Assembly: GCF_028712425.1 (NCBI RefSeq)
Contig: NZ_JAQTQD010000003.1
Span: 62,001-126,000 of the forward strand
DNA length: 64,000 bases
Direction of reading: 5' to 3'
From: Methanoregula sp.
GTDB lineage: Archaea > Halobacteriota > Methanomicrobia > Methanomicrobiales > Methanospirillaceae
The notes below the pieces were generated by a model. It saw only the letters and a list, made by a program, of their open reading frames with translations. It did no database searches and was not told the DNA's origin. The position numbers and the translations under genes were made by a program. Shown piece by piece: positions 1 to 64,000 of the stretch (positions within the stretch are counted from its first letter, which is position 1; each line of letters starts with the position of its first letter).

Positions 1-182
1 TTCTTTGAAAACTTCTTTTGAATTTTGTCAAGGATTTTCCTCTCTGATGCGGTGAGCGGGGCTTCGGGTTCCAGTATGAGTTTTTTGCAGGGAAATTCCG
101 GAGATTTCTCTTTGGTTTTTTCCGGGTTTATCATTTTTGAGTCCGGCTTAAAGTGTGTTTCAACGATGATATTATCCGGCAT
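1..182 (-). CDS. Partial ORF, probable insertion-sequence protein N-terminus
   Basis: An open frame starts with ATG at 182 and runs leftward off the window edge, giving 60 visible residues beginning MPDNIIVETHFKPDS. The visible part is lysine/glutamate/proline-rich and has no motif I can name. It lies 41 nt downstream of a DUF2080-type transposon gene on the same strand. DUF2080 genes are normally found beside a transposase gene, so this may be the start of that transposase. That function is inferred from position only. Confidence 0.4.
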   Translation of the reverse strand, partial: MPDNIIVETHFKPDSKMINPEKTKEKSPEFPCKKLILEPEAPLTASERKILDKIQKKFSK

Positions 183-223
183 TGTACGCCACCGCTTTGA
201 TTTCTCCTGGAACCGGACATTGT

Positions 224-385
224 CTACCCCTCAGCAATCTGCTCAACGGGTTCCAGAAAAACGATTTTCACCTTTTTACCAACCCAGTCAACAGGGACGT
301 ATACCCTTCCGGAATTTCCTGATGGTTTGACGGTTTTTTCAATTATTTCATATCCGGAGACTTCTGCTTTCATTACATGGCTCAT
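224..385 (-). CDS. DUF2080 family transposase-associated protein
   Basis: This 53-residue ORF has an ATG at 385 and ends in TAG. It reads MSHVMKAEVSGYEIIEK and continues with a KPSGNSGRVYVPVDWVGKKV core. That core (K-x-S-G-N-S-x-R-V-Y-V-P-x-x-W-x-G-K-x-V) matches, from memory, the DUF2080 family of tiny archaeal transposon-encoded proteins with a possible AbrB/SpoVT-like fold. Their role in transposition is unknown. The next gene on the strand is the partial ORF at the window edge, and a transposase remnant lies divergently at 448-822. Together they suggest a nested or decayed insertion element. Confidence 0.7.
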   Translation of the reverse strand: MSHVMKAEVSGYEIIEKTVKPSGNSGRVYVPVDWVGKKVKIVFLEPVEQIAEG

Positions 386-447
386 AAGCGATGAATTGTA
401 ATTACAATGTAATTATTTTGTCAGTTATTAATTGCTATAAATTTCTC

Positions 448-822
448 AAAAATTACACCTCACGACCACAATTCCGATTACACTCTGGCCGCACGATAAA
501 CGAATACCACGGTTTGAGCGTAAGCGTCTATCATCCACACATCCGGCTGAAAGACATCACGACAAAACCGAACAACAACATCCTTGAGAGGTTAAACGGC
601 ACGTTCCGAGAGAGGACAAAGGTAATGCGCAGCCTTGACAGCTCAATGGGTGCGCAGGAGTTCGCAACCGGCTTGCAGACCTGTTACAATTGCATCCGAT
701 CCCATATGGGCATCAACGGATTAACACCGGCACAGATGGCAGGTATCCCCATCAACCTTACAGGAAACCGATGGGAGACGATGATTGGGTTGGCAAGTGG
801 AAAATTAAAACTCATATATTAG
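448..822 (+). pseudogene. Truncated DDE transposase, C-terminal fragment
   Basis: The frame encodes the C-terminal part of an archaeal IS6-like/integrase-type DDE transposase. It shows NNNILERLNGTFRERTKVMR, which contains the catalytic Glu region, followed by a YNCIRSHMGINGLTPAQMAG block typical of these enzymes, and ends at TAG 820-822. The N-terminal helix-turn-helix and the first two catalytic Asp residues are absent. The roughly 20 codons before residue KNYTSRP look like random AT-rich sequence. It is therefore a decayed insertion-sequence remnant and not a working gene. The family assignment is from motif memory. Confidence 0.7.
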
Positions 823-1022
823 TCAATTTTTAATTCCGGCTAAAATTTGAACTTATTTTTTATCCTATATATACATTTGTGCCGCAAGAAGAATGAATAG
901 AGAGAACTTAAACGGTAATTAGTACAGTTTTTCGCGCGGTCGAGGCAATTCTTGGTATTTTTCTGGTTTATTTAGCACAATAATCCGATTTAATCAAGAT
1001 TCAGGCAAATCAGATTCTTACA

Positions 1023-1032
1023 TGTTTATAAA
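1023..1032 (+). promoter_or_regulatory. TATA-like promoter element for the 1077 gene
   Basis: The AT-rich sequence gtttataaac lies in an otherwise empty stretch (823-1076). A transcription start about 25 nt downstream would fall near 1055, favouring the ATG at 1077 over the one at 1050. The rest of 823-1076 contains no convincing ORF. Confidence 0.4.
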
Positions 1033-1076
1033 CTTCATTTTCCAATTCTATGCATACAAAAGGGTGTGCGTACTTA

Positions 1077-1343
1077 ATGCCATTGTTCCATGGTCAGGAT
1101 TGCCCCAAACGAGTAATGGGATTTGCAATTGGTTTGATACTTCTAGTTAGCATCATTGCAACCATTACGTTTACGGTTATCGGGGTGTATTTTGGCATCG
1201 CAGTAATTGCACTTTCTACAGTTGTTTTGTGGTATATTTTAGATCAATGTGCCGATAAATTATTCACAGATCCAAAATATCGCATGTCAAAAGAAGAGAT
1301 GGAACGTTTTGGGAAAACAACAATTCCGCAAATTTCAAAATAG
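1077..1343 (+). CDS. Small membrane protein of unknown function (2 TM)
   Basis: The predicted protein has 88 residues from ATG 1077; an in-frame ATG at 1050 would add nine. After a short polar N-terminus (HGQDCPKRVMG) there are two closely spaced hydrophobic segments, roughly residues 14-36 and 38-60. A charged C-terminal tail containing KYRMSKEEMERFGK follows. I do not recognise the family. It is followed after 6 nt by a second AT-rich membrane-protein gene, so the two probably form a bicistron. Base composition is far more AT-rich than the flanking housekeeping genes, and transposase remnants lie just upstream, suggesting acquisition by transfer. Confidence 0.55.
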   Translation: MPLFHGQDCPKRVMGFAIGLILLVSIIATITFTVIGVYFGIAVIALSTVVLWYILDQCADKLFTDPKYRMSKEEMERFGKTTIPQISK

Positions 1344-1349
1344 AAAACG

Positions 1350-1817
1350 TTGGTGCGAATTTTGCACAACAATCTTTTTAAATTTTATTCGGATAAAGCA
1401 AGAGATGTACTAAATAACAGAAATTTTTTTGAAAGTGTCTATCTTACTTCACTAATAACTTTATTGGCTCCTATCCTCTCTTTTCAAAGTGCTTCGGATG
1501 GAACTTTATTAGCAGTTCTTTTAGGAAATTATCTAGCGACATTCATTTTTTTAATTTGTTTGTCTGGAATTCCAATATTAGCGTATATTTTCTTTGAGTT
1601 AAAATATCGAGAATACCGATTCAACTACATGCGAATTGTAATTGGCCATTTATACAATACTGATATCAAAAAAAGAGAGGGGGCTCCAACAACATATTTC
1701 GAATTATGTGATATTCTTATTGAAATGACATTATTTTCGAGAGATCATATAATGATAATTCTACGAGATCTCGCTCTTTATCAAGAACCAGATTCGCCAC
1801 CACAAGCAATCGCATAA
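1350..1817 (+). CDS. Membrane protein of unknown function
   Basis: This 155-residue frame starts at a TTG 6 nt after the preceding stop; no ATG or better start occurs until far inside the gene. There is an N-terminal amphipathic stretch, then hydrophobic segments at roughly residues 28-47 and 52-80, and a soluble C-terminal half with RFNYMRIVIGHLYN and a predicted helical region. No family is recognised. Codon use is strongly AT-biased, like its upstream partner and unlike the thermosome gene downstream. It is probably cotranscribed with the 1077 gene. The start is uncertain. Confidence 0.5.
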   Translation: MVRILHNNLFKFYSDKARDVLNNRNFFESVYLTSLITLLAPILSFQSASDGTLLAVLLGNYLATFIFLICLSGIPILAYIFFELKYREYRFNYMRIVIGHLYNTDIKKREGAPTTYFELCDILIEMTLFSRDHIMIILRDLALYQEPDSPPQAIA

Positions 1818-1901
1818 ATTTTATTCTTCACCAACCTCAGCGCAACACCAATCGGTGCTGCTGTGGATCAACCATTAAAGCAACAGAACAATTTCAACAA
1901 A

Positions 1902-1910
1902 CTTTATATA
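1902..1910 (+). promoter_or_regulatory. TATA box of the thermosome gene
   Basis: The sequence ctttatata lies about 53 nt before the chosen thermosome start. That would place the transcription start near 1935 and give a short leader. It is the clearest TATA element in the 145-bp intergenic region. Confidence 0.55.
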
Positions 1911-1962
1911 GAACCACAAACCAATTTTAGTGCTAAATCTAGTGCAAAACGTGGTGATTTTA

Positions 1963-3618
1963 ATGTCACAGCAACTTGGAGGACAACAGATTCTTATTCT
2001 CAAGGAAGGCAGCACCCGTACCCGCGGCCGCGACGCCCAGGGTATGAACATCACCGCCGCAAAGGCAGTGGCAGCTGCAGTCAGGACCACCCTTGGCCCC
2101 AAAGGTATGGACAAGATGCTCGTCGACACCATCGGGGATGTCGTCATCACCAACGATGGCGTGACGATCCTCAAAGAGATGGACATCGAACACCCGGCCG
2201 CAAAGATGATGGTCGAGGTCGCAAAGACCCAGGACGACGAAGTTGGCGACGGGACCACCTCAGCGGTCGTTATTGCCGGGGAGCTCTTGAAGAAGGCAGA
2301 GGACCTCCTCGAGCAGGACGTCCACCCGACGGTCATCACCCACGGGTACCGCATGGCCGCAGAGAAGGCCCAGGCAATTTTAAAGGACATTGCCATCGAT
2401 GTCAAGGCAACCGACAAGGCACTCTTAAAGAACATTGCCGGAACCGCAATGACCGGGAAGAGTGCAGAGGCAAGCAAGGAGAAGCTCTGCGACCTCGTTG
2501 TCAGGGCAGTCACCATGGTGGCTGACAATGATGGCAGCGTAGACATCGAGAACATCAAGGTCGAGAAGAAGAACGGCGGTTCGATCGAGGACTCCGAGAT
2601 CATCGAGGGCGTCCTCATTGACAAGGAGCGCGTCCACCCCGCGATGCCCAAGAAGGTCACCAATGCAAAGATCCTCCTGCTCAACGCAGCAGTCGAATTC
2701 AAGAAAACCGAAGTCGACGCCGAGATCGCTATCACTTCCCCCGACCAGCTCCAGGCATTCCTCGATGAGGAAGAGCGGATGGTCAAGGGCATTGTCGACA
2801 AGATCGTTGCAAGCGGCGCAAACGTCCTCTTCTGCCAGAAGGGTATCGACGACATCGCCCAGCACTACCTGGCAAAGGCCGGCATCTTTGCCACCCGCCG
2901 GGTCAAGAAGAGCGACATGGAGAAGCTCGTCCGGGCAACCGGTGCAACCCTCGTCTCGTCCATCGACGCCATCAGCAAGGAAGAGCTCGGGAAGGCCGGG
3001 CTCGTTGAGGAGCGCAAGGTCGGCGGCGAAGAGATGACCTTTGTCGAGCAGTGCAAGAACCCCAAGGCAGTCTCCGTAATCGTCAAGGGCGGCACCGAGC
3101 ACGTTGTTGACGAGCTCGAACGCGCCATCCACGACTCACTCCGCGTTGTTGGTGTCGTTATCGAGGACAAGAAGGTCGTTGCCGGTGGCGGTGCACCCGA
3201 GACCGAACTCTCGCTCCGTCTCCGCGAGTACGCGGCAACTGTAGGCGGCAAGGAACAGCTGGCTATCGAAGCCTTTGCAGCCGCACTCGAGATCATCCCC
3301 CGCACCCTTGCAGAGAATGCAGGTCTCGACCCCATCGACATGCTGGTCGAGATCCGTGCATCCCACGAGAAGGGCAAGAAGACCTTCGGCCTGAACGTGT
3401 ACGAAGGCAAGGCAGTCGACATGAAGGCGGCCGGTGTTGTCGAGCCCCTCCGCGTCAAAACCCAGGCAATCTCCTCCGCAGCAGAAGCAGCGGTCATGAT
3501 CCTGCGCATTGACGATGTCATCGCCTCGTCCAAGTCCCCCGAGCCCGCAGGCGGCATGCCCCCGGGCGGCATGGGTGGCATGGGCGGTATGCCCCCCGGC
3601 ATGGGCGGCGACTTCTAA
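1963..3618 (+). CDS. thsA: Thermosome subunit (group II chaperonin)
   Basis: This is an ATP-dependent cytosolic protein-folding chaperonin of 551 residues, the usual length. The N-terminus has the typical QQILILKEG and [10 protein letters not shown] segments. [17 protein letters not shown] and GDGTTSAVV form the nucleotide-binding and catalytic regions, VAGGGAPE lies in the second equatorial half, and the C-terminus is the Gly/Met-rich tail ([17 protein letters not shown]) that lines the ring cavity. The frame stays open 11 codons upstream, but ATG 1963 gives the family-standard N-terminus MSQQLGGQ and sits properly downstream of the TATA at 1902. The gene is monocistronic. Which paralogue this is cannot be told from one copy. 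Confidence 0.95.
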
Positions 3619-3628
3619 ACCCGATACC

Positions 3629-3636
3629 TCTTTTTT
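3629..3636 (+). terminator. T-run terminator after the thermosome gene
   Basis: A run of six T residues (3631-3636) follows the thermosome stop after 12 nt. This matches archaeal intrinsic termination at oligo-T tracts. No stable hairpin is needed or obvious. Confidence 0.4.
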
Positions 3637-3847
3637 CGGATTATTTCCGTCTGAATTTATCCGCTGTTTTTCTTCGCATCATCCGGTTCGTATTCTGCAA
3701 GAGCAACACCAGACCGAAGGTTCAACAGTATACCCAATCCCGAAAGCACTTGCTCCGCTCTTCGATCAACTATCTGCAGGAACTCTCTGTTTGACCGGTC
3801 CGCCCATCCGCAGATCAGGTCAGAACCGAAAAAAGAAAAAAAGGATT

Positions 3848-4465
3848 TTACCAGGTCGCGTTGCTGGTCATATAGGTTGTCGGGGTGCCCATACCATAGA
3901 AGGACTCGCCCTTCTTGACGATGATGACACCGGTCACGTTCAGGTTGTAACCGTCGGCATATTCAAAGGTACCTTCGTTCTCGCCGAAGTCGTACCCCCA
4001 CTGGGCGGTGGGTGCGATATCCATGGAGTTGAACTTCCCTGCAATGGCACCGACTGCCTTGACCGAGTGGACTTTATTGTCAGAGTTGACCCAGGTAATC
4101 CGCGTTCCGGGAAGGACCATCAGGGTGGATGGGGTGAAGGTATTGTTTGCAATGTGGATCACGGTGACCTTGGTGGACGGGGTCATTCCGGCGGTCACAA
4201 TCGCGGTCTTCGTTGCCGTTACTTCGGCGGTTGTTTCCGTGGCAGCCGGTATCGCTGTGGTGGCGACAGGCGTGGTCTCGACAACGGCAGGTTCTGTCGT
4301 GGCAACAGGTGTCGCCTCAACAGTTGTCTCAATAACCGTCGGCACTGCAGTTGGTGTTTCGGTTGCAACGGTTGTCGTTACCGGGGCTGTCGATTGCGGC
4401 AGGGTACATCCGCTGGCTGCGACAAGGGCGATAACCAGAATAAGAAATCCAAGGATTTTCTTCAT
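3848..4465 (-). CDS. Exported lipoprotein with a cupredoxin-like domain lacking copper ligands
   Basis: The 205-residue protein has a lipoprotein signal: a hydrophobic segment ends in AASGC with the lipidated Cys at position 20. A Thr/Ala/Pro/Val-rich spacer (about residues 21-95) is probably extended and glycosylated at the cell surface. The C-terminal roughly 105 residues have a plastocyanin-like pattern: FTPSTLMVLPGTRITWVNSD, then H133 in KVHSVKA, and a final strand VTGVIIV. In blue copper proteins the last loop supplies Cys, His and Met. Here it reads EYADGYNLNVTG and contains none of these. It probably keeps the fold without type-1 copper. The gene is monocistronic and convergent with the thermosome. 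Confidence 0.75.
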   Translation of the reverse strand: MKKILGFLILVIALVAASGCTLPQSTAPVTTTVATETPTAVPTVIETTVEATPVATTEPAVVETTPVATTAIPAATETTAEVTATKTAIVTAGMTPSTKVTVIHIANNTFTPSTLMVLPGTRITWVNSDNKVHSVKAVGAIAGKFNSMDIAPTAQWGYDFGENEGTFEYADGYNLNVTGVIIVKKGESFYGMGTPTTYMTSNATW

Positions 4466-4713
4466 AGTATGTAGTTTTATTTCTCCCTATGATTAAATTT
4501 ACTTATCAGATCTCCGTTCTTTTTCTGTTAGGGGCGCGATTTTTCTTTTAACCGGGAAATCCCGCGTTTTTCTCTCCAGGGGGAGTCATCACAGCAGGAA
4601 ATCCTAGATGGAACGGTAAATGTCATAACCATCATTTTTCATAAAAATGTCCTGTTCAGAACGATCAGTGACACCCAACAGGTTAATGAACCCTGACAGA
4701 TCCAGTATCTGCC

Positions 4714-5079
4714 ATGAGCGACCGGTTCATCTCCATGAAACATCGGACAGACTGTTATCATTGTCATGAGATAGCGGATCAGGTCATTACCGCAGTGCCG
4801 TACCAGGCGCAGGTGGTCTGCGATCACTGTGGTGCGACACGGGTCTTTATCCCGCGTATCGAGGATGTCGATCCATCAGGGACACTGGGAAAAGCCCTGA
4901 AATACCCGGTCTGGGAACTGGTGCAGGATGCGACATGCCGGAACTGTCACGTGACCGGTCCCCACGATATCGTTGTCAGTTCGCGTATCCTCACGGTCCG
5001 GTGCCACAACTGCCGGTTTACGCATTTCTATAAGTTCGATCTCGAGTACATGGCAGGTGATGAAGAAAAAGGCATGTGA
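4714..5079 (+). CDS. Zinc-ribbon protein of unknown function
   Basis: The 121-residue soluble protein carries four CxxC knuckles: CYHC (near residue 14), CDHC (near 36), CRNC (near 75) and CHNC (near 97). They form two probable zinc ribbons arranged in tandem. A YMAGDEEKGM tail follows. No enzymatic motif is present. The ATG at 4714 is the first in frame and precedes the first Cys pair by 13 residues. It is convergent with the por operon, whose last gene ends 35 nt away. I cannot assign a function; nucleic-acid or protein binding is possible for such proteins. Confidence 0.7.
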   Translation: MSDRFISMKHRTDCYHCHEIADQVITAVPYQAQVVCDHCGATRVFIPRIEDVDPSGTLGKALKYPVWELVQDATCRNCHVTGPHDIVVSSRILTVRCHNCRFTHFYKFDLEYMAGDEEKGM

Positions 5080-5114
5080 AACCGGCGGATTACATGCCTT
5101 ACTGGCGAAAAAAG

Positions 5115-5375
5115 TTACTTCTCTTCCCTGACCATGGATATGGCTTTCTTCGGGCATTCGTTGGCACAGATGCCGCAGCCCTTGCAGAAGTCCAGGTCGA
5201 TTACCAGTTCTTCATCAATCACGCCGTCCGGGCAATAGGTCTGGCAGAGCCCGCAGGCATTGCATTTCTCTTTATCGACAACCGGCCGGAAGACCCGCCA
5301 GGTGCCGGTTTTGCCGGCTGCTCCCTGGATTGGCCTGTTGATTGCGAGGCGCTCGCGTGCCTGTGAGGGGGTCAT
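5115..5375 (-). CDS. porD: Pyruvate/2-oxoacid:ferredoxin oxidoreductase delta subunit
   Basis: The 86-residue protein contains two 4Fe-4S cluster motifs, CNACGLCQTYCP and CKGCGICANECP. It passes electrons from the catalytic subunits to ferredoxin. Length and the N-terminal segment (TGTWRVFRPVVDKEKC) are typical of PorD. Its start ATG overlaps the porC stop by 4 nt (ATGA), and it is the last gene of a four-gene operon B-A-C-D. Substrate specificity (pyruvate versus branched-chain 2-oxoacid) cannot be decided from this subunit. Confidence 0.9.
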   Translation of the reverse strand: MTPSQARERLAINRPIQGAAGKTGTWRVFRPVVDKEKCNACGLCQTYCPDGVIDEELVIDLDFCKGCGICANECPKKAISMVREEK

Positions 5376-5899
5376 GCGTTCATCTCCTGGTATGCTGCTT
5401 CGGCAGCCTTCACGTTCCGCTCATCGGAGAACATCTCCTTGATGGCCTTCTTTGCAGATTCCACGGAGACCAGCCCCTGCTTTGCAAGGGCGCCGATGAC
5501 CGGGGTGTTGAGGATGGGGCTGCCTGAGACCACAAGGTTCTCCCGCAGGGCGATGCCGGTAAGGTCGACATTGCTAGATAAGAACCCGGGGAAGTCCTTC
5601 TTCTGCTGGCTGTTGACCAGAACTTTTCCGCCTTTTTTGAGCCCCTGGAGGACATCGACCACGTCCATGACGCTTGCGTCAAGCACGATCACCATGTCCG
5701 GTCTCTTGATCTGGCTGTAGATCCGGACCGGCTTGTCATCGATCCGGACAAACGAGACGATCGGTGCACCCCGGCGTTCGGCCCCGTAGAACGGTGCTGC
5801 GGTTGCGTACTTGCCATCGTGGATTGCGGCAAGGGCGAGGAGCCGGGCTGCCGTGACACCGCCCTGCCCCCCACGGGAATGGATGCGGATCTCAAACAT
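5372..5899 (-). CDS. porC: Pyruvate/2-oxoacid:ferredoxin oxidoreductase gamma subunit
   Basis: This is the 175-residue gamma subunit. It starts FEIRIHSRGGQGGVTAAR, the conserved GGQG motif, and continues with APFYGAERRGAPIVSF, typical of PorC/VorC. The subunit binds near CoA and completes the catalytic heterotetramer. It overlaps porA by 8 nt and porD by 4 nt, so translation is coupled. In methanogens the complex mainly runs as pyruvate synthase, carboxylating acetyl-CoA for biosynthesis. Confidence 0.9.
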   Translation of the reverse strand: MFEIRIHSRGGQGGVTAARLLALAAIHDGKYATAAPFYGAERRGAPIVSFVRIDDKPVRIYSQIKRPDMVIVLDASVMDVVDVLQGLKKGGKVLVNSQQKKDFPGFLSSNVDLTGIALRENLVVSGSPILNTPVIGALAKQGLVSVESAKKAIKEMFSDERNVKAAEAAYQEMNA

Positions 5900-7004
5900 T
5901 GCCGCTCACCCCGAACCAGAACTCTTCTCCTATCCGCCGTTTCCGGACAAACCCGGCAATGTCCTCATAGGTGACTTCCTGTCCGCCAATACCGGCAATT
6001 ACGCTGAAGACCGGCTCTCTTGTCTGTGCTACTATTTCGGTTGCGAGGATCCCCCCGCGCCCGAACGAGTAGTCGCGGTCGATGACAACGACCTGCTTCC
6101 CTTTGAGGTCCAGTTTCGGGAACGGGCGGAGCCAGCGCAGGCGCATGGACCCGGCCTTTATCCCCTCCTTCCGGAGGAGGTCGACTGCTACTTCTGCCTC
6201 CTTCCCAAGGGTGCCCAAAGCCACGATCACGACCTCAGCATCTGAACACTGGTAGTCTTCCGTGAACCCGTACTTGCGGCCGAACCGCTTTGCAAACTCC
6301 TTCTGGGTCTCTTCGATCACCTTCACCGAGTCACGCATCGAGCGTTCGATGTCCCAGCGGAACCGGAACTGCTGGTCCGGGCCGGTAAGGCAGCCATAGC
6401 CTGCCGGGTTCTTGACATCGATTGCATGCGGGAGGTGGATGGGGGGGATGAAGTCCCCAAGGTCAACGGTGTCGAGCGGCTGCATGATGTGGGAGAGGAG
6501 GAATCCGTCGAGGTTCACCATCACGGGAAGAAGGACATCGTTGTGCTCTGCAATCCGGAATGCCATGAGCGTTGCATCGTAGGCTTCCTGCACTGTGCTG
6601 ACATAGACCTGCAGCCAGCCGGTGTCCCGCTCCTGCAGGGCATCGGTATGCTCTGCCCAGATGTTCCAGCCGGGGCCGAGCGAGCGGTTGACATTTGCCA
6701 TCACGATGGGGAGCCGTGCGCCAGCGGCCCAGTTGGTCATCTCGTGCATGTAGAGAAGACCGTGAGAACTCGTTGCGGTGAAGGTGCGAATCCCCGTGAT
6801 GCTCGCACCAATACAGGCTGCCATTGCCGAATGCTCGCTCTCGACTGCGATGTAGCGGCTTTTCAGCTCGCCGCTGGAGACAAACTCGGCAACCTGCTCA
6901 ACGATCTCGGTCTGCGGCGTGATCGGGTAGGCAGCAACAACGGTTGGCGCAGCCTGTTTTACGGCTTCGGCAACTGCCTTGTTGCCGGTGGCGATCTTCT
7001 TCAT
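5892..7004 (-). CDS. porA: Pyruvate/2-oxoacid:ferredoxin oxidoreductase alpha subunit
   Basis: The 370-residue alpha subunit opens with the family pattern GNKAVAEAVKQAAPTVVAAY followed by PITPQTEI. EHSAMAACIGAS and TSSHGLLYMHE come next, together forming the pyrimidine-domain side of the thiamine-diphosphate site. DTGWLQVY and LLPVMVNLDGFLLSH are typical of PorA. Its ATG overlaps the porB stop by 4 nt. Sequence features fit pyruvate oxidoreductase slightly better than the isovalerate enzyme, but I regard the substrate as inferred. Confidence 0.9.
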   Translation of the reverse strand: MKKIATGNKAVAEAVKQAAPTVVAAYPITPQTEIVEQVAEFVSSGELKSRYIAVESEHSAMAACIGASITGIRTFTATSSHGLLYMHEMTNWAAGARLPIVMANVNRSLGPGWNIWAEHTDALQERDTGWLQVYVSTVQEAYDATLMAFRIAEHNDVLLPVMVNLDGFLLSHIMQPLDTVDLGDFIPPIHLPHAIDVKNPAGYGCLTGPDQQFRFRWDIERSMRDSVKVIEETQKEFAKRFGRKYGFTEDYQCSDAEVVIVALGTLGKEAEVAVDLLRKEGIKAGSMRLRWLRPFPKLDLKGKQVVVIDRDYSFGRGGILATEIVAQTREPVFSVIAGIGGQEVTYEDIAGFVRKRRIGEEFWFGVSGNV

Positions 7005-7888
7005 GACGATGCCTCCTCTGCCGCCAGCTTTGCAAAGTTCTTTGCAATGCGCTGTTTTAAGATCTCGACCGTCTTTGGATCAATGCCTTTGAACCGGCCC
7101 TGCGGCTTCAGGTAGTCCTCGAGCGGTATGGGCTTTTTCATTGCCGCCTTCGACTGCGGGCCAATAGTGAGTTTCCCGTACTCACGCTCGTACAGCACCC
7201 ACATACCTGACTTTACTGCGAGCTTGCCCATCTCAACGCTCCTCTCGGTTGAGTATCGCCAGCCGGGCGGGCAGGGGGCGAGGATATGGATGAATGACGG
7301 GCCCCGGACCGCGAGGGCTTTTGTGACTTTCTTGAAGAGGTCCTGCGGGTAGGCGGCGCAGGCTGTTGCCTGGTAGGGCAGGTCGTGGGCTGCGGCGATT
7401 GCGTCGATATCCTTCTTGGCATCGGTCTTCCCTGCCGGGGTCGTGGTGGTCCGTGCGCCAAGCGGCGTGCCGCTCGAACGCTGCATGCCGGTGTTGCCAT
7501 ATGCCTCGTTATCATAACAGATGTAGAGGAAGTCCGTGCCCCGCTCGAATGCCCCGGACATCGCCTGGATACCGATGTCGAGTGTCCCGCCGTCACCGGC
7601 ATAGACGATGACATTGGTCTTTTTCCCGGCTGCCCTGAACGCGTTGCTCATGCCCGAGGCGCATGCAGCGGCAGCGCCGAACGCGATGTTGTAGACGGGG
7701 ACGTTGAAGGCTGTGTTGGGGTAGATGCCCTGGATGACGCTTGTGCAGCATGCCGGCACAACAAGGACCGTATCCGGCCCTGCTGCCTTGAGCACGTACC
7801 GGAGGGAGAGCGAGTCGCTGCACCCGGCACAGGCAGATGTGCACTTCAGGATGAATTCTTCTTTGGGGATTTCTGCGATGGTGTCCAA
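7001..7888 (-). CDS. porB: Pyruvate/2-oxoacid:ferredoxin oxidoreductase beta subunit
   Basis: This is the thiamine-diphosphate and 4Fe-4S subunit, 295 residues. Cluster cysteines lie in CTSACAGC near residue 15, with a further Cys pair in VVPACCTS. The ThDP/Mg motif is AGDGGTLDIG, followed by YICYDNEAYGNTGMQRS. It is the first gene of the operon, unlike the common C-D-A-B order. The start is a TTG at 7888; a TAG closes the frame upstream and no ATG or GTG is available before the cluster motif. The purine-rich stretch just before it is too close to be a good ribosome site, so the exact start is uncertain. Confidence 0.9.
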   Translation of the reverse strand: MDTIAEIPKEEFILKCTSACAGCSDSLSLRYVLKAAGPDTVLVVPACCTSVIQGIYPNTAFNVPVYNIAFGAAAACASGMSNAFRAAGKKTNVIVYAGDGGTLDIGIQAMSGAFERGTDFLYICYDNEAYGNTGMQRSSGTPLGARTTTTPAGKTDAKKDIDAIAAAHDLPYQATACAAYPQDLFKKVTKALAVRGPSFIHILAPCPPGWRYSTERSVEMGKLAVKSGMWVLYEREYGKLTIGPQSKAAMKKPIPLEDYLKPQGRFKGIDPKTVEILKQRIAKNFAKLAAEEASS

Positions 7889-8294
7889 CTCCTGCAGGTG
7901 GTTTGAGTGATCGGAGAGCGCAGTACGCGATCGTGAGATCTATCATTATTTATCATCCGTGCTGGTGAAAAAAGTATCATAATTGAGCTGAGAATTTTGC
8001 AGGAAAATCCGGATCCGGCTCGCATAAAAAAACGCGATCGCTCGTGCGAAATTTTTTTTTCTATCCCCCTCTTGCCCCCTGCCTAAAATTTTTCAACCAC
8101 CCCTGGCTTCATAGGTTGCACCATCACGCCGGAGATCCAAAAGTTTTGTAGCATGTACATGCAGATTCTAGGTTAATTATCCGATTGTAGCCTCATCAAC
8201 TAACACCTCATGATCGCGATGAAAAAATTTTCAGCAGGGTCTTCACCCAAAAAATGGTATCCAACGCGTTTGGAAAAACAATCCCGGGACCTAA
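7889..8294. promoter_or_regulatory. por operon upstream region
   Basis: This 406-bp stretch has no ORF I believe in. Reading on the minus strand it is the leader and promoter region of porB, with AT-rich patches near 7945-7985 and a T/A tract at 8050-8060. It contains a perfect 12-bp palindrome, gcatgtacatgc, at 8151-8162, and several pyrimidine runs. The CARF gene upstream ends at 8295, and a minus-strand T-run lies near 8272-8278. Confidence 0.5.
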
Positions 8295-9173
8295 TCAAGC
8301 CCCCTCAAGCATGCTCCTGACCAGTGAACCGGTTGCAGGATCGGAAAAGAACCGGAAGGCAGTCTCCCCGGCTTCCGTAATCCGGTAGCTCTTCTCTTTC
8401 CGGCTGTCCACAGAGAATTCCTCCTCGACAAGCCCGGCATCGCGGAGAGTGCCCATAAATCCGGAGAATGTTGCGTGAGATAATTCTGCGGTCGGCGTCC
8501 GGCCTTTTCTCCCATGGATGACCGGTCCGGGGGCATCCTGCGATCCGGCCTTTTTTGTCCGGGTCGGCACATAGGACGAGAAGAGCTGCCCGTACAGGTA
8601 CTGCCGGGACACCCACACTTCTGGACTTGCAAAAGCCGCTCCCTTTGCCGGGCGCATTTCCATCCTCTTCCGGTTGAGGAGGATCGCGAGGATCATCTGG
8701 TGATTGGGACTGGAAAGCAGGGAACTGACCGTGCGGTCCGGCAGCGGTATGGGGCGTGCGGGCTCCTCGCCAAAAGAGAGATAGACCTCCGCACCAAGCC
8801 ACGGCGCAAAGGCAAAGAGTGCCATGCAGAGTTCTTTCGATCCTCCCGACAGGTCAAACGTGAAGTGTGCACCCGGGTTCTCCCGCTGTATCCTTGCAAG
8901 CGCTGACCGGACAGAACCATATGACGGTGGAAAAATCAGCTCACGGGAAATGGGTATCGAGAGCGATGCAGCGATCTCCTGTACCGTTGCGACCGCATTC
9001 CGGACCGCGAGCCGGTGTCTCTCCGTTGCCGGGTCCGCCGATCCCTCATGAATGATGCTGTCAGTGAACACAATTGTCCGGGAGATGGTCGGGAGTTTTC
9101 GGATAAGTACGGGATATGCGACTTGTATCTTCTCACCGGCGCTGATGATATGGATATGCCCTGCCCGATCCAT
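8295..9173 (-). CDS. CARF-domain protein with C-terminal winged HTH (orphan regulator)
   Basis: The 292-residue protein begins with a Rossmann-like strand (GHIHIISAGE). At residues 103-123 it carries FTFDLSGGSKELCMALFA, the [D/N]-x-[T/S]-GG-[T/S]-K pattern of CRISPR-associated Rossmann fold (CARF) domains, which bind cyclic oligoadenylates. After a linker, about residues 225-275 form a winged helix-turn-helix (ATFSGFMGTLRDAGLVEEEF, then the wing KEKSYRITEAG). This architecture resembles Csa3 and the DUF6293/HFX_2341 regulators. No cas genes or repeat array occur in the window. A TATA-like element at about 9197 suggests a near-leaderless transcript starting at ATG 9173. Family assignment is from motifs. 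Confidence 0.75.
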   Translation of the reverse strand: MDRAGHIHIISAGEKIQVAYPVLIRKLPTISRTIVFTDSIIHEGSADPATERHRLAVRNAVATVQEIAASLSIPISRELIFPPSYGSVRSALARIQRENPGAHFTFDLSGGSKELCMALFAFAPWLGAEVYLSFGEEPARPIPLPDRTVSSLLSSPNHQMILAILLNRKRMEMRPAKGAAFASPEVWVSRQYLYGQLFSSYVPTRTKKAGSQDAPGPVIHGRKGRTPTAELSHATFSGFMGTLRDAGLVEEEFSVDSRKEKSYRITEAGETAFRFFSDPATGSLVRSMLEGA

Positions 9174-9486
9174 GGATTAGTGTCCGGCAGGGCGGGTTAA
9201 ATGGTTGTTTGTCATCCCCCGGGTAGTACCGGGCATCACCGGCAAGCCGCAGGCAGCGTTCACTTTCACCCCGCGCTCTCCGGGATTTATACCCCCGGTC
9301 TCTCAACAGGGTATGTGGGGAGGGCGACAAACCCCTCAGATATCAGATGCCAGAAACTACCCCTGCATCGCACCTCCCGACCTCTCAAGACCAAACCCAC
9401 TTTCCTTTTTTCGTGCAGCGCCGGATGGCGGTGCACTCCTCTTTTAAAACCATAATTATTTGAGCAATACTTCTCAAAAATCTCCT
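9174..9486. promoter_or_regulatory. Divergent promoter region between CARF gene and khtTU
   Basis: This 313-bp intergenic region has no supportable ORF. A TATA-like ttaaatgg (9197-9204, serving the minus strand) lies about 25 nt from the CARF start. Just behind it is an inverted repeat, cccgg-N6-ccggg, at 9218-9233, which also contains the palindrome ggtagtacc. An AT-rich element at 9443-9460 is placed to drive the antiporter operon. Confidence 0.4.
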
Positions 9487-9972
9487 ATGGCGCTTCGATC
9501 GCTGAAACTTCCGGGCGTGGGAACCAAATATGAATTCATGACCGACAAGGGTGATACGGTCGCAATCTTCTTCACAACAACCGGGACAATCCAGATGTAC
9601 ACGCTCCAGAAGGGCTGCCAGTCCTCCAGCGCGGCCGAGATGACCCCCGTTGAGGCCCGGCGCCTGGGCAATATCCTCACCGGGGCAATTATCGAAGCCG
9701 ACCAGGAGAGCGTGGAGATAGCGTTCTCGGCGCTTGCCGACCTCCGGGTCACCATCCATACGTTTTACATTCCCAGGGCCCGGGCAGGTCAGACCATCGA
9801 AGACCTCCAGATCCGGGCCAAGACCGGGGCAACCGTCATCGCGGTCTGCCGCCAAGACAAAAATATCATCAACCCGCCGCCATCGTTTGCCTTTGAGGAA
9901 GGCGATGCGGCGCTGATAATCGGTGAAAGCGACCAGATTAAAAAATTTGAGAGCGAAATACTGGTGGAGTAA
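9487..9972 (+). CDS. KhtT-like regulatory subunit of a K+/H+ antiporter (TrkA-C domain)
   Basis: The 161-residue cytosolic protein has an N-terminal domain opening LKLPGVGTKYEF, characteristic of KhtT/YhaT-type subunits. A C-terminal TrkA-C (RCK-C) domain covers residues about 90-160 (GQTIEDLQIRAKTGATVIAV, then FEEGDAALIIGE). Such subunits gate a CPA2 antiporter in response to nucleotide or pH. Its stop and the next start share one base (TAATG). ATG 9487 was chosen over a TTG nine codons upstream because it gives the family N-terminus. Confidence 0.8.
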   Translation: MALRSLKLPGVGTKYEFMTDKGDTVAIFFTTTGTIQMYTLQKGCQSSSAAEMTPVEARRLGNILTGAIIEADQESVEIAFSALADLRVTIHTFYIPRARAGQTIEDLQIRAKTGATVIAVCRQDKNIINPPPSFAFEEGDAALIIGESDQIKKFESEILVE

Positions 9973-11114
9973 TGGAAGGCTTCATCATCGCGCTCTTCGT
10001 CTGCCTGGTACTTGCGCTTATTTCCAAATATCTCTCGGTCCCGGCCATCCCGTTCTATATCCTTGCCGGGATTGTCCTCGGTAAGGCAGGGCTGGGCATT
10101 GTCCAGTCGGACGAGATCAGCCAGTTCTTTTCGGAGATCGGCCTGCTCTTCCTCCTCTTCTTCATGGGCCTTGGCCTGAAGCTGGACCGGATGATAGCCG
10201 ATCCCAAAAAGCTTCTCACAGCCGGTATCATCGGCCTTATCGTTGACATGGGGATTGGGTTTACCGCTGCCTATCTCCTCGGGTTCACGCTGCTTGAGTC
10301 ATTCATCATCGGCACGGCGTTCTATATCACCAGTACGGCGATCGTTATCACGACGCTTATCGAGAACCGGAAGCTGATGATGAAGGAGGCCGAGCTGATC
10401 ATCTGGCTGGAGGTCTTCGAGGACATCGTCCTGATCGCCATCATCGCCCTCCTCTCGTCAGGGGACAAGGACCTCCTGTACTTCTTCCTCAAGATCGTGC
10501 TGGCCCTTTGCGTGATGTATGCCATCGCCCACTATGGCAAGGAGTTCCTTGTCTCGATCCTCGACCGGGACGACGAGACCCCCATCCTCTTCACCTTTGC
10601 CGCAGTCCTCACCACGGCGGCCCTTGCCATCATGTTCGGCATTCCGGACAGCATGATGGTGATCGCCCTTGGCGCCGCCCTCGCCACAACAGACCCGGAG
10701 GCGTTCGAGCAGCATGCCCGGCCGTTCAAGGATGTCTTTTTAGTCATGTTCTTTGTCTTCTTCGGGGTAACGATCAATTTCACCGCGGGAACAGACCTGT
10801 TCAGCATCCTGATCCTCTGTCTCCTTGCCGTGGTGAGCAAATTCATCTCCGGTATGCTCATCGGGATCACGATTTACGGTTCTGCCATGTCAGGGCTTGA
10901 GATCTGGGCAAATACCATCAGCCGTGGCGAGTTTTCCATTGCCCTTGCTGTGCTGTACGGGTCGGCGGTTGTCGGGACGGTCATTGCCGCACTGGTGATC
11001 TTCACGACCATTGTCGGTGCGTTCACGGCAAAATACAGTACCTGGATGCGGCGCGGGATCACCCATCGAAGCCGGAGAAAAGCCCTTATGCACCGGCCCC
11101 ACAGCAGCAGGTAG
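9972..11114 (+). CDS. KhtU/Kef-type CPA2 cation:proton antiporter
   Basis: This is a 380-residue integral membrane protein with about 11-12 hydrophobic segments and no soluble C-terminal RCK domain, which is supplied in trans by the preceding gene. It shows the CPA2 pattern, with IPFYILAGIVLGKAGL early, FTLLESFIIGTAFYITSTAI around the unwound helix, and SRGEFSIALAVL near the end. It probably exports K+ (or Na+) in exchange for protons. The coupled arrangement with a TrkA-C subunit parallels bacterial KhtTU. The last 20 residues are basic and cytosolic. Confidence 0.85.
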   Translation: MEGFIIALFVCLVLALISKYLSVPAIPFYILAGIVLGKAGLGIVQSDEISQFFSEIGLLFLLFFMGLGLKLDRMIADPKKLLTAGIIGLIVDMGIGFTAAYLLGFTLLESFIIGTAFYITSTAIVITTLIENRKLMMKEAELIIWLEVFEDIVLIAIIALLSSGDKDLLYFFLKIVLALCVMYAIAHYGKEFLVSILDRDDETPILFTFAAVLTTAALAIMFGIPDSMMVIALGAALATTDPEAFEQHARPFKDVFLVMFFVFFGVTINFTAGTDLFSILILCLLAVVSKFISGMLIGITIYGSAMSGLEIWANTISRGEFSIALAVLYGSAVVGTVIAALVIFTTIVGAFTAKYSTWMRRGITHRSRRKALMHRPHSSR

Positions 11115-11117
11115 CAG

Positions 11118-11765
11118 TTATTCGATCAGGACGAGGCCCACTGAGTTGATACGGGAATGGACGATCTTCCCGTACTCCCTGTCTTTGCACGGGATTGTCT
11201 CCAGTTTCCACCCGATGTTGCGGGCTGTGGCAAACACATCTATCCCGGCTGCCTCCATGCTGGGACGGACAAGGTCCATGTGACGGCATCTTCTCCGGAG
11301 GCTTTCGTCCACGATCCCCTCGGATTCTTCCGCCACGCAGTGCTGGTGCTCGCACCAGATGCAGGGATAGCCGCCGAACCCGAACGCCTTGTAAAACCCG
11401 TCGTAGAACGCGGTCTTCTCGAGCATGTGCACGGTCCCGTTCACCCAGCGGATGAGATCGGCATACCACGGGTGGAAATCGTCGGGAATATCATCCGGCC
11501 CGAACTCCCCGTGGCCCGGCACTCCCTCAAACCAGAGGAGGAGCCCGATAGAGTATTCGTTCACCATGCGCCGCGTCTCATCCGGTGAAGGGGCATACGG
11601 GGGACAGCCGAAATGTTTGCCATAGCCCTTGCATCCATACCGGCACTTGAACCGGACCCACTGGGAAACCACGATATCTCCCGGGGCGATCTCTTCTGCC
11701 TTTACCCCTTTTTCCGCAGAAATTGCCTTCAGGTAATCGATCTCTTCCTGCACGCTCCGCTCCAT
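11118..11765 (-). CDS. DUF2284 domain metal-binding protein
   Basis: The 215-residue protein has the DUF2284 signature: a Cys-rich N-terminal part (KCRYGCKGYGKHFGCPPYAP) and a second cluster, CIWCEHQHC, followed by C and RHMD in the C-terminal half. The Cys pattern suggests a bound metal or iron-sulfur cluster; the biochemical role is not established. ATG 11765 is the first start. It is convergent with the antiporter operon (3 nt between stops) and lies 87 nt downstream of ribL on the same strand, so it may be the distal gene of that operon. Confidence 0.75.
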   Translation of the reverse strand: MERSVQEEIDYLKAISAEKGVKAEEIAPGDIVVSQWVRFKCRYGCKGYGKHFGCPPYAPSPDETRRMVNEYSIGLLLWFEGVPGHGEFGPDDIPDDFHPWYADLIRWVNGTVHMLEKTAFYDGFYKAFGFGGYPCIWCEHQHCVAEESEGIVDESLRRRCRHMDLVRPSMEAAGIDVFATARNIGWKLETIPCKDREYGKIVHSRINSVGLVLIE

Positions 11766-11851
11766 ACCGCAAGACTCCTGGTACGTGCAGGATCATTGCC
11801 GGAAGCGATAAGGGTTCCGGCTGGAGAGGCTGGAAAAATGTTCCTTGTGGA

Positions 11852-12310
11852 TCAATGATCCCTGTGCTCCGGGTGGTGCAGATCATGGCACCGCTTGTCG
11901 AGGATACGCTGGACGACCAGCCGCGAGCTGCAAAGGTCACCGTCGGCATATTTGCCGATGCGGACGATCCGGGAAGCGATGCTTCTTGCCCGGAGCTGGT
12001 CTTCCAGTTTTTGTTCATTGAAGAGCTGGTTGAATCCTATTGTGATGATCTCCGGTTGGATCTCTTCAATGGGCCGGAACATATCTGTCTTGTCCCCGAG
12101 GATCGCATTGTCGACCGGCTTTAATGCCGCAACCATGGCGAGCCGGTGCTCCTCCGGAATAATCGGGCGTGGCTTGTGCTTGACATTCGAGTCACGGGCA
12201 ACGATGACCCAGAGTTCATCGCCGAGTTTTTTCGATTCTTCCAGGTAGTAGAGATGCCCCGGGTGGAGGATATCGAATGTCCCCGTAGCAACAATCCGGC
12301 GCCCGGTCAC
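11852..12310 (-). CDS. ribL: FAD synthetase (archaeal cytidylyltransferase-type RibL)
   Basis: This adenylyltransferase turns FMN and ATP (or CTP) into a flavin dinucleotide. The nucleotidyltransferase motif is ATGTFDILHPGHLYYLEE, with the HPGH (HxGH) signature, and the second motif is ARSIASRIVRIG, variant of ISSTxIR. The length of 152 residues is normal. The start is GTG 12310, which overlaps the stop of the upstream JAMM gene by 4 nt (GTGA); the frame remains open further but upstream residues fall inside that gene. The C-terminal tail (HDLHHPEHRDH) is His-rich, possibly metal-binding. RibL activity is inferred from family. Confidence 0.85.
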   Translation of the reverse strand: MTGRRIVATGTFDILHPGHLYYLEESKKLGDELWVIVARDSNVKHKPRPIIPEEHRLAMVAALKPVDNAILGDKTDMFRPIEEIQPEIITIGFNQLFNEQKLEDQLRARSIASRIVRIGKYADGDLCSSRLVVQRILDKRCHDLHHPEHRDH

Positions 12311-12678
12311 GGGATCACCTCCAGATCGTGGGGCTCTCCATTGGCAGTAAAACACCGCCAGTTGTTCTTCCGGTAAGGATAGCCTATGATCAGGTGGTAC
12401 CTCCCGGTCCGCGGGAAGAAGCTGAGATCGGCGTCTGATGGGAGGATCACACCATTGGGATGGCTGTGGGCGCTGCCGACAACATGGGTATCGAGCGGCA
12501 TCATGTCATAGAATACGGATGCAGAGTCCTCGCGCCCGATTGTCCCGGGCAGCAGGTTCAGCTCCTCCATGATCCCGTCCTGTTCGCGGATGATGCCCGC
12601 AAACTCGTTGGGGTGGTTCTCGCGCCCCATCTGGAGAAGGAGAAAAAGGAGGTCCTGCCGGATTCCGCGGATGTTCAT
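12307..12678 (-). CDS. JAMM/MPN+ metalloprotease (Mov34/PAD-1 family)
   Basis: The single-domain 123-residue protein has a complete JAMM zinc site: Glu25 in NEFAG, H71 and H73 in SAHSHPNG, and S81/D84 in SDAD. In archaea such enzymes (JAMM1/HvJAMM1 type) cleave ubiquitin-like SAMP conjugates or process sulfur-carrier proteins; other members act as unrelated peptidases. It is translationally coupled to ribL by a GTGA overlap. A minus-strand TATA-like element (about 12738-12750) precedes the gene. Substrate is unknown. Confidence 0.85.
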   Translation of the reverse strand: MNIRGIRQDLLFLLLQMGRENHPNEFAGIIREQDGIMEELNLLPGTIGREDSASVFYDMMPLDTHVVGSAHSHPNGVILPSDADLSFFPRTGRYHLIIGYPYRKNNWRCFTANGEPHDLEVIP

Positions 12679-12765
12679 GTCTCTCTCCCGTCCGGCTTCG
12701 CTGGTGCCGGATATACCGGAATTATTGGTTTCGCTTGCTCAAATATACTGCCATTAAAAAAGCGA

Positions 12766-13584
12766 TTATTTCTCGACCTTTGCAAGGTCAGCACTCAGAT
12801 CTTGTGAGAGATCGGCACCAACGAAATCACCGCTTGTGGGAAGCGCCATAGTAAACCCGGGGGTTACATCGTACTCGACCAGCATGCCCACAGGCAGGGT
12901 GAAGTCGAGGATATGGCCTCCTGCTGTCCTGTCGTCACTCAGGTAGTGGAGGTGGAAACCGGGGACATTCACGCCCTTGAAGAAGACCGGGGTATAAAAG
13001 CCTACGATAGTCCCCGTTGTTCCGGAAAAGGTATACACGGACTGGTTCTTTACCGCCTCAGAGAGCACCGGGAAGGGTTCCTGCTGTGCCGGGACCGAGC
13101 GAACCTTCATGACGGGGAATGTCCCGTGCACCCGGACCGCATAGATCATGTTCCCGGTCGGGAGCTGCTCCTCCAATGAGGCTGTAAAGACCGAGAGGTT
13201 CATCGTGCTCTTCGTGGTGATATTCTGGTCGGCCTGGAAATACGTGACCGTGGCAAACGGCGTTGTCAGGTTGTCCGGCACGATCAGGATCCTGCCATCT
13301 GCCTTTGCCTGGTAGATAACGCCATCCAGGACGATCATTTCGCCGTCGAGGGCATCGAAAGTTCCAATTCCGAAATCCCCGCGATGCTTCAGGTCACCGG
13401 TGGGCTGTATCCCGTCATATACCCCGAGCATGAGCGCATCGATGGTCGAGACCTGGTAGAGGGTGTCCTGGTCGGCAGGAACCGGAGCCGGTACTGATCT
13501 CATATAATGCGTATATGCAGATACACCGGCAAAGACGATCACGACGGCAAGTCCGATGCCGAGAAAGAATTTGAGATTATCCAT
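12766..13584 (-). CDS. Membrane-anchored alpha-acetolactate decarboxylase
   Basis: The enzyme family decarboxylates acetolactate to acetoin with a zinc ion. The C-terminal half has the metal site, FHLHYLSDDRTAGGHILDF, with H211, H213 and H224. The middle part has GIGTFDALDGEMIVLDGVIY, the hallmark of BudA/AlsD. The 272-residue protein carries an extra N-terminal hydrophobic segment (residues 6-24, GIGLAVVIVFAGVSAY) with no processing site, followed by a Pro/Ala linker. The catalytic domain is therefore predicted to face outside, anchored in the membrane. It is followed 22 nt away by no cotranscribed gene other than its upstream parvulin neighbour. Family call is secure; physiological role is not. 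Confidence 0.85.
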   Translation of the reverse strand: MDNLKFFLGIGLAVVIVFAGVSAYTHYMRSVPAPVPADQDTLYQVSTIDALMLGVYDGIQPTGDLKHRGDFGIGTFDALDGEMIVLDGVIYQAKADGRILIVPDNLTTPFATVTYFQADQNITTKSTMNLSVFTASLEEQLPTGNMIYAVRVHGTFPVMKVRSVPAQQEPFPVLSEAVKNQSVYTFSGTTGTIVGFYTPVFFKGVNVPGFHLHYLSDDRTAGGHILDFTLPVGMLVEYDVTPGFTMALPTSGDFVGADLSQDLSADLAKVEK

Positions 13585-13606
13585 AGATGGTTTACCAGTC
13601 AGGGGA

Positions 13607-13888
13607 TTACTTCTTCCCGGTCACTTTAATAACATGGAACCCGAACTGGGTCTTGACCGGCCCGACCACCTTGCCGACCTCTTCCTCGAATGCGACCTTC
13701 TCGAACTCAGGGACCATCATTCCCTTGCCGAACCAGCCAAGGTCTCCCCCTTTCTTTCCGGAGGGGCATGAAGAGAACCTGCGGGCGACTTTGTCAAACT
13801 CCTCACCATCAGAAAGGCGTTTCATGATCTGGTTTGCCTGGTCTTCCGTCTTGACAAGAATGTGGGATGCGCGAGCCTGTGCTGCCAT
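13607..13888 (-). CDS. Parvulin-type peptidyl-prolyl cis-trans isomerase
   Basis: The 93-residue protein is a stand-alone rotamase domain: ARASHILVKTEDQA at the N-terminus, FSSCPSGKKGGDLGWFGKG with the catalytic-loop Cys, and GPVKTQFGFHVIKVTGK at the end with the second active-site His. It lacks a signal peptide, so it is cytosolic. It catalyses proline isomerisation during folding. It lies 22 nt upstream of the acetolactate decarboxylase gene and 45 nt downstream of the dihydropteroate-synthase-like gene on the same strand, so cotranscription is likely. Confidence 0.92.
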   Translation of the reverse strand: MAAQARASHILVKTEDQANQIMKRLSDGEEFDKVARRFSSCPSGKKGGDLGWFGKGMMVPEFEKVAFEEEVGKVVGPVKTQFGFHVIKVTGKK

Positions 13889-13933
13889 GCTGTACAGGTG
13901 CCCCTTTTCGGGAGATAAAGCGTTGGATCCTGT

Positions 13934-15346
13934 TCAGAACTCCCCGTCCTGCTCGAAGCTTCTCCCGTACCGGATCGCCAGCTCCGCCTTGTAGAGTTCC
14001 CTGCCCAGGTACGCGGCATGATCAAGAAGCGAGACATCCCCGTGCAGGAGGATGGTATGCAGGACGTCCTGCCAGCGCGTGCCCTGCACCGCTTTCCCCC
14101 GGATAACCGCAACGATCCGGTCGCCCTCAATACCGATCCGGAAATTCCCTTTCGGATCGTACTCGATCTCATCCGGCATGCTCCGTGCGCTGGTGATGGT
14201 ATCATATTCCAGCGGGGGTTCGCGCCGTTGCCGTTTCTCCTTGAGGATAAGGAGGTCAATTCCCAAATCCTTCGGGTAGGGTCGCCCACTGGTAAGGGCC
14301 ATCATCTCCGTTGCCCTCCGCATTTCACGCACTGATCCTTTCGTCTTGTCGGAGTGCTCGCTGGTGAAGATCACCGCCGCCCCTGCTTCCATCGCCATGC
14401 CCGCAAGGAGGGCATTGACACCGGGGGAGTCGGCGTCGATGAGCTCGGTGACATTGCCGGCGCCGAAGAAAAGGGGATACTTTCCTCTCCTGAACCCCTT
14501 CAGCGAAGAGATCAGCCCGGATCCGACCGGCTGGAGGAGGGGATCGGCAATGATGCATCTGATGCCCTCCCGTTTTGCCCGTGCGATGTTCTTTTGGAGC
14601 GTTCCCGTTCCCGGAACAATGACTGCTGCTGCCCCGGCATCAGCCACGTCCCTGCCGACCGTTGGGATGTTCTCCTCCTGCAGGCTGAGGATAATATCGG
14701 CACGGACAAGTGCGGCACGGATCAACGCGGGGTCCTGCGTGTCCGCTGCAAGCGGACGATCAATCCCGTCCAGTTCTGAAAAGACCCGGGCGACATCAGC
14801 CGGTGCTGCATCGAAGCCGAATCCCAGGTCTACAATATCCGCACCCGATTCGAAGAACTGTAGTACCCGCTCCCGGATATTCCCGCACCGGGGGGCATCC
14901 ATGATCTCGGCAAGGACCTTCATCCGCGATCCACCGCCGATCTTCAGACCTCGGATAAGGAAATCGCATTCAGCCTCCCGCTCTGTGGTTTCAACACGGG
15001 CCATTGCTTCTTTTACCCTCTGCGAAGCAAGAAAATCGTCCGCGGGAACAGACCTTGAAAGAGTGAGTTTTCCGATGAGGGGGAGGATCAGCGAAAGGTC
15101 AGCAGCGTGACGTGGCCCGCGGTATACCGGGACACCGGTATCACGCTCGACCTGTTCAAATGATGCCGTGCTCATCCCGGAGACAATCACCATGTCGCAG
15201 GTCTTTTTCTGCAGGATCACCTTCAGCTGGTGCGGTGTCAGGAAAGATGCAATCTCCCCGGTTACGACAACGTCTGCGTCGTACCCGGTGGCTGCCTGCC
15301 GGACCATCCCTTCGGTGGCAGAGCCGGTGGGGAGGAGGATGCGCAT
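13934..15346 (-). CDS. Dihydropteroate synthase-like protein (TIGR00284 type)
   Basis: The protein has 470 residues in three parts. The first 140 residues are an archaeal-specific domain. A DHPS-like TIM barrel covers about 145-340, with GADIVDLGFGFDAAP, LAADTQDPALIRAAL and IVPGTGT in place of the canonical dihydropterin and phosphate motifs. The C-terminal domain (about 380-470, EIEYDPKGNFRIGIEGDRIV) fits DUF4346. This family is common in methanogens and has been suspected to act in tetrahydromethanopterin synthesis, coupling the pterin to an aminobenzoate-ribose unit. That role is not proven. It is divergent from the PHP gene with 41 bp between them. Confidence 0.8.
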   Translation of the reverse strand: MRILLPTGSATEGMVRQAATGYDADVVVTGEIASFLTPHQLKVILQKKTCDMVIVSGMSTASFEQVERDTGVPVYRGPRHAADLSLILPLIGKLTLSRSVPADDFLASQRVKEAMARVETTEREAECDFLIRGLKIGGGSRMKVLAEIMDAPRCGNIRERVLQFFESGADIVDLGFGFDAAPADVARVFSELDGIDRPLAADTQDPALIRAALVRADIILSLQEENIPTVGRDVADAGAAAVIVPGTGTLQKNIARAKREGIRCIIADPLLQPVGSGLISSLKGFRRGKYPLFFGAGNVTELIDADSPGVNALLAGMAMEAGAAVIFTSEHSDKTKGSVREMRRATEMMALTSGRPYPKDLGIDLLILKEKRQRREPPLEYDTITSARSMPDEIEYDPKGNFRIGIEGDRIVAVIRGKAVQGTRWQDVLHTILLHGDVSLLDHAAYLGRELYKAELAIRYGRSFEQDGEF

Positions 15347-15387
15347 AAGTTTCCTTAATACCAGAGAGATAAAAACACTATGATCAG

Positions 15388-16065
15388 ATGCTTGCCTGCG
15401 ATCTGCACGTGCATACCAGTTATTCCAAAGACGGCGAGAGCAGTGTCGAGGAGATCCTCCGGCAGGCCGAGGCGGAAGGGCTCGATGCCATTGCCATCAC
15501 GGACCATGATTCTGTCGAAGGAGCGAAGAAAGCACTGACCATCCCGTCTCCCGTTCTGGTCATCCCGGGTATCGAAGTCTCCACAAAACAGGGCCACCTG
15601 CTGGTACTCGGCGTGACGGAAGTCATTCCGGCAGGCCTCGACGTTGTCGCAACGGTACAGATAGCACGGGAGATGCATGCCCTTGCCATCCTCCCCCACC
15701 CGTACCATGTCTGGCGCCACGGCGTTGCCCGCCGGAAGAATGTGGGGATGAACGCGGTCGATGCCGTCGAGGTCTTCAACAGCAGGTATATCGTGGGCTC
15801 GGCAAACAAGAAGGCAGCCCGCATTGCTAAACGCCTCGGAAAGCCGTGTGTCGGCGGGAGCGATGCCCATAATGCACGGTTCATCGGGTTTGGCCGGACC
15901 TATGTTGATGCGGAAAAGAATGTTCCGGCCATTCTCGATGCAATCCGGGCCGGAAGAGTATCCTGTGGCGGCAGGAAGACGCCGCTGCGCACGTACACGC
16001 GCCAGTCGATCAACAACACATGGAGAAAGATCAAGCGGATCACCCGTCACATCCAGCTCCGGTGA
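15388..16065 (+). CDS. PHP-domain metal-dependent phosphoesterase
   Basis: The 225-residue protein has the PHP metal motifs in order: DLHVHTSYSKDG near residue 5, AITDHDSVEGA near 37, IPGIEVSTKQGHLLVLG, ILPHPYHVWRHG near 100 and GGSDAHNARFIG near 150. These supply His and Asp ligands for two or three metal ions. Relatives include histidinol phosphatase, DNA polymerase PHP domains and RNase AM-like enzymes. The specific phosphoester substrate cannot be read from sequence. The gene's TGA overlaps the GTG start of truA by 3 nt, implying translational coupling. Confidence 0.85.
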   Translation: MLACDLHVHTSYSKDGESSVEEILRQAEAEGLDAIAITDHDSVEGAKKALTIPSPVLVIPGIEVSTKQGHLLVLGVTEVIPAGLDVVATVQIAREMHALAILPHPYHVWRHGVARRKNVGMNAVDAVEVFNSRYIVGSANKKAARIAKRLGKPCVGGSDAHNARFIGFGRTYVDAEKNVPAILDAIRAGRVSCGGRKTPLRTYTRQSINNTWRKIKRITRHIQLR

Positions 16066-16862
16066 GGCTCGCGTTCCGGGTATCCTATCTCGGCAGCCGG
16101 TTTTTCGGATCCCAGATGCAGGTATCCGAGCGGACGGTTGAGGGAGAGTTCGTTGCTGCCTGCCAGCGGCTCAGTCTCTTCTCCGACTGGCGGGAGGCCG
16201 GGTTCCTGTTTGCCGGAAGGACCGACCGGGGAGTTCACGCGATTGGGCAGGTTGCAGCATTCTCAACGGACGCACCGGAGCGTGCGATCGCGACAATCAA
16301 CCTGCAGCTGCCTCCCGACTGCTGGTGCACGGCGTATGCAGAGGTACCCCCTGCTTTCCACCCGCGGTATGACGCAAAGAAGCGCACGTACCGGTATTAC
16401 TTTTCCCGTGCCCCGCCCAGCACCGATGCAATGACCCGGGCGGCTAGCCGGTTTGTGGGGAACCATAACTTCACCAGCTTTGCACGGATGGATGGGAGGA
16501 GCCCGTTTCGGACCGTTTATTCCGCACGGGTGTTGGACGAGGGAGGTTTTGTCTGCCTTGAGGTGACCGCAGAGAGTTTCCTCTGGCACCAGGTCCGCTG
16601 CATGGCGACTGCGCTGCTCCGTGTCGGTGAAGGAGAGGAGGATGAGGATTTCATCGACCAGCTCCTCACGGCGGAGCCGGAAAAAGCCCTCACACCTGCT
16701 CCGGCCGAAGGGCTTGTCCTGTGGGATACCGATTGTGGCATCTCCTGGAAGCCGATTGCTGCCCGGGAGCGGAGCGCACATTTTATTGACGATCTCATGC
16801 GGCACCATTCGCTGATGGATAATGTGTGCCGGGTATTGCAACAGGACCGGCCTTCTTCCTGA
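16062..16862 (+). CDS. truA: tRNA pseudouridine(38-40) synthase TruA
   Basis: TruA converts uridines 38-40 of the tRNA anticodon arm to pseudouridine. The catalytic Asp lies in FAGRTDRGVHAIGQ (around residue 58), and the RYDAKKRTYRYYF and WHQVRCMATALL motifs are present. I place the start at GTG 16062, which gives VRLAFRVSYLGSRFFG, the family N-terminus, and overlaps the PHP stop as GTGA. An ATG at 16020 would only add 14 residues encoded inside the PHP C-terminus. Length of 266 residues is normal. Confidence 0.92.
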   Translation: MRLAFRVSYLGSRFFGSQMQVSERTVEGEFVAACQRLSLFSDWREAGFLFAGRTDRGVHAIGQVAAFSTDAPERAIATINLQLPPDCWCTAYAEVPPAFHPRYDAKKRTYRYYFSRAPPSTDAMTRAASRFVGNHNFTSFARMDGRSPFRTVYSARVLDEGGFVCLEVTAESFLWHQVRCMATALLRVGEGEEDEDFIDQLLTAEPEKALTPAPAEGLVLWDTDCGISWKPIAARERSAHFIDDLMRHHSLMDNVCRVLQQDRPSS

Positions 16863-16866
16863 TCGG

Positions 16867-18081
16867 TTAACCGATATCCCGTGCACAACCGCTTTCCACG
16901 GCGGCGTTCCGGACCGCATCAGCCACAGCGGAAACAACGCGACGGTTCAGGATAGCAGGCAGGATCCGGTCATGGCGCGGGTGCTTGACGAAATCTGCAA
17001 GCGCGTGGGCTGCTGCGACTTTCATCTCATCGGAGATCCGCGTTGCCCGGGCATCGAGAGCCCCCCGGAAGATCCCGGGAAATGCAAGCGCATAGTTGAT
17101 CTGGTTGGGATAATCATTCCGGCCGGTGCCGACGATTGCTGCGCCTGCCAGCAGTGCGTCCCCGGGCAGGATCTCCGGTGTGGGGTGGGCAAGGGCAAAG
17201 ATGATCGGGTCCTTGTTCATGGACCGGATCATGGACGGGGTGATGATCCCGGGCACGGAGACGCCGATACAGACATCGGCCCCTTTCAGGGCATCGGCAA
17301 GGGATCCCGTCCTGCCGGATTTGTTGGTCTCCTCGCTGATGATGAACTTGTACTTGTTTGCGTACAGGCCGTCTCGGCGCCGGTGGATGATCCCGTTCCG
17401 GTCACAGACAATGATGTCATTGACACTGCTGCAGATATTGGGATTGTACCCGATGCACTTGAGCATCCGGGTGATCGCATATCCTGCCGCCCCTGCACCG
17501 CACACCACGATATTCAAATTCTCGAACTTCTTGTTTGTCACTTTACAGGCATTGATGAGCGCTGCCAGGACAACCACAGCGGTACCGTGCTGGTCGTCAT
17601 GCATCACCGGGATGCCGATATCCTGCAGTGACTCTTCGAGTTCGAAGCACCGGGGAGCTGCAATATCCTCCAGTGCGATCCCGCCAAAGACCGGCGCGAT
17701 ATTCCTGATATCGTCGGAAAATTCCCGGTGGTATCGTTCGAAACAGAGCGGAAACGCATCTATGCCTGCAAGCTTCTTGAAGAGGAGTGCCTTTCCTTCC
17801 ATGACAGGAATTGCAGCATATCCCCCGATGTTCCCGAGCGAGAGGACCCGGGAACCGTCGGTCACGATGGCAATGGTGTTGGCCTTGAGCGTGTACTTGT
17901 AGGCAAGGTCCCTGTTTTTGTGGATCTCCCGGCAGACCTCTGCAACACCGGGTGTGTAGGCAAGGGAGAGGTCCTTCCGGTTCTTCACCGGGACTTTCGA
18001 ATAGACCTCTATCTTGCCCTTGTGCTTCCGGTGGAGTTCAAGCGATTCTGCGTAAATGTCCGCCTTCTTTGCCCGTTTCAT
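16867..18081 (-). CDS. NAD(P)-dependent malic enzyme
   Basis: This enzyme oxidatively decarboxylates malate to pyruvate. Malic-enzyme N-terminal domain: SLAYTPGVAEVC with the catalytic Tyr, then GNIGGYAAIPVMEGKALLFK with the catalytic Lys, and metal-ligand region MHDDQHGTAVVVLAAL. The NAD(P)-binding domain has VVCGAGAAGYAITRML. Length of 404 residues fits the prokaryotic small form. The start is ATG 18081, preceded by an in-frame TTG that I rejected. The gene is convergent with truA, with 4 nt between stops. It may supply pyruvate or NADPH alongside the por complex. Confidence 0.92.
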   Translation of the reverse strand: MKRAKKADIYAESLELHRKHKGKIEVYSKVPVKNRKDLSLAYTPGVAEVCREIHKNRDLAYKYTLKANTIAIVTDGSRVLSLGNIGGYAAIPVMEGKALLFKKLAGIDAFPLCFERYHREFSDDIRNIAPVFGGIALEDIAAPRCFELEESLQDIGIPVMHDDQHGTAVVVLAALINACKVTNKKFENLNIVVCGAGAAGYAITRMLKCIGYNPNICSSVNDIIVCDRNGIIHRRRDGLYANKYKFIISEETNKSGRTGSLADALKGADVCIGVSVPGIITPSMIRSMNKDPIIFALAHPTPEILPGDALLAGAAIVGTGRNDYPNQINYALAFPGIFRGALDARATRISDEMKVAAAHALADFVKHPRHDRILPAILNRRVVSAVADAVRNAAVESGCARDIG

Positions 18082-18172
18082 CAAGACCGGTCCTACTTCA
18101 AAGAAGGCAATGGCATTTCATCAAGCTTGTTGTCAGATCCGGTTCCACAACCAAGACCTGGTGCATCTCAGC

Positions 18173-18589
18173 TCATGCCGGACCAAACGCGATATCAATC
18201 CACGCTGCGATCTCATCCCTGACCCTCCGGTACCCGGCAAGGACCTCCTCCTCTGTCCCCGGGGTCAGGTGCGGGTCAAAAAATCCATGGTGTATCGTCC
18301 TCGCGGCGTTCGAAACAACCGGGCAGACTGTATGCGCCTTGTCGCAGAGCGTAACAGCGAGATCGAACGGGATGCCGGAGACAGCATCAAGGGTCTTTGA
18401 CTGGTGATGCGAGATATCGATCCCGATCTCCTGCATCACGGCTATCGCCCGCGTACTCACTCTTGACTGGCGTGTGCCGGCACTATACGCCTCGTAGCGG
18501 TCGCCATACCGGGCCCGGAGCAATCCCTCTGCCATCGGGGAGCGGGCAGCGTTCGCAGTACAGATAAAGAGGACCCTGGTTTTGGCCAT
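18173..18589 (-). CDS. arsC: Thioredoxin-type arsenate reductase (LMW phosphatase fold)
   Basis: The 138-residue protein opens AKTRVLFICTANAARSPMAEGLL. The P-loop C10-x2-N-x2-R-S is the anion-binding site of the low-molecular-weight phosphatase fold. The further cysteines fall at 82 and 89 (LCDKAHTVCP), exactly the positions of the redox triad in plasmid pI258 ArsC. Arsenate reductase is therefore favoured over a tyrosine phosphatase. The ATG at 18589 was chosen; the frame stays open for 264 more codons upstream but that extension crosses the divergent YkgJ gene and its promoter. No arsenic efflux gene is nearby. Confidence 0.88.
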   Translation of the reverse strand: MAKTRVLFICTANAARSPMAEGLLRARYGDRYEAYSAGTRQSRVSTRAIAVMQEIGIDISHHQSKTLDAVSGIPFDLAVTLCDKAHTVCPVVSNAARTIHHGFFDPHLTPGTEEEVLAGYRRVRDEIAAWIDIAFGPA

Positions 18590-18694
18590 GCGATTATCTC
18601 CCGTGATACTATCTCCTGCTGGTTGTGTGGTATGTCTGCATGCTGATTGAAAAGCATTGGGCGGATTACCTGTCTTTATGATTACAGCGGTCGT

Positions 18695-19234
18695 ATGAAC
18701 GATCACCGTATGGCAACATTCACCTGCAACTCCTGTGGCAAGTGCTGCTCCAGCTTTGGATCGTTCATTTCCATCGAGCGGCAGCTGAGTGACCGTGATT
18801 ACTATTGCCAGTACTCTCTGACCAGAAACGTGTTTCCGGTCCACGTAAACCGTGAATATGCGGACGAGGTCTCCGATCGATACTCGCGTCAGTCCGGTGC
18901 GGTTGCATCTCCCGGAAAAAAGCCCTGCCCGTTTCTCTGTCGCAAAGCGGATGGCGGGGGATTTGACTGCGCCATCTACGACAGCCGGCCCCCCGTATGC
19001 CAGGAATTCCAATGCTACCGGATGCTCGTGTACGACAGGGAGAACCAGCTTATCGGGAAGGTGATTGGTGCAGGGGAGATCAGGACTACTGACGAAACGC
19101 TGGACCGGCTCTGGAAGGAACAGATAGCTCCGCTTCCCCATGCACATCCGCCCGGGGGAAATGATCCCGCCTGGGCAAAAAAGGTCACTGCCATTCTCGC
19201 GGCACACGCGTTCCGCGGGGATGCAGTAAAGTAA
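18695..19234 (+). CDS. YkgJ-family cysteine cluster protein (UPF0153)
   Basis: The 179-residue protein shows the UPF0153 cysteine pattern: FTCNSCGKCCSSFGSF near residue 10, then CPFLCRK, CAIYDSRPPVCQEFQC. The eight cysteines are thought to bind zinc or an iron-sulfur cluster. The function is unknown; some relatives act in oxidative or metal homeostasis. ATG 18695 is chosen; an ATG 16 codons upstream and one five codons downstream are alternatives. It is divergent from arsC, with 105 bp between starts, so shared regulation is possible. Confidence 0.82.
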   Translation: MNDHRMATFTCNSCGKCCSSFGSFISIERQLSDRDYYCQYSLTRNVFPVHVNREYADEVSDRYSRQSGAVASPGKKPCPFLCRKADGGGFDCAIYDSRPPVCQEFQCYRMLVYDRENQLIGKVIGAGEIRTTDETLDRLWKEQIAPLPHAHPPGGNDPAWAKKVTAILAAHAFRGDAVK

Positions 19235-19278
19235 CTGTCCGACAGGAATCGTTACCTGGAACCTGTTACGGGCACGTT

Positions 19279-19824
19279 TTACTGGGTTGCAGTTGTTGTT
19301 GCCACTGGTGCTGTGTAGGGCTTGCAGCCTTCGCCGCGGAGCGCCCACTCTTCGCAGTTTGTCCCGTTGGGGAAGCTGCACATGCCGTACTGGCCGCCGT
19401 CCGGCGCAGTCCTGATATCGATCTTGTCACCAAGGGTGTCGCAGTTCACGGATGCGGGGTTAGCCATACCGGCCATTTCAGGCTTGCCCGCGGATGGGGG
19501 ATTCGCTACCGGAGCATCTGCTATACAGCCCTCGCCACGGAAAAGTGCCCACTCTTCGCAGGTTGTCCCGTTGGTGAAAGTGCACATGCCGTACTGGCCG
19601 CCGTCAGAAGCAGTCTTGATCTCTGTTTTTCCCCCAAGAGTACCGCAGTTCACAGAGGCAGGATTTGCCATGCCTACAGTCACTTCAGCAGCGGGTGCTG
19701 CAGGTACGGACGGGGCGGTTGTCTGGACAGCGGTCGTTGCCTGCGGCTGTGTGCAGCCTGCAATGAAGATACCTGCAATGATGCATGCACCAAGAAGTAC
19801 AAAAATACCTGTTCTGGAAATCAT
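19279..19824 (-). CDS. Lipoprotein with two tandem DUF333 domains
   Basis: The 181-residue protein has a lipobox (FIAGCTQPQ, lipidated Cys at 24), a short Ala/Thr/Pro linker, and two near-identical DUF333 units. Each reads MANPASVNC, then DGGQYGMC, NGT-CEEWAL and a closing GEGC, giving a four-Cys pattern that probably forms two disulfides outside the cell. DUF333 proteins are often labelled putative hemolysin with no evidence. The two units are also close at DNA level, implying a fairly recent internal duplication. It is followed by the end of the trp operon on the same strand but 57 nt beyond, so independent transcription is likely. Confidence 0.85.
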   Translation of the reverse strand: MISRTGIFVLLGACIIAGIFIAGCTQPQATTAVQTTAPSVPAAPAAEVTVGMANPASVNCGTLGGKTEIKTASDGGQYGMCTFTNGTTCEEWALFRGEGCIADAPVANPPSAGKPEMAGMANPASVNCDTLGDKIDIRTAPDGGQYGMCSFPNGTNCEEWALRGEGCKPYTAPVATTTATQ

Positions 19825-19881
19825 GATAATTCCCCGGTATCGTTTGCGGGCGCACTATAAAAAGAGAGTGTAATTATGGCG

Positions 19882-20688
19882 CTATTCCCTGATTGCGCAA
19901 TGAATTGCCGCTTTCATCTGTGCAACATATTCTTTGAGTTCTCGTTCCATTGACTCAGGGCTGCCAAGATTCCGTTCAATAATGCTGACAATAGCGCTGC
20001 CCACGATAACGCCATCGGCATTCGCTTCTGTGCAGGTCTTTGCATGATCCGGTAATGAGATGCCAAAACCAAGGGCCAGTGGGAGGTCCGTGTGCTTGCG
20101 GACACGGCTGAGGAGCTCAAGTGCTTCTGATGATACCTGATCACGGACGCCGGTCACTCCCAGCACGGCGACAAGATAGAGGTATCCCCGCGCCTTTTTT
20201 GCGATCCTGTCAATCCTTTCATCGGATGTCGTCTGCGTGACCAGAAAGATGGGGTCGATCCCGTACCGTTCAGCCGCCACCATGACCCCGGCGGACTCTT
20301 CCACCGGCATGTCCGCGACAAGGATGCCGTCGACACCGGCTTCGCGGGCTTCGCGGTAAAACCGGTCAATGCCTCTTTTGTGGACAATGTTATAGTAGGT
20401 CAGGAAGACGATGGGGATATCAGAGTATTCCCGGACCGCCTTCACAAGCCTGAAGATGGTATCCGGATTCGTGCCGGCAGCCAGTGCCCGTTCGTCGGCC
20501 CGCTGGATCACAGGGCCGTCGGCAACCGGGTCCGAGAATGGCACGCCGAATTCAAGGATATCAGTCCCGCCGTCGATGAGTGCCTTTGCGACCCGGAGTG
20601 AGGTGGCCTCGTCCGGGTCCCCGGCAACAGTGAACGCGATGAACGCGGTCTTACCGCGCTTCTCATACACACGGTCGATACGGCTCAT
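19882..20688 (-). CDS. trpA: Tryptophan synthase alpha subunit
   Basis: TrpA cleaves indole-3-glycerol phosphate to indole and glyceraldehyde-3-phosphate and passes indole to TrpB. The catalytic Glu/Asp motifs are [19 protein letters not shown] near residue 45 and [11 protein letters not shown]; the phosphate site is in GFGISLPDH and [11 protein letters not shown] 20688 overlaps the trpB stop by 4 nt, which fixes the start. It is the last gene of trpEGDCFBA. Confidence 0.97.
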
Positions 20689-21860
20689 ACTGCACACCCC
20701 TGCATCCGTGCCACTTCTGCCACATCCTTGTCTCCCCGGCCGGAGAGGTTGATGACCACGATGTCATCGCGCTCGAACCGGTCGCGGTTCGTCATCACGT
20801 AGGCAACGGCATGGGCCGATTCAAGCGCCGGGATGATCCCTTCGGAACGCGAGAGGAACCGGAACGCATCGAGTACGTCCGCATCATTGGCTGCGGCGTA
20901 GGTTACCCGGTGGCTGTCCTTCAGCATTGCGTGCTCGGGACCAACGCCGGGGTAGTCGAGCCCGGCAGAGATGCTGTGGGTGGGCAGCACCTGGCCGTCG
21001 GGATCCTGCAGCAGGTACGAGAAGGCGCCGTGCAGCACGCCCGGCTCGCCGGCACAGAGCGTTGCTGAGTGCTCGCCGGTCTCGATCCCTTTGCCCCCTG
21101 CCTCGACACCTATGAGTTCGACATCGTCCTTGACGAAGGGGTAGAAGATCCCCATGGCATTCGAGCCGCCGCCAACGCAGGCAACGATCGTGTCCGGCAG
21201 CCGCCCCTCTTTTTTCAGTACCTGCCCGCGGGTCTCCCGGCCGATCACGGCCTGGAAGTCGCGGACAATCCGGGGGTACGGGTGCGGGCCGACAACCGAC
21301 CCGATCAGGTAATAGGTGTTCCGCACATTGGCCGCCCAGTCGCGGAGCGCTTCGTTTGTTGCATCCTTGAGGGTGCGAGTCCCGGATGTTACCGGAATGA
21401 CCTTTGCCCCCATCAGTTCCATCCGGAAGACATTGAGCGCCTGCCGCTTCGTGTCCACCTCGCCCATGTACACCTCTACCTGCATACCGAATGCAGCGCC
21501 AACGATCGCTGTTGCAACGCCATGCTGGCCGGCACCGGTCTCGGCGATGAGCCGTTTTTTCCCCATGCGTTTTGCCAGCAATGCCTGCCCGAGCGTGTTA
21601 TTCAGCTTGTGCGAGCCGCCGTGAACGAGATCCTCCCGCTTGAGGTAGATCCTGCACCCGAGCTCCTTTGAAGCGTTCGGGCAGAACGTCAGGGGGGTCT
21701 CCCGCCCGGCATACTCTTTCTGGAGTGCAGCCAGGTCCGGTGCAAACGTCCTGTCCTCCCCGATCTTCTCGTATGCTGTTTCCAGTTCCAGCAGCGCGTT
21801 CATCAGGGTTTCTGAGACGTATTGTCCGCCATAATCCCCGTATCGTTTTTCCAGTGTCAT
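20685..21860 (-). CDS. trpB: Tryptophan synthase beta subunit
   Basis: This PLP enzyme condenses indole with serine. The PLP lysine is in [28 protein letters not shown] is the catalytic Glu region and [10 protein letters not shown] the phosphate-binding loop. [11 protein letters not shown] at the N-terminus marks the TrpB1 type that pairs with TrpA. ATG 21860 overlaps the trpF stop (ATGA); an upstream in-frame start was rejected because it lies inside trpF. Length of 391 residues is standard. Confidence 0.97.
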
Positions 21861-22447
21861 GGTATCTGCTCCTGCCAGCGGCATGCGGCGATAAACGCCT
21901 TGATTTTCGTATGGTCCTTGATCCCCGAGAAGATCTCGACTCCGCTCGCCACGTCCACGGCATACGGACGGACTTCGTGGATTGCACCCCCGACATTTTC
22001 CGGTGTAAGGCCCCCGGCAAGGATGACCGGGATGTCAGAAGTTTTAGCCGCTTCCCTTGCGTACGAGCGGTCAAACGTTCTCCCGGTCCCGTGGCTGTCG
22101 TCAACAATGATGGCATCGCAATCGACAGGCAAGGGGTCTCCCCTGCCGACAACGCGGATGATCTTCACCCCATGATCGTCAGGAAACCTGAACGGGTGTG
22201 ATACCTGGATCGCGTCCGGATGGAGAGCAATCATCCTTTGGAGTTCGTCTTCTGAGCTTGTGTGCGACACGACAACCGTTGTGGTGAACGGGCCGACGGC
22301 ATCAAAGATTGTTTTTGCCTGCTCCAGCGAGACATTCCTCTTTGAAACGTCCCCCGAGCAGACAACAACGCCGATGGCATCGGCCCCGGCCTCTTCGGCA
22401 AAACGTGCATCCTCCGGCCTGGTGATGCCGCAGATCTTTATGCGCAT
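21857..22447 (-). CDS. trpF: Phosphoribosylanthranilate isomerase
   Basis: TrpF catalyses the Amadori rearrangement of phosphoribosylanthranilate. The catalytic Cys is in [13 protein letters not shown] at the N-terminus and the acidic partner in [23 protein letters not shown] and AVDVASGVE bind the phosphate. At 196 residues it is slightly short but complete. It overlaps trpC by 10 nt and trpB by 4 nt. Confidence 0.96.
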
Positions 22448-23193
22448 ACGAACTCCTCCAGTTTCTTTCCCGGTTGTTTCTCCGACATGATGGATGAACC
22501 GATCAGGAATGCGTCACAGTATCCCCGCATCTCGCGGATATCGTCTGCCGACCGCATCCCGCTCTCTGAAACAATCAGCCTCCCCTTTCCCCGGATGGTC
22601 CCGGACAGGATACGTGTTGTCGAGCGATCGATGGTCAGGGTGGCAAGGTTCCGGTTGTTGATGCCAATCAGGATTGCGCCCGTATCGAGCGCGGATTCAG
22701 CTTCAGCAGCATTGTGGACCTCGACCAGCGGTTCGAGATGATAGTCTGTCGCCATGTCGACAAATGCCGGCAGGCGCTCCTTCAATACAGCGGCAATCAG
22801 GAGGACGGCATCTGCCCCGAGAGCACGTGACTCTGCGATCTGGCGCTCGTCGATGATGAAGTCCTTCCGGAGCACCGGTACATCCACTGCCGATTTGACC
22901 CGGGCAATATCCTGCCCGGTGCCCCCGAAGAAGTAGGGTTCGGTCAGCACCGAGAGCGCAACGCACCCGGCTCCTGCAAGTACGCCGGCCATCTGCGCCA
23001 TGTCCACGCTGCGCCGTATGATACCCCGGGTGGGGGAGGCACACTTGATCTCTGCGATCACGGCGTTTTTACCATCCCGCTCCCGTATAGCCGTGATCAG
23101 GCTGGCATGGTTGTTCCGGGAAGGTTCCGGAAATGTTTCGGGAAGCAGGGCCACCCGCTTCTCCGTGCGCCGGACGATATCGTCGAGGATCAT
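22438..23193 (-). CDS. trpC: Indole-3-glycerol phosphate synthase
   Basis: This TIM-barrel enzyme closes the indole ring. Characteristic motifs are [13 protein letters not shown] with the catalytic Lys near residue 48, [27 protein letters not shown] with a second Lys, [10 protein letters not shown], and [11 protein letters not shown] near the end. The 251-residue length is normal. Its ATG overlaps the trpD stop as ATGA. It is separate from trpF, not fused as in many bacteria. Confidence 0.97.
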
Positions 23194-24209
23194 GCGGCAC
23201 CCCGTGTGGCATCCACCAGTGCGTCGAGCCGTGCAAGGGCATTTCCCGAATCGATCGATGTTCCGGCAAGCATGATCCCCTCATGCAGGTCGCGGGCCAT
23301 GCCCCCGACATAAATGGCGGCGCCGGCATTCATGAGCACGATGTCCCTTCCTGCACCCCGCTCACCATGGAGGATGTCCCGGATAATGCGTGCATTGGCA
23401 GCAGAATCCCCGCCAGACAGATCAGGGACCTGTGCAGGTGCAATGCCATAGTCCCTGCAATCCAGGGAATAGTTCCGGATTGAATCGCCCATCAGTTCCG
23501 ACACCACCGTCTCCCCTGTCGTGGTGATCTCGTCAAGACCGCTGCCGTGGACCACCATGGCACGGGATATCCCAAGGAGCCGTAAGACCTCCGCCATCGT
23601 GGGAGTCAGGTCCGGGCGGTACACTCCCAGCACCTGCGCCTGTGCGCCTGCCGGGTTTGTCAGCGGGCCAAGGATGTTGAAGACCGTCCTGCACCCGATC
23701 TCCTGCCGGGCCGCCATCACGTGGCGCATGGCCGGGTGGTGTATTGGTGCGAAGAGGAACGCGATACCCGCCCTCTCAAGAATCGCTGCCTGTGAACCGG
23801 GTTCAGGGGCGATGTTCACCCCGAGTTCTGACAGGACATCCGCAGAACCGCAGTTGCTGCTGACGCTCCGGTTGCCATGCTTGACAACCGGGATTCCCGC
23901 ACCCGCGGCAACGAATGCCGACGCTGTACTGATATTGAACGTGTGCATGCTGTCGCCCCCGGTGCCGCAGGTGTCGACCAGCAGCCGTGTCGTAACCGGC
24001 CTGATGGAGACAGCGTGCTGCCGCATGATGCGGGCAAACGCGGCGATCTCAGAAGGTCGTTCTCCTTTCATCCGGAGCGCAGTCAGGAACGCACCAATCT
24101 GTGCCGGGCTTGCTTTGCCCTCCATGATCGTGTCCATGGCTCCGGCCGCCTCGGCCTCGGTAAGGTCCTGCTGGTCCATCAGCCGCTGGATGATTGCCCG
24201 GAAGGTCAT
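23190..24209 (-). CDS. trpD: Anthranilate phosphoribosyltransferase
   Basis: TrpD attaches phosphoribose from PRPP to anthranilate. The PRPP-binding loop is [18 protein letters not shown], followed by [31 protein letters not shown] and [13 protein letters not shown]. The N-terminal helical domain includes [20 protein letters not shown]. With 339 residues it is a normal stand-alone enzyme. ATGA overlaps connect it to trpG upstream and trpC downstream. Confidence 0.97.
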
Positions 24210-24787
24210 GATCCCGCCCCCATGTGATACAGGAAATTCCTGATGATGTGGTCCCCCTCCGTTGAGAGGACACTCTCCGGGTGGAACTGAACGCCGTCAA
24301 TCGGGTAAGAGCGGTGACGAACCCCCATGATATAGCCGTCATCGGTGCTGGTTGCAGTGACTTCCAGTTCGTCGGGAAGGGAGGCATCACTTGCGATAAG
24401 GGAATGGTACCGGGTGGCAACAAAGGGCGTCGGGACCCCGGAAAAGATCCCCATCCCGGTATGCCGGATAACAGATGTCTTCCCGTGCATCAGGTGCGGT
24501 GCGCGCACAACCTCCCCGCCAAATGCGGTGCAGATCACCTGGTGGCCAAGACAGACCCCGAGCGTTGGGATCTTCCGGCTCATCGTTTCCAGTACATCAG
24601 GACAAACACCGGCGTCCTGCGGCGTCCCCGGGCCCGGCGAGAGAATGATGCGATCGCAGGGAGTTTTCCGTATCACGTCAAGGGGAGCATCGCAGGGGAG
24701 GACAACCGGTTCGGCTCCCAGCTTTCCCACCTGCTGGTACAGGTTATAGGTGAAACTGTCGTAACAGTCAACAATCAGAACTTTCAT
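24206..24787 (-). CDS. trpG: Anthranilate synthase glutamine amidotransferase component
   Basis: TrpG supplies ammonia from glutamine to TrpE. The class I amidotransferase triad is visible: catalytic Cys in GVCLGHQVI, with His and Glu in [21 protein letters not shown] is the oxyanion-side motif. ATG 24787 gives [15 protein letters not shown], the family N-terminus, and overlaps the trpE stop by 4 nt. A longer frame upstream falls inside trpE and was rejected. Length is 193 residues. Confidence 0.96.
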
Positions 24788-26310
24788 GAACAGGCTCCAG
24801 AACGTTCGATTGCCCGGACCATTGCCGCTGCTTTGTTCTCGGTCTCTTTCCACTCGTTTTCCGGCACCGAATCGGCAACGATTCCCGCACCTACCTGGAC
24901 ATATGCCCGGCCATTCATCACCTGTATCGTTCGTATGGCAATGGCGAAATCCAGGTTCCGGTCGAATCCGATGTACCCCACTGCACCGGCATACAGCCCC
25001 CTCCGCTCCGGCTCCTGCTCGTCGATGATCTGCATTGCCCGGATCTTGGGGGCGCCCGAAACGGTCCCGGCCGGGAAGCAGGACCTGAAGGCATCATAAC
25101 AGTCAAGGTTGTCGCGGAGCGTGCCGGTGACGGTTGATACGATATGCTGGACATGGGAGAACTTCTCAGTACCCATAAACTCGCTGACCTGCACCGACCC
25201 GAAGCGGCAGACCCGGCCAAGGTCGTTCCGGGCAAGGTCTACGAGCATCGTGTGCTCTGCACGCTCTTTCTTGTCCATCAGCAGTTCTTTCTCCAGCCGT
25301 GTGTCCTCTTCTGCCGTGCGGCCGCGTGGCCGTGTTCCGGCAATCGGGACCGTTGTCACGCGGCGTCTCTCGACACGTACCAGCATCTCGGGACTTGCCC
25401 CGATGATCTTCTCATCGCCGAAATCGAGATAGTACATGTAGGGGCTTGGGTTGATCTCGCGCAGCGCAGCATAGACCGCGAAGGGATGTTCCGGAACAGG
25501 GAAGTCCAGCCTCCTTGAAAGTACTGCCTGGAAGATATCCCCGGCAACGATGTGGCTCCTGACATCAGTCACTGCCTGCTCGAATCTTTTCTGCGAAACA
25601 GAAGAGCCCAATGAAGAGGTTGTTACTGTTGTGGAGGGGGGAATAACATCCGGATTTTTTGGTACGAGCCCTGCGATCCTGTTGGCAAGGGCTTGGATCT
25701 TCCGTGTGCATTGCTCATATTCCCCCCTGAGATCGGAGTCATAGGTAAGGAACGGGCTGGAGAAGAGAAACAGCCGTTTGTCCCGGTGATCGATCACGAT
25801 ACAATCCTTTGTGAGCATGAACCGGGCATCGGGGTAACTGTCCTGCTGAGCTGCCGCTTTTTTCGAGACGGGTGTTACTTTGTCAAAGAGCGTATACACG
25901 CAGTCATACGCGAAATACCCGACCATGCCCCCGAAAAACCGGGGTGCCTTGACATTCATGTAGTGGAACCGGGAGAGGATTGCTTTTATCTGGTCAACCG
26001 GATTTGTCCCTTCAGGGTCCCTGGCGATCGAAGTAAACAGCTCATTTCCGGTAACGTCAACGGTATCCCGTACCGTGACGATCATCTCCGGTTCTATCCC
26101 GATAAAGGAATACCGGGCAAGTTTCTCGCTCCCCTCCATTGATTCCAGCAGGAACCCGCATCCTGTCTTCGTTCCTTCGTACAGGTCAAGCGGCGAGATA
26201 TCCGGGAGCGGCAGTTCCGCACACAGGGGGATGATGAGCGGTTTGGGCTGAGTCTTTACCGCGGTTATGAACTCATCCAATCCAAGATTGAGTGTCAGTT
26301 TTTGCGCCAT
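24784..26310 (-). CDS. trpE: Anthranilate synthase component I
   Basis: TrpE makes anthranilate from chorismate. The chorismate-binding domain has AGDIFQAVLSRR, MYYLDFGDEKIIGASPEMLV, PIAGTRPRGRTAEED, GRVCRFGSV and PAGTVSGAPKIRAMQII in the expected order. The N-terminal feedback domain carries LIPLCAELPLPDISPLDLY, an acceptable variant of the LLES tryptophan-binding region, with LLESMEGSEKLARYSFIG following. At 508 residues it is full length. It is the first operon gene; its promoter region includes a TATA and a TGTACA palindrome. Confidence 0.97.
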   Translation of the reverse strand: MAQKLTLNLGLDEFITAVKTQPKPLIIPLCAELPLPDISPLDLYEGTKTGCGFLLESMEGSEKLARYSFIGIEPEMIVTVRDTVDVTGNELFTSIARDPEGTNPVDQIKAILSRFHYMNVKAPRFFGGMVGYFAYDCVYTLFDKVTPVSKKAAAQQDSYPDARFMLTKDCIVIDHRDKRLFLFSSPFLTYDSDLRGEYEQCTRKIQALANRIAGLVPKNPDVIPPSTTVTTSSLGSSVSQKRFEQAVTDVRSHIVAGDIFQAVLSRRLDFPVPEHPFAVYAALREINPSPYMYYLDFGDEKIIGASPEMLVRVERRRVTTVPIAGTRPRGRTAEEDTRLEKELLMDKKERAEHTMLVDLARNDLGRVCRFGSVQVSEFMGTEKFSHVQHIVSTVTGTLRDNLDCYDAFRSCFPAGTVSGAPKIRAMQIIDEQEPERRGLYAGAVGYIGFDRNLDFAIAIRTIQVMNGRAYVQVGAGIVADSVPENEWKETENKAAAMVRAIERSGACS

Positions 26311-26662
26311 TTTTCTGGTATCCGATCCGGCCTTTCAAGGGCCGGTTGTTCTGTCTGTGAGAATTCCTGATTTTTCGTACGGGAACATTTCCGCAGAGTG
26401 TGAATACATAGTCAACTTTGTACATATTTATACATTATTGTAATTTTTTGGTTATTGTAGTATTTTTTGTTGCATTTTTTGGGTGCAGCGGATCTCATTC
26501 AGTACGATCGCGCGGGAATTCCGGGTACCTAGGGCTCTCCAAATCACGTGCATCACGATACCGCACACTTGTGATCGCCTATCTCAAACGGTTCCTGAAC
26601 GGAGTCCAACACTCTTATAGCCTGCCCTCCAACACTGATACGAAATTCCGGGAGGTATCCTG
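26311..26662. other. Divergent intergenic region upstream of trpE
   Basis: This 352-bp region separates trpE from the divergent membrane-protein gene. It holds the trp promoter (26419-26433), an AT-rich tract (26420-26480), and a GC hairpin ccggcc-N7-ggccgg at 26327-26345, 17 nt before the trpE start. On the plus side a weak TATA-like element near 26611 and a ggaggt ribosome site at 26649-26655 serve the 26663 gene. The 81-codon plus frame across the region is not gene-like. Confidence 0.5.
26419..26433 (-). promoter_or_regulatory. trp operon promoter: TATA with adjoining TGTACA site
   Basis: Read on the minus strand, gtataaatatgtaca combines a TATA box (26425-26432) with the palindrome TGTACA (26419-26424) directly downstream. 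It lies about 110 nt before trpE. In Methanothermobacter the repressor TrpY binds TRP boxes with consensus TGTACA at the trp promoter. A similar control here is an inference; no TrpY gene is in the window. Confidence 0.5.
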
Positions 26663-27274
26663 ATGCGCTGTCGTTCACATTCCTTGGGGTGGGTGTTTGC
26701 AACCCGGATGATCGGGATCATCTGCCTTCTGATCGCCATCGTCCTTGCAAACATCCTGATGCATTACGTGGAAAACCCCATCTTCACTTCCGGCGTAACA
26801 TTCATCAACGAAAATTTCTGGCTGCTTGTCCTCATTGCGCTGATCCTCATGGTCGGTGACGTTTTTACAGCATTCCCGTTTCCCTTCAATCTCCCCGCAC
26901 CGATCATAACAGCATTTGGCAGTGTTTTTTTCATCATGTTCCTCCTCAGGATCTTCGAGTGGACGGACATGGTTACTTCGACAACCCTCTCTTCCGTGTT
27001 CTCGTTATTGGCTCCCATTCTTGCGACAGTGGTATTTCTCATCGTCCTCGTCAGCGGGTATTATGCGATCCTTCGCGGGCTCTGGTTCCAGTCCCGCGCC
27101 GGGGAGGTGCCTTACGGCGGGCAGGTTGCTGGTGCACCGGGCCCAACCGGACAAGAGGCAGAATCAGGTGAGGTCACGGATGCGAAATCGTGGGAGGAGA
27201 TCGGGGCAGAGTTCCGCCTGATGCTCTACGATGTCATCAACCGGTTCCGGGAGGAGATCCGTAAAAATCAATAG
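26663..27274 (+). CDS. Membrane protein of unknown function (about 4 TM)
   Basis: The 203-residue protein has four hydrophobic segments, at roughly residues 15-35, 48-68, 76-98 and 108-132. A soluble acidic tail follows, with a Gly/Pro-rich linker (GGQVAGAPGPTGQEA) and a final helix containing EFRLMLYDVINRFREEI. The start ATG has a good ribosome site (gggaggt) upstream. No family is recognised. It is monocistronic and divergent from trpE. Confidence 0.7.
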   Translation: MRCRSHSLGWVFATRMIGIICLLIAIVLANILMHYVENPIFTSGVTFINENFWLLVLIALILMVGDVFTAFPFPFNLPAPIITAFGSVFFIMFLLRIFEWTDMVTSTTLSSVFSLLAPILATVVFLIVLVSGYYAILRGLWFQSRAGEVPYGGQVAGAPGPTGQEAESGEVTDAKSWEEIGAEFRLMLYDVINRFREEIRKNQ

Positions 27275-27310
27275 GTACAGCGGGCTAAAGGACCCGGCCC
27301 CCTGTCAGCA

Positions 27311-27544
27311 TTACCAATCCGGGTTCTCTGTTCGGAATTGTCTCTCTTTCTTTTCCATCTCTTCTGCGCTCAGGTGCGAGGGCATGCAGATACAACGATG
27401 TTCGATGAATACCCCTTCTTTGAATGATCCCTGGATCTCCCCTTCCCGGCATGCCCCGAAGGTGTCGTTGTCACAATCATGGTACACATGGGACAAGCCT
27501 TCCCGCTCTGCACATTCCTTCGCTTCGATCCATGACACAGTCAT
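27311..27544 (-). CDS. Small cysteine-containing protein of unknown function
   Basis: The 77-residue acidic protein from ATG 27544 contains five cysteines (EC, DC, AC and a C-x-C in HRCICMP) and a charged C-terminal helix (SAEEMEKKERQF). An ATG eight codons upstream is an alternative. No family is recognised. It lies in a run of minus-strand small genes downstream of a radical-SAM enzyme, but 105 nt separate it from the next gene, so cotranscription is not assured. Codon use is consistent with the neighbours, supporting a real gene. Confidence 0.5.
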   Translation of the reverse strand: MTVSWIEAKECAEREGLSHVYHDCDNDTFGACREGEIQGSFKEGVFIEHRCICMPSHLSAEEMEKKERQFRTENPDW

Positions 27545-27649
27545 AATGGAGCAATGGCCCGGAGACACGATGAGGTTGTCGGATATGGCATAAGGTTAAC
27601 GGGAACCAGATACCGGAAGAAATCAGGGAAAAAAGGAAAAATGATGAAA

Positions 27650-27829
27650 TCAGAACCGGGGTTTCCGGTGCTTGGGCAGGCAGTCCCTGCAATAGACCGG
27701 CCGGCCTTCCGTGGGCTTGAACGGGACTTCGCATTCCTTTCCACAGTCTGAGCAGACTGTCTTTGTCATTTCCCTGGGACCGAAATTTCTCGGGCCACCA
27801 AAACTCTTTCTCTCCATTGTTTTACTCAT
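27650..27829 (-). CDS. Small CxxC...CxxC zinc-binding protein
   Basis: The 59-residue basic protein has a Gly/Arg/Phe-rich N-terminus (KSFGGPRNFGPREM). A zinc-ribbon of the type CSDCGKECEVPFKPTEGRPV then CRDC follows, and the tail is KHRKPRF. Such CxxC-20-CxxC minidomains are widespread in archaea, usually with unknown function. A minus-strand TATA-like element (about 27868-27876) fits a short leader to ATG 27829; a longer frame begins 20 codons upstream. It is located 93 nt downstream of the radical-SAM gene. Confidence 0.7.
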   Translation of the reverse strand: MSKTMERKSFGGPRNFGPREMTKTVCSDCGKECEVPFKPTEGRPVYCRDCLPKHRKPRF

Positions 27830-27922
27830 GCAGTGGTTATCTGCAAGTATACCATTACCTGTCCAGTATAAATACATCTCCCTCAACAAAGGCGCTTTTA
27901 TATAACTGCTTCCATGGGTTGG

Positions 27923-29047
27923 TTACGGGATGATCTCGCACCCGTTAAACTTTTCATGATGGAATTGTTCCCGGGTAATCGTGCCATGAGTAAGGAGTTC
28001 CTTTACCCTTGGGAGAGCCGCACTCAGTGCTGCATGGAGGTTCTCAACAGTCCCACAGACAAGGCGTCGTTCGGATTCGCCCCAGGGGCGGGTGATGTTG
28101 GAATAGAGACAGCGGCCCCCGCAGAACGATCGGATTGCGCAGGTCTCACATTCCCCGCCCACAGAGATGTGATCGAGGTTTTGCGGATCAGCATCCCTGA
28201 TATGGCCCGCATAGTACTGCTTCATACCGATCATTACCGGGCAGGGTGCGATATGGCCGTCGGTCATGATGGAATAGTTCGTATGCCCTGAACCGCACCG
28301 GAGCAGCGAGGGGCGCCCGAGAAGAAGGTCCTCCATGGGATCGAGGAACGGGTACCAGCGGAGCACTTCCCCATGTGTCTCCATATGGTCGACCCAGTCC
28401 TGAACAAGGGACCGGATACCCGGGTTATAGCTTCCGGCAGCCCACGCGGCAAACTGCCGGCGGGAGAAGTCACCGGCAAAGTTTGCGTCCAGCTGCCAGT
28501 GGATGGAGCTAAACGGGAAGTCGGGATTATCCGCCAGCCAGTGGACGGCATCCACGATATCCGTCTTCTCTGTAACGGTCATCCGTGCAATGAGTTCTCC
28601 GGAGTATCCATGGGAACGGATATCCCGGACATTGTTCATTACACGATCGTACACCCCTTCCCCCCGGCTTGCATCGGTGAGATCCTTTTTCCCGTCAAGG
28701 GAGACGAAGATGGTGGTGAACTGGTTGATAATTGCCGGGGAAAGCCGGTTTAGCAGGAGCCCGTTGGTCTGCATCATGAACCGCTGAACCGGCGCCTCCG
28801 TTACGATCCGCTCGATGAGATCGGCCCGGAGGAGCGGCTCCCCGCCGTAGAATGTCACCGTGGGCGATGGATCCTTCCTGAGGAATGCATACAGGGTATC
28901 CAGGTCATATTCAAGGTCAATGGGAATATTCTCGTCAATCTCCACTGCCCGCTCATTCTCGCTCTCATCCAGGTCAAGGAAGGCCTTGGCCCGGCAGTAA
29001 CTGCAGCAGAGGTTGCAGTTGTCTGTAAGGATGAGATGAAAGTACAT
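27923..29047 (-). CDS. Radical SAM/SPASM enzyme, putative peptide-modifying
   Basis: The 374-residue protein opens FHLILTDNCNLCCSYCRAKA. The CxxxCxxC motif binds the SAM-cleaving 4Fe-4S cluster. VTFYGGEPLL follows as the SAM-binding GGE motif. The C-terminal third has a SPASM-type cysteine set: LRCGSGH, HIAPCPV, CETCAIRSFCGGRC and VCGTVE, enough for one or two auxiliary clusters. This layout is that of peptide-modifying (RiPP) maturases and sulfatase-maturing enzymes. From memory it resembles the Mhun_1560/AF1577 methanogen groups. No precursor is proven; two small Cys-containing ORFs lie downstream. Confidence 0.85.
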   Translation of the reverse strand: MYFHLILTDNCNLCCSYCRAKAFLDLDESENERAVEIDENIPIDLEYDLDTLYAFLRKDPSPTVTFYGGEPLLRADLIERIVTEAPVQRFMMQTNGLLLNRLSPAIINQFTTIFVSLDGKKDLTDASRGEGVYDRVMNNVRDIRSHGYSGELIARMTVTEKTDIVDAVHWLADNPDFPFSSIHWQLDANFAGDFSRRQFAAWAAGSYNPGIRSLVQDWVDHMETHGEVLRWYPFLDPMEDLLLGRPSLLRCGSGHTNYSIMTDGHIAPCPVMIGMKQYYAGHIRDADPQNLDHISVGGECETCAIRSFCGGRCLYSNITRPWGESERRLVCGTVENLHAALSAALPRVKELLTHGTITREQFHHEKFNGCEIIP

Positions 29048-29146
29048 GGGATTCCTGTACTATTAGGGGTTGAATGACGATAAAACAGGATACTGCAGGT
29101 ACAGTGCCGGCATAGATATAAGCCCCTTCTCCTGAAACGATCAGGT

Positions 29147-29788
29147 ATGACACGGGGAAGTGAATGCACAGAGGAGGCGCTCACCGGTCTGGGAATCGTC
29201 ATCCTGATTGGTGTCGTAATTGCCGGTGCTGCCCTTGTCCTGATGGTTCTTCCCGGGGGAATCCCGAATCCGCTGCGCTCGTTTCCCGGAGGCCTTGTTG
29301 CGGAAAGCACGTATATATCCGGCGATCACATCCGGACAACCGGTAATGTGTATGGATTCCCGATGATGAGCAGGATAACAGGCCCTCTCCGTATCATGAC
29401 GGTAAGGGAAGATTCAAAGCAGCTAGGAGTAGTTCGTTTTACGGTCTCTCTTTTTATCGGTGATACCGGGGCAATCGATTTGGATAAGGTCCGGGTTTCC
29501 TGGAGCCAGGATCACGCATCTGAAACACTCCGGAAAACATCTCCGCAGGTGCTGGTTTGCCCGAACTGGACGATCTCGAACAAATACAATATGCTCCCCG
29601 GACGAACTGCAGACTCTGATGAATGGCTGGAACCAAATGAACAGTTCGAGATCACTCTCTGTCCCGCAACAGGCGTCCAACCGTACGGGCAGTTCACGGT
29701 TATCCTCCAGCCTGATGGCGTTGCGGCACCACTGACGCTTCCCCGGATGGCCCCGGCCCGGATCCAGCCGGTCATGAACCTTGGCTGA
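29147..29788 (+). CDS. Archaellin/type IV pilin-like protein
   Basis: The 213-residue protein has a class III-signal-like N-terminus: ECTEEALTGLGIVILIGVVIAGAALVL resembles the hydrophobic helix after the cleavage site of archaellins. A beta-rich domain follows, with YNMLPGRTADSDEWLEPNEQFEI and a C-terminal FTVILQPDGVAAPLTLPRMA, the pattern of archaellin globular domains. Residues before the hydrophobic helix are acidic instead of the usual basic pair, so prepilin-peptidase processing is uncertain. A TATA-like gatataag at about 29115-29122 sits 25 nt before the ATG. No fla/arl cluster is adjacent. Confidence 0.7.
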   Translation: MTRGSECTEEALTGLGIVILIGVVIAGAALVLMVLPGGIPNPLRSFPGGLVAESTYISGDHIRTTGNVYGFPMMSRITGPLRIMTVREDSKQLGVVRFTVSLFIGDTGAIDLDKVRVSWSQDHASETLRKTSPQVLVCPNWTISNKYNMLPGRTADSDEWLEPNEQFEITLCPATGVQPYGQFTVILQPDGVAAPLTLPRMAPARIQPVMNLG

Positions 29789-29896
29789 TCCTGCCGCACC
29801 CCCCGGCAATCCTGCCAAACAATCCCCCTCCGTGCCGCGCTTCTGTATCCGGTTAATCCGGGTGCAGAAACAGGCAATCTGCAAAGATAAAGGGCG

Positions 29897-29957
29897 ATTC
29901 TGGCGAAACGGGCGAAATTTTGAAGGTTTTAAAACGGAGGAAATAATGCGCCAGAAT
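29897..29957. repeat. 9-bp inverted repeat in the leader region
   Basis: A perfect inverted repeat, attctggcg (29897-29905) and cgccagaat (29949-29957), encloses 43 nt. The enclosed stretch includes a strong ggagg ribosome-like site (29936-29940) and an ATG at 29946. It lies in the 293-bp gap between the archaellin-like gene and the 30082 gene. No protein frame here is convincing. Confidence 0.35.
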
Positions 29958-30018
29958 GACCAAAAACGCCTTAAATATGTGGCTAAAATCCGGACTTCGA
30001 CGGGCTTTCGACGGAAAC

Positions 30019-30029
30019 TTTTTATATTA
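30019..30029 (+). promoter_or_regulatory. Strong TATA box of the 71-residue protein gene
   Basis: The sequence tttttatatta is preceded by a purine-rich BRE-like cggaaac. It stands 52 nt before ATG 30082. A ribosome site gaggtg lies at 30069-30074, 7 nt before the start. Together they suggest high expression. Confidence 0.6.
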
Positions 30030-30081
30030 ACAGGCGGCAACTCTCATTATCAAAACCCGATTGCGGTTTTGAGGTGTTTAA

Positions 30082-30297
30082 ATGGGAACGAAAATTGGAA
30101 AAGAAAAGATTCAGCGCGAAAAGGGATACCTCTACTTCATTGGCAAGGACGGGTACGTCTGGGCAGCCCCGATGAAGCACAACAAGTCCGGCAAGAAGAA
30201 GAAAGTCGGAACTGAGAAGGTAGCCAAGGAAAAGGGCTACATGTACTACATCGGCAAGGACGGCTTTGTCGCCAAGGCAAAGATGAAGAACGCATAA
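30082..30297 (+). CDS. Small basic protein of two tandem repeats, unknown function
   Basis: The 71-residue lysine-rich protein consists of two roughly 25-residue units. The first has EKGYLYFIGKDGYVWAAPMK and the second EKGYMYYIGKDGFVAKAKMK, joined by a Lys-rich linker (HNKSGKKKKVG). The aromatic/Gly pattern suggests two small beta-hairpins, as in nucleic-acid-binding or chromatin-like proteins. It has a strong TATA and ribosome site, so it is probably abundant. I recall similar small proteins in other methanogens but no function. It stands alone, with a T-rich stretch (ctttttcc) just after the stop. Confidence 0.75.
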   Translation: MGTKIGKEKIQREKGYLYFIGKDGYVWAAPMKHNKSGKKKKVGTEKVAKEKGYMYYIGKDGFVAKAKMKNA

Positions 30298-30485
30298 TCT
30301 CACTTTTTCCTTTTGCACGCACGGCCGCCGGAACATCCGGTGGCCCTGCTCATACATTTGACCTGTGGGGGAGATTCTCTCGATGGGTCCCCGTATTCAC
30401 TTTTTTCGTGCAGCCAGCAATCCCAAGTTTGAAGAATCCCGGCGGGAATGTGGATTGTAGCAGGATTCTTGAGATCGGATGAACC

Positions 30486-31178
30486 ATGTCAACGCTGGTT
30501 GATGCATCTTTTCGGGAATGGACGCTCGGGCTTGATCCACGGGAAAGCAGGATCTCAGTCTTCGAGCATATCCGGGATATCCCCTATTCGCTTTCGGTCC
30601 GGATGACTGGACCCGACACCGCACCGGAAGAGATCCTGTCTGCAGGGAAAGGATACTGTGGCCCCAAACACTACCTTCTCGCGGCAATGTTTCGGAAACT
30701 GGGCCTCGAAGTTGTTTTTGCCACGTTCCCGTTTCTCTGGAATGATCCGGATCTCCGGTATCCTCCCGATCTCCGGGCACTTGCAGCTGCGGTGCCGGTC
30801 GCGTATCATCTTGCCTGCCGGGTCCGGATCAACGGGCACTGGGTACTGGTGGATGCGACATGGGACCCGGCTCTTGAAAAAGGCGGATTTCCCGTCAACG
30901 GGCACTGGGACGGGCTCTCTGAAACGCGGTGTGCGGTAAAACCGCTCCGGTCAGCAGTCCGGACCGCATATTGTCGCACGGCAACCAATGAACCGTGCCG
31001 ACGGGAAGAGGATTCTGCGTTCCGTCCCCTTGACGGGGAGGAGGATCACCGGGACGAAGATAACCAGGTGCGCTACTATCGGCAGAAGACCGGGATACGT
31101 TCACCAGGTGAGATCAGGCGCATAGGGCAGTTTTACCCGGCATTCGACGCATGGCTCGAACAGGTAAGGCGGGAATAA
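30486..31178 (+). CDS. Transglutaminase-like cysteine protease-fold protein
   Basis: The 230-residue protein has the Cys-His-Asp core of transglutaminase-like enzymes: GKGYCGPKHYLLAAM near residue 57, AYHLACRVRINGHWVLVDATWDP near residue 100-123. No signal peptide is visible, so it is cytosolic. The C-terminal 80 residues are charged and lack a recognised domain. Family members are peptidases or deamidases; the substrate here is unknown. It is monocistronic, with two tRNA genes convergent downstream. Confidence 0.78.
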   Translation: MSTLVDASFREWTLGLDPRESRISVFEHIRDIPYSLSVRMTGPDTAPEEILSAGKGYCGPKHYLLAAMFRKLGLEVVFATFPFLWNDPDLRYPPDLRALAAAVPVAYHLACRVRINGHWVLVDATWDPALEKGGFPVNGHWDGLSETRCAVKPLRSAVRTAYCRTATNEPCRREEDSAFRPLDGEEDHRDEDNQVRYYRQKTGIRSPGEIRRIGQFYPAFDAWLEQVRRE

Positions 31179-31272
31179 CCCATGAGGGAGCGTGACGGAG
31201 GTCACCTCCCTTGATGATGGTTTTTGCGTCCTCTCCGGTCTGCAGATTGGGAAAAATCAGGGAAAAACGCAA

Positions 31273-31346
31273 TGGGCCCGTCGTGATTCGAACACGAGAT
31301 CTTCGCCGTGTGAAGGCGACGTCATAGCCAACTAGACCACGAGCCC
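31273..31346 (-). tRNA. tRNA-Val (CAC anticodon)
   Basis: The 74-nt minus-strand sequence folds as a standard tRNA. The acceptor GGGCTCG pairs with CGGGCCC (one G-T), the anticodon stem CGCC/GGCG encloses the loop TTCACAC with anticodon CAC, and the T arm contains GTTCGAATC. The discriminator is A and CCA is not encoded. It is 4 nt downstream of the tRNA-Gly gene, likely in one transcript. Confidence 0.95.
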
Positions 31347-31350
31347 AAAA

Positions 31351-31421
31351 TGCATCGACCGGGAATCGAACCCGGGCTATAGGCTTGGAAGGCCTAAGTC
31401 ATGCCTCTAGACCATCGATGC
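31351..31421 (-). tRNA. tRNA-Gly (TCC anticodon)
   Basis: The 71-nt minus-strand sequence has the acceptor GCATCGA paired with TCGATGC, an anticodon stem TAGGC/GCCTA around the loop CTTCCAA (anticodon TCC), and a T arm CCGGGTTCGATTCCCGG. The discriminator is A, and CCA is not encoded. It reads GGA and GGG codons. It lies 4 nt upstream of tRNA-Val. Confidence 0.95.
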
Positions 31422-31524
31422 ACTGTGCTCTACAATTTTGGCGGGGAGGTGTATTAAGGATTGTCACTGTATGACAAACGCCCATGCAGGAAATCCGGGA
31501 TAACCCGAAGAAAAAAGATGGCGG

Positions 31525-32409
31525 TTAATAGCCCCGGAGTTCTGCCTCAACCTTCTGGAGGTTGGCGATACGCTTCTCGAGAGGCGGGTGGGTGGAAAGG
31601 AGTTCCATGATGGAATTTCCTGAGAGCGCCGGAATGATGAAGAACGCGTTTGCCCCCTCTACCTTTGCCTTTGCTTCCGGGGGAACGACATCGATTCTTC
31701 CACTGATCTTATTGAGTGCCGAGATGAGCGCCCGGGGGTTCCGGGTGATCTGGGCGCTTCCCCGGTCTGCGGCGAATTCGCGGTACCGTGAGAGTGCGAG
31801 GATCAGGAGAGTACTGGTGGCGTACACGATGATTGAGACGATCCAGATGATAATCCATGCCCCGCCATTCTCCCGGTTGTTGCCGCCGAACAATGCAGAG
31901 AAGAAGAAACTCTGCATGATCATCGAGGCAATCATGGCGATGAAACTGGCGAGGGTCATTGTCAGGATGTCGCGGTTCTTGACATGCGAGAGCTCGTGGG
32001 CGAGCACGGCTTCCAGTTCATCCTTGTTCAGGAGCCGCATGATCGAGTCCGTACAGGCAACAACCGCGTGCTTCGGACTCCTCCCTGTAGCAAAAGCATT
32101 GGGCACCGGGCTCTGCATGATGGCGATCCTTGGCATCGGCAGGTCGGCCTCCCTGCAGAGTTTCTCGACCATCATGTGCAGTTCGGGGCGCTCATCCGCC
32201 TCGACAATTTTGGCCCCGGTACTCCAGAGCACCAGCTTGTCGGAGAAGAAGTACTGGACCAGTCCCATGCCGACGGCAATCAGGACAATGAACCAGGCAC
32301 TCACGCCGAATGCGAGGAGGATGGTCATGAATACGAGATACAGCAGGAGCAAAAGCAGTCCCGTGAACCAGACCCTGGCAGTTAAGCCCCAGTCGCGTTT
32401 CCATTCCAT
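31525..32409 (-). CDS. htpX: HtpX-type membrane zinc metalloprotease (M48)
   Basis: The 294-residue protease has the zinc motif LAHELSHVKNRDI near residue 142 and the third ligand Glu in YREFAADRGSAQI. Two N-terminal hydrophobic helices (residues about 12-50) and two central ones (about 160-210) anchor it in the membrane. RIAIMQSPVPNAFATGRSPK is typical of HtpX. It degrades misfolded membrane proteins. The gene is monocistronic and divergent from the DUF1917 gene, with 125 bp between. Confidence 0.95.
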   Translation of the reverse strand: MEWKRDWGLTARVWFTGLLLLLLYLVFMTILLAFGVSAWFIVLIAVGMGLVQYFFSDKLVLWSTGAKIVEADERPELHMMVEKLCREADLPMPRIAIMQSPVPNAFATGRSPKHAVVACTDSIMRLLNKDELEAVLAHELSHVKNRDILTMTLASFIAMIASMIMQSFFFSALFGGNNRENGGAWIIIWIVSIIVYATSTLLILALSRYREFAADRGSAQITRNPRALISALNKISGRIDVVPPEAKAKVEGANAFFIIPALSGNSIMELLSTHPPLEKRIANLQKVEAELRGY

Positions 32410-32534
32410 AGTTAGTACATGTTTCTATCGCGCACTCATAAATCAATCGACAGGTGCAATTTGTGGAAATGCTAACCGCAGGTGCAGGAGAAATACAGAA
32501 ACCTATTTTTTAGCCAACATCGTTTGTGGTACCA

Positions 32535-33185
32535 ATGGCTGAAGCAGATCCCGAAGCACTGGCAGATGTGGCATATGGCATCTTCGAGCACCTGCTGAAC
32601 CGCGGGCTGCAGGAGAAGGGGAAGTACCTGTATGCACTGGTCGAGAGCGGAACCGATTTTACCGCGGACCTTGGCGATATATTCTCGAAGTTCCGGGAGG
32701 AATACCCGCAGCTGGCTGAAGCGATGCTCGCCCGGTTCTCCGATGTCGGCACGGTATACCGGATGCTCTGTGATGGGGAAGGGGTGATCCCCACGAAAAC
32801 AACGCAGATGTACTGGATTGTGCTGGATGCCCCCGGCAGTGCTCCTGAAGCGATCGAGGACGAGAACGCCGGCAAATGGCTGATCTTCCAGGAGCCGGAT
32901 GCCGTTGATGCGGCATGGAAGAAGGTAAGAGATGCAACGGTTGCCCATGAGCTCGGGATCTCGGCCAAGGTGAGCACTGCAAAGCCCAATCCCGATTCGC
33001 GGGACAACCGGAAGGTCATCTACGTTTACACGAAGGATTGGGCCGATGAGGCAGATGTAATGCGGGTCCGGGAAAAACTCCGGGAACTGGGATTTGTCGA
33101 CCGCATCGGGTACAAGCGCAATATCGAGACTTTTGCCGGGGAGTACGCATCCAAGGGCAAGCGGGTTACGTATTATTCCGCATGA
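32535..33185 (+). CDS. BLES03-like/DUF1917 protein (eIF4E-like fold)
   Basis: The 216-residue protein has an N-terminal helical region (residues 1-70). A C-terminal domain (about 105-215) contains AGKWLIFQEPDAVDAAWKKV, LGISAKVSTAKPNPDSRDNR, VIYVYTKDWADEADVMRVRE and FVDRIGYKRNIETFAGEY. This matches the UPF0696/BLES03 family, which has an eIF4E-like fold; its activity is unknown, though some annotations label it putative phosphothreonine lyase domain. The ATG at 32535 is preferred to a frame three codons longer. The family call is from memory of the conserved blocks. Confidence 0.75.
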   Translation: MAEADPEALADVAYGIFEHLLNRGLQEKGKYLYALVESGTDFTADLGDIFSKFREEYPQLAEAMLARFSDVGTVYRMLCDGEGVIPTKTTQMYWIVLDAPGSAPEAIEDENAGKWLIFQEPDAVDAAWKKVRDATVAHELGISAKVSTAKPNPDSRDNRKVIYVYTKDWADEADVMRVREKLRELGFVDRIGYKRNIETFAGEYASKGKRVTYYSA

Positions 33186-33259
33186 CCATTTTTCCCTCCC
33201 GGAACGGCGTCTCATAAGAAAGTCATACCCGCGATCAGATCCGGGCAATCAACAGCAGA

Positions 33260-33539
33260 GGGGTACCCATCCCTCCCCCTCTTTCGGGCCGGAACCGGTG
33301 CTAGGGACCCCCCCGTCCATGAGGGGAGAGGTAGCTACCCCTCCCTTTTTTCTTTTCCCGGATTATCCGGATACCAGGCCTCCGTCGGCAGGTTCAGGCG
33401 AATATCTGTCACTGCCAGTGCAAGGGACGGGGGTAGTCCCCCTTCCCGGGTATGGAGGGGTGGGTAGGGGTCCCCCTCTCCAATTTTTAAAATGGCGGGC
33501 GGGGGGATGCCTCGTACTGTGGGGGGTAGGTATCCCCCC
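33260..33539. repeat. Array of five G-run/C-run palindromes in a non-coding region
   Basis: The 477-bp gap 33186-33662 has no credible gene. It contains five palindromic modules of the form G-run, TA, short centre, C-run. They are ggggtaccc (33260-33268), ggtagctacc (33330-33339), gggggtagtccccc (33429-33442), ggggtcccc within 33462-33476, and ggggggtaggtatcccccc (33521-33539). Most are followed by a pyrimidine tract such as ctccc or cttccc. The spacing is 35-100 bp. They may fold as cruciform, G-quadruplex or RNA hairpins. Confidence 0.6.
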
Positions 33540-33662
33540 TTCGCCCGGATTTACCGGAGCCTCTCCCTGAAGAACCGGGGGATTGGGAAAAAAGGTGTAA
33601 TGATGCGCCTGCACCAGTAACGATAGCTGCGAAAAAGGGAAATAAAATATTGGGTTGAACGG

Positions 33663-33809
33663 TTACGCCTTGCGCTCTTTGTTCTTGGGGCGCAGGTTTG
33701 CATAGCCGCACTTGCGGCAGGTGGTTGCGCGGATTGCATTGCGTGCGTTACAGTGCATGCATACTTTCACATTAAGGAGCCGTGCCTCGGCTTCAGGGAA
33801 CTTGACCAT
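33663..33809 (-). CDS. rpl40e: 50S ribosomal protein L40e
   Basis: The 48-residue protein starts at ATG 33809 with [20 protein letters not shown] and continues with [18 protein letters not shown]. The two CxxC pairs form the zinc knuckle of archaeal L40e, and the length is typical. It is the last gene of the translation-related cluster, 60 nt downstream of rdgB on the same strand. Confidence 0.95.
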
Positions 33810-33869
33810 TATTGAACACTCCTGTCTGCCCTTATAACAAAGCTGTAAGACATATTAACCGTTTGCGTT

Positions 33870-34424
33870 TCAGGAAGTAGTGTATTCCTGTACAAACCAG
33901 CCGTGAAACGCAGCGAGTGCCCGTGCCCGGTGGGATATCCGGCTTTTCTCTTCAAGAGGGATCTCTGCAAGCGTCTTCTCTCCCGTCTCGAAGATGGGAT
34001 CGTAGCCAAAACCGCCCTCTCCCCGTGGGGCGTGTGCAACCCTGCCCTCGATAATCCCTTTAAAGACACGGACGCCGTTCTCATCGGCAAAGGCAATGGC
34101 CGTGACAAACCGGGCAGTGCGATCTTCCCGCCCCTCCATCAGCTTCAGGACGCCGCTGTTCCCAATCGTGTTCAGTACGTAGGCCGCATACGGGCCGGGG
34201 AAACCGTTCAGTGCATCGATGAAAAATCCCGTGTCATCCACGATGAGGGGAGTCTTCAGCTGTTCGTACGCATACCCGGCCTTACCCCGGGCAATCTCAC
34301 CCACATTATCGGAACGATGCTCGGGTAAGTCGAGAAAGATGTGGGTGATCTCCGCAGTGCCATGGAAGAACGCGGCAACCTCTGCGGCCTTGTGCGCATT
34401 CCCCGTCACGACCGCGATCTTCAG
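33870..34424 (-). CDS. rdgB: XTP/dITP pyrophosphatase (RdgB/HAM1)
   Basis: This enzyme hydrolyses non-canonical purine triphosphates (ITP, XTP) to the monophosphate. The family motifs are VVTGNAHKAAEV at the start, IVDDTGFFIDALNGFPGPYAAYV, and GGFGYDPIF with SHRARAL near the end. The first ATG/GTG-type start (GTG 34409) would cut off the first beta strand, IAVVTGN. A CTG at 34424 gives LKIAVVTGNAHK and overlaps the kae1 stop as CTGA, parallel to the ATGA and GTGA junctions elsewhere here. I therefore place the start at CTG 34424, with moderate certainty. Confidence 0.88.
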   Translation of the reverse strand: MKIAVVTGNAHKAAEVAAFFHGTAEITHIFLDLPEHRSDNVGEIARGKAGYAYEQLKTPLIVDDTGFFIDALNGFPGPYAAYVLNTIGNSGVLKLMEGREDRTARFVTAIAFADENGVRVFKGIIEGRVAHAPRGEGGFGYDPIFETGEKTLAEIPLEEKSRISHRARALAAFHGWFVQEYTTS

Positions 34425-36001
34425 AGATATCTCCCCCGCAATTCAATCTCGTGCTCGCGGGCAATGACCTCACGAGCCCGGGCAAACGTCCCGCTGTACC
34501 CTGTGATGAACGCGGCCTTCAGCAATTCAGCGCGTTCAGGCGCGGTGCTCTCGAGCGTCTGGAAGAGGACATGGATATCCACGCCCCGCTGCTCGATCTC
34601 GCTCGTTGCCTGCGCAAGGCCGAAATCGATGAGTACGCATTTCCTGTCGCTCTCGCGCAGGATGAGGTTGCTCGTCGTGAGGTCGCCATGCATGATCTCT
34701 GCACTATGGAGCAGGCCGATGACGCGGCCGGCTTCCTGAAGGTTTTCCTTTGAGAGGTCTTCAGTCAGCAGGATTCCCATAACCTGCTCCATGACAATCG
34801 TATCGGGGGTAATATCGGAAATTATGGGTGTCGGCACGCCCCCCCTGCGTGCAGCATGGATGAGCCGTGCCTCTGCGCGGATCCGCTCTGTTATCAGGCG
34901 CCTGTCCAGTGCCGGCACACGGTACCGTTTGGAGACCCGGTGCTTCTCTGCTCTCCCCTCATGGAAGGTGATAATCGCTTCTGCCCCGCGTCGCTTCGCA
35001 CCTGCATCACTGGTGAGGGTATCTTTTGCTGCAGGATCCCTCTTCCAGGTGACCTCAACCTCATCCGAGCGGAACGAGGGATTGATCCGGGAGGACTCAA
35101 CCGGGGATGACACTCCGCTCTCCAGCATCAGTTTTCCCGTATAGGCGATCATTGCACCATTATCCCCGAGATATTTCTGTTCGGGAACGAAGAATGTGGC
35201 ACCGCGGTCCTCGCACATGACCCGGAGCATCTCCTGCAGCCGGCGGTTCGCACCGACGCCCCCGACGAGGAGCACCTCGTTCTTTCCTGTGAGGGATAGT
35301 GCCCGTTCTGTTACTTCAACGCACATAGCAAAAGCGGTCTCCTGCAGGCTGTAACAGACATCGGGCAGCGGGGCCTTATGATCTTTTGCAGCCGAGACAA
35401 GACCGGAGAACGCAAGGTCCATACCCTTCACGGTATAAGGGAGGTCGACATACGTCCCTTCCCGTGCCTGCGCCTCGATATGCGGGCCGCCCGGGTGCGG
35501 GAAGTTCTTTGCCCGGGCAAACTTGTCGAGGGCATTGCCGATCCCGACATCCAGCGTTTCGCCAAAGATCCGGTATCTCCCGTTCAGGTACCCGATGACC
35601 TGGGTGTTTGCCCCGCTGGCGTAGAGGACTATGGGATCCCTGCAGCCGGTGGCAAAGCACCCGATCTCGACATGGGCGACACAGTGGTTCACCCCTACGA
35701 GCGGGACGTCGAGGGCAAGGGCGAGTGAGCGGGCAGCGGTGGCAACCGTCCGGAGGCAGGGGCCAAGTCCCGGCCCCTGCGAGAACGCTATTCCTTCAAC
35801 CTTGGCTGGCTCTGTTAGGACCGTAGCGATCAGTTCTTTCATTGCGGAGGCATGGTGCTGTGCAGCCTCACGCGGGTGGATACCCCCGGAAACGGGACGA
35901 TATGGCCGTGAAACAAGAGAAACAAGATCGTGATCAAAAAGAGCGGCACTGAGGTTCCAGGCCGTGCCCTCAATCCCCAGTATCTGCCCAAAAACAGGCA
36001 T
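34421..36001 (-). CDS. Kae1-Bud32 fusion (tRNA t6A synthase and kinase)
   Basis: This is a bifunctional 526-residue protein of the KEOPS complex. Residues 1-325 are Kae1/TsaD, which transfers threonylcarbamoyl to A37 of tRNA: FSQGPGLGPCLRTVATAARS, NHCVAHVEIG with the metal histidines, and GGVGANRRLQEML. Residues about 340-526 are the small kinase/ATPase Bud32: MHGDLTTSNLIL and VLIDFGLA carry the catalytic Asp residues. The fusion is common in euryarchaea. It is preceded by rps27ae (9 nt) and its stop overlaps rdgB. Confidence 0.97.
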   Translation of the reverse strand: MPVFGQILGIEGTAWNLSAALFDHDLVSLVSRPYRPVSGGIHPREAAQHHASAMKELIATVLTEPAKVEGIAFSQGPGLGPCLRTVATAARSLALALDVPLVGVNHCVAHVEIGCFATGCRDPIVLYASGANTQVIGYLNGRYRIFGETLDVGIGNALDKFARAKNFPHPGGPHIEAQAREGTYVDLPYTVKGMDLAFSGLVSAAKDHKAPLPDVCYSLQETAFAMCVEVTERALSLTGKNEVLLVGGVGANRRLQEMLRVMCEDRGATFFVPEQKYLGDNGAMIAYTGKLMLESGVSSPVESSRINPSFRSDEVEVTWKRDPAAKDTLTSDAGAKRRGAEAIITFHEGRAEKHRVSKRYRVPALDRRLITERIRAEARLIHAARRGGVPTPIISDITPDTIVMEQVMGILLTEDLSKENLQEAGRVIGLLHSAEIMHGDLTTSNLILRESDRKCVLIDFGLAQATSEIEQRGVDIHVLFQTLESTAPERAELLKAAFITGYSGTFARAREVIAREHEIELRGRYL

Positions 36002-36010
36002 TGCTGATGT

Positions 36011-36193
36011 TTACTTTCTGAATTCAGTATATCCGCACTTGCCGCAGGTGGCCCGGTCCTTGTGGTCTGCCATCATGACACCGGGTCCGCAGCGCGGGCA
36101 GTATTTCTTTTCGGTGGTGACTTTTGCACCCTCGACCTTGAAGTATGCACCTCTCTTGGGGGCCTTCGAGGCTGCCGCCTTCTTTGCTGCCAT
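36011..36193 (-). CDS. rps27ae: 30S ribosomal protein S27ae
   Basis: The 60-residue protein has a basic N-terminus ([17 protein letters not shown]) and a zinc ribbon with [17 protein letters not shown] and CGKCGYTEF, as in archaeal S27ae. It lies 2 nt downstream of rps24e and 9 nt upstream of the Kae1-Bud32 gene, the classical archaeal order. Confidence 0.95.
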
Positions 36194-36195
36194 GA

Positions 36196-36492
36196 TTATG
36201 CAGCCTCTTCCTTGGGCTTGGGCATGCCGCGCGCTGCAAGATGCGGGCGCTCGGTCTTGTTCCGGCTCTCCTCGCTCTCGTATACCCGGGCGGAGCCGGT
36301 GAGTTCTGTCTTGCCAAAGCTGCTGTGCAGAGTGTCAAGGGTGACCTGATGCTCTTTTACATTGAGCAGAGCGCAGAGTTTCCCGATGATCTGCATACGG
36401 GAGGGGGTAGCTCCGTCGTATTTGAGGGTAAACTGAACCTCTCTTCTGGATAAAAGTTCATTTCTTTTATCGCTGGTGATCTCAAAGTCCAT
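36196..36492 (-). CDS. rps24e: 30S ribosomal protein S24e
   Basis: The 98-residue protein starts at ATG 36492 with [20 protein letters not shown], followed by [16 protein letters not shown] and a Lys/Arg/Glu-rich tail, typical of S24e. A frame 19 codons longer was rejected since the family begins at MDFEI. It is followed 2 nt later by rps27ae. Confidence 0.95.
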
Positions 36493-36591
36493 CGATATCC
36501 TGTAATTATTGGAAAGCGGGTTATTTAAAACATGACCTTCGCCAGTCATGCTGAAAAGGGAATCACTGCAAAGGATTGTAATGATAAAAGA

Positions 36592-37083
36592 CTATCCTTC
36601 AGAACGGACAAACCGTTCAAGAAACGCCCGTGCAGTTTCCTGGGCACCAGGTGTAACCGTGCGGAGGACTACCCCCTCGTTTGGCTGCCCATAGAGGACA
36701 ACAGACCCGAGCGGGGCGGCAAGAACCATCGGGATAACCGCGAGATCCTCTTCACCGTCGACAAGTATCGTGAGTGGCGGGTGTTCCACAGCATATTCGA
36801 TTGCCGCAACCAGTTCGTCGGTGAGCGTGCCTGCAGGGTTTTTCACGCAGATGGATTCACCGGATACCGCAGATGCCCGGTTACAGGGCGAACGCATCGT
36901 GTACCCGTCAATAATCCCGACTGCCGGTGTTATCCCCGCTTTCCGGAGGTTGTGGGTTACCACGTCGCCAACGGTAAAAACAGTTTTTTGCGAGAGAAGG
37001 GGAAGGATATCCGTAATCTCGCGATAGAGTTCGCCAAAGGGATCCTTGAAGAGCTTACGGTGCTCTTCGGGGAGGGTAAGCAT
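36592..37083 (-). CDS. GTP-dependent dephospho-CoA kinase (DUF359)
   Basis: This 163-residue enzyme performs the last step of CoA synthesis in many archaea, phosphorylating dephospho-CoA with GTP. Family blocks are VFTVGDVVTHNLRKAGITP, VGIIDGYTMRSPCNR, CVKNPAGTLTDELVAAIE, ILVDGEEDLAVIP and VVLYGQPNEGVV. The acidic Asp/Glu residues of these blocks bind substrate and metal. Its start is ATG 37083, sharing one base with the stop of spt4 (TGATG). The activity is known from Thermococcus homologues; here it is inferred. Confidence 0.9.
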   Translation of the reverse strand: MLTLPEEHRKLFKDPFGELYREITDILPLLSQKTVFTVGDVVTHNLRKAGITPAVGIIDGYTMRSPCNRASAVSGESICVKNPAGTLTDELVAAIEYAVEHPPLTILVDGEEDLAVIPMVLAAPLGSVVLYGQPNEGVVLRTVTPGAQETARAFLERFVRSEG

Positions 37084-37289
37084 CAGCGGACCTTCAGCGC
37101 GTACCGGCCGGGGAGCTTGATATTCATGCGTTTGGCCACTTCGGAATTCTCCGGGTCAATAATGACCAGGTAGCCGGACCAGTCTTCGCTTAAGTTTGAG
37201 ATGCCGCAGACAACGCAGCTCTCGCCATCGACAACGCGGTGGCAGTCACGACAGACTTTTCCCTGTTTCTTCTTATTCGCCGGTGGCAT
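37083..37289 (-). CDS. spt4: Transcription elongation factor Spt4 (RpoE2)
   Basis: The 68-residue protein has a zinc ribbon with CRDCHRVV and CVVCG, followed by SEDWSGYLVIIDPENSEVAKR, the Spt4 fold that binds the NGN domain of Spt5. ATG 37289 overlaps the rpoE1 end by 17 nt. The order rpoE1-spt4-DUF359-rps24e-rps27ae is conserved in archaea. Confidence 0.95.
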   Translation of the reverse strand: MPPANKKKQGKVCRDCHRVVDGESCVVCGISNLSEDWSGYLVIIDPENSEVAKRMNIKLPGRYALKVR

Positions 37290-37914
37290 GCTCCTTCCTC
37301 TTTCCCCTCACCTTCTCGGCCCCCTTCTCCTTTCCGGGGCCGGAAGACTGTCCGGACTTTTCTTTCTCTTTCTCCATCTCCTCTTCAAGCCAGAGTGCAG
37401 TGCCGAGGCCTGCCTGGCGCATGGTCAGCCCGATCTTGCTGTCACGGGGCTCGCGCTCGTTCAAGGATAATGTCACGACGCGGACGCGGACAACATCGCC
37501 TACGCCGATGAAGCGCTTGGACTCCTGACAGATCAGCCGGGCGTTCTTTTCGTCATAGTTGATGTATTCATCGGAGATCTGGCTTACGTGCAGCATGGCA
37601 TCGATCGGGCCAAGGCTGACGAACGCACCGAAGCTGGTGGTCTCGACAACAACCCCTTCAATCACTTCCTGGAGGGCGAGCCGGAGCACCAGTGCCTCGA
37701 ACTTCACATCGTAGTAGACCCCGCCGTCTCCGGGAACAAGTTCCCCTTCCCCGACATCCGTCACTTTCGTGACGCAGATAAAGATCCCGATCTCCTTGTC
37801 TATGCTTCCCTCAAGTTGCTCCTGGAGGACATCAAGGATCACTTTTTCGAGATTCTCCCCCAGTCTCTGGGGGGGGACCCGGACCTTGTCTTCAAGCATC
37901 AGTTTGTGATACAT
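37273..37914 (-). CDS. rpoE1: DNA-directed RNA polymerase subunit Rpo7 (RpoE1)
   Basis: The protein has 213 residues. The N-terminal RNP domain has LEDKVRVPPQRLGENLEKVI and the S1 domain has GVVVETTSFGAFVSLGPIDAMLHVSQISDEY. It forms the polymerase stalk with Rpo4 and binds nascent RNA. The C-terminal 30 residues (KEKEKSGQSSGPGKEKGAEK) are an unusually long basic, disordered tail compared with the typical 185-190 residue protein. It is followed by an overlapping spt4. Confidence 0.95.
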   Translation of the reverse strand: MYHKLMLEDKVRVPPQRLGENLEKVILDVLQEQLEGSIDKEIGIFICVTKVTDVGEGELVPGDGGVYYDVKFEALVLRLALQEVIEGVVVETTSFGAFVSLGPIDAMLHVSQISDEYINYDEKNARLICQESKRFIGVGDVVRVRVVTLSLNEREPRDSKIGLTMRQAGLGTALWLEEEMEKEKEKSGQSSGPGKEKGAEKVRGKRKEHATGE

Positions 37915-37922
37915 CCTTCACC

Positions 37923-38306
37923 TCATCTCCGCAATAGTTCCAGTTTCTTCTGTTTTCTCATAGATAATACCCCAATCCCGCGTGCAAGCAGAGCCTCTCT
38001 CAATCCTCGGTCGTTCGTGACTACGGTACAATTATTCCGGACAGCATAATCAATGATCTGCTCATCAACCGGCATTGGCTGCAGGGCAGCGGTATCCGCT
38101 ATCGTGCACCGCTCCCCAAGCGCGAGTCCCATGCGTGCGGCAGCCCCGTTGCGGCCTTTTGCCCGTGCAAGTCCGTCCAGTTCATGCATCACCGATGCCA
38201 GTACGATGGGTTCGAACCCGCCAAGAATGTTCCTGATCTCATCGAAAAGATCGATCTGGAACTGGGCCGGCATCATTAGTGCGTTGGCGTCAAGGAGAAT
38301 TGTTAC
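37923..38306 (-). CDS. PIN-domain nuclease-like protein
   Basis: The PIN domain carries LLDANALMMPAQFQIDLFDEI as its first strand with the catalytic Asp. HELDGLARAK follows in the middle and VTNDRGLREALLARGI supplies the last acidic cluster. This archaeal group neighbours aIF2-gamma and is thought to be an rRNA or tRNA nuclease (Fcf1/Nob1-like); its target is unknown. The first ATG (38276) lies after the catalytic Asp. The frame is open upstream without ATG, GTG or TTG; GTA 38306 overlaps the aIF2-gamma stop as GTAA, and ATT 38300 is another non-standard option. I extend the gene to 38306, with the start uncertain. Confidence 0.8.
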   Translation of the reverse strand, partial: VTILLDANALMMPAQFQIDLFDEIRNILGGFEPIVLASVMHELDGLARAKGRNGAAARMGLALGERCTIADTAALQPMPVDEQIIDYAVRNNCTVVTNDRGLREALLARGIGVLSMRKQKKLELLRR

Positions 38307-39538
38307 TCTCCCAGAACACCCATCCCGATCAGGCGCCAGCGTGCTCCCACCTGCCGGCTGATAGCGATCCTTGAGCCGATCTCAGCACAGACGGGTCGTT
38401 TCAGCTGTATTTCGACACTGTCTTTCTTGGTGTTTGTAACAACACCGACCGTGACCGCGGTCCCAACGGATAGCATCAACGGTTCGGAATGCTTCAGCGG
38501 CTCAATGACGAGTTCGCTTGTGGCGCCGACAACCCGCTCCATAAGGGTCACCCTGCATCGGATCTTGTCCCAGACCGGGGGAAGTTTTCCCTCGTGCCCG
38601 AGGACCTGGCCGGCAAGGGCATCGCTTTTTGTCAGCGCCGGGTCAAGCCTGGTACCCACACCGAGCAGTCCGCCGGGGGTTGCAGTCTCGACGATCTTCG
38701 ATCCGGCGTTGATTGATGTGATGGTTGTTGTAATGGGAATCCATTTGATTCTGTTCTCGACCTGTGTCTGCCTTCCTGGACGGATCTCGATTTTCTCATC
38801 GGCGCGGAGGATGCCCCGGATAAGAGACCCCCCGACAACACCGCCTTTCACGTCCTTCCAGTTGCACCCGGGCTTGTTCACATCGAATGAACGGGCGATC
38901 AGCATCACCGGTTCAGCTTCGGGATCGCGTTCAGGCACCGGGATTACCTCATCTAGCGCCTGCACGAGTGCCCCCATATTGATCCCTTTCTGGGATGAAA
39001 CCGGGATGATGGGTGCATCTTCCGCAATGGTTCCCTTCACGAATTTTTTAATCTCGTTGTAGTTGTCCACGGCCTCTTTCTGGCTGACAACGTCGATCTT
39101 GCTCTGGACGATGACAATCCTCTTGATCCCGACCAGTTCCAGCGCCATCAGGTGCTCCTTGGTCTGGGGCTGCGGGCACTTCTCACTCGCCGCAATGACA
39201 AGCATCGCCCCATCCATCAGCGCGGAACCCGAGAGCATGGTTGCCATGAGGGTCTCGTGCCCCGGTGCATCGACGAACGAAATGGAACGGAAGGGTGTCC
39301 CCGTGCCCCCGCAGACCGGGCACTCGGGACGGGTGGAGAAAGCATCGGTGCCTTCGCACTGCTCGCAGCGATAGAATGTGGTATCAGCATATCCAAGCCG
39401 GATAGAGATACCCCGTTTCACTTCCTCGCTGTGGCGATCTGTCCACATCCCGGTGAGCGCATTGACGAGCGTTGTCTTGCCATGGTCAACATGACCGACA
39501 ACCCCGATATTCACACTGGGAACTGTCACATCGTGCAA
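38303..39538 (-). CDS. eif2g: Translation initiation factor aIF2 gamma subunit
   Basis: The 411-residue GTPase carries initiator Met-tRNA to the ribosome. G1 is [16 protein letters not shown]3 [13 protein letters not shown] and G4 VQSKIDVV. The zinc knuckle [21 protein letters not shown] lies between switch 1 and 2. Domains II and III follow with the [13 protein letters not shown] and [17 protein letters not shown] segments. A minus-strand TATA-like tatatag near 39562 and ggaggt near 39552 precede the start. It is the first gene of the cluster down to rpl40e. Confidence 0.97.
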
Positions 39539-39794
39539 ATGAAATCGAACCTCCTTATTCTATATAGGCCAAACCTACTTATACGTAACCAGTGGAAACG
39601 GGGCAGGTATCCGGTGCTTGTTTGTGAGGTTTTTTCCCGGTTCCCCGTGATTCAAACAGATGGAAAAAGCTGTCCCGGTTCACGTTATCAGAGTACCTGC
39701 AGGATACTATCAACCAAAGATAATTCTCCTGAAGGGATCGGGAAAAACAGTACGTGTCAGTCCTTTGCAGCATCCAGGGAAAAAGGAGTGGGGA

Positions 39795-40088
39795 TTATCC
39801 CCCGCCTTCACAACTCTGGTCGATATTCTTGAGCGAATCCTGGAATTCGCTGCCTGCCGCGTATTCACGCTCGCGGGCTATGATCTCCTTTGCATCCTCG
39901 CGGGCCGTGGTGGTTGTTCTGTCTGTGACCGTTGCAGGTATCAGTTGATCGACGCGGTAGAGGAGGTTCGTGGAATCCAGCTCAGCAAAGGAGACACCCC
40001 TGATCTCTTCGATACGGAGGACCTTGCCGGCAGTGCCCGTCCGCGGGTACCGTACCCGCATTCCCAGTGTCATCTCTTCTGCAAGCAT
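39795..40088 (-). CDS. DUF2098 family protein
   Basis: The 97-residue protein has a small beta-barrel-like N-terminal core: LGMRVRYPRTGTAGKVLRIE and LDSTNLLYRVDQLIPA, which matches DUF2098 of methanogens. A charged helix (AREDAKEIIAREREYAAG) follows. The family is found mainly in methanogens and has no known function. The 256-bp gap downstream (39539-39794) contains the aIF2-gamma promoter. Either ATG 40088 or the one nine codons in may be used. Confidence 0.75.
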   Translation of the reverse strand: MLAEEMTLGMRVRYPRTGTAGKVLRIEEIRGVSFAELDSTNLLYRVDQLIPATVTDRTTTTAREDAKEIIAREREYAAGSEFQDSLKNIDQSCEGGG

Positions 40089-40181
40089 ACGAGAAAATGG
40101 GTATTTGGGGATATAAGGTTTTTTACAACGCGTTCGGGAAACAGATGCCAGATAACTCGTTGCTGGATGTTCAAAAAGGTG

Positions 40182-42776
40182 TTATTGTATGGTCAGTCCC
40201 TGCATGACTGCTGATTCCGGTACATCAAATTCCCGCGTGGTACCGGAAATCCTGTATCTGTCTGTGGCCTTCACATCATAGGGATTGTCGGAAGTTGAAT
40301 AGGGAACAATGAACTCCCCGTTCACGCTCTCCTGCCGGTAGGTGAAGATCCTGCCATTATTGGAAACGAGCGGGACCTCGATGATCCCTTCTCCTTTGAT
40401 GTGAGCGCCTTTCACGTATTCGAAGACTTTCACGTATTTCAGATCAATCGCGTCCGATGTTGCCACATCGGTGGGCGATTCGTGGACAAGGCGATAGTGG
40501 TGTAATGCTGGCACGGTGTCGATGGGAGCGAGAAGATCCGCGCTGTAAACAGCAGCATGATATCCCGGCTGGGGATTACTGTTGTACTGTTGGGCTTTCT
40601 CTTGTGCGGAAACGGGATCCATAAGGACGGCGTCAGTGACTACCGGGATGCTCTGCCCGGTGATACTCGGATCCGCGTAGACCGTGTAATATACGTTCTG
40701 TGAGGCAGGAGTAAGGGATCCATCAAAGTTATGGAGCCGGGATATCACGGTCTGGTAATATGGCTGCTTATTGAGGAGAGCCAAGGTAAATCCGTTGTTC
40801 TTTGTTGGCACAAACAGGTTCTCGTAATACGGGCCTGCGGCATCTGTTGCATTGTACCAGGTCGCCATGGCCCAGAATTTTCCCTGGTCCATCTCGATAT
40901 CGGTGATAATGTAGCGTGTCCCGAGATAATCAGCGATCCTGTTTGCGTTGTCTTCTGACTGGGACATGAAATAGGCAGCAGAACCATTGCTTCCCGCCAC
41001 ACCCTGCTGGAAGGGATTGGCATTGGGGATACGCTTTCCAACAGTTGTGATGATATGGCCGTAGTCCCACCAGGACATGATACCATAGGATTCGTCGGGA
41101 TACTGGAATGTCTCCCTGTCATATGCAGTGAGATACCCGACTCCGGTATCGGGCGTATTGTTCACCAGCCATTCTGCAGATTCTTTCCAGTCCGGGTTCA
41201 TGTCCGTCCCGTGGCTTAATCCATTGGTATACATCATTGAAACCGAGGAGTGGATGAAGAGGAGTGCAACCCCGATAACCAAGACTACTGCAGCAAGGGG
41301 AACGTAGTGTACGCCGGATCTGGCGGCCGGAGCTTTTCCGGCCTTTTTGTGCTTTTTCTGTTTGCCCGGAGTTTCACTATCCGCCCCCCCGGTCTTCTGG
41401 TCCGTGGGACCGGGGGATACAGCGCCTGACAGGAGTTTTCTTATGTCCGGCCAGCTCTTCTCGAAAATGAATGCTGCACATGCGCCCGACATCAGCGCTA
41501 TGTTAATCGCGAGATAATATTCGTACCGGATGTGCTGCCACGTGGAGAAGAGCATCACGATCGACCAGATAATAGCGAAGACCTGTTCGGGACGCTCATG
41601 ACGGAAATTGTTGTAGAGCATGACGAGGATTCCACCTGCCATGAGGAGGAGCCCGTAACCGAACGTTATCCATGCACCATTGAAACTCCAGCCTCGGGCC
41701 TCCTGAACGGTTTCAGTCACCGCAGCCTGACCGAAGAAGGCATACAATGCAGAGACGAAGAGCGAATAGAGCTGTGGGCTGGCAAAGAACAATACGATGG
41801 CCACCAGCACTGCAGAAGCAGCGACCGCGGAGATAAAATAATACCATGGACGTGACTTCAGATATTTCTGGAGTGTGTATAGATAGACTGACCCTCCGAT
41901 GAGGGCAAGATATGCGAGGATGTGGCCCAGTGAATAGGTTGACAGATCAAGGCCCGGGTTTTTTAAGCCAAAAAGGAGGAGGCCGATGATTGCAATGCTA
42001 AAGACTACCGTGTTGATGATAACCAGGTATTCGCTTGTTCTCTGGCGGCTCGAATCGATGATGAGCTGGACTACAGTAAAAATGCCGGCAATCATCGCAA
42101 ACAGGATCATTGTTGGCATCACAAAGAGGCCGAGCAGATAGGCAACGCCTGTAAGAGCTGCGATGAGAAGGGTACTTTTATACGAGTTTACATCCCGGAT
42201 GTCAACGCTGGTGTCCTTCTCGGAAAACACCGAATACATGTAAAACAGGCAGAATATCACAGAAAAAAGGACTTCTGCAATGTGGTGATCAGCATACCCA
42301 TACATGGACCGGTAATAAAACTGACCGGCAACAATCGCAGTAAATCCGGATGCGAGTAACCCCGTCTTCCAGGTGCCGCAGACCTTTCCGACATAATACA
42401 TGATGGCAACGGTGGCTGCACCCATCAGGGGCGGGACGATGAGGAGGATGTGGATGATCTCGGGACGGGTTGATGCACCGGTTATCAGGCAGCCGATGGC
42501 CACGGTGAGCGGGAAGAGCGGGCCCCAATAGATCGATGTCCCGAATGGGTACTGGGTCATCGGCTCAAACCACCCGTACTGGAGATTGTTCGCGAGGAGG
42601 AACTCCACCTGCCGGAGGTTGTAGAGGGGGTCATCGCTTGCCACGAGGGTGAGGATATCTACGTCCCCCATGTTCAGCAGGGGGAGCAGCCGGAGACATA
42701 GAGCGAAGAGGGAAAAAAAGGCAACAAGAACGAGAATCGTCCAGGTCAGACGGTTTTTGAGATCAAGGGATATCAT
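40182..42776 (-). CDS. aglB: AglB/STT3 dolichyl-phosphooligosaccharide-protein glycosyltransferase
   Basis: The 864-residue enzyme N-glycosylates Asn-X-Ser/Thr sites outside the cell. There are about 13 transmembrane segments in residues 10-500. The catalytic DxD-like MGDVD motif is in the first external loop, FYYRSMYGYADHH is the DHH-type motif in the second, and the hallmark SWWDYGHIIT lies near residue 575 in the soluble C-terminal domain. A Lys-rich cytosolic insert (KQKKHKKAGKAP) precedes the last helix. The gene follows a set of sugar-nucleotide genes on the same strand. Confidence 0.95.
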   Translation of the reverse strand: MISLDLKNRLTWTILVLVAFFSLFALCLRLLPLLNMGDVDILTLVASDDPLYNLRQVEFLLANNLQYGWFEPMTQYPFGTSIYWGPLFPLTVAIGCLITGASTRPEIIHILLIVPPLMGAATVAIMYYVGKVCGTWKTGLLASGFTAIVAGQFYYRSMYGYADHHIAEVLFSVIFCLFYMYSVFSEKDTSVDIRDVNSYKSTLLIAALTGVAYLLGLFVMPTMILFAMIAGIFTVVQLIIDSSRQRTSEYLVIINTVVFSIAIIGLLLFGLKNPGLDLSTYSLGHILAYLALIGGSVYLYTLQKYLKSRPWYYFISAVAASAVLVAIVLFFASPQLYSLFVSALYAFFGQAAVTETVQEARGWSFNGAWITFGYGLLLMAGGILVMLYNNFRHERPEQVFAIIWSIVMLFSTWQHIRYEYYLAINIALMSGACAAFIFEKSWPDIRKLLSGAVSPGPTDQKTGGADSETPGKQKKHKKAGKAPAARSGVHYVPLAAVVLVIGVALLFIHSSVSMMYTNGLSHGTDMNPDWKESAEWLVNNTPDTGVGYLTAYDRETFQYPDESYGIMSWWDYGHIITTVGKRIPNANPFQQGVAGSNGSAAYFMSQSEDNANRIADYLGTRYIITDIEMDQGKFWAMATWYNATDAAGPYYENLFVPTKNNGFTLALLNKQPYYQTVISRLHNFDGSLTPASQNVYYTVYADPSITGQSIPVVTDAVLMDPVSAQEKAQQYNSNPQPGYHAAVYSADLLAPIDTVPALHHYRLVHESPTDVATSDAIDLKYVKVFEYVKGAHIKGEGIIEVPLVSNNGRIFTYRQESVNGEFIVPYSTSDNPYDVKATDRYRISGTTREFDVPESAVMQGLTIQ

Positions 42777-42856
42777 GGAATCAACCTATCTTCCTATCAA
42801 CCTATCTTCCTTACTTGGTTTCGGGAGAGACCATTAATAAATTTTGGATGAATGTA

Positions 42857-43990
42857 TCAGGTGATCGTTTTCAGGATCTCTTCGAACTGGCGGGATTTTT
42901 CCCTCCAGCTGTGCTGTGCGAGATCCAGCGAATAGGTTGCTGGGTGTTCCATAAGGTATTGAATGAGATTGACGAACTCTCCTTGGGTACGGTAAACTGA
43001 GAGGTGCGGCCCCCCAATCCTCTCGACATCCCGCATCGGCCGCATGACAATGGGTTTTCCGCACGCAGAGTATTCGAAGAACTTATTGGGAAGAGCGATA
43101 TCCCCCCACTGCGTTGGAAGGAGCGGGATGGTGCATGCATCCATGCAGGCAATGTACCGTGGGAGTTCATGATAGGGTTTGGTCCCGGTGAAGATTACCT
43201 GTGAGGAGATGCCAAGGTCCTGCGCCAGCCGGACGAGCTCCTCGTGGTAATCGGTGAAGAGGGATCCCCCGACAATGAGGAGTTTTGTTTTTTTCCGGTA
43301 CTCTACGAGTGCCGGAAGTGCCCGGATAATCTCATCGATTGCATACCAACGCTCAACACTCCCCGAGAAGCCGATGACAAAGTCATCAGGATCAATCCCG
43401 AGTTCCAGCCGTGCGGGATTCCCATCCAATGGTTTGAAAATTTCCGTGTCAACCCCGTTCGTAATGAGATGTGCAGAAAATCCGAAACCTGCCAGTTTCT
43501 CGACAAGGGAAGGTGAGACCGTGCTGATGGTAGTGCTGTGTGAGAGATTGTACCGTGTCACGGCCCATACACATTTGCGGAGGACCTCCTGGATGATCCG
43601 CCCCTTAAAATAGGCAGCGGCAGAGTCCGGGAACCAGTCCTTGAGATCAAAAATCACCGGAACGTGATGGTTTTTTGCAGCATGGATTACTGCAGACCCG
43701 GCAAGGATATTGGCTGCAACAATGACATCGTACTTTCCCTCCCTGACGATCTTGTTGAAGATGTAAAAGTGGTACGGTGCGTTGAGGGTATAGTGCAGCA
43801 GGGGATTTTTCAAGGGTAACAGGGAGGCATCTTTCACAACCAGCCGGGTTGGGCGGGGGGCATCCCTGCTGACATGGAAGTGTGCAACATGCACTTCATG
43901 CCGCTTTGCCAGCTCCTCGAATATGTAATGATGCCGGGAGGGCACCGGATGATGGATATAATCCTGGGTGGAAACAAGGAGGATCTTCAT
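42857..43990 (-). CDS. Glycosyltransferase family 4 protein
   Basis: The 377-residue GT-B enzyme has a donor-binding Rossmann half with VIGFSGSVERWYAIDEII, QVIFTGTKPYHELPRYI and the EX7E-like motif ALPNKFFEYSACGKPIV. The N-terminal half includes DLKDWFPDSAAAYF. The real start is ATG 43990, one codon after a TTG in frame. It probably adds a sugar to a lipid-linked glycan used by AglB, 81 nt downstream. Donor and linkage are unknown. Confidence 0.88.
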   Translation of the reverse strand: MKILLVSTQDYIHHPVPSRHHYIFEELAKRHEVHVAHFHVSRDAPRPTRLVVKDASLLPLKNPLLHYTLNAPYHFYIFNKIVREGKYDVIVAANILAGSAVIHAAKNHHVPVIFDLKDWFPDSAAAYFKGRIIQEVLRKCVWAVTRYNLSHSTTISTVSPSLVEKLAGFGFSAHLITNGVDTEIFKPLDGNPARLELGIDPDDFVIGFSGSVERWYAIDEIIRALPALVEYRKKTKLLIVGGSLFTDYHEELVRLAQDLGISSQVIFTGTKPYHELPRYIACMDACTIPLLPTQWGDIALPNKFFEYSACGKPIVMRPMRDVERIGGPHLSVYRTQGEFVNLIQYLMEHPATYSLDLAQHSWREKSRQFEEILKTIT

Positions 43991-44037
43991 CAAACAGGAT
44001 AATGTATGGTTCCTATTTCAGAATAAATCCCATGGTC

Positions 44038-44637
44038 TCATGCATCATCTTTCATTACTGAAGGAAGTTGGCGTAATCTTGCAGGAGAGCCGATGGCAAG
44101 CATGTGGTCCGGGACATCACGGGTGACAACAGATCCGGCTGCAACCAGCGCCCCTTCGCCGATACAGACTCCCGGAAGAATTGTCGTATTAGCTCCAATA
44201 GCAGCGCCTTTTTTTATCACCGGGCCCCTGAGGCCACCTATCCGGGTTGGAGGATAACGGTCATTTGTCAGGACTGCATTCGGACCGATGAAAACATGAT
44301 CTCCTATCTGCGTATCCGTGGGGATAAAGACCATGCTCTGGATACTGACATCGCTACCGATGACGGTATGTCCTTCAATCACTGTACCAGTGCCAACAGA
44401 AACCCGGTTCCCAATAGTGGTTTTTTCCCGGATCATGACATTATGACCCGTCTGAAAGTCATCACCAATCGCAACATCGCAATACAGGATGGTCCCCGAT
44501 CGTATGACCGCATTCTTCCCGATGGTTGTCCCAGTAAAATCTGTCTTTTTCAAATTCTCCCGGGAGGGGAACCCGAGGGTGACCGGGTCGAAGATCCGGG
44601 CATTCTCTCCTGCAACATTTTTTCCATATTCAATCAT
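44038..44637 (-). CDS. Hexapeptide-repeat acyltransferase (WbpD-like)
   Basis: The 199-residue protein is a left-handed beta-helix acyltransferase: many [IV]-G-x-x-[V] hexads such as TIGKNAVIRSGT, IGNRVSVGTGTVIEG and IKKGAAIGANTTILPG, and the NDRYPPT loop. That loop resembles WbpD-type enzymes that acetylate UDP-3-amino-sugars, the route to diacetamido-uronic acids found in methanogen N-glycans. The exact substrate is inferred. Its ATG overlaps the glmS stop by 4 nt. Confidence 0.8.
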   Translation of the reverse strand: MIEYGKNVAGENARIFDPVTLGFPSRENLKKTDFTGTTIGKNAVIRSGTILYCDVAIGDDFQTGHNVMIREKTTIGNRVSVGTGTVIEGHTVIGSDVSIQSMVFIPTDTQIGDHVFIGPNAVLTNDRYPPTRIGGLRGPVIKKGAAIGANTTILPGVCIGEGALVAAGSVVTRDVPDHMLAIGSPARLRQLPSVMKDDA

Positions 44638-46379
44638 TCAACAGTCACGCTCTTTGCCAGGTTTCTTGGCCTGTCGATGTCCCGGCCCAGTGTTTCTGCG
44701 GTATGATACGCAATCAGCTGGAGCACTACGGTTGCAGTCAGGATCTGGGTGAAAATGTTTGCCCCTGGAAGGGGGATAAATACATCGCAAATCTCCGGAA
44801 GGTTCGTATCCCCGTTCCTCCCAATTGCGATGACCGGGGATCCCCGTGCTTTCATCTCCTTGATATTCGAGATCATGACGTCATACGTTTCACCCGGCAT
44901 ACAAAGTGCTATGACGGGCGTCTTATCGGAAAGGAGGGCGAAAGGGCCGTGCTTGAGTTCGCCGGCAGCATACCCTTCTGCATGGATGTATGAGATCTCT
45001 TTCATCTTAAGGGCGCCTTCAAGGGCGACCGGATAAAAGGGGCCCCTGCCGACATAAAAAATGCTCCGGGCGTTCTCGCATAGCGCCACAGTCTCCGAGA
45101 TGTCCATTAACAGGACTTCTTCAATTGCCGTATGCGCATCGAGTAGTGTATCGGAATGGTTGTTCCCGCAGAATTTGTTAATGATCTGCATCAATACTGC
45201 CAGCTGGGCAATAAACGACTTCGTTGCAGCAACGCTGATCTCCGGGCCTGCCCGCATGTAGAACGTTGTATCAGCAAGTCTTGTCACAGTGCTCCCAAGT
45301 ACATTGGTGATTGCAAGGGTGTGACAGTTGTGCGCTTTTGCCAGCCGTAGTGCCACCAGGGTATCTGCCGTCTCCCCCGACTGGGTGATCCCGATGACGA
45401 GCCCGCTTGCTGGTGAGGGATAATACCTGAATTCTGATGCATAGTCTAGGCGGGCCGGGACTTGGCAGCACTCCTCCAGGAGATACTTGAAGACCATGCC
45501 GGCATGGTAGGACGATCCGCATGCCACGATTGTGATGGGGTCTTTCATCCTGTAATAGTCCGGCAGGGAGGCATCATCAGTTCCACGGATTGTGTTGTAA
45601 AAAACCTGGGGTTGCTCATAGATCTCTTTAACCATATAATGGGCAAAGCCGCCCTTTTTCCCATCCTCAACACTCCAGTCAATTAACTCGACCGGGCGTT
45701 CGACACGTTCGCAATTGTGGTAAATGCTGACATCGTCCCTTGTTACGGCTGCGATGTCGCCGTCATCAAGAAAGATGACTCTCTCGGTATACTCAAGCAT
45801 TGGTGTTATGTCGGATGCAATGAATGTTTCAGCATCCCCGATCCCGAGGACGAGTGGACTGGCCATTCTTGCGGCAACGATTGTCTCCTCATCCGATGCA
45901 AGGACCAGGAGTGCATAGGATCCTTTTAAGCGGGAGACTGCGGCCCTGACGGCTTCCGGGAGATCGTGTTGCTTTGCATACTCCTCTTCAACCAGGTGGA
46001 CAATGGCCTCGGTGTCTGTATCAGACCTGAATACGTGTCCACGCTTGATCAGTTCACGCTTCAGCTCAGCATAATTTTCAATAATGCCGTTATGGACAAG
46101 GGCAATACGATTTGTGCAATCGGTATGCGGATGAGCATTTTTATCATTCGGGATCCCGTGGGTTGCCCACCGTGTATGCCCGATACCCCTTGTGCCTTTC
46201 AAGGTTCCGGCGTTGCCGGCGTGATTCGATATCCTCCCCTCTTTTTTTATCACGGAGATAGCACCGTCTGCAGTGGCTATGCCGAATGAATCATATCCCC
46301 TGTACTCGAGTTTCTTTAATCCCTCGACAAGTATCGGTGCAGCATTTTTTTTCCCGGTGTACCCGATGATGCCGCACAC
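44634..46379 (-). CDS. glmS: Glutamine-fructose-6-phosphate aminotransferase (isomerizing)
   Basis: The 581-residue enzyme makes glucosamine-6-phosphate. The N-terminal Cys nucleophile follows the initiator (CGIIGYTGKKNAAPI); HTRWATHG and HNGIIENYAELK belong to the glutaminase domain. The isomerase half has two SIS domains, with CGSSYHAGMVFKYL, TQSGETADTLVAL and EGALKMKEISYIHAEGYAAG, and ends with the SVTVE tail. The start is GTG 46379, 1 nt after the upstream stop. It feeds the two GlmU-like enzymes and the mutase beside it. Confidence 0.95.
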   Translation of the reverse strand: MCGIIGYTGKKNAAPILVEGLKKLEYRGYDSFGIATADGAISVIKKEGRISNHAGNAGTLKGTRGIGHTRWATHGIPNDKNAHPHTDCTNRIALVHNGIIENYAELKRELIKRGHVFRSDTDTEAIVHLVEEEYAKQHDLPEAVRAAVSRLKGSYALLVLASDEETIVAARMASPLVLGIGDAETFIASDITPMLEYTERVIFLDDGDIAAVTRDDVSIYHNCERVERPVELIDWSVEDGKKGGFAHYMVKEIYEQPQVFYNTIRGTDDASLPDYYRMKDPITIVACGSSYHAGMVFKYLLEECCQVPARLDYASEFRYYPSPASGLVIGITQSGETADTLVALRLAKAHNCHTLAITNVLGSTVTRLADTTFYMRAGPEISVAATKSFIAQLAVLMQIINKFCGNNHSDTLLDAHTAIEEVLLMDISETVALCENARSIFYVGRGPFYPVALEGALKMKEISYIHAEGYAAGELKHGPFALLSDKTPVIALCMPGETYDVMISNIKEMKARGSPVIAIGRNGDTNLPEICDVFIPLPGANIFTQILTATVVLQLIAYHTAETLGRDIDRPRNLAKSVTVE

Positions 46380-46380
46380 G

Positions 46381-47535
46381 TCAGATCACCAGGGAATTAT
46401 CCTGGACCTGTCGGGATGAGAAGCTCGTGTTGCCTTCGATAGTTACATTATTTCCGACAAGGGTATTTTTCAGGATCAGGAAGGGGCCGCTGACAACAGA
46501 ATCACCGAGTATTGCACCGAATTCTGACCTTGTGGGGCTGCACTCGATATCATGGATCCCGGTGATTGTTGAGATCGAGAGATGATCGGCAAGCTTACAC
46601 CGTTCTCCCATGATTGAATCGAATACACGCGAATGTGACCCAATCGTGGTATCATCCATGACAATGGTATCGCCCATGACCGTAAACGGCTCAACCCCCA
46701 CCCGCGAACCGATGCTGGTATTGGGCTGGATGCAACAATTGGGACCGATCCTGCAGTCATTTCCGATCACAACCGGTCCATTGATCACGGTATTGGGACC
46801 AATTGTCGATCCTTTCCCAATTTGGACTGCGCCATGGATACTTACATGGCGGCTGATCGTCCCATCATGGGTTGGTGAAATGTTCTGGAGAAAGCGACGA
46901 TTCATCTTGAGCAGGTCCCATGGGTATATTGCATCCTGCCAGTCATCAGCCGGAATCCCCTGTATCTTCACACCGCTGGCTATCAGGGAAGAAATCGCAT
47001 CGGTCAGGTTGTTTTCACGGATATGGGAAAAAAAATCCTTTGTCAGCGAATAAATACCCGTGCTGACCAGGAAACTGGGAGCGTGTGCCGGTTTCTCGAT
47101 GATCTGGGTCACATGACCGTTGCTGAGCATCACGACCCCGAAATTTGAGGGGCTGGGATGTTCCTTAACCAGCATTGCATTGGAGTGGTCCTTGATCCGG
47201 GCGATGGAGGCGGGGTCGATGTAATTGTCCCCCGGGAGAACGATGAAGTTGCCCTGGATCTTTGGTTCAGCTGCAAGGAGTGCATGTCCTGTACCCAGTT
47301 GCTTGTTCTGCACAACAACCTCAACAGGAATGTCCAGGTTATTGAGATACCGGGTCACCAGCTCTTTACGGTACCCGACAACGACAATGATATCACGGAT
47401 GCCGTTCTTTACCAGAGCATCGATGACATATTCGATGATCGGCCGGTTTGCTACCTGAATCATCGCCTTTGGGCGGTTCTTCGTCAATGGGCGGACGCGC
47501 TTTCCTTCCCCTGCTGCCAGAATTACTGCCTGCAT
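46381..47535 (-). CDS. Bifunctional sugar-1-phosphate nucleotidylyltransferase/acetyltransferase (copy 1)
   Basis: The 384-residue protein has an N-terminal nucleotidyltransferase domain: VILAAGEGKRVRPLTKNRPK is the P-loop and activating Lys, and LPGDNYIDPASIARIK holds the metal Asp. From about residue 245 a left-handed beta-helix follows with hexapeptide repeats (IGKGSTIGPNTVINGPV), an acetyltransferase. Such archaeal GlmU-like enzymes acetylate glucosamine-1-phosphate and make UDP-GlcNAc (or dTDP-sugars). It lies between the second copy and glmS. The two copies may have different acceptors. Confidence 0.9.
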   Translation of the reverse strand: MQAVILAAGEGKRVRPLTKNRPKAMIQVANRPIIEYVIDALVKNGIRDIIVVVGYRKELVTRYLNNLDIPVEVVVQNKQLGTGHALLAAEPKIQGNFIVLPGDNYIDPASIARIKDHSNAMLVKEHPSPSNFGVVMLSNGHVTQIIEKPAHAPSFLVSTGIYSLTKDFFSHIRENNLTDAISSLIASGVKIQGIPADDWQDAIYPWDLLKMNRRFLQNISPTHDGTISRHVSIHGAVQIGKGSTIGPNTVINGPVVIGNDCRIGPNCCIQPNTSIGSRVGVEPFTVMGDTIVMDDTTIGSHSRVFDSIMGERCKLADHLSISTITGIHDIECSPTRSEFGAILGDSVVSGPFLILKNTLVGNNVTIEGNTSFSSRQVQDNSLVI

Positions 47536-47542
47536 CTTTCAC

Positions 47543-48742
47543 CTACCGAATAATCGTTTTTTCCCCGATACATCCTTCAATTAGAGTATTTGGTGCAAAC
47601 TGTGCCTCACTGCCGATCATTGTCCCGACATTGACAGAACAATTGATCCCGAATTGCACCCCGTCTCCGATAACGGCACCAAATTTTTTCCTGCGGGTAT
47701 CCTTCCCGCAGACCCGCACGTTCGCATGATCATGACGAAGATTGGCGATCTTTGTCCCGGCACCGAAATTACACGCGGACCCGACAACGGAATCCCCGAC
47801 ATAATTGAAGTGAGGGATTTTTGTTCCGGTCATGATGATGGAGTTCTTGAGCTCGGAACAATGGCCGATGTGGCAATCATCGCCGATACTGGTTGCACCC
47901 CGGATATAGGCATGAGGTCCGATCCGGCAGTTCTTTCCAATCGTGCAAGGCCCCTCGATATAGGTGCCGGCTTTTATTACCGAACCCTCCCCGACCGAGA
48001 CCGTGTTTTTCAGGGTCACGCCGTCTTCGATGATACCTTCATTTGTTGACGGGATATGTTCCAAAAATGAGGTATTTGCCTCGAGCAGGTCCCATGGATG
48101 ACCGACATCCATCCAGTAGGTGAGCGGGTGGGAGTACAACTGCTTACGGGCAACCAGTACCGCAAGCGCATCAGTAAGTTCCAGTTCCCCGCGTGGCGAT
48201 GGCCGGACAGCATCGATAAGATCGAAAATATCCGGGGAAAAAAGATACGCCCCTGCATTGATCAGGTTCGATTTCGGGCGCCTGGACTTCTCTTCAAGAG
48301 AGGTAATATGCCCGTTCCCGACCATAACGACCCCGTAGTCCTGAGCATGATCTGTGGTCGTCGTGCACATGCAGGATGGTTTCTTCCGGCACAATGCTGC
48401 GATGTCCTCCTTTTTCAGGATCATGTCCCCGTTCAGGACAAGGAATGGTCTTGTTATGTGGTTCCGGGCAGCGCCGACGGCATCCGCGGTTCCCCGCTGC
48501 TGCCGCTGCGTGGCATATTCAATATGGATCCCAAGTGATGTCCCGTCTCCAAAATGCCTGCGTATCTCCCGCTCGCCATAACCCACGACAAAAACAAAAT
48601 CGGTTACCCCGGCCTCGCGTGCTGCAACAACAAGGTGCTCCATCATCGGGCGGTTCGCGATGGGGAGCATGACTTTCGGGCGTTTCGCTGTCAGCGGGCG
48701 CATCCGTTTCCCTTCCCCTGCTGCGAGGATAACGCATTCCAT
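47543..48742 (-). CDS. Bifunctional sugar-1-phosphate nucleotidylyltransferase/acetyltransferase (copy 2)
   Basis: The 399-residue paralogue has VILAAGEGKRMRPLTAKRPK and LNGDMILKKEDIAALC in the nucleotidyltransferase domain and a C-terminal beta-helix (GEGSVIKAGTYIEGPCTIG) with NYVGDSVVGSACNFGAGTKI, the GlmU-like acetyl-CoA/acceptor loop. This loop makes it the better candidate for true GlmU activity (UDP-GlcNAc). It lies 7 nt upstream of copy 1 and 23 nt downstream of the mutase. The assignment between copies is an inference. Confidence 0.9.
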   Translation of the reverse strand: MECVILAAGEGKRMRPLTAKRPKVMLPIANRPMMEHLVVAAREAGVTDFVFVVGYGEREIRRHFGDGTSLGIHIEYATQRQQRGTADAVGAARNHITRPFLVLNGDMILKKEDIAALCRKKPSCMCTTTTDHAQDYGVVMVGNGHITSLEEKSRRPKSNLINAGAYLFSPDIFDLIDAVRPSPRGELELTDALAVLVARKQLYSHPLTYWMDVGHPWDLLEANTSFLEHIPSTNEGIIEDGVTLKNTVSVGEGSVIKAGTYIEGPCTIGKNCRIGPHAYIRGATSIGDDCHIGHCSELKNSIIMTGTKIPHFNYVGDSVVGSACNFGAGTKIANLRHDHANVRVCGKDTRRKKFGAVIGDGVQFGINCSVNVGTMIGSEAQFAPNTLIEGCIGEKTIIR

Positions 48743-48765
48743 AGGTACAGCTCTCCTTACAATGT

Positions 48766-50016
48766 TTAAGCAGTTTTCCCCTGCCGGATGAGTTCCTTCC
48801 CTTTTTCAAGCATTGCCTTTGCCTTCTCCCGTGTCCTGCCTTCGGCCGTGACCCGGATTTTTGGTTCAGTGCCGCTGGCACGGACGAGATACCATCCGTC
48901 TTCATCTGAGAACCGTATGCCATCTGTCGGGTTCGTCGCCCCGATGGATGAGAGGATCTCTCTTGCAGCATCTGTCTTGAACGATTCACGCAGGACAGGA
49001 TAATTGGGCATAGCATCGATCTCTTCGGCAATGTTCCATTCCCCTGCAATCTCACAGAGAAGTGCAGCTGCAAACGGACCATCCGGGCATAAGGAGATCT
49101 GAGGGAAGATCCATGCCCCGGAAGGCTCTCCGCCGAAATCCCCCCACGAGATCAATTCCTCGGAAACATACGCATCCCCGACCGGTGTCCTGTGGACATC
49201 GGCGATCTCATCGATGATCATCGAAGCATCGCTTGTTGTGACAACGCGTTTCGCCCCAAGATATCTGGCAAAGAGCATGAGGAGGTGGTCCCCCCCTATG
49301 TACCTCCCGCGGTTGTCGAATGCCATCATGCGGTCGGCATCCCCGTCGTGGACAACGGCACAGGAAGCCTCGTTTTTCACGACAATCCTGCCAAGATACC
49401 CAAGATATTCTGCCAGGGGTTCCGAGGGCCGGGCAAAGGTACCCGACGGATTGCAGTTGAGAAGAACGGTTTTTACCCCTGTCTCTGCAAGGAGAGAAGG
49501 GGTCAGGGTTGATCCAGCCCCGTTCCCGCAATCGACAATGACTGTTGCCTGCCTTTCGATGGTTACCCTGTCAAGAATTGCTTTTTTATGGGGTATACGT
49601 GCATCAACTGTACACTCCTTCCCAAGATGCTGCCAATCTGAATACGTAAGGGAAGATAGTGCATCCTCGGTCTCCTGCTGCTGCGCCTTGGTGAATGACG
49701 AGCCATCTGGATTGAACAGTTTTATGCCGTTATATTCTTCGGGATTATGCGATGCAGTGATCATGCAGCCTGAAGTGGTGAAACGGGAACTGAATGCGAC
49801 AGTAGGTGTCGGGACGATCCCGGCAACCTGGGCAGTTCCCCCATTGCTCATGATTCCTGAGATGACAATGTAGGATAAAAGGGGGCTTGTTGTCCGCGTG
49901 TCCATCCCCAGGATAACCTCTGACGATCCTGCCGCGAGAACATTGCCGACCCTGAATGCAGTATCTATGAGAGTCTGATCAAACCGTCTCCGTATTCCGG
50001 AAGACCCAAAGAGCAT
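48766..50016 (-). CDS. glmM: Phosphoglucosamine mutase-like phosphohexomutase
   Basis: The 416-residue enzyme has the phosphoserine loop TASHNPEEYNGIKLF near residue 105, the metal loop VHDGDADRMMAFDN near 225, and GGEPSGAWIF with RASGTEPKIRVTAEG for substrate phosphate. This is the alpha-D-phosphohexomutase superfamily. Context with glmS and two GlmU-like genes points to glucosamine-6-P to glucosamine-1-P conversion; phosphomannomutase activity is the alternative. It is the first gene of the sugar-nucleotide operon running to the WbpD-like gene. Confidence 0.88.
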   Translation of the reverse strand: MLFGSSGIRRRFDQTLIDTAFRVGNVLAAGSSEVILGMDTRTTSPLLSYIVISGIMSNGGTAQVAGIVPTPTVAFSSRFTTSGCMITASHNPEEYNGIKLFNPDGSSFTKAQQQETEDALSSLTYSDWQHLGKECTVDARIPHKKAILDRVTIERQATVIVDCGNGAGSTLTPSLLAETGVKTVLLNCNPSGTFARPSEPLAEYLGYLGRIVVKNEASCAVVHDGDADRMMAFDNRGRYIGGDHLLMLFARYLGAKRVVTTSDASMIIDEIADVHRTPVGDAYVSEELISWGDFGGEPSGAWIFPQISLCPDGPFAAALLCEIAGEWNIAEEIDAMPNYPVLRESFKTDAAREILSSIGATNPTDGIRFSDEDGWYLVRASGTEPKIRVTAEGRTREKAKAMLEKGKELIRQGKTA

Positions 50017-50084
50017 ACTACCAGATAGGGGTTTTTATCTTAAAGGATTTATGTGTTCAATCCTCCCCGTTCGTACGCCCCCAG

Positions 50085-50702
50085 TCAGTCCTGGCAGGTG
50101 CGCCCGTAGGGGCACCAGTGTTCCAGTTCATAGAGACGTGCGATACCAGCAGTTGAAGGTCCGACGCAGATGATCCTCTTTTGTTCCTTATACTGGTCGA
50201 TGATAGTCCCGGTTTCCGAATCGATAAGCCCCTCTCCATTGATGATGATTACGTCCGCACCAGAGAGGTCCTGCGTTACGTGACCGAAGACAGAACCCCC
50301 GGCTTTTCCCATTGCCCCGATACAATACAGGTTTTTACCGGCAAGTTCCCGGCGGATCTCGTCCAGGCATGTGGTATGGGAGGATGTATGACAGGGATGA
50401 AGAACCCGTGACATGCAGAGAAATCCAAGGATCACGTTGATAATGGCAACAGCAGCGCCACGGACAGCTGCTGAATCCAGCGGTGCCCCGAACATAAATG
50501 CGATCTTCGTTGGCGCCCGTATCGGGTCGAAGGTGGTGAAAACCGCGCTTCTCCCGCCGAACGTGGCAGACATCGGAGCACCCTGCTCAAACTGGCAGAT
50601 CCCTGCACCGGGATTTACATCCAGGACGATTCCGGCATCTGCACAACCTCCGTGTTCGGTAAGTTCCTGAATTTTATTTACAGCATCGACAATAATATCC
50701 AT
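50085..50702 (-). CDS. DUF364-like Rossmann-fold protein
   Basis: The 205-residue protein resembles DUF364/heavy-metal-chelation Rossmann proteins: GADVIIINGEGLIDSETGTI and ICVGPSTAGIARLYELEHWC. A Cys/His-rich stretch (CMSRVLHPCHTSSHTTC) and the terminal CPYGRTC could bind metal. The N-terminal part has AVRGAAVAIINVILGFL. Function is unknown. Its ATG shares one base with the stop of the cyclase gene upstream (TAATG). The assignment is tentative. Confidence 0.6.
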   Translation of the reverse strand: MDIIVDAVNKIQELTEHGGCADAGIVLDVNPGAGICQFEQGAPMSATFGGRSAVFTTFDPIRAPTKIAFMFGAPLDSAAVRGAAVAIINVILGFLCMSRVLHPCHTSSHTTCLDEIRRELAGKNLYCIGAMGKAGGSVFGHVTQDLSGADVIIINGEGLIDSETGTIIDQYKEQKRIICVGPSTAGIARLYELEHWCPYGRTCQD

Positions 50703-51316
50703 TATAACCCCCCGTCCTCCTCTAGGAGGACAACCCGGGCAGGAGCCCCATCGATACCAGAAAGTTTCAGGGGCAGTGCGACAAGGGTGTAATCGCCTTC
50801 AGGCACGCGGGAGAGGTCGAGCAGTTCGATGATAAGGCAGCCCGAACCCAGGAGATCACGGTGTACCGAACCATCGCAATCGAACCGCTCGATGGAGAAG
50901 GAATCGATACCAACGCAAAGCGAGCCCTGAGAGATAAGATAGTGTGCTGCACCCGGAGTCAGGGAGGGATAATCCTCCCGGAATACAGAACATTGCGAGA
51001 ATTCTGTCCTGAGCAGGATCCGTTTGCATCCATCGATCCTGCCCTCAAGATCTGCTGCATCGATAAGGGATCCTGCACCTGACACATCCAGCACCCGGCA
51101 GGGTCCTATCAGGTGCGACAGGGGCAGCTCATCAACGGTCGCACCCGTTTTCAGGTAATGGATGGGAGCATCGATATGCGTACCGGAATGGCTGCTCATT
51201 CGGAGTTCGGAGATCAAGTATAAGCCTGCATCCCTTTGGGAGAACCGGGGGGGCGTGTCACCCGGATAAACGAGGGAATCTCCAGCGAGTGTTCTGGTGA
51301 TATCAATTATCGTCAT
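50702..51316 (-). CDS. Cyclase family/kynurenine formamidase-like hydrolase
   Basis: The 204-residue metal-dependent hydrolase has SSHSGTHIDAPIHYL (the HxGTHxDxPxH metal motif) near residue 50 and VGIDSFSIERF, as in KynB and archaeal isatin hydrolase-like proteins. The N-terminus is IIDITRTLAGDSLVYPGD. Substrate is unknown; a tryptophan-catabolic role would be speculative here. ATG 51316 overlaps the pcm stop by one base (TGATG), chosen over a start five codons upstream. Confidence 0.85.
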   Translation of the reverse strand: MTIIDITRTLAGDSLVYPGDTPPRFSQRDAGLYLISELRMSSHSGTHIDAPIHYLKTGATVDELPLSHLIGPCRVLDVSGAGSLIDAADLEGRIDGCKRILLRTEFSQCSVFREDYPSLTPGAAHYLISQGSLCVGIDSFSIERFDCDGSVHRDLLGSGCLIIELLDLSRVPEGDYTLVALPLKLSGIDGAPARVVLLEEDGGL

Positions 51317-51969
51317 CAGGTATCCGTCCATCCATACTCCCCGATCAGGGGGACAAACCGCACCCCTCCATGGGAGGACTGAACGGTTCTGCCATGGTGT
51401 TTTTTCAGGATTATGAGTTCCTGGATATCCCTCCCACCAACTGGTGCCACCAGGATCCCTTCTTCATCCAGCTGATTGATGAGGGGAGGGGGGATTTGCG
51501 GGGTGGATGCAGTAATGATGATCCTGTTAAAGGGAGCGTTCTCTCGGTATCCTTGCGTTCCGTCCCCCACGATAATGCTGACGTTTTTCAGCCCGAGGCT
51601 GGCAAGGTTCTTCTTCGCGAGATCCGCCACGGCATGAATGCGCTCGATCGTGGTAACGTGGTTTACGAGACGCGCGAGGATTGCAGCCTGGTATCCGCTG
51701 CCGGCGCCAATCTCTAAAACCCGGTCTTCAGGTTGTGGTTCGAGAAGATCGGTCATGAGGGCAACGATATAGGGCTGGGAGATAGTCTGCCCGTTTCCTA
51801 TAGGGAGCGGAGCGTCAATGTATGCAGATGACGTATGGGGCGCGGGAACGAAAAGATGGCGGGGAATCTCCCGCATTGCATCCAGGACCCGGGCATTCGT
51901 GATCCCCCGTGCCCGGATCTGTTGCTCCACCATCCTAGAACGCTCGTCAGATCGGGGGAAGGTCTCCAT
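51316..51969 (-). CDS. pcm: Protein-L-isoaspartate O-methyltransferase
   Basis: The 217-residue enzyme repairs isoaspartyl residues. VPAPHTSSAYIDAPLPIGNGQTIS is the substrate region, with VLEIGAGSGYQAAILARLV the SAM-binding motif I and FNRIIITAS the post-motif. Its C-terminus (VRFVPLIGEYGW) is standard. It is the first gene of a three-gene set with one-base start/stop overlaps, and is 11 nt downstream of sufB, so it may belong to the sufCB transcript. Confidence 0.95.
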   Translation of the reverse strand: METFPRSDERSRMVEQQIRARGITNARVLDAMREIPRHLFVPAPHTSSAYIDAPLPIGNGQTISQPYIVALMTDLLEPQPEDRVLEIGAGSGYQAAILARLVNHVTTIERIHAVADLAKKNLASLGLKNVSIIVGDGTQGYRENAPFNRIIITASTPQIPPPLINQLDEEGILVAPVGGRDIQELIILKKHHGRTVQSSHGGVRFVPLIGEYGWTDT

Positions 51970-51980
51970 AGGGACTGGTA

Positions 51981-53096
51981 TTAGAATCCTGATTTTTCCG
52001 CCTCATCGATCGAGGCATCGATCTGTTTCTGCAGGGCTTCGGGAAGTCCGGAGATTTTAACATCAAGGAATCCGCGGATAATTGTCGCTGTAGCTTCATC
52101 CTCGTCGAGGCCACGGGACATCAGGTATTCGATCTCTTCGCGGGCAAGTTTCCCGACCGCCGCCTCGTGCGAGAGTTCTGTTCCGATAACAGATCCTTCG
52201 ATCTCGGGTATCGCATAGATAACGCCGTCCTTGAGGATGAGACCCTTGCATTCAAGATGCCCGCGGGTGCTCGCTCTCTTTCCGGCAATGTGGCCGCGGG
52301 AGATGATGGTCCCTCCCTTGGTAATGGCACGGGTGACCAGTTCTGCACTGGAGCCCTTCCCCTCAAGCACTGCCCGGGACCCAAGATCCATGTACGAGCC
52401 CTCGGGACAGATGACAACGCTGCTGAACCGGGCAACAGAGTTCTCTCCTTTGAGGGTGGCTGTCGGGTACATCTGGATCTTTTTTACCGGCTGCATGCAG
52501 ACATAATTGGAGAGGAAGACCCCGTTCTCTTCGACAATAGACGCACTGCGCGGGTAGACCTCGATATTCTCGCTCCAGTTGTGGATCATCGTGAAACTGA
52601 TCTTGGCATTTTTGCCGACATAGAATTCCGAGATGCCATAATGGGCAGCGCCGTGGCCTACTTTTTCTCCGCTCGAGCAGCCGGAGATAATATGGAGCTC
52701 AGCGCCCTCTTCGGCAATGATGATATTATGGACATGCTGGATCTGCTCCCTGCCGAGGAAGAGGCAGGCCTGGATGGGGAAGATGTTGCTTGAGCCCTTG
52801 TGGGCAATAATAACATAGCCTTTCGGATCTTTTTGGGCTGCCACATATTTTGTTATGTCATCTTTATCCGGAGAAACGACCTTCCAGACATACTCCTTCA
52901 GCCAGTCATACTTCTCCATCGCCTTTTTGTAAGGAAGGACTTCGATCCCCTGTTCGGAACATTCCGAGTGGACGATATCCTGGTCCATCTGGAGGTAGCT
53001 GCCGCACCGGTTTTGCAGGGATAGATCAATCCCCGTCTGGGCAAGCCGTTCCTGGTCGGCCTTTGAGATCTCGGGTACTTTTACGGGTTGCGGCAT
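51981..53096 (-). CDS. sufB: SufB/SufD-type Fe-S scaffold protein
   Basis: The 371-residue protein has a beta-helix core typical of SufBD: MIHNWSENIEVYPRSASIVE, GRGHIAGK-like SRGHIAGKRASTRGHLECKGL, then ELSHEAAVGKLAREEIEYLMSRG with the Ser/His/Glu pattern and DEDEATATIIRGFL. It acts with the SufC ATPase to assemble Fe-S clusters. Archaeal loci of this kind have only these two proteins. It overlaps the sufC end by 16 nt. Confidence 0.92.
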   Translation of the reverse strand: MPQPVKVPEISKADQERLAQTGIDLSLQNRCGSYLQMDQDIVHSECSEQGIEVLPYKKAMEKYDWLKEYVWKVVSPDKDDITKYVAAQKDPKGYVIIAHKGSSNIFPIQACLFLGREQIQHVHNIIIAEEGAELHIISGCSSGEKVGHGAAHYGISEFYVGKNAKISFTMIHNWSENIEVYPRSASIVEENGVFLSNYVCMQPVKKIQMYPTATLKGENSVARFSSVVICPEGSYMDLGSRAVLEGKGSSAELVTRAITKGGTIISRGHIAGKRASTRGHLECKGLILKDGVIYAIPEIEGSVIGTELSHEAAVGKLAREEIEYLMSRGLDEDEATATIIRGFLDVKISGLPEALQKQIDASIDEAEKSGF

Positions 53097-53812
53097 TCAA
53101 GGCACTCCCTGTATCCTCTTTCTTTGATATCCTTCATGATCTCGCGGGGATTCCCGTGGCACTTGATCTGCCCGTCGCACATCACGTGGCCACGGTCTGT
53201 CTCGAGATAATCGAGGATATATCCCGTATGGGTAATGACCAGCCCGCTCTTCTGGCGCTTGACGATACGCTTGTCTTTTTCCAGAAGGGAACCGATTGCG
53301 TTGCCAATGAGGGAAATATTCTCGATATCGACACCGCTTTCCGGCTCGTCGAGCATGATGAAATTCGGGTTCTGGATTGTCAGCTGGAGCACTTCGCTGC
53401 GCTTGATCTCGCCACCGGAGAATCCCTTGTTGATGTCGCGATCCAGGAACCTGTCCATATTCAGGGACCGGGCCAGTTCCGGAATATTCTCGCTCTTGGC
53501 ACGGGAAATTGCCGTGAGAAGTTTGCCCAGTTTCAGGCCGGAGATGGTCGGAGGACGCTGGAAGAGCATACCAATTCCGCGTTTTGCCCTCTCGTGGGCC
53601 TTCATCCTTGTCACATCTTCCCCCTTGAAGATGATTTTACCCTCAGTGATGACGTATTGGGAATACCCCATGATCGTCATCAGGAGTGTTGTCTTCCCCG
53701 ATCCATTGGGGCCGAGAAGGACATGGGTCTCCCCCTCTCCGATGTGGAGGTTGATGTCGTGCAACACTTCCTTGTCGCCGACCTTCACATGCAGGTCTTC
53801 GATATCCAGCAT
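53081..53812 (-). CDS. sufC: SufC ABC-type ATPase
   Basis: The 243-residue cytosolic ATPase has the Walker A LGPNGSGKTTLLM near residue 35, the signature GFSGGEIKRSEVLQL near 140 and Walker B IMLDEPESGVDI, with H-loop VITHTGYIL. It energises SufB. The gene starts a probable sufC-sufB-pcm transcript. The 5-prime gap of 162 bp (53813-53974) holds AT-rich sequence (agataatcg) suitable for a promoter. Confidence 0.95.
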   Translation of the reverse strand: MLDIEDLHVKVGDKEVLHDINLHIGEGETHVLLGPNGSGKTTLLMTIMGYSQYVITEGKIIFKGEDVTRMKAHERAKRGIGMLFQRPPTISGLKLGKLLTAISRAKSENIPELARSLNMDRFLDRDINKGFSGGEIKRSEVLQLTIQNPNFIMLDEPESGVDIENISLIGNAIGSLLEKDKRIVKRQKSGLVITHTGYILDYLETDRGHVMCDGQIKCHGNPREIMKDIKERGYRECLECRNP

Positions 53813-53974
53813 AAGATAATCGTAGACAATATGTCCATTGCTGCATTAAACGCTTTTCACCTTGCTATTCCGCTGGACGGATATACGGACTCCCAACCAG
53901 AGTATCGATCTCATCATCACCTCTCCCCCACCTTTATTACGTCTGAAAGATTTGCCGGAATAACCGCCCTGGCA

Positions 53975-55009
53975 TTACCCTTCAGGCAGGTTCTTCTTCA
54001 CATATTCCCAAGTCCCCTTGCGGTCATACCGATGCTCAAGGATGTAGTTATGCACTTCTGCATACTTCAGGCGGGACTTCAGCATGTCGTTGTAAACCGG
54101 AACCCGCTGGTTGTAATTCCCTGCATCGCGGCTTTGGTAATACTGGTCCATCTCGACTTTCAGGGCATCGATTGACCCGGAAAGTTCCTCCACCCTTTGT
54201 TCAGACAGCCCGACTACCGAGTTCAGGTACAGCGACTCGCTGCAGCGTTGGTAGGGAATAGATCCCTCCCCAATCCTGATAACGAATGGATCCGAGGAAA
54301 GCGGTTTACCGTCGCCGAAGGTATCCGTTGGCACCCCGACAAAGGAGAGATTGGTGGTCTCGATGAATGCATACCCTGTTCCCTTGTATTCTCCTTCCGG
54401 ACAGGCCACCCCAACCGTCATATGCGCTTCCGGTGTAAACGAAAACAGTGACACGTTGTACCCTTCCCGGGAAAGGAGCCCGGCGAGGAGAAGGCTCTTA
54501 TCGTCGCAGTCGCCGGACTTGTCCACGTAGGTCTCGATGGGGAATTTCGGCGGGTTCTCGCTTAAGGATTCATACGGCATTGACTGGACGAAGACTGCCA
54601 TGAGTTCAAGGTACTCATCATCATCAAGGTGCTGCTGGCTCCGTATTGAGCGGAATGTTGCCATGAGGGAGGAGTAAAAGGAGTCCTGTGCGGGATCGTT
54701 GATCATCGCGAGGTAGGTCTCCCGGATCCAGGTGAAATCTGAGATGTTCCCCCTCACAACGGTCTCCTTCTTCGCAGCTTTTGCCCCGTAATAGACTGCA
54801 GGATCAACGGAACCCGAAAGGGATATGGTGACATTTCCGAAAGGAAACGAGTAATCGGATGAGGGAAGTGGCAGGGAAGTTTCCTGTACTTCGATACGCG
54901 GGGGGACAACTCCGGCGCGGTTGACGATGAGGGTAACACCAATGGCTATTATCAGGAAAATGAGGAGAAGGGGGATGATATATCCCGTTATTTTGCCCGG
55001 GCGACTCAT
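53975..55009 (-). CDS. Membrane-anchored transglutaminase-like protein
   Basis: The 344-residue protein has one N-terminal transmembrane helix (residues 9-30, IIPLLLIFLIIAIGVTLIV) and an extracytoplasmic transglutaminase-like core: VDKSGDCDDKSLLLAGLLS with the catalytic Cys near residue 178, PEAHMTVGV with His, and AFIETTNLSF with Glu/Asp. The C-terminal 80 residues are helical. It probably acts on a cell-surface protein or peptide. It is 3 nt downstream of the HAD gene on the same strand, suggesting cotranscription. Confidence 0.85.
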   Translation of the reverse strand: MSRPGKITGYIIPLLLIFLIIAIGVTLIVNRAGVVPPRIEVQETSLPLPSSDYSFPFGNVTISLSGSVDPAVYYGAKAAKKETVVRGNISDFTWIRETYLAMINDPAQDSFYSSLMATFRSIRSQQHLDDDEYLELMAVFVQSMPYESLSENPPKFPIETYVDKSGDCDDKSLLLAGLLSREGYNVSLFSFTPEAHMTVGVACPEGEYKGTGYAFIETTNLSFVGVPTDTFGDGKPLSSDPFVIRIGEGSIPYQRCSESLYLNSVVGLSEQRVEELSGSIDALKVEMDQYYQSRDAGNYNQRVPVYNDMLKSRLKYAEVHNYILEHRYDRKGTWEYVKKNLPEG

Positions 55010-55011
55010 GA

Positions 55012-55782
55012 TTACCCTTCAAGGATATCCGGTACGTCAGCAACTGACCTGATAATCATATCCGGTACAACTGCGGATTTATGCAGAAGATCTTCACGGA
55101 ATTTCCCGGTCCTTACAAGAATCCCCTTCATGCCTGCCTGCTTCGCGCCCGCGACATCCGTGATGAGATCATCACCGATCATCGCGACCCGTTCCGGGGG
55201 GAGAGCCATATCCTTAAGCGCGAGTTCAAAGAACGTTTTCGAGGGTTTTCCCATCAGGATCGCGGTCTTTCCTGTTGCATATTCAAGTGCAGAGACAAAC
55301 GGCCCCGCGGAGAGTGCAAGGCCGTCCTGTGCCATCCAGTACCGGTCTCTCTCAAGGGCGATGAGCTCTGCCCCCTCCATGAGGAGCCGGAATGCGGTAT
55401 TAAGTGTGTTATAGGTAGCTTCCTCCCCGGCATCGCCAACAATCACATAATCCGTCAATCCCTGGACGTGACTGCCAATACCATCAAAGTCGCGGCTCAC
55501 ATCTCCCGTCACGAGAAGGTGGAACCGCGTTTTTCTGTTCTGTTTCATGTATGCAATGGCTGCCAGCGGAGGGGTAATAATATGATCTTGGGGGATATCG
55601 ATGCCCATACCCGACAACTGTGTGCAGATCGTCTGCCGGCATTTCCGCGTGGTATTCGAGATACAGCGAAACGGAATATCGTGTTTTGCCAGGTATTCCA
55701 GTGTCGTACGGGCCCCGGGGATTGCTTTTCCTCCCTGGTAAATCACGCCATCAAGATCGATCAACAGACCATCTATGTTCAT
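55012..55782 (-). CDS. HAD superfamily (IIA subclass) phosphatase
   Basis: The 256-residue protein has HAD motif I LLIDLDGVIYQGG, motif II in RCISNTTRKC, and motif III/IV with GKPSKTFF and MIGDDLITDVAGAKQAGMKG. This is the NagD-like IIA type acting on small phosphoesters. The N-terminal Asp-x-Asp is intact. The specific substrate cannot be inferred. It is followed by the transglutaminase gene. Confidence 0.88.
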   Translation of the reverse strand: MNIDGLLIDLDGVIYQGGKAIPGARTTLEYLAKHDIPFRCISNTTRKCRQTICTQLSGMGIDIPQDHIITPPLAAIAYMKQNRKTRFHLLVTGDVSRDFDGIGSHVQGLTDYVIVGDAGEEATYNTLNTAFRLLMEGAELIALERDRYWMAQDGLALSAGPFVSALEYATGKTAILMGKPSKTFFELALKDMALPPERVAMIGDDLITDVAGAKQAGMKGILVRTGKFREDLLHKSAVVPDMIIRSVADVPDILEG

Positions 55783-55916
55783 CCTATCATGGCCGGAAGA
55801 GGCCCGGCCTGTCGTTGGTAGTTGTGTGTTGAATCGCCCGGCAGATTAAACGTCTCTTTAGGGTCAATGGGATCTCCTGTCACTTTCACCCCGCCCGCCC
55901 GGATCTTTAAACCGTC

Positions 55917-57026
55917 ATGTCACGAGGGAGTATCCGGAAGATGTCAGTCATACCGGCCTCCTCTCGAATCGGTGCACTCTGGCAGCAGCGGATGCAGTCA
56001 ATGCGGGAATATTCCGTTGTCCGCGACGGAAATGCGTTTGAGGCTGGTTTCTCGCACTCCGTGATCTTTTCATCGGAATATGACCGGGCACGGATGTATC
56101 TCGACACCCTCCTGGACCGGCATGAAGGATTGGCATTCGAGACGATCTTTCGCGGCAAGGAGATTGTCAATGAAGGCGGTACCTGTTTTGCCCTTGAATC
56201 CCGTCAGGGGTATTCTTTCCCTTCGCTGGACAGCGACCAGCTGAAAGCCCGCCTTCTTGGAGACCTGACTCTTGTTCATGGCATCGGTCCTGCGATCCGG
56301 AAACGGCTCAATGCACGGGGATATCATTCCATCCCTGACCTCCTGGAGCACCCCTGTTTCCGGCAACAGGCAAAAACGGTCCTTTCCAGTATCTGTGGCG
56401 GGGACAGTTCAGCCATTATGGACCTTGCCGGCAGCCGGCATTCCCGGTCCCATCCATCGGTCCTGGGTGCAGCAACTCTCCACGAGCCGGAAGATTTTGT
56501 GTTCCTGGATATCGAGACCCTCGGTCTCTTCTCCCGCCCCATCATCCTCTTCGGTATTGGTGTTGTCGAATGCGGGCACCTCATCGTCCACCAGTATCTC
56601 CTGCGCGATATTGCCGAAGAGCAGGCAGCGCTTATTGCCACGATGGATCTTGTGTCCGGAGACCGGTCGGCCCTGGTCACATTCAATGGTAAATCCTTCG
56701 ATTTCCCCTATCTTATGGACCGCCTCGCGTACTATGGTCTTGGCTATCCGGCCACCATCCCCCATTTCGACGTCCTCCATTTCAGCAGGCGCCGGTGGAA
56801 AGGCCAGTTCCCTTCCCTTCGCCTGGCAGTTCTCGAACGCGAGGTCCTGAATGTCTCCCGGGAAGACGATGTCCCCGGCCAGATGGTCCCGGAATTCTAC
56901 GAGAGTTATCTACGGTCCGGCAATCCGGGTCCCCTCGTCCCCATCGTGGAACACAACCGCCAGGATGTGGTCTCGCTCGCTCTTCTCTTCTCGTTCCTGC
57001 TGGAGGAGGCATATGGCGGTTGCTGA
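55917..57026 (+). CDS. YprB/MrfB-like DEDD exonuclease
   Basis: The 369-residue protein has a helix-hairpin-helix-like segment LVHGIGPAIRKRLNARGY near residue 115. A RNase H-like exonuclease domain covers about 195-365: FVFLDIETLGLFSRPI (D-x-E), TFNGKSFDFPYLMDRL (Asp), FDVLHFSRRRW and EHNRQDVVSLALL (last Asp). This is the YprB family. In Bacillus the pair YprB/YprA (MrfB/MrfA) repairs mitomycin-type crosslinks. It is followed by the helicase partner with a 14-nt overlap. A TATA-like ctttaaac near 55904 would favour the in-frame ATG at 55941, removing 8 residues. Confidence 0.87.
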   Translation: MSRGSIRKMSVIPASSRIGALWQQRMQSMREYSVVRDGNAFEAGFSHSVIFSSEYDRARMYLDTLLDRHEGLAFETIFRGKEIVNEGGTCFALESRQGYSFPSLDSDQLKARLLGDLTLVHGIGPAIRKRLNARGYHSIPDLLEHPCFRQQAKTVLSSICGGDSSAIMDLAGSRHSRSHPSVLGAATLHEPEDFVFLDIETLGLFSRPIILFGIGVVECGHLIVHQYLLRDIAEEQAALIATMDLVSGDRSALVTFNGKSFDFPYLMDRLAYYGLGYPATIPHFDVLHFSRRRWKGQFPSLRLAVLEREVLNVSREDDVPGQMVPEFYESYLRSGNPGPLVPIVEHNRQDVVSLALLFSFLLEEAYGGC

Positions 57027-59325
57027 TCTCCTCCGGCTCCTTGATACCAATCCGGTCTTCCGTGCACGCTGCGTTCACCGCCAGGTCTACGAATCGGAAT
57101 CCCCGCGCTACGGCTGCCTTGATGCCCCGTTGTCCCCCTCCCTTGCATCCTATCTTGACCAGTGCGGGATCCGGCTCTACTCGCACCAGTGCGAGACGAT
57201 AAACCATGCCCGGGCCGGAAAAAATGTCATCCTTACCACCGCAACAGCCAGCGGCAAGACCCTTGCGTTCAACCTCCCGGTATTCTGCCATCTTGAACAG
57301 GATCCGGATGCCCGCGCCCTGTACCTGTACCCGACAAAAGCGCTCGCAAACGACCAGCTCCTGTCACTTGAACAGATGGCGCAGTACACGGGGATTACAG
57401 CAAAATCGGCGATCTACGATGGCGACACCCCCCAGTCAAAGAGGGCCGCGATCCGCGAACATTCCCGGGTGATCATTTCCAATCCCCACGAGGTCCATTA
57501 TGTCCTCTCCTGGCATGCCAAGTGGCAGCCGTTCCTCTCGAACCTGGACTATATTGTCATCGACGAAGCGCACCGGTACCGGGGTGTCTTCGGTTCGCAC
57601 ATCGCGTTCGTGATACGCCGCCTCCTCCGCCTCTGCCGGCACTACGGCGCAAGCCCGCAGTTTATCCTGTCGACAGCGACGCTGGCAAACCCCGTGGAGT
57701 TTGCACATGCCCTTACCGGGCAGGATTTTGTGCTGGTCGATACCGACGGGGCACCCCATGGCAGGCGGAATTTTGTCCTCTTCAACCCGTTTTACGATGG
57801 GATCAGCGAACGCTCCGTCCACCAGGAAACCAAGGATCTCCTGGTCTCCTGCGTGAAAGAGAATCTTCAGACACTCTGTTTCACCGGGTCGCGCAAGATG
57901 GCGGAGCTGGTGACGGTCTGGTCGCGGGACGATGCCCGGCGCATATCCCAGAAACTTGCCGACGCGATCTCCGTGTATCGCGCGGGCTACCTGCCGGAAG
58001 AACGGCGGGAGATCGAGCAGCAGCTGAAGGAAGGAAGACTCCGCGGCGTGGTCTCGACCAATGCCCTTGAATTGGGGATCGATGTCGGATCTCTCGATGC
58101 CGTCATCATTTCCGGCTATCCCGGCACCATGATGTCCACCCGCCAGCAGGCAGGGCGTGCCGGAAGAAAAGGGGGCGAATCCCTTGCCTTTCTCATTGCG
58201 CAGGCAGATCCGCTCGACCAGTACTTCATGCACCACCCGGACCAGTTCTTCTCCCGCCCGCACGAACTGGCGATCATCGACACCACCAATGCCTATATCG
58301 TTTCCGGGCACCTGCTCTGCACTGCTGCCGAGCTCCCCCTGCGCGAGGACCGCGACAGCGCGTTCTTCGGGGAAAACCTGTCATGCCTCCTGCCGGACCT
58401 CGGGGCAGCGGGGCTCCTTCGGAAAACGATCCGCGGGTGGGTCTATGTCGGCCGCGGGAGGGCTGCCGATGCCGTCCGGCTGGACGGGATTCCCGGGGAG
58501 TCCTTCCGGGTCATGTGCCATGGCAGGCTCCTTGAGACCATGGACCGCGGGCAGGCCTACCGCGAAGCGCACAAGGGCGCTATCATGCTCCACCAGGGCG
58601 AGACGTACGTGGTCAGTGAGATGGACCTCGACACCCACACAATCCGCGTTACGGAGACAGATGTCGATTATTACACGCAGCCACAAAAAGAAATTGACAT
58701 ATCAATCATCGGGACGCTGGAGACCCGGACGGTCAACAACACCCCGTGCTTCTTTGGTGAAGTGGAAGTGACAGAGCAGTATACCGGCTACAAGATCAAA
58801 CGCGGCGACACGATCATCGGCCTTGAGCCGCTCACGCTCCCGCCCCTGACCTTCCGGACAAAAGCCTTCTGGTTCATCCCGCAGGAATCCGTTGAACAGA
58901 CTATTACAGAATCCGGTGGCGATCCTGGAGGCGGCCTGCATGGCGTTGAGCATGCAGTCATCGCGCTCATGCCGCTGTATGTGATGTGCGACCGGTGGGA
59001 TATCGGCGGGCTCTCTTCCCCCTCGTTTGGAGAGAAGGGAGAGCCCGTGGTCTTTGTCTATGATGGGTACGAGGGGGGAATCGGGCTTGCCGAGAAAGCC
59101 TTTGGTCTCCTCCCCGAACTTTTTACCGCAGCGCACGAGCTGGTCCGCGACTGCCGGTGCGAGAGCGGTTGTCCATCGTGCATCTTCTCGCCCAAGTGCG
59201 GGAACGATAACCAGCCTCTTGACAAGGATGCCGCGGTGCTCATCCTCCGCGAGCTCAGCCACGGGCCGGGGGAAGCAGATAATGCTCCCATCGCGGCTGG
59301 AAAAAGCGAGGTTCAGGCCGCTTAA
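57013..59325 (+). CDS. YprA/MrfA-like DEAH helicase with DUF1998 zinc domain
   Basis: The 770-residue superfamily 2 helicase has Walker A TTATASGKTLAFN (residues about 75-87), DEAH in YIVIDEAHRYRG (183-190), motif III FILSTATLANP, and RecA2 motifs VVSTNALELGIDVGSLD and RQQAGRAGRKGG. The C-terminal part (about 600-770) is a DUF1998/MZB-type module with CRCESGCPSCIFSPKCGN zinc-cysteines. This is the layout of Bacillus MrfA/YprA and relatives of Hrq1. ATG 57013 is chosen; the frame upstream lies inside the exonuclease gene. The pair is therefore inferred to act in DNA repair. Confidence 0.9.
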   Translation: MAVADLLRLLDTNPVFRARCVHRQVYESESPRYGCLDAPLSPSLASYLDQCGIRLYSHQCETINHARAGKNVILTTATASGKTLAFNLPVFCHLEQDPDARALYLYPTKALANDQLLSLEQMAQYTGITAKSAIYDGDTPQSKRAAIREHSRVIISNPHEVHYVLSWHAKWQPFLSNLDYIVIDEAHRYRGVFGSHIAFVIRRLLRLCRHYGASPQFILSTATLANPVEFAHALTGQDFVLVDTDGAPHGRRNFVLFNPFYDGISERSVHQETKDLLVSCVKENLQTLCFTGSRKMAELVTVWSRDDARRISQKLADAISVYRAGYLPEERREIEQQLKEGRLRGVVSTNALELGIDVGSLDAVIISGYPGTMMSTRQQAGRAGRKGGESLAFLIAQADPLDQYFMHHPDQFFSRPHELAIIDTTNAYIVSGHLLCTAAELPLREDRDSAFFGENLSCLLPDLGAAGLLRKTIRGWVYVGRGRAADAVRLDGIPGESFRVMCHGRLLETMDRGQAYREAHKGAIMLHQGETYVVSEMDLDTHTIRVTETDVDYYTQPQKEIDISIIGTLETRTVNNTPCFFGEVEVTEQYTGYKIKRGDTIIGLEPLTLPPLTFRTKAFWFIPQESVEQTITESGGDPGGGLHGVEHAVIALMPLYVMCDRWDIGGLSSPSFGEKGEPVVFVYDGYEGGIGLAEKAFGLLPELFTAAHELVRDCRCESGCPSCIFSPKCGNDNQPLDKDAAVLILRELSHGPGEADNAPIAAGKSEVQAA

Positions 59326-59336
59326 TACTGGTAGTG

Positions 59337-59570
59337 TCAGTCCACCAGCACGACCCGGCTCTCAGGCGTCTCTCCCTCATCATCGAAGATGAAGAGCTCA
59401 TCGATCGTTGCATTCAGGGCCTTTGCAACCTCGTGGGCAAGTTTTAAAGAGGGATTATACTTCCCCTGTTCCAGAAAGACAATTGTCTCTCTCCGCACAC
59501 CGACCTTTTTTGCAAGATCATCCTGTGTCAGGGAAAGCTGAGACCGGTACTCTTTGATCCTTGTCCTCAT
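59337..59570 (-). CDS. XRE-family HTH transcriptional regulator
   Basis: The 77-residue protein has the Cro/CI-type [20 protein letters not shown] followed by [21 protein letters not shown], then the [13 protein letters not shown] end typical of this small regulator group. These usually pair with DUF2178 membrane proteins, as here, 27 nt upstream. ATG 59570 was chosen over one four codons upstream. Autoregulation through the inverted repeat at 60012-60035 is possible. Confidence 0.9.
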
Positions 59571-59597
59571 GCACGCTCCCACATTCTGTCAAATACC

Positions 59598-59984
59598 TTA
59601 ATCAACATCTCCTTTCCGGAAAAGCCATGCCTGGTAGACCACTGCAGAAAGGGCAAGGACGAGAATGGAAATGGTCAGCGCATTCTGTACACTAAGTCTG
59701 ATAAGACCTATGTAATCCAGCCAGAAGAGGCTGAACATGAAAAGGAGTCCGGTTAGCCATGCGTAAGATAATCCATATGCTCCGATCTTCTTTGATCGTT
59801 CATCAGATTCCGGTTCATCTCCGTATTTCCGGTGATTGATAATGCCGGTCATCGCAAAGACAATACCTGCAGCTATGAGCATCGATCCAATATTTGCCTC
59901 ACCTTCTGCCAGTACAACTGAGACAATACCGCTGATCAGCATCAGTGCTCCTATTATCATCCGGTACATGTTTCTCGGTTTCAT
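59598..59984 (-). CDS. DUF2178-like membrane protein
   Basis: The 128-residue protein has four hydrophobic segments: residues about 8-26, 33-50, 70-90 and 98-118. A middle cytosolic loop contains HRKYGDEPESDERSKKIGAYG, a pattern (DER...) shared with small membrane partners of XRE regulators. The function is unknown; a sensory role with the regulator is speculative. It is the first gene of the two-gene unit, with the AT-rich divergent promoter upstream. Confidence 0.78.
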   Translation of the reverse strand: MKPRNMYRMIIGALMLISGIVSVVLAEGEANIGSMLIAAGIVFAMTGIINHRKYGDEPESDERSKKIGAYGLSYAWLTGLLFMFSLFWLDYIGLIRLSVQNALTISILVLALSAVVYQAWLFRKGDVD

Positions 59985-60011
59985 CTTCTCAACTCATTTG
60001 TTATTTATTTC

Positions 60012-60035
60012 TAACATTATTGCTTATTAATGTTA
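60012..60035. promoter_or_regulatory. Inverted repeat, candidate operator of the XRE regulator
   Basis: The repeat taacatta (60012-60019) and taatgtta (60028-60035) is a perfect 8-bp inverted repeat with an 8-bp spacer. Two more partial copies (ctaac near 60043 and atgtta near 60071) lie close by. It sits upstream of the DUF2178-XRE unit and downstream from no other promoter, a fitting site for autoregulation. Binding is inferred. Confidence 0.5.
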
Positions 60036-60115
60036 TCTAAATCTAACACCAAATGAAATCTACAGATTATTATGTTAGGTTTTTCGAACAGGTATCGCGG
60101 CCCGGGTTCCAACCC

Positions 60116-60122
60116 TTTATAC
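60116..60122 (+). promoter_or_regulatory. TATA box of the phosphoribulokinase gene
   Basis: The sequence tttatac stands about 33 nt before ATG 60152. A start of transcription roughly 25 nt downstream would leave only a few leader bases, which supports ATG 60152 over an in-frame ATG at 60053. Confidence 0.5.
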
Positions 60123-60151
60123 GGTACCGCACGTCAAGGGTACACAGGCCT

Positions 60152-61117
60152 ATGGATCACGAGATCAACTTCAAGGAAACAATTGCCCACTCCCCCATTG
60201 TCTTCACAATTGGTGTTGCCGGTGACAGCGGATCGGGAAAGACCACGTTTACAAACGCGATCCGGCAGATATTTGGTCCGGCGCTGGTCTCCACCATTAC
60301 GCTGGATGACTACCACAAATATGACCGGGAAGAGCGGAAGCAGCGGGACATAACACCACTACATCCCGATGCCAACAACATTGGCCTGCTGGAGGATCAC
60401 ATTGCACAACTCAGGCAGGGGCATACCATCCAAAAACCGGTGTATAACCACGAGACCGGGACGTTCGATCCCCCCATACCGTTTGCGCCCCGGAAGATCC
60501 TCATCCTCGAAGGCCTGCACACCCTCTTCACCCCGCGCCTCCGTGAACTCATAGACTTCTCGATCTTTGTCGACCCGGAAAAAGAGGTGAAATATGCCTG
60601 GAAACGTCTTCGCGACAGGGAACGCCGCGGCTATTCCGACGAGCAGGTAACCGAAGAGATCCTCCGGCGCGAGAAGGATTACGCGGAATTCATCGCGCCC
60701 CAGCGCTGTGAAGCCGATGCCGTGATCCGCATCGCTCATTCAAAGTACGGAAAGGACCTCGGCAAAGAGCGGAACGTGTACAATATCTCCCTCATGCAGA
60801 ACCGGATGAGAAAGACCATCTCGGATATCGACCTGAGCATAGACCTGTACTCCCTCCTCTCCTTTCACGAACGGGACTTCTTGATCGAGTTCACCACGCA
60901 GTTTGTCGACTGCGCACGGATGCGGGCTCTCACTTTTGACGGCGAGATGAATTACGAGACAATCCATAAACTGGAAAAGACCATCGAGTACCAGACCGGC
61001 GTCCATCCCATCGCCATGTTCGAGGGCAGGAAAACCGTCACGCCCACCGATATCGTCCAGCTCATCCTCTCCTGGCGGATCATCCACCGGCGGGTCTTTA
61101 TCCATGAACGCGCTTGA
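60152..61117 (+). CDS. prk: Archaeal phosphoribulokinase
   Basis: The 321-residue kinase has Walker A VAGDSGSGKTTF near residue 22, LDDYHKYDREERKQR with the catalytic Asp, HPDANNIGLLEDHI and LEGLHTLFTPRLRELID, the block order of phosphoribulokinase. The enzyme phosphorylates ribulose-5-phosphate to the bisphosphate. In Methanospirillum and relatives it feeds a RuBisCO-linked reductive hexulose-phosphate pathway. Uridine kinase is the main alternative, but the C-terminal 120 residues (RALTFDGEMNYETIH) fit the archaeal PRK. The start was chosen by TATA position and homologous length. No RuBisCO gene is in the window. Confidence 0.85.
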   Translation: MDHEINFKETIAHSPIVFTIGVAGDSGSGKTTFTNAIRQIFGPALVSTITLDDYHKYDREERKQRDITPLHPDANNIGLLEDHIAQLRQGHTIQKPVYNHETGTFDPPIPFAPRKILILEGLHTLFTPRLRELIDFSIFVDPEKEVKYAWKRLRDRERRGYSDEQVTEEILRREKDYAEFIAPQRCEADAVIRIAHSKYGKDLGKERNVYNISLMQNRMRKTISDIDLSIDLYSLLSFHERDFLIEFTTQFVDCARMRALTFDGEMNYETIHKLEKTIEYQTGVHPIAMFEGRKTVTPTDIVQLILSWRIIHRRVFIHERA

Positions 61118-61209
61118 ACTTCGCGGCAGGGCAGGTGTTTTTTGCGGGTGAACGGGGACCAGCAAAACGTTGTTCTGATCCCGCACCCAACTCTCTCTTA
61201 AACCGGCCT

Positions 61210-62655
61210 ATGATCTCGCTCCTTCATGTCGATCCCGATGCCGCGCTCCAGAAGAACCTCAAGGATTACTTTGAGAGTTCCGGCGAGATCTGTGTAACTT
61301 CGGTTGCTTCGGCGCGCGAAGCCCATTACCTGCTCCGCTCGCAGCGGTTCGATATCATCATCGCGGAATACCAGCTCCCGGTGACGAACGGGCAGGCCTT
61401 TCTTGAAGCCCTGCGGCGCAGCCGGAAGAATTCCACGCCCTTCATCTTCTTTGCAAAGAAGGCCGACAACAAGGCGGTCATCAATGCCCTCAACACCGGC
61501 GCAACGCATTTCGTGCTCAAGGGACGCGACCCGGCAAAAGAGTTCATGGTCTTAAAGCATTTCATCAGCCAGGCCATCCAGCAGAACCGGCTTGCCGAGG
61601 CCCTGCGGGAGCAGGAGACGCAGTACCGGAATGTTGTCGAGGACCAGTCGGAGTTCATCTTCCGCTTCCTGCCGGATGGCACGATTGTCTTTGTCAACGA
61701 GGCGTACTGCACCTATTTTAAAAAACCGCGCGATGTGATCCTGGGGCGGAACATCCGTGACAGTATCTCACCGGATTACCGGGAGACCTTCTTCTCCCAG
61801 TTAGAGGAACTCACCCGCGAGAACCCGGTGCGTTCCATGGACTCGCGCATGCTTGCAGCCGACGGGTCCACGCTCTGGCAGCAGTGGAGTTACCGGGCCA
61901 TCTTCTCCGATCTGCCGGAGCCCACGGGATACCAGGCAGTCGGCCGGGACATCACGGCACAGAAGAATGCCGAGGCAGCCCTTGTGCAGGCCCACCGGAA
62001 CCTCGGCGTGATGAACACCATCACGCGGCATGACATCCTCAACCAGCTCACCGCGGTATTCGGCTATCTTGAGATCGCCCGGGATGCCAGCGCTGATGAA
62101 AAAGTTATCGAATGCCTCAATAAGGCCTTCCATGCAGCCGAGACCATCCGGGGCCAGATCACCTTCACGAAGGAGTACCAGGAGATAGGGAGCAATGCAG
62201 CCCAGTGGAAGAGCGTGGAGGCGCTGGTCAAAAAGGCTGAGTCCTCGCTGAACCTTGGGGGTGTCTCGGTTGAGTATTCTCTTGAGAACCTCGGTGTCTT
62301 TGCCGATCCGCTCATCGAGAAGGTCTTCTACAACCTGATGGAGAACTCGCTCCGGCACGGGAAGAAGGTCACAAAGATCCTGCTCTCCTGGCGCGAAGAA
62401 CCCGACGGCCTCGTTATCGTGTACGAGGATGATGGCGTGGGCGTCCCGGAAGGTGTCAAAGAGAAGATCTTCCGGCGGGAATATTTCCAGAACACCGGTC
62501 TTGGCCTGTACCTGATCCGCGAGATCCTTTCCATCACCGGCATCCGGATCCGGGAATGCGGTGTCGAAGGAGAGGGCGCCCGGTTCGAGATGAAAGTCCC
62601 GCACGGGAACTACGGGTTCAGGACAGAAGGGGACGTCCTGTTACAGGACGGATAA
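61210..62655 (+). CDS. Sensor histidine kinase with N-terminal pseudo-receiver and PAS domain
   Basis: The 481-residue cytosolic protein has three modules. Residues 1-125 are a receiver-like domain with FDIIIAEYQLPVTNG, where the phosphorylated Asp position is Glu53; HVDPD and LKG (Lys104) are kept. A PAS domain follows (about 135-250, FIFRFLPDGTIVFVNEAYC). The kinase core has the H-box ITRHDILNQLTAVFG with His274, then ENSLRHGKK, YEDDGVGVPEG and GLGLYLIREIL in the ATPase domain. ATG 61210 is preferred to a longer frame that starts inside prk. Signal and output partner are unknown. Confidence 0.92.
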   Translation: MISLLHVDPDAALQKNLKDYFESSGEICVTSVASAREAHYLLRSQRFDIIIAEYQLPVTNGQAFLEALRRSRKNSTPFIFFAKKADNKAVINALNTGATHFVLKGRDPAKEFMVLKHFISQAIQQNRLAEALREQETQYRNVVEDQSEFIFRFLPDGTIVFVNEAYCTYFKKPRDVILGRNIRDSISPDYRETFFSQLEELTRENPVRSMDSRMLAADGSTLWQQWSYRAIFSDLPEPTGYQAVGRDITAQKNAEAALVQAHRNLGVMNTITRHDILNQLTAVFGYLEIARDASADEKVIECLNKAFHAAETIRGQITFTKEYQEIGSNAAQWKSVEALVKKAESSLNLGGVSVEYSLENLGVFADPLIEKVFYNLMENSLRHGKKVTKILLSWREEPDGLVIVYEDDGVGVPEGVKEKIFRREYFQNTGLGLYLIREILSITGIRIRECGVEGEGARFEMKVPHGNYGFRTEGDVLLQDG

Positions 62656-62662
62656 AAAGAGA

Positions 62663-64000
62663 TCAGGGAAGGATCGCGGAACGGACCGAGAGGAAGACCG
62701 GTCCCCGTACATCCACTTTCTTTTTGTTGTCGGTGATGAAACGCATCGCGTACTCATCGACCTTCAGGTTGATATCGCTTGGGAGCTTTGCCATCTTGAC
62801 CTGGACAGTTGTCTCCTTTCCGCACCGGGCGGCCTCCTCGATCCGGGCGGCAGCAAGGGCCGATACCGCGGAAAGGTAGGAGAGGCCGGTTGGCACTCCC
62901 CCGGTCCGCACCTGCTTCCACTTCTCGGCATCCGGGACCCCGAGCACCGATCCATCGTGGACGAAGATCTCGTTTGCACAGGCCGGCCCGCAGAGTTTCG
63001 CATTGGCTTCGGTCTCTTCGATAACAACCTTCACGCGGGTGCCGCCCAGCATTCCTTCCCATGCATCGAACGAGCAGGGCCCCTGTGCCGAACCGTTCGC
63101 TGCCGCAATCTTCGCGATCGCTTTTGCGAGCAGTTTGCCTTCAGGGGATGACGGCTCCTCGCGGAGGTGAACTGACCGTGCGATCTCCCGGTCCGAGAGC
63201 GGGCGGGAGAAGAACTGCGGGTACACGAGCTGCCGGACATCGTTTGCCCCGTACGCAATCATCGCGAGCCTCTCAACGCCAAGCCCCAAGTTCATGACCG
63301 GGACGCCGACGCCGTATTCCGCGAGCGCCGAGGGGGAGTACATGCCGAACGTCGCCACCTCGACCCAGCCATGGACCGGATGCCGGGCGTAGACCTCGGT
63401 CTGGGTATCCGGCATGTAGTATTTCGAGCGCTTCTCGTCCGGCTGGAAGCGGAAGTCCGTGTATCCAAATGCGGAAAGGAGCGCTTCACTGACCGCTTTC
63501 CCGTCCTCGATCGTCACATCGTCCCCGGCAATGATACAGGATGCCGAATGGTAGGTCATCAGCCGTGTCGGCCCCTCGGCCTGCTCGCGCCGGAAGCAGC
63601 GGTCGACCGAGAACATGCGGATGGGAAGCGGGCTCTTGTCCCAGATCGATCCGAGCGTTAAGAACCAGCCGCTCGTCATGTGGCTCCGGAGCGTAGAGCG
63701 CGAGGACTCGGGGGCGAGCTCGCGGAACTCGGGGAAGACCTCGTCAAGGATGTGGACAACCACCCCGTCGTCAGCCTCCAGCACTTTTGAGAGTTCGAAG
63801 GTCAGTTCGTCGCCGTCGATCTCGGACTTCTTGTACGCGTGGAGCGTCTCGCGGAGTTTCTCCTCAATCGCAGGAGCCATCGTCTTGCCGAGAATCCCGT
63901 TGATCTTATCGAGCCGGTCCCTTGCGATCCCCACGTTCGGACGCGGGAGGCCGCCAAGATAGAAGACCCGGTCGAGCACGGCCATTGCCTCGGGCCCGAA
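62663..64000 (-). CDS. sepS: O-phosphoserine-tRNA(Cys) ligase, partial
   Basis: SepRS charges tRNA-Cys with phosphoserine, the first step of the indirect Cys-tRNA route in methanogens. The C-terminal 445 residues are present and the frame continues past the right edge (FGPEA precedes the first visible Met). Class II motifs are visible: [38 protein letters not shown] and [21 protein letters not shown] as motif 3. The C-terminal anticodon-binding part includes [20 protein letters not shown]. It is convergent with the histidine kinase, 7 nt between stops. Confidence 0.93.

Follow-up and report, generated by a model that had tools for sequence, protein, structure and literature searches.

The window analysed here, a stretch of 64,000 nucleotides from a Methanoregula genome (assembly GCF_028712425.1, contig NZ_JAQTQD010000003.1, positions 62,001 to 126,000), carries on its reverse strand a gene for a predicted acetolactate decarboxylase (ALDC; EC 4.1.1.5), which lies just downstream of a gene for a PpiC-type parvulin (Table 1). 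The bounds of the ALDC reading frame were found to be exact, with ATG as the start codon, and the identity proposed in a preliminary description of this DNA was borne out by both the curated Pfam profile PF03306 (271.6 bits, cut-off 25) and the NCBIfam equivalog model TIGR01252 (253.9 bits, cut-off 180.65). The closest solved structure by sequence was 4bt2 (E 4e-58), which we take to be the ALDC of Brevibacillus (Bacillus) brevis. The AlphaFold2 model of the window protein had a mean pLDDT of 93.0 and could be superposed on 4bt2 over 234 columns, and the best 14 Foldseek matches in the PDB, headed by 4bt2, were all ALDC chains or 1xv2, which is described as similar to ALDC. The nearest named relative, at 86% identity, is encoded in a Methanoregula metagenome genome (L204). 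The genome from which the window comes comprises 2.67 Mb in 56 contigs and is about 97% complete.

Table 1. Features of the ALDC locus, with positions in the window
Feature	Position	Strand	Basis
Acetolactate decarboxylase (ALDC) gene, 272 aa	12766..13584	-	ORF, PF03306, TIGR01252, fold match to 4bt2
N-terminal hydrophobic core, residues 6-25 (signal anchor or signal peptide)	13510..13569	-	helix 2-30 in model
Catalytic domain, residues 41-271	12772..13464	-	Pfam stretch 42-260; TM-score (target) 0.96, rmsd 1.2 Å to 4bt2
E82	13339..13341	-	aligned with 4bt2 residue 65; kept in 250/250
R162	13099..13101	-	aligned with 4bt2 residue 145; kept in 249/250
H211, zinc ligand	12952..12954	-	aligned with 4bt2 residue 194; kept in 250/250
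H213, zinc ligand	12946..12948	-	aligned with 4bt2 residue 196; kept in 250/250
H224, zinc ligand	12913..12915	-	aligned with 4bt2 residue 207; kept in 249/250
E271 in C-terminal VEK	12772..12774	-	kept in 234/250; 4bt2 residue 253 by offset continued past the aligned stretch
PpiC-type parvulin gene	13607..13888	-	22 bases upstream of ALDC; PF13616, PF00639

The three zinc ligands named in the preliminary description are all present and are practically invariant in an alignment of 250 family members. The sole protein that misses H224 (L124) is the product of a broken gene ending before that column, and the sole one that misses R162 (L105) comes from a frame-broken gene. E82, R162 and E271 correspond to Glu65, Arg145 and Glu253 in B. 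brevis numbering, presumably residues with roles in ALDC, and T75 is also present in the window protein. These data support the prediction that the window protein is an ALDC and that its catalytic set is complete; from its profile, residue and model marks it should be active.

A branch of the same family in genus g12 (L108, L112-L116 and L120) has diverged. Its members keep the zinc ligands, have G at the T75 position and lack the C-terminal tail that bears E271. L108, the only member that was scanned, still scores above the TIGR01252 cut-off (202.7 bits). The function of this branch has possibly changed.

The N-terminal segment and its conservation

According to the preliminary description, an N-terminal anchor would put the catalytic domain outside the cell. 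The export signal was judged here by hydrophobicity and motif. Residues 6-25 (FFLGIGLAVVIVFAGVSAYT) form an uncharged hydrophobic core of 20 residues, preceded by MDNLK and followed, within the first 40 residues, by a Pro/Ala-rich linker, and the AlphaFold2 model has a helix over residues 2-30. The sequence V-S-A|Y at residues 21-24 would permit cleavage, yet the core is 20 residues long and the modelled helix reaches residue 30, and it is likely that the helix stays as an anchor rather than being cleaved after VSA (residues 21-23). Of the anchor described earlier, the hydrophobic segment and the predicted helix were thus recovered, while its retention is only likely. Since the charge rule is near a draw for the window protein alone, with MDNLK before the core and R29 after it, the orientation of the segment rests on the relatives and on the sequons.

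From 279 fetched loci, 10 proteins (fragments and broken genes) were dropped by a length, score or coverage filter, and of the 269 left, 19 duplicates with identical last 200 residues were merged to give 250 non-redundant proteins, the window's included. Their N-termini were classed by a rule of our own that used a hydrophobicity window, a lipobox pattern and the first ATG within 75 codons of the domain. By this rule the 198 archaeal proteins (with that of the window) comprised 130 forms with a transmembrane or signal-peptide helix (TM/SP), 61 lipobox forms and seven with neither. The 21 "cytosolic" calls were re-read, nine in three frames and 12, all Actinomycetota, in frame only. Of the seven archaeal proteins, L093 (a start miscall) and L224 proved to have the segment in frame, L097 and L105 have it in another frame, in genes that look broken, and L117, L190 and L197 showed no in-frame hydrophobic segment. 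An absence of the helix from homologues, named in the preliminary description as grounds for refuting an outside location, was not observed: the N-terminal hydrophobic segment is present in 193/198 archaeal homologues, lies in a broken frame in two and is missing from three.

The bacterial part of the set, which is biased to near relatives, contained 38/52 exported forms by the rule and two more (L238 and L261) with a segment upstream in frame, and these 40 are all of its non-Actinomycetota. The remaining 12 belong without exception to the Actinomycetota; 11 of them lack any hydrophobic stretch, and L282 is ambiguous.

The device itself varies. A long helix is found in Methanoregula and in many members of its order, signal-peptide-like starts elsewhere, and lipoboxes in family f8, to which Methanococcoides vulcani belongs. 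Around the core, the net charge is higher on the N-terminal than on the C-terminal side in 97/101 TM/SP and 21/21 lipobox proteins of the order, in 22/22 TM/SP and 40/40 lipobox proteins of the phylum sample outside it, and in every protein of two further exported groups (22 and 23 proteins). The 130 rows used to build a tree comprised every contig row, one half of the phylum rows and roughly a quarter of those of the order, with some additions by hand; since the search was quick and 44 of the 127 inner branches are open, only its broad shape was used. On it the cytosolic/exported label switches five times, and two of these switches (L224; L238 with L261) stem from miscalled starts. Taken together, the sequences support the proposal that archaeal ALDC members would be exported by whichever N-terminal device the lineage uses.

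Two of the archaeal proteins that have no in-frame export segment, L190 (genome G342) and L197 (genome G427), also show no sequon enrichment, with one sequon each. Both genomes list a second family match, in G342 only a fragment.

Sequon enrichment

N-glycosylation in archaea occurs outside the membrane. Its machinery is described as membrane-bound in PMC4350412. In the window protein there are four N-X-S/T sequons (N105, N121, N129 and N180), compared with 0.92 and 1.09 expected by shuffling in two estimates. Sequons were counted across the family after thinning to <60% identity, with six doubtful rows left out. The 50 archaeal exported domains that remained had on average 3.58 sequons where 1.07 were expected, and 49 of them exceeded expectation, while the reversed motif in the same domains gave 1.56; the sequences are related, so that these counts are not independent tests. 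The sequons occupy some 43 different alignment positions. In 25 bacterial exported domains the excess was slight (0.88 against 0.57, with 13/25 above expectation), and it was absent from seven bacterial cytosolic ALDCs (0.43 against 0.55), from the single archaeal cytosolic row of the thinned set (1 against 1.10) and from 43 soluble ORFs of the window, mechanically called, which together have 44 sequons against 45.3 expected. Four "cytosolic" rows of the order at first went against this simple picture, with 2.25 sequons against 0.50 expected. However, L093 among them is the start miscall and L097 and L105 have the segment in another frame, and L117 alone has 1 against 0.56. We predict that the window ALDC is N-glycosylated.

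The STT3/AglB oligosaccharyltransferase family (PF02516) has four matches in the genome. One of these is inside the window itself, at 41532-42662 on the reverse strand (72.8 bits).

Distribution and acetolactate source

The view, expressed in the preliminary description, that such enzymes are unusual in methanogens could not be upheld. PF03306 was matched in 144/199 genomes of the order, a few by fragments only, and in 141/392 genomes of the phylum, fragments included. Of 14 control genomes, three had a match (B. subtilis, L. lactis and M. acetivorans, the last a methanogen), and M. jannaschii, H. volcanii and S. acidocaldarius in the same set had none.

The genome encodes a biosynthetic acetolactate synthase (ALS; 861.9 bits), and nothing in it exceeded the cut-off of the catabolic ALS model. 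Acetolactate should therefore be a cytosolic product, made on the way to valine and leucine. Neither the butanediol dehydrogenase model TIGR02415 nor the E1 dehydrogenase family PF00676 was matched in the genome, which leaves acetoin without an onward route among the models tested. A second type of match to the ALS model (about 320-350 bits) was seen in a good part of 25 genomes. In our genome it is a thiamine-diphosphate enzyme (L161:1492-3294; C21:33169-34734, reverse strand) with an N-terminal rubredoxin fusion (PF00301, 74 bits), the fusion having been checked in this genome only; the protein is nearest the pyruvate oxidase model, at 466.5 bits against a cut-off of 742.

Among the 199 genomes of the order, ALDC occurs in 140/180 with an ALS match (E <= 1e-60) and in 4/19 without one (p 1.4e-6), an association that is phylogenetically clumped, is exaggerated by incomplete genomes and by a single genus (g27), and is taken here as weak support. 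In genomes that are at least 90% complete it rests on four without ALS and gives p 0.15, or p 0.02 if the remnant in genome G113 is not counted as an ALDC. Since 40 of the 180 genomes with ALS have no ALDC match, the role of the enzyme is not essential. G113, which belongs to the genus of the window's genome and has 1.9 Mb, retains an ALDC remnant with TGA and TAG (L125; G113:C1:572344-572544), and ALS was not found in it. It perhaps represents a reduced lineage requiring branched-chain compounds.

Gene neighbourhood

The pairing of ppiC with the ALDC gene is seen in Methanoregula and closely related genera. Of the 41 fetched loci that show it, 11 are second copies of a gene already in the set. 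In 38 of the 41 the two genes are 4-30 bases apart, in two 93, and in the remnant locus of G113, where ppiC still adjoins what is left of ALDC, 318. It is probable that they form one transcript. The parvulin sequence starts without a hydrophobic segment, and the pairing may therefore amount only to a shared transcript.

Neighbouring genes were clustered from up to 247 loci, after exclusion of L125 and the 31 short loci L001-L031. The gene caller used for this missed ppiC, calling a longer spurious ORF instead, and ppiC was found by direct search. Among the 25 largest clusters, no pathway-like gene recurs beside ALDC outside the genus; the largest consists of ABC-type proteins joined by general similarity, and the farther neighbours change with lineage. 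We therefore rejected the neighbourhood as a guide to ALDC function, as the neighbours give no pathway link. A small deaminase-like gene, named by sequence inspection, adjoins ALDC in 22 loci of several genera, mostly just upstream (e.g. L035 and L062) and downstream in L146 and L193, but shows no evident link to it.

Discussion

We consider it very probable that the window ALDC is exported across the membrane, and it would probably be held on the outer membrane face, in the space under the S-layer. The outside location claimed in the preliminary description gains support from a kept N-terminal segment with a varying type of anchor, from the charge pattern of the relatives and from the sequon enrichment. 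Judged from these features of the sequences, the external location is almost certainly real and shared by most of the relatives examined. Among the papers listed in keyword searches of the open-access literature, none was seen to describe an exported ALDC in methanogens, and in two Methanosarcina papers, on surface-layer proteins and on protein modifications respectively, the main text contains neither "acetolactate" nor "decarboxylase". The finding is less of a surprise in that export is the rule in the archaeal relatives covered here, and B. brevis reportedly has an exported ALDC as well.

The B. brevis enzyme, which is said to be a secreted exoenzyme, resembles the methanogen protein in fold (rmsd 1.2 Å), catalytic residues and export. 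The methanogen protein differs in its long uncharged N-terminal helix, which is probably anchoring, in its predicted N-glycosylation and in coming from an archaeon without a recognised acetoin pathway. AlsD and BudA of Bacillus subtilis and Enterobacteriaceae (5xne, 5yho, 6j92 and 6inb) have the fold and catalytic set in common with it. They work in the cytosol alongside a catabolic acetolactate synthase, whereas the methanogen ALDC has an export segment and is encoded in a genome with no catabolic ALS above the cut-off. The ALDC of Candidatus Nitrosotalea devanaterra, as described in PMC4836417, is likewise that of an autotrophic archaeon with acetolactate from branched-chain synthesis, but there it is assigned to pH control in the cytoplasm.

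As to its role, we propose that the membrane-held ALDC clears acetolactate leaking from branched-chain synthesis. The biosynthetic ALS of the cell would make 2-acetolactate in the cytosol for valine and leucine, some of which may leak or overflow out of the cell. The zinc-dependent ALDC outside would then convert it to CO2 and acetoin, which is neutral, and thereby prevent an unstable overflow product from accumulating at the cell surface. This role taken by itself is tentative, with a little less than an even chance of being right, and the explanation as a whole, that is, an exported ALDC on the outer face clearing overflow acetolactate, has chances that we regard as evenly balanced. Batch cultures of M. 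thermautotrophicus, the wild type included, are reported to gain acetoin after growth stops, and the authors ascribe this to accumulated acetolactate decaying chemically (PMC13049647). The data on G113, the association of ALS with ALDC and the acetoin of these cultures, as far as that source describes it, fit the overflow reading and do not prove it; with chemical decay as the explanation given there, an enzyme is not obviously needed. A scavenging or signalling role, as suggested in the preliminary description, is possible.

The enzyme may instead act on acetolactate from neighbouring fermenters, forming acetoin for syntrophic acetoin fermenters that return H2 and acetate. Exported ALDCs are found in bacteria too (40/52, in the set biased to near relatives), many of which belong to anaerobic groups, and this is consistent with such an exchange. 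However, acetolactate from fermenters decays chemically as well, and since neither TIGR02415 nor PF00676 is matched in the genome, any benefit to this cell from its neighbours' acetolactate would be indirect. We regard this supply from fermenters as unlikely. It is just as unlikely that the exported enzyme has a changed substrate, for example another 2-hydroxy-3-oxo acid met at the cell surface. The g12 branch, having lost the equivalents of T75 and E271 with its zinc ligands kept, indicates that drift does happen in the family, but in the window protein T75, E82, R162, E271 and all three zinc ligands are conserved, and its TIGR01252 score exceeds the cut-off by a wide margin. The changed substrate offered as one option in the preliminary description is thus not indicated.

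Less probable again is a cytosolic enzyme, its helix inserted in reverse or carrying no targeting signal, that drains branched-chain acetolactate in the manner of bacterial AlsD. The charges around the core of the window protein are near balance, as this would have it, and the archaeal copies without a segment (L117, L190 and L197) imply that cells of this kind could have an ALDC in the cytosol. The direction is, however, fixed by the lipoboxes and signal-peptide-like N-termini of the relatives and by the charge order in the four archaeal groups (97/101, 21/21, 22/22 and 40/40), and the archaeal sequon enrichment accompanies the export segment. We consider a cytosolic location to be improbable.

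Proton consumption by ALDC as a defence against low pH has been proposed for the acidophilic N. devanaterra (PMC4836417). Such a defence requires the reaction to take place in the cytosol; outside the cell the protons would come from the medium and their removal would protect the cell poorly, and the gene is moreover widespread in the order (144/199 genomes), which makes this function very improbable here. ALDC is the second enzyme of the acetoin/2,3-butanediol pathway of bacteria (AlsS-AlsD-BDH), but with no catabolic ALS above the cut-off, no match to TIGR02415 or PF00676 in a genome that is about 97% complete and no linked pathway genes seen beside ALDC, a part in such a fermentation by this cell can be given hardly any credence.

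Clearance of leaked acetolactate outside the cell is the reading that we prefer, and it may be extended. Methanogens and many anaerobic bacteria could have in common a conserved surface ALDC that acts outside the cytoplasm and has been selected to make acetoin from excreted acetolactate, to serve as a shared product or signal at the cell surface; export would have persisted through repeated exchanges of the anchor. This broader proposal is speculative and in our view unlikely to be correct; if true, methanogens and syntrophs that ferment acetoin would be exchanging this compound in a way that has so far gone unnoticed.

Most descriptions of ALDC place it in the cytosol, as an enzyme of fermentation or of branched-chain overflow. 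If methanogens as a rule keep it outside, acetolactate would have to leave or reach their cells often enough to matter, which would point to an overlooked leak or exchange of carbon in anaerobic communities. The role should be accessible in Methanosarcina, for which genetics is available, and an external ALDC would also bear on the engineering of acetoin production in methanogens, a subject of PMC13049647.

Follow-up and report, generated by a model that had tools for sequence, protein, structure and literature searches.

An exonuclease-helicase gene pair of Methanoregula and related methanogens is probably an archaeal DNA repair unit of the MrfAB type

The window, a stretch of 64,000 nucleotides of Methanoregula DNA, carries an overlapping pair of genes that we regard as probably an archaeal DNA repair unit of the MrfAB type, in which a helicase and an exonuclease tethered to it would act at bulky lesions. 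In Bacillus, MrfA is a 3'-5' helicase and MrfB a 3'-5' exonuclease, and the two are epistatic and independent of UvrABC (PMC11194089; PMC12458937). The way in which MrfA and MrfB cooperate is unsolved, the Bacillus evidence being limited to an AlphaFold-Multimer model and two-hybrid data (PMC11194089), and the archaeal loci offer an evolutionary test of the docking idea with a named candidate segment. These loci also suggest that methanogens have an excision-repair route of this type, one that goes unmentioned in a review of DNA repair in archaea from 2020. The papers that we found report no biochemical or genetic data on the archaeal proteins. An exonuclease-helicase pair as such is not new, since Bell et al. 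(PMC12458937) recognize, in their tree of the YprA family, a branch for DNA repair whose members include MrfB-associated and fused forms; the inverted gene order, the inserted helix-hairpin-helix (HhH) module and the loss of the N-terminal segment in step with the helicase are not described in the papers that we read.

The gene pair and its surroundings

The exonuclease gene (55917..57026, + strand) encodes 369 amino acids and is followed by the helicase gene (57013..59325, + strand), which encodes 770 amino acids from an ATG at 57013; comparison of the ORF ends gave the same 14 nt overlap that a sequence-only reading of this DNA had reported. A second in-frame ATG of the exonuclease lies at 55941, with an AGGGAG box just 5' of it. 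Since homologues also start near this position, a protein of 361 amino acids is possible, and 55941 may be the true start. The nearest named contigs to the window helicase are Methanoregula MAGs, the best of them matching at 94% across the entire helicase. The genes around the pair seem to be of the housekeeping kind (SufB-like, transglutaminase-like, HAD phosphatase, HTH and uridine-kinase-like), and those that were scanned matched HAD phosphatase, HTH or uridine-kinase models, or no strong model. These neighbors are syntenic between Methanoregula and Methanoculleus. Adjoining the helicase, at 59337-59984, two genes, one for a small HTH regulator and one for a membrane protein, form a conserved pair that remains at the locus where the helicase is lost. 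Farther along the window (62663-63985), an ORF resembles by eye an O-phosphoseryl-tRNA synthetase of the archaeal cysteine pathway, a putative assignment.

The exonuclease

The exonuclease matched the RNase_H_2 family of Pfam (PF13482) with an E value of 8e-35. In a search of the PDB with a profile of 24 exonuclease sequences, MrfB (8un9) came first at 8e-37 and the next match followed at 1e-5. MrfB 8un9 was also the top VIA structural match to the AF2 model (pLDDT 85), with a Z score of 17.7 over residues 73 to 367 and the next match at 15.7. The catalytic domain spans residues 195-359 (56499..56993, + strand) and holds D198-x-E200, D262 (in NGKSFD), and H346 and D350 (in HNRQD), all of them invariant in 24 homologues; on these residues the DEDDh site is complete. 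L204 and F261 are the counterparts of the wedge leucine and the exo-II phenylalanine described for MrfB (PMC11194089), and both are conserved among the homologues. Judged by sequence and predicted fold, the protein is an exonuclease of the MrfB/YprB type, closest to MrfB among the DEDD nucleases, in agreement with the earlier proposal of a YprB-type DEDD exonuclease. The exonuclease family tree, built on 180 columns and with weak support, was left out of the claims about clades.

The protein shares with the solved MrfB core an N-terminal beta segment at residues about 73-98 (56133..56210, + strand), for which AF2 predicts strands at residues 80-85 and 88-98; the VIA alignment to 8un9 begins at residue 73, and Chloroflexota MrfB proteins match the exonuclease profile in this region (profile positions 56-89). 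Between the beta segment and the catalytic core lies an apparent HhH module, inserted at residues about 105-188 (56229..56480, + strand). The sequence-only reading had suspected such a segment ahead of the nuclease domain, and our results agree: G122-I123-G124 is invariant among the 24 homologues and the helices are predicted with pLDDT of about 90 or more. The assignment is based on these two features and on weak profile matches to HhH proteins of the PDB (E 0.05-0.1); no Pfam HHH model matched the window exonuclease above its cut-off. The linker from beta segment to core is about 29 residues long in Chloroflexota MrfB versus about 88 in the archaeal exonuclease. At its other end the archaeal protein stops 10 residues past the RNase_H_2 domain and has no TPR tail of the kind carried by B. 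subtilis MrfB. TPR matches do follow the core in Chloroflexota MrfB of 420-434 amino acids (L182, L188), and Chloroflexota members of 274-285 amino acids seem to have none, so that we take a C-terminal TPR as typical of MrfB rather than defining.

The helicase

Four Pfam domains scored above cut-off in the helicase: DEAD (PF00270), Helicase_C (PF00271), WHD_HRQ1 (PF22982) and MZB (PF09369). The last, the zinc-binding domain also known as DUF1998, occupies residues 645-724 (58945..59184, + strand; 1.8e-25), and its predicted zinc cysteines, C714-x-C716-x3-C720-x2-C723, are invariant in 17 homologues. By sequence, the protein matched B. subtilis MrfA in the PDB (6znp) at E 2.2e-151 over residues 45-725. 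Its AF2 model (pLDDT 85.7) aligned with 6znp over 726 residues (Z 39.9, rmsd 6.2, 38% identity), and the full-length MrfA fold, comprising winged helix, OB, connector and zinc domain, is found in the model. Sequence and model thus place the helicase in the YprA/MrfA family (COG1205-type), and the YprA-like identity and C-terminal CxC...C..C zinc module proposed from sequence held up. Grouping with Lhr or RecQ, which would have counted against that proposal, was not found. Lhr matched at 4e-24 over core stretches only, with a fold match (5v9x) of Z 26.9 over 468 residues, and RecQ models, whose cut-offs are 220-640 bits, scored about 39-52; Hel308 was likewise ruled out by family profiles, PDB sequence and fold comparison. 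The strongest NCBIfam model was TIGR03817 (SftH), at 789.1 bits and below its curated cut-off of 874.1.

Conservation of the pair

In a survey of 100 genomes of the order Methanomicrobiales, the exonuclease was present in 73 and the helicase in 62. Sixty genomes held both genes, and 58 of these carry them side by side on one strand, exonuclease before helicase, separated by -11 to +231 nt and almost always by less than 125. In one of the two exceptions (G056), a fragment of the exonuclease lies right next to the helicase on one contig, and this genome thus counts as adjacent too. This adjacency is conserved far beyond chance, and a lack of it in related genomes, the other outcome that would have counted against the sequence-only proposal, was not found. 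The exonuclease-first pair also occurs in 11 further genomes from three families of the wider phylum (f7, f14 and f15). Each gene is found alone as well: 13 of the 73 exonucleases in the order stand without a helicase at an unchanged locus, and most genomes of the Methanosarcinaceae-like group (f8) and of haloarchaea have a helicase without an exonuclease of the window's type (A1). A contig labeled Peptococcaceae bacterium (L049) carries a pair of the archaeal type that groups among the methanogens, and is probably mis-binned methanogen DNA.

The N-terminal segment and loss of the helicase in Methanoculleus

Ahead of the beta segment, residues about 14-44 of the exonuclease (SRIGALWQQRMQSMREYSVVRDGN...; 55956..56048, + strand) contain a predicted helix and an EYxVV motif, and form our proposed helicase-docking element. 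For the B. subtilis proteins, the N-terminus of MrfB is docked into MrfA in an AlphaFold-Multimer model (PMC11194089). The archaeal W-R-x-R/EYxV segment is conserved in most paired exonucleases. The paired exonucleases that depart from this are all 11 scored members of genus g20 and G117 of f15, in which it is missing or unrecognizable, and those of g22, of g24 and of some of f7, in which it is weak.

Most Methanoculleus genomes have no helicase and keep the exonuclease between the HAD phosphatase gene and the HTH/membrane-protein pair. Several of these genomes (G004, G034 and G096) are single contigs, so the absence of the helicase is not due to assembly gaps, and no leftover helicase fragments were found at the helicase-less Methanoculleus loci. 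Apparent remnants obtained with the L153 helicase as query were rejected, as they came from an out-of-frame extension of the L153 ORF over the exonuclease. Since Methanoculleus keeps the exonuclease alone, the enzyme would seem to have some helicase-independent role.

The segment was scored with an HMM trained on paired exonucleases outside the family of Methanoculleus, with Methanoculleus itself left out. In a first scoring, Methanoculleus exonucleases next to a helicase gave 24-33 bits and those without one gave 5 bits or less. A wider survey covered 35 genomes of the genus: the segment was kept (14-32 bits) in all nine exonucleases with an adjacent helicase, and was deleted or eroded (6.8 bits or less) in all 16 scorable exonucleases without one. 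The highest score among the latter came from G440, which keeps a W-R-A-R core and has lost the part that follows. The deletions end at different points, one genome (G084) lacking only the W-R-x-R core and another (G068) a much longer stretch. The exonuclease of G052, whose genome has an unlinked and divergent helicase, is still without the segment; G083 is an exception, having lost the helicase and kept a similar IAKRW stretch. On the trees there are only three to four independent contrasts, all in the same direction, with which a sign test cannot reach 0.05, and we therefore take the co-loss as strong circumstantial evidence and make no claim of significance. The loss of the segment along with the helicase points to its being a helicase-docking tail. 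In three Methanoculleus genomes (G427, G433 and G441) the helicase beside the exonuclease is in two pieces, owing to a frameshift or contig break; this is either an error of assembly or a first stage of decay that precedes loss.

Gene order and origin

The archaeal gene order was compared with that of Chloroflexota MrfAB loci; for Bacillus, the name mrfAB suggests that the helicase comes first. Of 25 Chloroflexota exonuclease loci, 15 have a same-strand helicase in the flank upstream of the exonuclease, and none has one downstream. The exonuclease leads in all 58 archaeal pairs and the helicase in all 15 Chloroflexota pairs. The archaeal order is therefore inverted, and the view that a methanogen shares the gene order of Bacillus was not borne out in this comparison with Chloroflexota. 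In a tree of 65 helicases, the MrfA of Bacillus grouped within the clade of Chloroflexota MrfA proteins (SH-aLRT 100), and the helicases of the archaeal pairs made up a clade of their own (SH-aLRT 100).

The separate clade, the inverted order and the HhH in place of a TPR would all fit an archaeal pair assembled independently of bacterial MrfAB, from a helicase of the YprA-only type and an MrfB-like nuclease. Against this, an AU test did not reject the archaeal paired helicases and MrfA as one clade (p 0.34), and the exonuclease profile gave 130-164 bits with most bacterial MrfB and at most 44 with other RNase_H_2 groups, which places both archaeal partners near one bacterial system. On the AU result, the data fit a single ancestral pair that was inverted as well as two separate assemblies, and we consider separate assembly possible but somewhat unlikely. 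It concerns the origin of the pair and is compatible with its reading as an MrfAB-type repair unit.

Proposed function

By analogy with Bacillus, the helicase would load on single-stranded DNA, use its OB/zinc canopy in moving 3'-5', and so open the strand bearing a bulky lesion. The exonuclease, tethered to the helicase through its N-terminal segment (residues about 14-44), would digest the exposed strand from the 3' end while the HhH module grips the DNA backbone in place of the bacterial TPR tail, and the gap would then be filled by polymerase and ligase. The two enzymatic activities, their polarity and the kind of damage repaired are taken from this analogy, and on the same grounds the archaeal pair may repair mitomycin-type damage. 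UvrB was found in 99 of the 100 genomes of the order, 91 of them over cut-off, and is present in the window's own genome. Because it occurs in nearly every genome, the MrfAB-type route would be an additional one, with the pair acting beside UvrABC and not instead of it. For the more specific proposal of an archaeal MrfAB-type complex in its own right, the case seems to us evenly balanced: here the W-R-x-R/EYxV segment would dock the helicase and be selected only while the helicase is present, the HhH would replace the TPR as the part that positions DNA or lesion, and the helicase-less Methanoculleus would be natural uncoupled variants.

The two genes could instead encode co-transcribed but independent repair enzymes that form no complex, the exonuclease working alone, as in most Methanoculleus, and the helicase being a separate SftH-like motor. 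The exonucleases that persist without a helicase at the same locus would fit, as would the Methanosarcinaceae-like helicases without an exonuclease of the window's type and the relatives in Chloroflexota and Actinobacteria whose helicase has no adjacent exonuclease. The near-absolute adjacency wherever both genes occur, with gaps mostly of -11 to +125 nt, and the loss of the N-terminal segment together with the helicase argue against independence, which we judge improbable. An antiviral defense module like other YprA-family systems (DISARM, Druantia, ARMADA) is highly improbable: the family of the window helicase does include defense helicases (PMC12458937) and it is matched by PADLOC profiles, BrxHI and DruE among them, but these matches mainly cover the common helicase core of the window protein, the exonuclease has no PADLOC match, and the syntenic, housekeeping-like neighbors that were scanned include no PglX-like methylase, BrxHII-like helicase, or PLD or Vsr nuclease.

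Comparison with known systems

The MrfAB-type repair unit proposed here most resembles MrfAB (YprAB), the mitomycin C repair helicase and exonuclease of Bacillus subtilis (6znp, 8un9; PMC11194089), with which it has in common the full-length helicase fold including the zinc domain, a DEDDh core with an N-terminal beta segment, adjacent genes and coexistence with UvrABC. It differs in the HhH insert of the exonuclease, the missing C-terminal TPR and the separate clade of its helicase, and, unlike the bacterial MrfAB loci of Chloroflexota, its exonuclease gene precedes the helicase gene. With SftH (TIGR03817), the actinobacterial YprA-only helicase, the window helicase shares the domain set and its strongest NCBIfam model, but it falls under the curated cut-off, and the SftH-type relatives that we examined have no adjacent exonuclease. 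Single ORFs of about 1000-1140 amino acids in Deltaproteobacteria and relatives (L104, L105, L107 and L108) also combine a YprA-type helicase with an RNase_H_2 nuclease; their nuclease, however, is at the C-terminus of the helicase and is not matched by the archaeal exonuclease profile. Three haloarchaeal loci (L124, L125 and L126) resemble the methanogen pair in having an HhH-bearing RNase_H_2 exonuclease directly upstream of a YprA helicase. Their exonucleases, unlike that of the window, are about 480-510 amino acids long with a long extra N-terminal region and reach only about 32-40 bits with the methanogen profile, and their helicase lies on a long separate branch.
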